DNA of 16,952 bases from Pseudomonadota bacterium (GTDB lineage Bacteria > Bdellovibrionota_C > UBA2361 > OMIW01), in contig OMIW01000199.1 of NCBI GenBank assembly GCA_900299205.1, positions 1 to 16,952 of the forward strand, written 5' to 3'. The notes below the pieces were generated by a model that searched no databases, was not told where the DNA came from, and was given only the letters and a program-made list of their open reading frames with translations. Of the stretch, positions 1 through 16,952 are shown in pieces (position 1 is the stretch's first letter; each line of letters starts with the position of its first letter). The translations under genes and the position numbers were made by a program.

Positions 1-26
1 AATTCAGGGCGGTCGATGAAGGTTTA

Positions 27-269
27 ATGTTAAAAAAGTTACGCGACAACTACCAAACCATTGGTCTCTCGGCTATGGCCGCCGGGGCCGCTCTTCTCCT
101 CTCCGGCGAGCGCGAGGGGCAAATCATCGTCAACATCGGGTTGACGGTCCTGGTAGGAGGTACAGGCGTCGAACTCCTTATAAGGGGTTGGAAAGAGTCT
201 AATAAAAGCGAAACTATTTGGGGTTTGATTATGCTTGTTTTTACCTTTGCTGTCTTGGCAAGGCAGTGA
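27..269 (+). CDS. Small three-segment membrane protein, unknown function
   Basis: I do not recognise this 80-residue protein. It starts with a short basic stretch (Lys3, Lys4, Arg6), followed by three hydrophobic segments at about residues 11-27, 33-53 and 64-78. The second and third are separated by a polar loop rich in Lys, Ser and Glu (about 55-63). This predicts a small inner-membrane protein. AAGG lies five bases before the ATG and acts as a plausible ribosome binding site. An intrinsic terminator follows six bases after the stop, so it is probably the last or only gene of its transcript; any promoter lies at or beyond the window edge. A second small protein of the same layout lies at 627-881. 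Existence as a gene is likely; function is unknown. Confidence 0.6.
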   Translation: MLKKLRDNYQTIGLSAMAAGAALLLSGEREGQIIVNIGLTVLVGGTGVELLIRGWKESNKSETIWGLIMLVFTFAVLARQ

Positions 270-275
270 AGCATG

Positions 276-315
276 ATCAGTTCGGCGCTCCCAAGGGTGC
301 CGAACTGATTTTTTT
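276..315 (+). terminator. Intrinsic terminator after the first small membrane protein gene
   Basis: A perfect 11-bp inverted repeat (ATCAGTTCGGC at 276-286 with GCCGAACTGAT at 299-309) is followed by a run of T on the plus strand at 309-315. On the minus strand no T run follows, so it acts in the plus direction. Confidence 0.9.
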
Positions 316-565
316 ACGCCGTTGAGATCGCTCCCACACGAGCCTTGACCTCGGCGAGCGCGCGCCAATCCCTCTGGGCGCGTAGGCCCTTCAGAAACCT
401 CACCCGAAACCACGGCCAAGTCCCCCTCAAGCTCCCGCAGCCACTCCACGAACTCGTTGTCCTTTCAACGCAGCGCCGAGAACCCCGACGAGGATGAGGG
501 CGGATGCGATTTGAAATTTGGGGCGAGCGAGGAATACGCACGCGACTGAAGATTCTGGCAGCTGA
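314..565 (-). pseudogene. Possible frame-broken gene remnant, antisense between the first two small genes
   Basis: Reading the minus strand, protein-like sequence moves through three frames. First comes a hydrophobic stretch (ending LVGVLGAALKG) at about 525-460. It is followed, one base out of frame, by an acidic helix-like stretch containing EFVEWLRELEGDLAVVSGEV (about 455-390). After another one-base shift comes an ending containing WRALAEVKARVGA, with a TAA stop at 314-316. Two single-base insertions would explain the pattern. No frame is open throughout and no homologue is recognised, so this is inferred from amino-acid texture alone. It would run convergently into the terminator at 276-315. 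Confidence 0.3.
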
Positions 566-626
566 GACGATAAAGTTGACAATGTCGGTCGGGATTCAGG
601 ACACTGTCGCCACCCGGAGGCGTGTC

Positions 627-881
627 ATGCGCTGGTTACGACGATTCCAAGAGAAGTCAAAAGGTTATCGGGTTAGGAGGCTGGCTGCCGTTGCAGGAGG
701 TATTTTTCTCCTCCTCATCGTCGGAAAATACATACTCTCGATGCTTCTCATCGGCATCGGGATCTATGGTCTCAAGCGAGTCGGGACTAAACCAGAAGGG
801 GAACGACCGTTGATTCGGTTGTGCTCGTCTTTCATTCTTTTGGTTGGTATCGGCCTATTCTTGCTGACTCTTCTGACCTGA
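627..881 (+). CDS. Small three-segment membrane protein, unknown function
   Basis: This is an 84-residue protein with a strongly basic start (MRWLRRFQEKSKGYRVRR), then two hydrophobic segments nearly back to back (about 19-33 and 36-49), a polar loop with KPEGERP (about 54-61) and a third hydrophobic segment to the C-terminus (about 62-84). The start at 627 is chosen because GGAGG lies six bases upstream. The frame is open back to an ATG at 504, but neither 504 nor 582 has a ribosome binding site, and the extra residues are not convincing protein. Its layout matches the 27-269 product, although I see no clear sequence identity. An intrinsic terminator follows at 907. Function is unknown. Confidence 0.6.
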   Translation: MRWLRRFQEKSKGYRVRRLAAVAGGIFLLLIVGKYILSMLLIGIGIYGLKRVGTKPEGERPLIRLCSSFILLVGIGLFLLTLLT

Positions 882-906
882 CGCACAGCTCCCACCACAC
901 CACAAC

Positions 907-943
907 GGCCAACGACCTCAGGCGGGGTCGCTGGCCTTTTTTT
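907..943 (+). terminator. Intrinsic terminator after the second small membrane protein gene
   Basis: GGCCAACGACC (907-917) pairs with GGTCGCTGGCC (926-936) with one mismatch, and seven T follow at 937-943. About 20 bases of the hairpin loop and 3' arm are repeated immediately downstream at 944-960. Confidence 0.88.
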
Positions 944-976
944 ACCTCAGGCGGTCGCTGGTGTTCTCTCCTGTGC

Positions 977-1005
977 TTGACTTAAAAAGGTCCTGCGATC
1001 ATTCT
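977..1005 (+). promoter_or_regulatory. Possible sigma70-like promoter for the 1029 gene
   Basis: TTGACT at 977-982 is five of six to the -35 consensus. A 17-base spacer leads to CATTCT at 1000-1005, which is a weak -10. The site lies between the preceding terminator and the next start codon, where a promoter is expected. Confidence 0.35.
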
Positions 1006-1028
1006 CGGGGAGTTTTCTTCCTAAGGTT

Positions 1029-1283
1029 ATGAAAGTCACTTATAAACAGTTGCCCGACGGAACTTGGCTTCGGACTACTCTCCGAGGAGAAATGGTTCGA
1101 GCTCAGGTAACGTATGAGCAGGTCCCAGAATCGGAGGCATTGGCAGCATTAAAAAATGAAGAGTTCAAAGCTCGTCTTGCCGCGAATCTGCCCAAGACGA
1201 TAGACGACGCTTGGATTCAGCATTATCCAAATTCGGCGAGGGGACGGTGGGCTCGATTGATGAACTGGCTCAGAAACTTGTGA
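1029..1283 (+). CDS. Small soluble protein, unknown function
   Basis: This is an 84-residue hypothetical protein with no signal peptide or membrane segment. The first half (about 1-33) looks beta-rich, with alternating polar and hydrophobic residues and repeated VTYxQ (VTYKQ at 3-7, VTYEQ at 27-31), which could be two beta hairpins. The second half looks helical (about 34-54) and ends with a Trp/Arg/Leu-rich amphipathic tail (RWARLMNWLRNL). The ribosome binding site is poor: AAGG only two bases before the ATG. A terminator begins ten bases after the stop, so the gene is probably its own transcription unit. No family is recognised. Confidence 0.55.
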   Translation: MKVTYKQLPDGTWLRTTLRGEMVRAQVTYEQVPESEALAALKNEEFKARLAANLPKTIDDAWIQHYPNSARGRWARLMNWLRNL

Positions 1284-1292
1284 CTTTTCCCG

Positions 1293-1329
1293 CGCGGACG
1301 TGCCCCACAACGGGCCGTCCGTGTTTTTT
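1293..1329 (+). terminator. Intrinsic terminator after the 1029 gene
   Basis: GCGGACG-T-GCCC pairs with GGGC-CGTCCGT across the loop between about 1294 and 1322, with one bulged base. A run of T at 1324-1329 follows on the plus strand. Confidence 0.85.
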
Positions 1330-1662
1330 ATTCCCGTCGAGAGCTCCAAATCGGTCATTACGAGGGGCTCGTGAACAAATGTGGTAGGCCTTAGGCCTGT
1401 TGCATATGTCTCAGTTAACAGAGCGAACCCCCGCAGCGGGCTAAGAGGAGCGGTTCTCGCGCCCGTTTCGAGAGCTATGGCTCGGACCCTGATTCTGGAT
1501 ATGCGGGGCCCTGTATCGCATCTTCCAAGCCCCGTTTCGACAGACCGGAGGTCCACCCCCTTTGAACCCTCCCCCAGTTGTTTCGCATCTAGACCTTACA
1601 TAAGCGCAAACCAACACCGGCGAACCACTAGACGTACCCACCCGTTCTCTCGAGGAAACCCT
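1330..1662. other. Gene-free stretch with a tmRNA/tRNA-like segment at 1484-1558
   Basis: No convincing coding frame lies here. The plus-strand frame open from 1381 owes its upstream part to chance; the real start in that frame is 1663. Small hairpins occur, such as CCCGC-A-GCGGG near 1433-1443 and GAGC-TATG-GCTC near 1472-1483. The segment 1484-1558 resembles RNA-gene parts: CTGATTCTGGAT at 1489-1500 is the same as the start of bacterial tmRNA, GGACC at 1484 can pair with GGTCC at 1550-1554, and TTCGA at 1536 sits at the tRNA spacing from that arm. The T stem does not pair and no tag reading frame is visible, so I do not call a functional RNA. No clear promoter for the 1663 gene was found. 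Confidence 0.35.
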
Positions 1663-1875
1663 ATGGATACTGTTCAAAAGCTGCTTGAGATTACGAGTCG
1701 ATTGGAACACCTTGAGTGTTCTGCGGAATGGATTACGCGCGAGACGGTGCAGGCCGATAACGGCGTCGCACAGACGGGGACACTCATCGCGGTTCTTGCC
1801 GATGAGATTCGGGAACGGGTATGCAACCTCGTGCGAGATCTCGAAAAGCAAGTTTCGCTCCAAGAGCTGCATTGA
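1663..1875 (+). CDS. Small helical protein, unknown function
   Basis: This is a 70-residue protein, predicted almost entirely helical, with no signal or membrane segment. It has an acidic/hydrophobic heptad-like pattern (LLEITSRLEHLE at 6-17 and VLADEIRERVCNLVRDLEKQV at about 44-64), suggesting a small coiled or helical-bundle protein that may dimerise. There are two cysteines (18 and 54). The start is supported by GAGGA seven bases upstream; the open frame reaches back to 1381, but that part looks non-coding. It is followed by the convergent superoxide dismutase gene, with a weak hairpin at 1911-1945 between them. I do not recognise the family. Confidence 0.55.
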   Translation: MDTVQKLLEITSRLEHLECSAEWITRETVQADNGVAQTGTLIAVLADEIRERVCNLVRDLEKQVSLQELH

Positions 1876-1910
1876 GAGGACCGCAGCCATTGAGTGGATC
1901 GGAGGAAGGT

Positions 1911-1945
1911 GCGCGCTGCGGGTGAGTATTGATTCCGCGGCACGC
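1911..1945. terminator. Weak hairpin between convergent genes
   Basis: GCGCGCTGCGG (1911-1921) pairs with CCGCGGCACGC (1935-1945) with one mismatch and one wobble. There is no clean T run on either strand, so its role as a convergent terminator is only suggested by position. Confidence 0.3.
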
Positions 1946-1967
1946 TCTCTGCCCATCCCCGATATCT

Positions 1968-2741
1968 CTATCCCCGAGCCGCTCGAGCCTCGACAAACCT
2001 CTTTTCAACCACCCCCCAATCCACCAAACTCCACCAGGCCTTCAGGTACTCGGCGCGACGATTGCGGTAACTGAGATAATAGGCGTGTTCCCAAAGGTCG
2101 TTCCCGATGAGCGGAGTCTTTCCTTCCATGACAGGCGAATCCTGATTCGGATAGGTGGCGAGGTCAAGCCGACCGTCGGTCCCGAGACTGAGCCAAACCC
2201 AGCCACTCCCGAAGTGTGAAACACCGGCCGTTTCGAACTTCTCCTTGAACTGGTCAAATCCACCGAATACCGCGGTAATCTCTTTGGATACCTCACCATG
2301 CGGGCTACCACCGGTGCGCGGTGTCATCGTCTCCCAGAAGAGGGTGTGGTTAAAGTGGCCGCCTCCCTGATTCCGGATCGTTTGCCTGAACTTTTCCGGA
2401 ATCTTTTCGAGATGAGCGAGGAGCTCAACAAGTGGTACCTGCGCGGGCGAATAGTTTTGCGCATCTAACTGAGCTGACCACTGAGAGAGCGCGGCGTTGA
2501 GTTTATCGTAGTAAGCTCGATGGTGGGCACCGTGATGGAGCGTCATCGTTTCAGAATCAATCACCGGCGTGAGTGCATCGGGGCTGTAGGGAAGAGGCCG
2601 AAAGTCGGAGCTCGTTAAAACATTCCGCTGACCGGTTTTATCCTCGGCACACGCATCACCGCCATCCAGAATTCCCGTTCGACCGAGCAACACGACCGAA
2701 CTTGCCACCGCGACCGTTTTTAAAAGCTCTCTGCGATCCAT
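1968..2741 (-). CDS. Exported Mn-type superoxide dismutase (Fe/Mn SOD family) with Tat-like signal
   Basis: This enzyme converts superoxide to hydrogen peroxide and oxygen. Residues 1-32 form a Tat-like leader (MDRRELLKTV, hydrophobic 10-20, Ala-Cys-Ala cleavage site near 32), implying folded export to the periplasm. The metal ligands of the Fe/Mn SOD family are all visible: His69 in TLHHGAHH, His132 in GGGHFNHTLFW, and Asp215 and His219 in DLWEHAYY. Gln200 in NQDSP and the GGGH stretch favour manganese over iron. The start at 2741 is chosen because AAGGAG lies about nine bases upstream; the frame is open to 2837, but that would run through a terminator. The 257-residue length equals a normal SOD of about 205 plus leader and linker. 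A terminator ends only about 60 bases upstream, so its promoter must lie in or next to that hairpin. Confidence 0.93.
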   Translation of the reverse strand: MDRRELLKTVAVASSVVLLGRTGILDGGDACAEDKTGQRNVLTSSDFRPLPYSPDALTPVIDSETMTLHHGAHHRAYYDKLNAALSQWSAQLDAQNYSPAQVPLVELLAHLEKIPEKFRQTIRNQGGGHFNHTLFWETMTPRTGGSPHGEVSKEITAVFGGFDQFKEKFETAGVSHFGSGWVWLSLGTDGRLDLATYPNQDSPVMEGKTPLIGNDLWEHAYYLSYRNRRAEYLKAWWSLVDWGVVEKRFVEARAARG

Positions 2742-2800
2742 GAGCGATATCTCCTTTTTCACTCCGACATCATCCGGACAAAAGATACGAAAAAAGGCAT

Positions 2801-2831
2801 AAAAAAAGCCCTCTCGGGAGAGGGCTTTTTT
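2801..2831 (-). terminator. Strong, nearly symmetric intrinsic terminator between the histone-like gene and the SOD gene
   Basis: GCCCTCTC (2808-2815) pairs with GAGAGGGC (2818-2825). It is flanked by A7 at 2801-2807 and T6 at 2826-2831, so it can work in both directions. Its natural job is to end the histone-like transcript, which runs on the minus strand. Confidence 0.88.
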
Positions 2832-2885
2832 ATGCACCGCTTGAGTGAGAGGCGACCTAAAAAAGCCACCTCTCGACTCACCCCA

Positions 2886-3329
2886 TTACGGACGGGGAGC
2901 TGCTTTCCGAGCAATTACTTTGCGCGCAACTTTGCGAGCAACGAGCTTCTTCGGCGACGCAGTCTTTACGGCCTTCTTGACAGCTTTCTTGGCCACAGGC
3001 TTTTTGGCCGCAACCTTCTTGACTGTCTTCTTCGCGGCAGGCTTCTTAGCTGCAACCTTCTTCACGGTCTTCTTCGCGGCAGGCTTTTTGGCTGCAACCT
3101 TCTTTACCGTCTTCTTGGCTGCCGCTGGCTTCTTGGCCGCAACCTTCTTCACAGTCTTCTTGGCGGCAGGCTTTTTGGCTGCAACCTTCTTTACCGTATT
3201 CTTGGCAGCAGGCTTCTTGGCCGCTGGCTTCTTAGCTGCAGGCTTGCGAGCCGCTGTCTTCCGAACCGCTTTCTTTGGCGCGGCCTCTGGTGCAGCAGCC
3301 GAAACAGATGTATCCGTAGTAGCCATCAT
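2886..3329 (-). CDS. Histone H1-like Lys/Ala-rich DNA-binding protein
   Basis: This is a 147-residue protein with a short acidic/neutral N-terminal tail (1-18), followed by almost only Lys, Ala, Pro, Val, Thr and Arg. Residues about 40-110 are five near-identical copies of a 14-residue unit (PAAKKTVKKVAAKK), the third with one extra Ala. The tail (120-147) is Arg/Lys-rich without the repeat. Bacterial H1-like proteins of this type bind DNA without sequence specificity and help compact the nucleoid; that role is inferred from composition. The start at 3329 (or the adjacent ATG at 3326) has GGAG about seven bases upstream. The transcript ends at the terminator at 2801-2831. Long open frames on the opposite strand are shadows of the repeat. 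Confidence 0.85.
   Translation of the reverse strand: MMATTDTSVSAAAPEAAPKKAVRKTAARKPAAKKPAAKKPAAKNTVKKVAAKKPAAKKTVKKVAAKKPAAAKKTVKKVAAKKPAAKKTVKKVAAKKPAAKKTVKKVAAKKPVAKKAVKKAVKTASPKKLVARKVARKVIARKAAPRP
3000..3212 (-). repeat. Five tandem 42-45 bp in-frame repeats in the histone-like gene
   Basis: Each unit encodes PAAKKTVKKVAAKK. Four copies are 42 bp and one is 45 bp with an added Ala codon. Synonymous differences between copies (for example GCC/GCT/GCA Ala codons) show that they are not freshly duplicated. A degenerate sixth unit (PVAKKAVKKAVK) follows. Confidence 0.85.
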
Positions 3330-4097
3330 TTATTTTCTCCAAATTGCGCAACCAGCCATGGTACGCGGAGCAGACACTCCTCCCGGCTGTTACGTACACA
3401 CAAAGGTCGATACTCTCTTTGGCGACGAGGGTAGCGCCCCGTGGGGCCCCTTCATCACCGATACTCCCCGAAAACCACGGCCCGTGTCGCTCTCTACGGG
3501 ATCCATGACCTTTCGATCAATCCCTCAGCTTGCAACTCTTGCCGCGTACAACTTTGAAGTTCACCTTCGATCCTCGTCATCCCTCAATCCTTCTTTCGAG
3601 GATCCAGAGACCACTTAAGACGACCTCAAGGTGCCAGGACCACCTCTGGACCTGTCCCGGTATGAGCTCGGTCAGGAGCAGAGCTTCATCAGTCTCCGCT
3701 CTTCTTCACCTCGGCGTTTGCTCCGGCCACTCCCACCAATTCGCCGACCTGCGAATTTTCTGTGCATGACCATCTTCAAACGCTTCACTCCTCACTCACA
3801 AAATTGTGGAGTGTCACCTCTCAACTTCGCCGCAGTTACGTTCAACTTCTTACTGCGTCTCGTTATATTCAGAGTGCCACCGGATTTCATCGAGAGCAAG
3901 ATACTATTTCGATGACAGATCACGTTCCAAGTGTTTCAGATTTTTTTTCGATTCTTAATTTTTCCCTTTTACTCGCCAATTTTTTCACTCTTTGCTTTCA
4001 CACAAGTAGTCGCTCGACACCCTCTTAGTGTTGCAAAAAAATTTTTAGAGATGAGGGAAGCTCTTCGGTTAAATCGAACTGAAGGAGTAATCACCCT
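3330..4097. other. Gene-free 768-bp stretch, pyrimidine-rich on the plus strand
   Basis: No open frame here has a protein-like composition or a good start. The plus strand is dominated by C and T, with T-rich runs around 3940-3990 and an A7T5 block at 4035-4046. One small perfect hairpin (GCCCC-GT-GGGGC, 3436-3447) lies near the histone-like gene, and one imperfect hairpin (4064-4083) lies just beyond the protease stop. It must hold the promoter of the histone-like gene (minus strand) and the end of the protease transcript. I could not pick out a convincing -35/-10 pair or a recognised RNA. Confidence 0.5.
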
Positions 4098-5843
4098 TCA
4101 TTGAATAGCTGCAAGAAGGCTTCGACAGACACTCTTTTGCGTATTCTTCGGTCGGGCTGACCATCGGGCATTGCTGGACCCTCGCACCGCAATCGACGCC
4201 TTTTTCCCGCCGGAACCGATTGATATTCTACTAAAATAAGTGAGTTTCTGGGGAGTTTTTAAACTAATGCCTCCCGTTCCGCTTGATACCTTCACCCGCA
4301 CGCTCGAGCCACAACGATAATTATCGAGGGAGAATCTGACAGGGACCGTCCCCGAACCTGATGCTCGGATACGCACCTCAATCTCCGCTCCCGCCACGAT
4401 AGGCCGATGCCCCCTGGCACCCCGCTCCTTCAAGGAAACTGCCTTCACCGCTACTCGCCCAGTCCCACAAGCATCTCCCAAGCAGCTTGAAAATCCATCA
4501 CCGTCACCCTCAACAACCCTCAGGGCTCCTGTGAATGAAAGCTCCCTGCCAGACGAAACCGCCCCATCTAAAGCAGATAATCTGCGACCACCCTCCACAA
4601 CTCTGGTCGCCAAATCACCCGCCGTGAGCCCTGGTTCTCGTGCAGCCAAGAGCGCTACTGCACCGGAAACAAAGGAGGCGGCCATCGACGAACCTGCGAA
4701 GAGTGCATACTTACCACCTGGAATTGTGCTTAATATCCCCTCTCCCGGTGCCGCGATATCGACGGTTTGGACCCCAAAATTGGAGAACGCCGAAAGAGTT
4801 CCTCCTTTGCTTATAGAAGCTACCGAGATGAGATTCGGGGCATTGAATGACGCCGGGAAGTGGAGAACCATATCATTATCAGAACGGGCGTTTCCTGCCG
4901 CTGCGACCACCACGATCCCAAGGGTGCCCAGTCGCGTTATCGCCTCTTCAATGATAGGCGCTGCTCCGCTCCCCCCCCAGGAAGCATTGATAACCCGCAC
5001 AGAAACTCCCCGCTGCCGCATCTTCTCGACGTAAGCAAACGCCTCCAATGCCCGCGACAAACTTCCCTTGCCCTCGTTGTCGAAAATTCTCAATGCCATT
5101 ATTTTGACGTTCGGTACGAGTCCGCGTATGCCGATCCCATTCTCAGGGAGAGCTCCCATGGTACCCGCAATGTGAGTGCCGTGACCGTACCCATCCATCG
5201 GGTCAGTGCCCCCCGTCGCAAAATCAACCCCGAGGCGATCATCGACGTACCCATTGCCGTCATCATCGATTCCATTACCTAAAACCTCTGCCTCGTTCTC
5301 CCAAAGGATTCCGCGAAGATCTGGGTGATTATAATCAACACCCGAATCAACAAGAGCAACCACACTCTCTGGTGCAGTGCTGACGGCCGACCACACCGCC
5401 CCCGCCCCCACTCGCTCGAACCCCCACTGTTCAGCAAGCCGGGGATCGGCTTCACTGTTTGGAGCGCTGGCGAGAGCTCGAATCTCAAAGTTAGGAGAGC
5501 AGAACCGGGCACGTCCTGATTCGATTAAATCTCGGCAGAAGCTATCCGATGGGTCGAAGGGGACTGAAGCCTCGCTTCGGAGCGCAGCCATCCGAGCATC
5601 GCTTCGTTCAACAAGAGAGATACCAGGTCGCAGAGAACGAACAAGGCGATGACTCTCCCTCTCGCCGCCGATCAAACGAGCTGACCTGATGGAACCCCCT
5701 TCAACCTCTGAGATAACATATTGACCGGGAACAACCCGGACCTCGGCACGAACGGGAGAGATCAGCACTCCGGTTACCACCGCACCTAAAGCGGCCATCA
5801 GACGCGCCAGAGAAAAGCACCCACCACGAAGAACCATCTCCAC
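4098..5843 (-). CDS. Secreted subtilisin-family (S8) serine protease
   Basis: This is an exported endoprotease of 581 residues. A signal peptide covers about 1-33 (hydrophobic 12-29, Val-Arg-Ala cleavage). Residues 35-135 resemble a prodomain. The catalytic domain (about 136-445) shows Asp166 in LVDSG, His221 in GYGHGTHIAG, oxyanion Asn318 in AAAGN and Ser386 in GSSMAAS. The Asp/Gly-rich loop NGIDDDGNGYVDD (190-202) is typical of bacterial subtilases and may bind calcium. The C-terminal ~120 residues are a beta-rich extension with several Cys, perhaps for surface binding. The usual GTSMAxP motif reads GSSMAAS, with Thr replaced by Ser and Pro by Ser. The start is a GTG at 5843 or the ATG at 5837, with GGGGG just upstream. 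It stands alone, downstream of erpA in the same direction but with 250 bases between. Confidence 0.92.
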   Translation of the reverse strand: MEMVLRGGCFSLARLMAALGAVVTGVLISPVRAEVRVVPGQYVISEVEGGSIRSARLIGGERESHRLVRSLRPGISLVERSDARMAALRSEASVPFDPSDSFCRDLIESGRARFCSPNFEIRALASAPNSEADPRLAEQWGFERVGAGAVWSAVSTAPESVVALVDSGVDYNHPDLRGILWENEAEVLGNGIDDDGNGYVDDRLGVDFATGGTDPMDGYGHGTHIAGTMGALPENGIGIRGLVPNVKIMALRIFDNEGKGSLSRALEAFAYVEKMRQRGVSVRVINASWGGSGAAPIIEEAITRLGTLGIVVVAAAGNARSDNDMVLHFPASFNAPNLISVASISKGGTLSAFSNFGVQTVDIAAPGEGILSTIPGGKYALFAGSSMAASFVSGAVALLAAREPGLTAGDLATRVVEGGRRLSALDGAVSSGRELSFTGALRVVEGDGDGFSSCLGDACGTGRVAVKAVSLKERGARGHRPIVAGAEIEVRIRASGSGTVPVRFSLDNYRCGSSVRVKVSSGTGGISLKTPQKLTYFSRISIGSGGKKASIAVRGSSNARWSARPKNTQKSVCRSLLAAIQ

Positions 5844-6023
5844 CCCCTGCTCAGAACCACACGTTCGAAAACGCTGCTAGAGAATCGGCAAACTAGGCTC
5901 ATAGCTTAAGATTCGGGAGCACTCGAAATGGTAGCGGGTAAAATGTTCGCGTAATAATATTGAGGATGCACAATCCTCGTCTGTTGAGAGCAGGAGTAAT
6001 TTTTCTTACGAAGACGGCAGATA

Positions 6024-6053
6024 CGACAAAGGCTCCTTAAGGAGCCTTTGTCG
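6024..6053. terminator. Perfect 30-nt palindrome, possible terminator or protein-binding site
   Basis: CGACAAAGGCTCC-TTAA-GGAGCCTTTGTCG is a perfect inverted repeat with a stem of at least 13 bp. It lies downstream of erpA and upstream of the protease gene on the minus strand. The stem ends with an AAAG/CTTT segment, but there is no separate T run after it, so termination is plausible rather than certain. Confidence 0.5.
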
Positions 6054-6065
6054 TCACGAGGATGG

Positions 6066-6093
6066 GCCTCTCATCACTCAGAATGAGAGAGGC
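6066..6093 (-). terminator. Imperfect hairpin just after erpA
   Basis: GCCTCTCAT pairs with ATGAGAGAGGC with a two-base bulge, 14 bases beyond the erpA stop. No T run follows in the minus direction. It may act together with the palindrome at 6024-6053 to end or protect the erpA transcript. Confidence 0.35.
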
Positions 6094-6106
6094 TTCATCT
6101 TGCTTT

Positions 6107-6490
6107 CTAGGAAAATGAGCTTCCGCAGCCGCAAGTTCTCTTTGCATTCGGGTTACTAAACTTAAATCCTTGACCTTGAAGCCCTGAGACAAAATCTATC
6201 GTCGTACCCCGCAGATATCCGACACTGACCGCATCAACAAATATCGATACACCGCCAGCATCCATGATGGTGTCTCCCATCCGTTCTTCGCGATCAAAAT
6301 CGAGATTGTATTGATACCCCGAACACCCACCCCCTACGACTGAAACGCGAAGACCATCACCGGTCTCCCCTTCCTCTGCAATCGCTTTTTTTATCGCCTC
6401 GACCGCTCGCTCCGTTATCAGGATCGGCTGCTCCTCCGATGGGGTGAATATCGTTCCCTGTGCAAGTTCCTCTGAAGGTGCCTCACTCAT
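6107..6490 (-). CDS. erpA: A-type iron-sulfur cluster carrier, ErpA-like
   Basis: This is a 127-residue HesB/IscA-family protein that receives and passes on Fe-S clusters in the cytoplasm. The three ligand cysteines are visible: Cys56 in GGGCSGYQY, and Cys120 and Cys122 in the C-terminal TCGCGSSF. The ending NPNAKRTCGCGSSFS is closer to ErpA than to IscA. The start at 6490 is chosen because GAGGA lies about nine bases upstream and the protein then has normal length plus a short N-terminal tail. The frame is open to 6655, but those 55 residues (Cys/Trp-rich) are unlike the family and lie over the promoter. It stands alone, with no isc or suf genes adjacent, as is common for erpA. Confidence 0.9.
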   Translation of the reverse strand: MSEAPSEELAQGTIFTPSEEQPILITERAVEAIKKAIAEEGETGDGLRVSVVGGGCSGYQYNLDFDREERMGDTIMDAGGVSIFVDAVSVGYLRGTTIDFVSGLQGQGFKFSNPNAKRTCGCGSSFS

Positions 6491-6609
6491 ATTTCGTATT
6501 CCTCGTGTCAAATGTGGGTATAAGCCAATGTCGATAAAGCGACCGAACTTCCTGACCGTTGTCGCCACCACGCATTCCGATTCACTTAACATAACGTCGG
6601 CCCTCTTAC

Positions 6610-6638
6610 ATTTTACCTGACCCCACCCCCAAGTACAA
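6610..6638 (-). promoter_or_regulatory. Sigma70-like promoter for erpA
   Basis: On the minus strand TTGTAC (6638-6633) is followed by a 17-base spacer and TAAAAT (6615-6610), close to consensus with ideal spacing. Transcription would begin near 6603, leaving a leader of about 113 bases before the erpA start. The rest of the 6491-6801 gap holds a small GGGGG/CCCCC hairpin (6705-6722) and no clear plus-strand promoter for the peptidase gene. Confidence 0.65.
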
Positions 6639-6801
6639 CACGACAGCATAGGCAACTTTTTCAGTCTGTTATCGTGGCTCGGATGGAACCGCTCAAGTTA
6701 CCAAGGGGGAATGCCGACCCCCTGAAATGATTGGACTACATTAACCCGTCCGAAAGACCTGTCCAGGGCGACCAGGCTCATTCTGGTGTCCTCCGTGACT
6801 G

Positions 6802-7764
6802 ATGAGGATCATGAGCAATAACGGTCGATCTTCACCCGATATCCTCGAGCAAAGGTCTCGAAGGCCCAGCGCGCGGGTTCGAGATTCGCGATTGAGGATG
6901 AGGGCGCTCCTCCTTGTCCTCGGGGCGATGACGACAGGGGTGGGCACAGTTGCTACCGCCCAGTCGGGCAGTTACGCGCCACATGGATCGACAAAACGGC
7001 AAACGCAGACTACCCCGAGGATAGCCCCAGCAGTCGAAAGCCCCGTCGTTACCTTTGCCCCGACCCGTCTCGATGGTAGCTCATCCATCCAGCTCATTAC
7101 GACACCTCCTTTAACAACGCTCGGAACCGAACTCATCTCGTCAATCCGCAAAACCCACCGCGAGTTCAACGCACTCTTTGGGGGTATAACCGACATTCAC
7201 AACACCCTGCGACTCATCGATGCTGAAGAATTTTACGCGGTTACTCACCTTCCAACCTGGACGAATGCAATGTTTTTCCGGAAGCAAGTCGTCATTCCAA
7301 TTGATCGCTCCAAACCTATCGACCGCATGGAACTCGAGCGCTCCCTCCGCCACGAATACTTCCACGCCATCACCCATTCTCTTTCGGCGGGAAGATGCCC
7401 TGGCTGGCTCGATGAGGGGCTCGCTCAACACATTGAGGGTATACCGCAGGAGGGTTTGTGGAGGGCTCTCGCAGGATGGTTGGGAAACAACGACATGGTT
7501 CCCTTTGAACGGCTCGCGCGCGGGTTTACCAAGCTCCCAAGCGAAATGGTGGCGCCCGCTTATGCTCAATCACTCGTCGCTGCACGAATGGTGCGCTCTC
7601 AATTCGGGATGGGCGCGGTTCGAGCATTTTTGGAGCAACTAAAATCGGGTGCTCAGGTTGAAAGCTCATTCTTGCATGCTTTCGGCATCCCCGCGACGGC
7701 GTTTCATAAACGCGTCGAGGAAAACCTCCGCTCAGGAAAATTTCAACAGGGTGATTTCGGCTAA
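6802..7764 (+). CDS. Secreted MA-like zinc metallopeptidase
   Basis: This 320-residue protein carries the gluzincin pattern: His184-Glu185-Tyr-Phe-His188, then Glu205 in GWLDEGLAQH. The two His and the second Glu are the expected zinc ligands, and Glu185 is the catalytic base. This spacing and the WxxEGxA context match the peptidase MA-like family, found in exported bacterial proteins of mostly unknown substrate. A hydrophobic segment at about 35-52 followed by Ala-x-Ala (51-53) is a signal peptide, so the catalytic domain (about 95-310) is outside the cytoplasm. The start is uncertain: ATG at 6802, ATG at 6811 (GAGG three bases upstream) or ATG at 6898 (shortest signal peptide). It runs convergently towards the lipocalin-like gene. 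Confidence 0.75.
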   Translation: MRIMSNNGRSSPDILEQRSRRPSARVRDSRLRMRALLLVLGAMTTGVGTVATAQSGSYAPHGSTKRQTQTTPRIAPAVESPVVTFAPTRLDGSSSIQLITTPPLTTLGTELISSIRKTHREFNALFGGITDIHNTLRLIDAEEFYAVTHLPTWTNAMFFRKQVVIPIDRSKPIDRMELERSLRHEYFHAITHSLSAGRCPGWLDEGLAQHIEGIPQEGLWRALAGWLGNNDMVPFERLARGFTKLPSEMVAPAYAQSLVAARMVRSQFGMGAVRAFLEQLKSGAQVESSFLHAFGIPATAFHKRVEENLRSGKFQQGDFG

Positions 7765-7774
7765 CAATCCGAGG

Positions 7775-7815
7775 GTCACGGGCTATCGTCAGATAAGCTA
7801 TAAGCCGGGCGTGAC
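7775..7815. terminator. Hairpin in the convergent junction
   Basis: GTCACG (7775-7780) pairs perfectly with CGTGAC (7810-7815), with a partial inner stem GGCT/AGCC. It overlaps the last codons of the lipocalin-like gene. No T run is present on either side, so any terminator role is weak. Confidence 0.25.
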
Positions 7816-8997
7816 AGGCTTTCCGTATCCCGTCAGCTCGGCGTATCCTTTCACCGAATTACTTTTGTTAGCGATAGCCCCCTCCCAATAAGTAAGAGGA
7901 TCCTTCGTGGAGCTATTATGCGCCCCACCCCGGATCTCCTGATCGGCGAGAATCGGGGCAAGCTCCTCTCGGAAGCCAATTTGGGGAACCCGTATCAGCC
8001 AACGCTGGGGATAAGTGGTACCGCTCGCTCTACTGGTCCACGAACCCAGGGATTCAATCGAGAAATCATCCCCTGAAAGGGGTGTTGTTACCCCACCGTG
8101 CGAAAGAGTTCCTGAGAAAAAATCGCTTCCTGATTCTCTCCCCCGCACTCGGAAGAGCATGATTGAGTGACCTCCCTCGGTCATAATCGAAAACCAATCC
8201 CATCCAACCTGATCGGGCTGGAGGGCGTTCGTCATAAACTCATGATCCATCCATAACATGCCCGAGACAGCCTCCACCTTGCCGGGGCTCCTCACCTCCC
8301 CGCGAGCATGGAGCTGCGGAACCGAATAGTACATCGAGGCGCACCCATCACAAGCCGCCTTTCTGCTAAAACCATCGAGCCCCTGACGAACGATCATCGA
8401 TGCCGAAACAGGCCCGGTGATAAGCCGAACCTCCCGATCTCCCGGAAGATTCCATCGCAAGATCCATTGACCAGCGACCGATTCGAGACCCCAATCGAGG
8501 AGATGTATCCCGAGCCGATCGCGTGCAACCTCGACCCCCCCCATTCCTGACCGAGCGTACCGAATGTCATGACTAAAGTTGCCGGAGAGCACGTCTCCTA
8601 GGGCTCCGTGGGCGGCGTACACCTGTCCCCAGAGACCATCCCCCTTCCGTCGGCGAAAAAAAGTGAGCTGAATGCCGTAGTGAGTTGGGGACCCAAATAC
8701 GGGCATACCCTCCGGAACAAGATGTCCGGTCAGATACCACCATTCAGTTTCAAAGCGGGGATGCATACCATGATCAAGAGGGAAGGTGAGCCCACGCTGA
8801 GGCTCGGCATGCTCGATGGCCGAATCTGGTGTGGATGGAGTGTCCTCGGCGAAAGCCAAGGTGGATCGACCCCCCAGCTGAATTGACCCCGCCATAAACA
8901 TGAGAAATAAGACATCACCCGCCCAATTTCTCACCCCCACATTACCTCTTAAGAGTGAGCACAACCCTTTCAGCGGTAGTCCTAAACACTCCTTCAT
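7798..8997 (-). CDS. Secreted AttH/CrtC-type lipocalin-domain protein (predicted hydrolase)
   Basis: This 399-residue protein has an uncleaved-looking long N-terminus, a hydrophobic segment at about 28-43 and an Ala-Phe-Ala site near 50, implying export. Family landmarks are EWWYLTGHL (85-93), a YYS stretch near 223, WMDHEF (249-254) and GWDWFS (265-270). These place it in the AttH / carotenoid 1,2-hydratase-like double-lipocalin family, often labelled 'predicted secreted hydrolase'; activity is unproven. An unusual Cys-x-x-Cys (216, 219) lies in the central linker. The start at 8997 has GGGGA about five bases upstream; GTG 9018 and ATG 9012 are alternatives. It is the last gene of the ATPase-permease-lipocalin operon, 39 bases after the permease stop, and probably handles the transporter's hydrophobic substrate. 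Confidence 0.85.
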   Translation of the reverse strand: MKECLGLPLKGLCSLLRGNVGVRNWAGDVLFLMFMAGSIQLGGRSTLAFAEDTPSTPDSAIEHAEPQRGLTFPLDHGMHPRFETEWWYLTGHLVPEGMPVFGSPTHYGIQLTFFRRRKGDGLWGQVYAAHGALGDVLSGNFSHDIRYARSGMGGVEVARDRLGIHLLDWGLESVAGQWILRWNLPGDREVRLITGPVSASMIVRQGLDGFSRKAACDGCASMYYSVPQLHARGEVRSPGKVEAVSGMLWMDHEFMTNALQPDQVGWDWFSIMTEGGHSIMLFRVRGRESGSDFFSGTLSHGGVTTPLSGDDFSIESLGSWTSRASGTTYPQRWLIRVPQIGFREELAPILADQEIRGGAHNSSTKDPLTYWEGAIANKSNSVKGYAELTGYGKPVTPGL

Positions 8998-9036
8998 TCG
9001 ATCCCCACGCATAGCCACAGCTTCACGACAATAGTC

Positions 9037-11634
9037 TCACTCATCACGAAATCCACCCCGCGCCGTCTGACGATATACTACTCCCGCTGCGAGGGCGGAG
9101 CAGAGTGCGGCCAGCAGCACGAACGCGACTCCCGAGCAGATAATGTTACTCCACCGGAGATGGAGTGACAGGCTCCAACCGAACGAGAGGGGATTGACGT
9201 AGGCAATCAGTATCCAGCCGAGCAGTCCTCCCGCGCACGCCCCCGCAACGACCGCCGGCACCACCGACACGACCCCCTCAATAGCAGCCGCTATCGCGAC
9301 CTCTCGTCGAGAGACCCCGAGGGTACGAACCGTTTTAAACTCCGACTCCCGAGCGGTATACCGCTGGATTGAGGCGATCAAAAACCCCGCTAGTGTGACG
9401 AGCAATATAATCCCCTCGAGAACGCCAGTAATCGCGAAGGTGCTCCTAAAAAGCTCATCAATACGCTCCCGCAACTCTTCCATCGAAAGCACGGTTACTG
9501 CGGCAGAGCCGATCACCTCCTCGACCTCGTGCTTGATGATGTGTGGATCTCCTCCAGGTGAGAATCGCACACTCACACTCTCGGCCGCCCGATTTTCGGT
9601 TCCCCGGACGAAAGGTTCCCACCCCATCAAGATAGTCCCACGCTCCCTCGTGTAATCCCGATATATCCCGATGACCGGCAGCTGAGTCCCCCAGATCTCT
9701 ATCGTTTCTCCGATCGTTCGCCGGAGCCGGCGAGCACCACTCTCACTCAGCAGGACCCCTTGTCCCGAACCAAAAAGGCCCGCATCGTACTTCCCAGCAA
9801 GGAACCGCATCGTTGCAACCTCTCCGCCGGCCTCGTCATCAAGTTGGGCTCCATACAGAGAGAGAGATACGCCATCAACGTCGACCAGATATCCTCGAGT
9901 TCTCAATACTCGTTCGACGCCCCGTACCGCAGCGATTCTATCCGTCTGAGCAGGTGAGAGCACCGCTGGATTGCGAGGATCGTTCGCACCGATCGGCTTG
10001 ATAAAAAGATCCTCTGAGAAAGTATGCGCAACCCACTCCTGCAACGTGGTCTGAAAACTGGTGACAAGGATTGAGAGTCCGAGAAGGAGCGCAAGTCCTG
10101 CTGCCATCGTCCTCACCGACCGGGCGACCTCTCGCTCCCCTATCTCCGAGGAGCCCGCTGCGAGAAGGGTAACCACTCGTGGCACCCGCTTGATGAGATG
10201 ACTCATTCGCCCGACGATGCCGTGAACCGTGAGAGAGACGAGAAGCACACATAGCCCCCCCAGCAGGAGGACCGCGAGATACGCGAACCCAATCTGCTCG
10301 CGGCTCCAGGCAGCGGTGAGCGCAACCCACACCCCGATACCACACCCTATCAGGAGCACCCCATCCCGCTTTCGGTGAGAGGAACGACCCCTCCCCTCCT
10401 CAATGGGTCGAGCAGAGAGCGTCGGCACGGTGTGGCGAGCCTGAAGAGCCGGGAAGAGCCCTCCTGCGACACTCACCACCATCCCAATACCGAATGCAGT
10501 CGCCGTGATACCAGCTCGCCGTCCGAGCCCGAGCGCAGAAAATTCTAAGTCAGGAAGATACATTTCCTGAGCCGTTTTCATAAGCATATGCGAGACCACG
10601 GTCACCAGTGGCTCCCCTCCCCATATCCCGAGAAGGGAGCCGACCGCCCCTATGATTACCGCATCTACAAGTAGCAACGCTGAGGCCCCAAAGCCGGTCA
10701 CCCCTAATGTGCGCAGAATCTGCATATCCTTCATCGCGTGGAATGCGTGAACTCGCATCGCATTCTCAACGAGCAGACCTGTGACAACCAGAGTCATCAG
10801 GACCATGACCAGCACATTCATACGGAAGGCACTCAGGAGAGAATCCATCCTTCCTGACTGCTCAGCATCAGAATCAATTATCAGGTTCGGGTTGAAATGA
10901 GAGAGGTCTTCTCTCAGTCGCGCGACCTCATCCTGGGAGAAGGACCCATCCTGCTCCTCGCGCGGGACGAGATAAACTGAGGTAAATGAGGAACGGTGAG
11001 GGAGCCATCGCTCCAAAGCAGAGAGGTCCAGGTAGATTGCGCGACGTTGAGAGATCAGAGGGTGATTCTGCGCTCGCACCGAGAAGACAGTCGATGAACC
11101 ATCTGCCTGGAGCTCGATTGATACCGGAGAGTCATCCGAAGGCCGAGATTCAACGAGAGAGAGAAGAGGGGAATGGGGGACGATTATTCCGTCGGCGGAA
11201 TCACTCCCCCGCTGATTATCTTGGTGGACTAAATTACCATCGATGCCAAATACCCGAACCGGCGTCACCCCAGCCATCGCGAGGAACTCTACTACCGGCA
11301 CGATCATGAACCGATCTCCCACCAGCGCACCGAGGACGGCAACATCGCGGCCACTTATCGTGCTACTCGTGGCGTGGCAAGTCAGGACTCCTTTACTCGT
11401 TGTCCCCGAAGAGCTCGCAGCAAATGACGCAACCGAGGCCTCACCCGCCATCACACTTGCGAGGAACAACGCCACTCCGACTGCGACAGCGCCTATCACA
11501 AGTACCGTCCGAAGCGGTGCCTGCCAAAGCCGACGAACACTAAATACCCGCATAAGGAACAAAATAGCTCCGAACGAACTTCTTGCCCCTTCACGTGTTC
11601 GCTCACCCCACTTAACCATCGGCATGACCGTCAC
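9037..11634 (-). CDS. FtsX/LolC-type ABC transporter permease, duplicated form with about 10 membrane segments
   Basis: This 865-residue permease has two FtsX-like halves in one chain. TM1 is at about 43-62, followed by a periplasmic domain (about 65-268). Three TMs follow (about 272-292, 316-336, 374-395), two central TMs (about 425-443 and 449-473) and TM7 (about 508-527), then a second periplasmic domain (about 530-730) and three final TMs (about 734-757, 784-810, 831-852). Such type VII ABC permeases do mechanical work across the envelope, often on lipids or lipoproteins, rather than forming a channel. Each half has the coupling motif RTLGV (308-312, and again near 770). AttF and AttG are separate permeases in some operons; here they appear fused. 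Its 5' end overlaps the ATPase stop: GTG 11634, ATG 11625 and ATG 11619 are all possible starts, indicating translational coupling. Confidence 0.88.
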   Translation of the reverse strand: MTVMPMVKWGERTREGARSSFGAILFLMRVFSVRRLWQAPLRTVLVIGAVAVGVALFLASVMAGEASVASFAASSSGTTSKGVLTCHATSSTISGRDVAVLGALVGDRFMIVPVVEFLAMAGVTPVRVFGIDGNLVHQDNQRGSDSADGIIVPHSPLLSLVESRPSDDSPVSIELQADGSSTVFSVRAQNHPLISQRRAIYLDLSALERWLPHRSSFTSVYLVPREEQDGSFSQDEVARLREDLSHFNPNLIIDSDAEQSGRMDSLLSAFRMNVLVMVLMTLVVTGLLVENAMRVHAFHAMKDMQILRTLGVTGFGASALLLVDAVIIGAVGSLLGIWGGEPLVTVVSHMLMKTAQEMYLPDLEFSALGLGRRAGITATAFGIGMVVSVAGGLFPALQARHTVPTLSARPIEEGRGRSSHRKRDGVLLIGCGIGVWVALTAAWSREQIGFAYLAVLLLGGLCVLLVSLTVHGIVGRMSHLIKRVPRVVTLLAAGSSEIGEREVARSVRTMAAGLALLLGLSILVTSFQTTLQEWVAHTFSEDLFIKPIGANDPRNPAVLSPAQTDRIAAVRGVERVLRTRGYLVDVDGVSLSLYGAQLDDEAGGEVATMRFLAGKYDAGLFGSGQGVLLSESGARRLRRTIGETIEIWGTQLPVIGIYRDYTRERGTILMGWEPFVRGTENRAAESVSVRFSPGGDPHIIKHEVEEVIGSAAVTVLSMEELRERIDELFRSTFAITGVLEGIILLVTLAGFLIASIQRYTARESEFKTVRTLGVSRREVAIAAAIEGVVSVVPAVVAGACAGGLLGWILIAYVNPLSFGWSLSLHLRWSNIICSGVAFVLLAALCSALAAGVVYRQTARGGFRDE

Positions 11635-12319
11635 GAAATCGAATGCACTCGTCGTCGATTAATTCTCCATCGTGGAGACGAATGACCCGACCGCACCACG
11701 CCAGAGAATCCTCTCGATGGGTCGCCATAATGACTGCCGCTCCCTCACAGGCAGCTCTCTTGAGTAGATCAAGCACGGCATGCCCAGATTTGGTATCGAG
11801 GTTGCCGGTTGGCTCGTCAGCAAGAATAAGGTGTGGACGATGAGCCAGGGCCCGACACACAGCCACCCGCTGCATCTCCCCACCCGAGAGCTGATGTGGC
11901 CGATGTTCACATCGATGACTCAGCCCGACCTGTTCAAGCAACTCTCGGGCTCGCATTCGGGCATCGCGCGAGGAAACGCCTGCCAGGAGCGGGGTCACGG
12001 TAATATTCTCCTCTGCGGTGAGGGTGGGGAGCAGATTAAAATACTGGAAGACGTACCCAAGGAGGGTCCGCCGATAGCGCGCAAGGCCCTGTTCGTTCTC
12101 AAAGTCTATCTTCTCTCCCGCAATGGATATCCCCCCGCTGCTCGGGGACATTACCAACCCTCCTATTGAGAGCAGAGAACTCTTTCCGCAGCCACTGGGA
12201 CCACTCAAGGCGACGAATTCACCGCGCGAGACTCCAAAAGATACCCCCCGAAGCGCATGAACCGCCCCCTCACCCTCACCGTATTTTTTTGAGAGCGATG
12301 TTATCTGAAGAAAATTCAT
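11612..12319 (-). CDS. LolD/MacB-type ABC transporter ATPase
   Basis: This is a 235-residue cytoplasmic ATPase that powers the downstream permease. Walker A GPSGCGKSS is at 40-48, Q-loop Gln92 in VFQYFN, signature LSGGEMQR at 144-151, Walker B LILADE at 164-169 and the switch His201 in MATHRE. The LADEPTGNLD run is typical of the LolD/FtsE/MacB branch. The start at 12319 gives the family's usual short N-terminus (MNFLQITSLSKKYGEG) but lacks a good ribosome binding site; a GTG at 12355 would add 12 residues. The stop overlaps the permease start region by up to 23 bases. The dehydrogenase gene ends 108 bases upstream in the same direction, with no convincing terminator between. Confidence 0.93.
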   Translation of the reverse strand: MNFLQITSLSKKYGEGEGAVHALRGVSFGVSRGEFVALSGPSGCGKSSLLSIGGLVMSPSSGGISIAGEKIDFENEQGLARYRRTLLGYVFQYFNLLPTLTAEENITVTPLLAGVSSRDARMRARELLEQVGLSHRCEHRPHQLSGGEMQRVAVCRALAHRPHLILADEPTGNLDTKSGHAVLDLLKRAACEGAAVIMATHREDSLAWCGRVIRLHDGELIDDECIRFRDGHADG

Positions 12320-12427
12320 GGCGTCGTAAACCAAAAGGGGCGGCTTGTTGATCACACGAAGGCCACCCCACCATGATCAGCACGATCGATGATAGTTACT
12401 GGCGAGCCCCCTCTCCGAGACGAGACG

Positions 12428-13573
12428 CTAGCTGCCGGATGCCAGTAACTCCCTGGCAATTACCATCCTCTGAATCTGGCTCGTTCCCTCATAAATCTGC
12501 AGTAGTTTAGCATCGCGCATCAATTTTTCGACCGGGTACTCTTTGGTATATCCATATCCACCGAATACCTGCACCGCATCGGTAGCGACCTCCATCGCAG
12601 TATCAGCAGCAACCCGCTTCGCCATACTCGATTCGAGAGTCGCAGGTCGCCCCGCATCAAGCAGGGCTGCAGCTCGAAGGGTGAGCAGCCGGGCAGACTC
12701 AACCGCTGTCGCCATGTCAGCGAGCATAAATTGGATTCCTTGAAACGAACTGATGGTGCGACCGAATTGTTTACGATCTTTGGCATACTGCAGCGCGAGT
12801 TCGCACGCCCGACGCGCGATACCGACCCCAATCATCGCCGTGAGGGGACGGCTCAGGTCGAGAGTTCTCATTGCAAGAGAGAATCCCTGACCCTCCTCAC
12901 CAATACGATTTGCCTCAGGTATCTCGACCCCATCGAGGGTAATCTGAACAGTATTCGAGCACCTCTGTCCCATTTTATTCTCGTGCTTACCCCGAGACAG
13001 CCCCGGTGCATCCCCAGGGACCACAAAACAGGTGATCCCTTTGTGTCGAAGTGCGGGATCGAGGGTCGCAAATACCGTAAACTGACCTGAAACCCCTCCA
13101 TTCGTAATCCACTGCTTTGTCCCCGTGAGTCGATACCCTGTTGCGGTGCGCTCGGCAACGGTGGTTAACCCTCCAGCATCAGAGCCAGCTCCCGGCTCAG
13201 TGAGACAGAACGACGCAAAAGATCCTCCGGTTGTGATCGGAGAAATAAAGGCAGCTTTTTGTTCCGGAGTTCCATCAAGCGCGATAGGGGTGAGGGCGAG
13301 ATCGTTGGCAACCATAGAGGTCGCAAATCCCGCACACCCCGCCGCGATCTCCTCAATCACGACACAAGCTTCGAGTATTGACAGATTCGAACCGCCGAAT
13401 TCATCCCCCTGAACAAGATTGAGTAATCCCGCACGGTAACCCGACGCAATGACTGCAGCCGGGAACTCGCCCGACTCATCAAAGTGGGCTGCGACCGGGC
13501 GGATCTCATCTTCGGCAAAACGACGGGCAGTATCTTGAAGAGCTGCAAGATCGTCAGACAGCTTGATGGGCAT
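12428..13573 (-). CDS. Acyl-CoA dehydrogenase (short/branched-chain type)
   Basis: This FAD-dependent enzyme forms the alpha-beta double bond of an acyl-CoA, passing electrons to ETF. The product of 381 residues is the normal length. Landmarks: [11 protein letters not shown] (123-133) and WITNGG (155-160) for FAD and substrate binding; [12 protein letters not shown] (267-278); [20 protein letters not shown] (335-354); and catalytic Glu362 in IYEGTSQIQ. The Glu position in the C-terminal IYEGTSQIQ is that of short-, medium- and branched-chain enzymes, rather than the isovaleryl/long-chain arrangement. The start at 13573 matches family N-termini; an ATG at 13582 (three residues longer) is also possible, and neither has a strong ribosome binding site. 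A terminator hairpin lies just upstream, behind the IclR gene. Substrate chain type cannot be read from the sequence. Confidence 0.93.
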
Positions 13574-13606
13574 TGAAATCATGGCGCGATTGTTCCGAGA
13601 TGGTGC

Positions 13607-13658
13607 AAAAAAAGAGAGTCTGTACATGTTGTTGGTACAACACCTACAGACTCTCTTT
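13607..13658 (-). terminator. Strong terminator between the IclR gene and the dehydrogenase gene
   Basis: A perfect 14-bp inverted repeat (13611-13624 with 13645-13658; arms AAAGAGAGTCTGTA and TACAGACTCTCTTT) ends on the minus strand in seven T. The 20-base loop contains a second small stem (TGTTG/CAACA). It sits only 24-33 bases before the possible dehydrogenase starts, leaving no room for a full promoter between. Confidence 0.88.
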
Positions 13659-13712
13659 TACGTCTTGGCCTTCTTCGTTCGCTCATCTGCAAGAGAAGCG
13701 AACTATGAGACG

Positions 13713-14531
13713 CTACTTAATCCGACCCAACCCCGCATAGGTGCCAGGAGCCTCGACGATCTCTCGCTCGAGCGTCGCAGCCAACGTGGGACGGGCTGCA
13801 CCCAATGCCGTGGAAATAGCCTGAGCCGCTTCCTCAACCATCGGGAGGAGCGTTTCAACCCGAGCCCGGTACTGAGGAGCAAGCAACTCGATCGCTCCGA
13901 GCACCTCGTTACCCGTCCCCCGAATGACCTTCGAGATAGAAACGACGTCTGCCTCAACGCCACCCTTATCGATGATATGGCCCGAAGTCCGAAGCTCCGC
14001 AAGGTGGTTGCGAATCGCCACATCTGAGGGAGTATCGGTCGCAAGTATCTCAGCAAGCACCGAGTCAGGAAGCTGAGCGGTCAACAACCGACCGACAACG
14101 CTCCCCTTTGCAGCAAACGAAACGGCGAAACGTGGCGACACCTTTACCGGACGCTTCGACTCGATACTAATCGGGAACTGAATCTGACCGTTCTGCATGA
14201 CAGCAAGGCTTGCGGTCTCACCAGACGCTTCCGCCAGATCGCGAAGGATGGGGGTTGCCCGAGCTACGATGCTGCTCTGAGAAACGTACGCCTGACCCAG
14301 CTGAAGAGCCTTCACCCCCAGCCGATAGTCTTCCGACTCAGCGTTTTGATCCACATACCCTCGAAGCTCAAGGGTCGCGAGAAGCCGAAATACATTGTTT
14401 TTGTGAAGCTTGAGCCGCTTTGACAACTCAGTCACCCCAACCTCACCGAGCGACTTTGCCAATTCCTCGAGCACATCAAGTGCATGAGAGACCGACTGGA
14501 TCATATAATTAGATTTTTCTCTTTTTACCAT
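13713..14531 (-). CDS. IclR-family transcriptional regulator
   Basis: This is a 272-residue regulator. The winged helix-turn-helix spans about 10-72 (SVSHALDVLEEL, GVTELSKRLKLHKNNVFRLLATLELRGYV), with the recognition helix near 42-54. The effector-binding domain covers about 85-255, with the expected GxxxxF-type region (FAVSFAAKGSVVGRLLTA, 134-151) and a Gly-x-Glu/Asp stretch ending in AIELLAPQYR (218-227). IclR proteins bind small acids or acyl compounds and often control a neighbouring catabolic gene, so the adjacent acyl-CoA dehydrogenase is the natural target (inference). The ATG at 14531 has AGGGG about six bases upstream. The C-terminal tail (about 248-272) is somewhat longer than usual. 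Its transcript ends at the hairpin at 13607-13658. Confidence 0.9.
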   Translation of the reverse strand: MVKREKSNYMIQSVSHALDVLEELAKSLGEVGVTELSKRLKLHKNNVFRLLATLELRGYVDQNAESEDYRLGVKALQLGQAYVSQSSIVARATPILRDLAEASGETASLAVMQNGQIQFPISIESKRPVKVSPRFAVSFAAKGSVVGRLLTAQLPDSVLAEILATDTPSDVAIRNHLAELRTSGHIIDKGGVEADVVSISKVIRGTGNEVLGAIELLAPQYRARVETLLPMVEEAAQAISTALGAARPTLAATLEREIVEAPGTYAGLGRIK

Positions 14532-14916
14532 AACGCGCCCCTTTTTTTTGTAATCATCTCCTCTCGGCTGTCTGGATGTGCCTTATTGCCATCGACTCCC
14601 TGCTGGTGCTGACCGAAATCAGACGCCGGGAGGAGAGCCCCCTTTTCATCTCACCGAGCCTTCCGAGGGCGTTGGACTCCGGTGCCTTGAACCTCACCTC
14701 AAGCGCGTCCCATTTCCAATCAATCGAGACTCTGCCGAGGGCACAACTTTTCGGTCATCGCACCAGTCAGGGCATCTCAACTTCGCCCCTCCGACCTAAC
14801 CCTGCCTGATCTATAACAACCATCCACCAATGAAGCAATGATGTTTCTGCAAAAGTTACCCTCGGCGGCACGATTTTACGGTATAACCGATTGATTTTTT
14901 TATTTCCTCAGCGTGG
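14532..14916 (-). promoter_or_regulatory. Gene-free upstream region of the IclR gene with a possible promoter
   Basis: No coding frame is supported here. On the minus strand TTGCTT (14838-14833), a 17-base spacer and TATAGA (14815-14810) form a moderate sigma70-like match, which would give a leader of about 270 bases. A small CGGT-ATA-ACCG hairpin (14879-14889) lies just beyond the dapF stop without a following T run, so no clear terminator of the rpoD-dapF operon is seen. Confidence 0.3.
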
Positions 14917-15858
14917 TTATCTCTGAAGACCCCCTTGACTCAATCCATCGCCCCCGAACTCAATCAACCCCGGGATGGTCATCAGACCCGAGGCGATCTC
15001 CTGAGCCGGCCCGGTCAGATACACTCCACGGCTTCCATCCCATGAGACCGTGAGCTCCCCACCCGGCATACATACCGTCACGGGAGAATCGCAGATACCC
15101 TGCTCAATACTTACGACCGCCGCAGCACAGGCGCCCGTCCCGCATGCTTGGGTAATCCCCGCACCCCGCTCCCATACCCGAACAGAAATTCTTCGCCGAC
15201 TAACAGGAGTCAGCAATTCAAGATTGGTACGGTGGGGGAATAGCGGATCATTCTCAATAATCGGGCCAATCACCCGCAGATCCTCTCCCTCATCGAGAAC
15301 GATGCAGTGCGGATTACCCATCGAGAGTGCCCACACCCTTCGTAGCCGGCCCCCAAGAGAGACCTCATCCCCACGCAGAGATGTTTCACTCAGAAGAGGC
15401 ACTGAAGCCGGCTCAAAGCGCGGGGCGCCCATCGCGACCTGTACGTTCCTTCCCTCATCTGCAGTTACACAATCGACACTCAGGTTTCCGATGGAGACCG
15501 TCACCGGATTCGGCATGAGCCATCCCCATCGATACGCAGCACGCACCACGCATCGTACCCCGTTGCCACACATTCCCATCGGCCCCCCGTCAGGGTTCCG
15601 CATATCGACGATTAATCGATCCAGTGGCACCACTCGTGGATCAAGACCCTCCGTCGCGGAATTCCAATGAGCCGCAACGACAAAAAAACCATCTGCCCCT
15701 AAACCCCGACCTCCATGACAAACCTCCTCTGCGAGCTTTTCTTTGCGCTCCTCGCTCCACCCTCCCAAGGATCGAATCCCATATTCGGGGAGATCCCTCT
15801 CCTGCACAACTACAAACGAGTTGCCACAGCCCTGAATTTTAGAGAAGGGGAGCTCCAT
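14917..15858 (-). CDS. dapF: Diaminopimelate epimerase
   Basis: This enzyme converts LL-diaminopimelate to the meso form, the last step before lysine and a peptidoglycan cross-linking residue. The two catalytic cysteines of this PLP-independent racemase are visible: Cys97 in MCGNGVRC and Cys239 in QACGTGACAA. Also seen are GNSF (12-15, usually GNDF), RNPDGG (88-93) and SMGNPHCIV (179-187). Length 313 is slightly above the usual ~275-285, with insertions near 25-40 and 65-80. The ATG at 15858 is preferred over the TTG at 15861 because AGGG lies six bases upstream, overlapping the stop of the lipoprotein gene. With only eight bases between the two genes they are clearly co-transcribed. Confidence 0.96.
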   Translation of the reverse strand: MELPFSKIQGCGNSFVVVQERDLPEYGIRSLGGWSEERKEKLAEEVCHGGRGLGADGFFVVAAHWNSATEGLDPRVVPLDRLIVDMRNPDGGPMGMCGNGVRCVVRAAYRWGWLMPNPVTVSIGNLSVDCVTADEGRNVQVAMGAPRFEPASVPLLSETSLRGDEVSLGGRLRRVWALSMGNPHCIVLDEGEDLRVIGPIIENDPLFPHRTNLELLTPVSRRRISVRVWERGAGITQACGTGACAAAVVSIEQGICDSPVTVCMPGGELTVSWDGSRGVYLTGPAQEIASGLMTIPGLIEFGGDGLSQGGLQR

Positions 15859-15866
15859 CAAACACC

Positions 15867-16544
15867 CTATCGCAACCCTGTCTCGTTGAGCCCGCCCGCG
15901 ATGTCATCGAGTGACATACTCTCCATCGCTTCATCATCGGCCGCTGGAATAATCGTGACAACAGAGCCCGAGGATCCCGAGAAGACCACCCGAATCAGAC
16001 TGTCATGTTCCCCATCCACTCCATCGAGAGAATAGGGCACTATCTTATAAAGGTATGTATGACCCTCCGTCGCCGAGGCATCAGTAACTGTAACCCGCCG
16101 TTCCTCGCCAGAGAGAGATACGCGACGCACCGGGATTCCAGCCCTCACAGCCTCCTCCTTTTTTCTCTCGAGAGTCTCCAGCGATGTATCCTCTACTCGC
16201 TGGACCACGACAAACGGCACACTCGGATTAAGCGCATCGGAAGCCCTCTCAAGCTTTTTTCGATAGATGAGAAACCCCTGAAGACCAGAGAGCTTTTTAC
16301 CCCGCCGGTCAGTGGTTGGCGCGAGAAAGGTCAGCGTGACTCCACCCGATGTTGCGGTGGCTTCACTGAGCTGCACAGCCGATGGGCTTAATCGCTCGGG
16401 AGCCAGGGGAGGTTCATACCTACCACAACCCACAGCTAGCACCATAAGGCCGACCCAGCGATGGCACCGCGCAACGGCCCTCCGCTTTCTCTGCTTTACT
16501 TCCGATTGTGGGGCCAGCGAGGCCTCCCAGTTACCAACGCGCAT
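15867..16544 (-). CDS. Predicted lipoprotein with fibronectin-III-like domain
   Basis: This 225-residue protein has a basic N-terminus (KQRKRR, 18-23), a short hydrophobic core (31-39) and a lipobox-like LAVGC with Cys40, so it is probably lipid-anchored. Directly after the Cys comes GRYEPPLAPERLSP, similar to the Cys-Gly-x-Lys-Gly-Pro-Leu start of LptM (YifL) and to Fn3-type lipoproteins of other Gram-negatives. Residues about 52-195 look like a beta-sandwich, with a TLTFLAPTTD strand and a GFLIYRKK strand typical of fibronectin III. A charged helix (about 121-134) interrupts it. The start at 16544 has a strong AGGAGGG four to five bases upstream. It lies between rpoD (60 bases upstream) and dapF (eight bases downstream). 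Function is unknown. Confidence 0.75.
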   Translation of the reverse strand: MRVGNWEASLAPQSEVKQRKRRAVARCHRWVGLMVLAVGCGRYEPPLAPERLSPSAVQLSEATATSGGVTLTFLAPTTDRRGKKLSGLQGFLIYRKKLERASDALNPSVPFVVVQRVEDTSLETLERKKEEAVRAGIPVRRVSLSGEERRVTVTDASATEGHTYLYKIVPYSLDGVDGEHDSLIRVVFSGSSGSVVTIIPAADDEAMESMSLDDIAGGLNETGLR

Positions 16545-16604
16545 CGGCCCTCCTGATCGCTCTCCGCCATTTTCGTCGGTCAGAGTCTTTCCTTTTGCAC
16601 TCTT

Positions 16605-16952
16605 TCAGGTCTTACCGTTACCTTTTTTATTTGAACGGCTCGGATGCCGAAGCTTACGGAGCGCCTTTGCCTCGATCTGTCGGATGCGCTCACGGGTCAC
16701 CTCAAAGTTTTGTCCGACCTCCTCGAGAGTGTGATCACTCCTCTCTCCAATACCAAATCGCATACGGAGCACCTTCTCCTCGCGAGGCGTTAGCGACGAA
16801 AGTACCCGACGAGTCTGCTCTTGCAGATTCATGTTAACCACCGCATTTGCAGGGCTAACAACCCGTTTGTCCTCGATAAAATCTCCAAGGTGCGAGTCCT
16901 CTTCCTCGCCGATTGGCGTCTCAAGGGATATCGGCTCTTTAGCAATCTTGAG
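16605..16952 (-). CDS. rpoD: Primary sigma factor RpoD, C-terminal part (5' end outside window)
   Basis: This is the 3' end of the housekeeping sigma-70 gene; the frame is open to the window edge, giving the last 115 residues. It begins in the region 3/4 linker with [20 protein letters not shown] (2-21) and GDFIEDK (23-29), a signature of primary sigma factors. Region 4.1 follows ([16 protein letters not shown], 54-69), then the 4.2 helix-turn-helix ([20 protein letters not shown], 75-94) that reads the -35 element, and [10 protein letters not shown] (97-106). The usual short ending after RHPSRS (SxxLxxFL-type) is replaced by NKKGNGKT. It is the upstream gene of the lipoprotein-dapF group; no clear terminator lies in the 60-base gap. 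Confidence 0.96.

Follow-up and report, generated by a model that had tools for sequence, protein, structure and literature searches.

The window (the whole stretch of DNA analysed, 16,952 nt) carries three adjoining minus-strand genes for an ABC ATPase, a permease and an exported lipocalin, which form a diverged member of the known, functionally open AttEFGH kind. With a probability of roughly 0.6, they encode an AttEFGH module in which a type VII complex extracts a hydrophobic molecule and delivers it to AttH for binding and possibly modification; a membrane pump thus probably feeds a secreted protein with a lipid pocket. What we observed is the order of the genes, their domains and predicted folds, the co-inheritance of the permease with the lipocalin and an invariant lipocalin motif. 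From these we infer that permease and AttH touch, that the transporter extracts its cargo, that the substrate is of a prenyl type and that AttH is catalytic. Seated in the inner membrane, the ATPase and the permease would make up a YbbP-fold ABC complex of type VII (mechanotransmission). Powered by ATP, its periplasmic domains would open and close and so draw a hydrophobic lipid, perhaps a prenyl one, out of the outer leaflet, and the extracted molecule would be handed to the exported AttH lipocalin and bound in its pocket. There, AttH may act on an isoprenoid double bond by CrtC-like acid chemistry, with D258 as the putative protonating aspartate and W273 and W275 as the putative cation-stabilising tryptophans. 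The features of the locus are as follows.

14531-13713, minus strand: IclR-family regulator (PF09339 and PF01614)
13659-13606 (about), minus strand: terminator-like hairpin and T-run in the IclR-ACAD gap (-32.6 kcal/mol, z -7.7)
13582-12428, minus strand: acyl-CoA dehydrogenase (ACAD), with all acyl-CoA dehydrogenase domains found
12320-12427, minus strand: ACAD-ATPase gap of 108 nt (fold z -0.67)
12319-11612, minus strand: AttE-like ABC ATPase of the YbbA/LolD type (PF00005, E 1.9e-30)
11634, 11625 or 11619 (start) to 9037, minus strand: AttFG-like single-chain type VII permease (PF12704, MacB_PCD, and PF02687, FtsX)
9018-7798, minus strand: AttH/CrtC-type exported double lipocalin (PF07143, CrtC, and PF17186, Lipocalin_9, both E ~1e-31)

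All these genes are intact, and the order of transcription is IclR, ACAD, ABC ATPase, permease, lipocalin. The inventory drawn up in the sequence-only reading (an ABC ATPase, a ~10-TM FtsX-type permease, a secreted AttH/CrtC-type lipocalin, an ACAD and an IclR regulator on one strand) was confirmed. The ATPase was taken to start at the ATG at 12319, the mechanical ORF reaching a GTG at 12355. The 5' end of the permease gene overlaps the 3' end of the ATPase gene (11612-11634), and the gap between permease and lipocalin genes is about 18-24 nt. By direct reading of the N-terminus, residues 1-57 of the lipocalin are signal-peptide-like (...LAFA-ED...).

Over 225 aa, the ATPase was 44.9% identical to E. 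coli YbbA, and its best NCBIfam match was also YbbA (199.6 bits, below the cut-off of 336). The predicted model of the permease (pLDDT 79) consists of two FtsX halves that bear periplasmic domains and contain ten long membrane helices in all, so the proposal of AttF and AttG in one chain was right. The best structural match of this model was E. coli YbbP (9ge7, Z 25.4, 698 of 804 residues aligned), followed by BceAB (Z 20.0), LolC (Z 17.5) and MacB (Z 16.8). LolCDE shares the type VII architecture and a LolD-like ATPase (190.8 bits to TIGR02211) with the locus, but the window ATPase falls below the LolD cut-off of 307.75, and its permease is one 10-helix chain rather than the two 4-helix chains of LolCDE. 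An efflux or resistance pump of the MacB or BceAB type, with AttH protecting the cell by binding a toxic compound, would agree with the place of BceAB and MacB among the structural neighbours; we consider it improbable, because the similarity over the whole length is better to YbbP and no MacA-like adaptor, TolC-like gene or sensor kinase was recognised in the window.

Despite its YbbP fold, the permease belongs, as judged from profile scores, to the AttH-linked family and not to the YbbP sequence family. It scored 363.5 bits against a leave-one-out profile of 30 AttH-linked permeases and 17.8 bits against a YbbP profile that held two sequences only. It has diverged within the AttH-linked family, sharing 20-24% identity with the other permeases aligned.

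To place the lipocalin among its relatives, genome contigs were scanned with a lipocalin alignment, which gave at least 575 confirmed matches; the best 80 of these were analysed, and their loci were searched with ATPase, permease and lipocalin profiles. Among these best 80 of at least 575, the three genes lay in tandem on one strand at 31 loci, and at 4 further loci the permease and lipocalin genes stood alone at a contig end. Geomonas and Methylomicrobium are examples of culturable bacteria that carry the tandem. The permease gene directly adjoined the lipocalin gene in 35 of the 80 relatives, mostly with a gap of -8 to +14 nt; at 8 loci the contig was cut too near the lipocalin gene for its neighbours to be judged. 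About 34 of the 80, many of them Nitrospira-type, had no adjacent permease, so AttH may be encoded apart from, or without, the transporter. Clustering of neighbouring ORFs at the 80 loci recovered ABC ATPases at 43 loci (a cluster that also takes in unrelated ABC ATPases) and the permease at 36, and no other partner recurred across phyla at comparable frequency. The remaining recurrent neighbours mostly belonged to same-lineage, Nitrospira-type synteny.

Co-inheritance gave the same picture in the window's own order, in which matches to the permease and to PF07143 were found in an identical set of 12 of the 28 genomes (Fisher p 3.3e-8, a guide only, as the genomes are related and not independent). 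One genome (G007) keeps both genes at separate loci. On the lipocalin tree, at least 14 changes between permease-adjacent and non-adjacent states are needed; adjacency has therefore been lost or gained repeatedly. A 1339-aa frame at one locus (L068) resembled a permease-lipocalin fusion. It was read as a frameshift instead, because the permease domain breaks off at position 722 of its 811-position profile and an out-of-frame-looking stretch precedes a normal AttH start. The transporter and the lipocalin are a real unit, and their pairing was borne out both by the tandem at 31 of the 80 loci and by their occurrence in the same 12 of 28 genomes. The window has the features by which AttEFGH members are recognised: PF07143 and PF17186 with the 2ICH fold, an AttH-linked permease upstream on the same strand, and an ATPase upstream of it.

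AttEFGH is known from RAST annotation tables, which include a fused AttF/AttG gene (PMC4338557), and the 2009 paper on 2ICH noted an association of AttH with LolD genes and suggested a role in lipid or isoprenoid metabolism (PMC2954199). The system with AttH NE1406 (PDB 2ICH) likewise consists of an ATPase, an FtsX permease and an AttH lipocalin, and nothing fundamental sets the window apart from it except the divergence of the permease. Our literature search found no substrate for AttEFGH/AttH systems, which occur in many bacterial phyla (at least 575 confirmed matches). The experimental precedent is YbbAP-TesA of E. coli, in which the extraction step by YbbAP itself is still unproven (PMC12646458). 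The resemblance to YbbA-YbbP-TesA claimed earlier holds as a good analogy, because the permease has the YbbP fold and the transporter has a tandem, co-inherited lipocalin; a YbbA-like ATPase, a ten-helix single-chain type VII permease and an exported partner are common to both. They differ in permease sequence family (17.8 versus 363.5 bits, the lower score being from the two-sequence YbbP profile) and in the partner, which is a CrtC-type lipocalin here and a GDSL hydrolase in the case of TesA; no TesA match was found in the window. The present analysis thus links AttH to its permease by co-inheritance and separates AttH-linked permeases from TesA-linked YbbP despite the shared fold. At one related locus (L030:1540-10722), a TesA-like GDSL gene is divergent from a YbbA-YbbP pair and an AttH gene lies ~4-5 kb off, so that both kinds of partner are present in one neighbourhood.

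The lipocalin matched the 2ICH profile at E 9e-81, and its model (pLDDT 93) superimposed on AttH 2ICH with Z 39.9 and 31% identity. Kievitone hydratase (Z 28.9), the fungal [4+2] cyclases CghA/Fsa2 (~21.8) and 25-phosphosteroid lyase (19.9) followed, after which the next match fell to Z 7.7. We took a PDB hit on 3-methyl-L-tyrosine peroxygenase, which covered 31 positions at E 0.096, to be due to chance. With a prenyl hydratase, fungal pericyclases and a steroid side-chain lyase as the structural relatives of the modelled lipocalin, its conserved chemistry points to isoprenoid-type rather than acyl substrates.

The lipocalin contains the motif W256-x-D258 ... W273-x-W275, with the general form [WY]-x-D-x14-W-x-W. 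This motif was present in 47/47 and 12/12 AttH relatives (59/59 aligned rows) and in 0.14% of shuffled sequences, and W256, D258, W273 and W275 are all invariant among the sampled AttH proteins. As the CrtC reference we used the carotenoid 1,2-hydratase of the photosynthesis cluster on Roseobacter litoralis plasmid pRLO149_94; no CrtC sequences were found in the order of the L070 genome. The CrtC sequence Y-F-D...W-T-W aligned with W256-M-D258...W273-D-W275 of AttH at a weak hhalign score (E 0.0046, probability 7.6%), which placed CrtC Tyr266 at AttH Trp256 and left the position of CrtC His239 beyond the aligned part. In the CrtC of Rubrivivax, D268, W283 and W285 are spaced just like the AttH residues (15 and 17 residues), and mutating them abolishes or drastically cuts activity (PMC12402844; for D268 also PMC4717167). 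Kievitone hydratase, whose alignment is significant (E 5.8e-9), follows this pattern too, as W-Y-D...W-T-W. CrtC and kievitone hydratase (7A0T) share with AttH the double-lipocalin fold as well as the motif; unlike CrtC, the window AttH has W for Y266, is linked to a transporter, gave no match even at E 10 to the CrtC model NF045922 (cut-off 400 bits), and comes from a genome without a phytoene desaturase match.

This CrtC-like motif is the main new lead, and three of its residues (D258, W273 and W275) bear on the choice between carrier and enzyme. It suits an enzyme that works on isoprenoid double bonds, but may also reflect a pocket that has been retained. The main rival to a modifying AttH is a pure carrier, a LolA-like chaperone ferrying lipid across the periplasm, in which the motif would be structural. 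We hold this to be a serious possibility, if short of even odds: AttH has a lipocalin fold and Trp in place of CrtC Tyr266, LolCDE-LolA is a type VII precedent with LolC among the structural matches of the permease, and a lipobox-like motif in ~12 of the 80 AttH sequences (best 80 of at least 575) is compatible with membrane-anchored carriers. The invariance of W256, D258, W273 and W275 argues against it, as does the fact that the nearest structures of known function are enzymes. More tentatively, AttH may be an active periplasmic CrtC-type enzyme that AttEFG feeds with prenyl lipids, such as polyprenol or quinone side chains, and that hydrates them or carries out a similar acid-catalysed reaction; this stronger claim is itself rather doubtful. 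Were AttH an enzyme, YbbP-fold machines would have a second type of partner enzyme, a counterpart to TesA in YbbAP-TesA.

A carotenoid or hopanoid substrate was considered for this organism and rejected as unlikely, because its genome (G000, an assembly ~90% complete) gave no match to phytoene desaturase (CrtI, TIGR02734) or to hopene cyclase. The hopene cyclase result is the weaker of the two, since none of the control genomes gave a score at or above the cut-off of that model.

The sequence-only reading had further tied the module to acyl-CoA oxidation, as one operon behind the ACAD and IclR genes. The ACAD gene does adjoin the ATPase gene on the same strand, but "fused to an ACAD locus" was an overstatement, given the 108-nt gap. 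Neither a terminator nor a promoter was seen between 12428 and 12319: folding of the gap gave no terminator-like structure (z -0.67), and the promoter scan found no sigma-70-like sites in 7000-14500, a consensus that may not be the host's promoter type. Because the gap holds no terminator-like structure, read-through from ACAD into the ATPase gene is possible, and the two may be co-transcribed. On the other side of ACAD, the very stable hairpin with its T-run (0 of 200 shuffles equally stable) separates IclR from ACAD, so the membership of IclR in the operon is doubtful; the IclR-ACAD gaps of several relatives hold terminator-like structures at this position too. Of the proposed operon, the conserved ATPase-permease-AttH tandem stood, and the inclusion of IclR was weakened by the hairpin.

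Comparison within the order showed that the usual block is dapF-dapA-dapB-IclR-ACAD-...-peptidase (opposite strand)-iron-sulphur insertion protein-subtilase, and that the transporter-lipocalin module lies inside this dapF...subtilase block in some genomes only. An IclR ortholog was found in 25 of the 28 genomes, with the lipocalin present or absent, and an ACAD ortholog adjoined it in about 20 of those 25. By ORF reading and a small profile, an Hpt-domain gene (PF01627) follows ACAD in at least 11 genomes. Direct adjacency of the ACAD and AttE genes was seen in the window's genome only, where the Hpt gene is missing. Other genomes showed IclR-ACAD-Hpt-YfiR-like-TonB receptor-ATPase-permease-lipocalin (G015), IclR-ACAD-Hpt-lipocalin with the transporter elsewhere (G007), IclR-ATPase with ACAD missing (G006), IclR-ACAD-Hpt-peptidase and no module (G001), or the module genes on contigs other than that of the IclR-ACAD pair (G013, G018, G025 and G026).

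The presence of ACAD was independent of the lipocalin in the order (10 of 12 genomes with it versus 11 of 16 without, p 0.66). A survey of the wider loci (best 80 of at least 575) found IclR beside the lipocalin homologues at 1/80, from the window's own order, and ACAD at 2/80. It is highly improbable that the module serves lipid or acyl scavenging co-expressed with acyl-CoA oxidation under IclR control. The same-strand ACAD neighbour across a 108-nt gap without a terminator speaks for such a role, as does the fact that the related YbbAP has TesA, which acts on acyl substrates, as its partner (PMC12646458); the adjacency in a single genome, the independence of lipocalin and ACAD, the rarity of both neighbours in the wider loci, the Hpt gene rather than the transporter as the usual follower of IclR-ACAD, and the terminator-like hairpin after IclR all speak against it. 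On the strength of synteny and phylogenetic profile, ACAD and IclR were rejected as functional partners: we judge them to be chromosomal neighbours and not parts of the module, and the adjacency of ACAD here is by chance. The misleading link to acyl-CoA oxidation is thereby removed.

Some further features of these loci were recorded. An inverted repeat, GTTCGCT...AGCGAAC, was read by eye in 13660-13713, between IclR and ACAD and upstream of the hairpin; it is a possible candidate IclR operator. The Hpt gene behind IclR-ACAD is found, for example, at L131:9988-10335, L127:6193-6552 and L128:7733-8074, in some cases with a response-regulator-like ORF nearby. In G015 (L127:3526-6176), the YfiR-like protein and the TonB-dependent receptor are encoded between Hpt and AttE-permease-AttH. 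Elsewhere in the window, 2886-3329 on the minus strand encodes a lysine/alanine-rich repeat protein with AAKKPAAKK units, which is histone H1-like.
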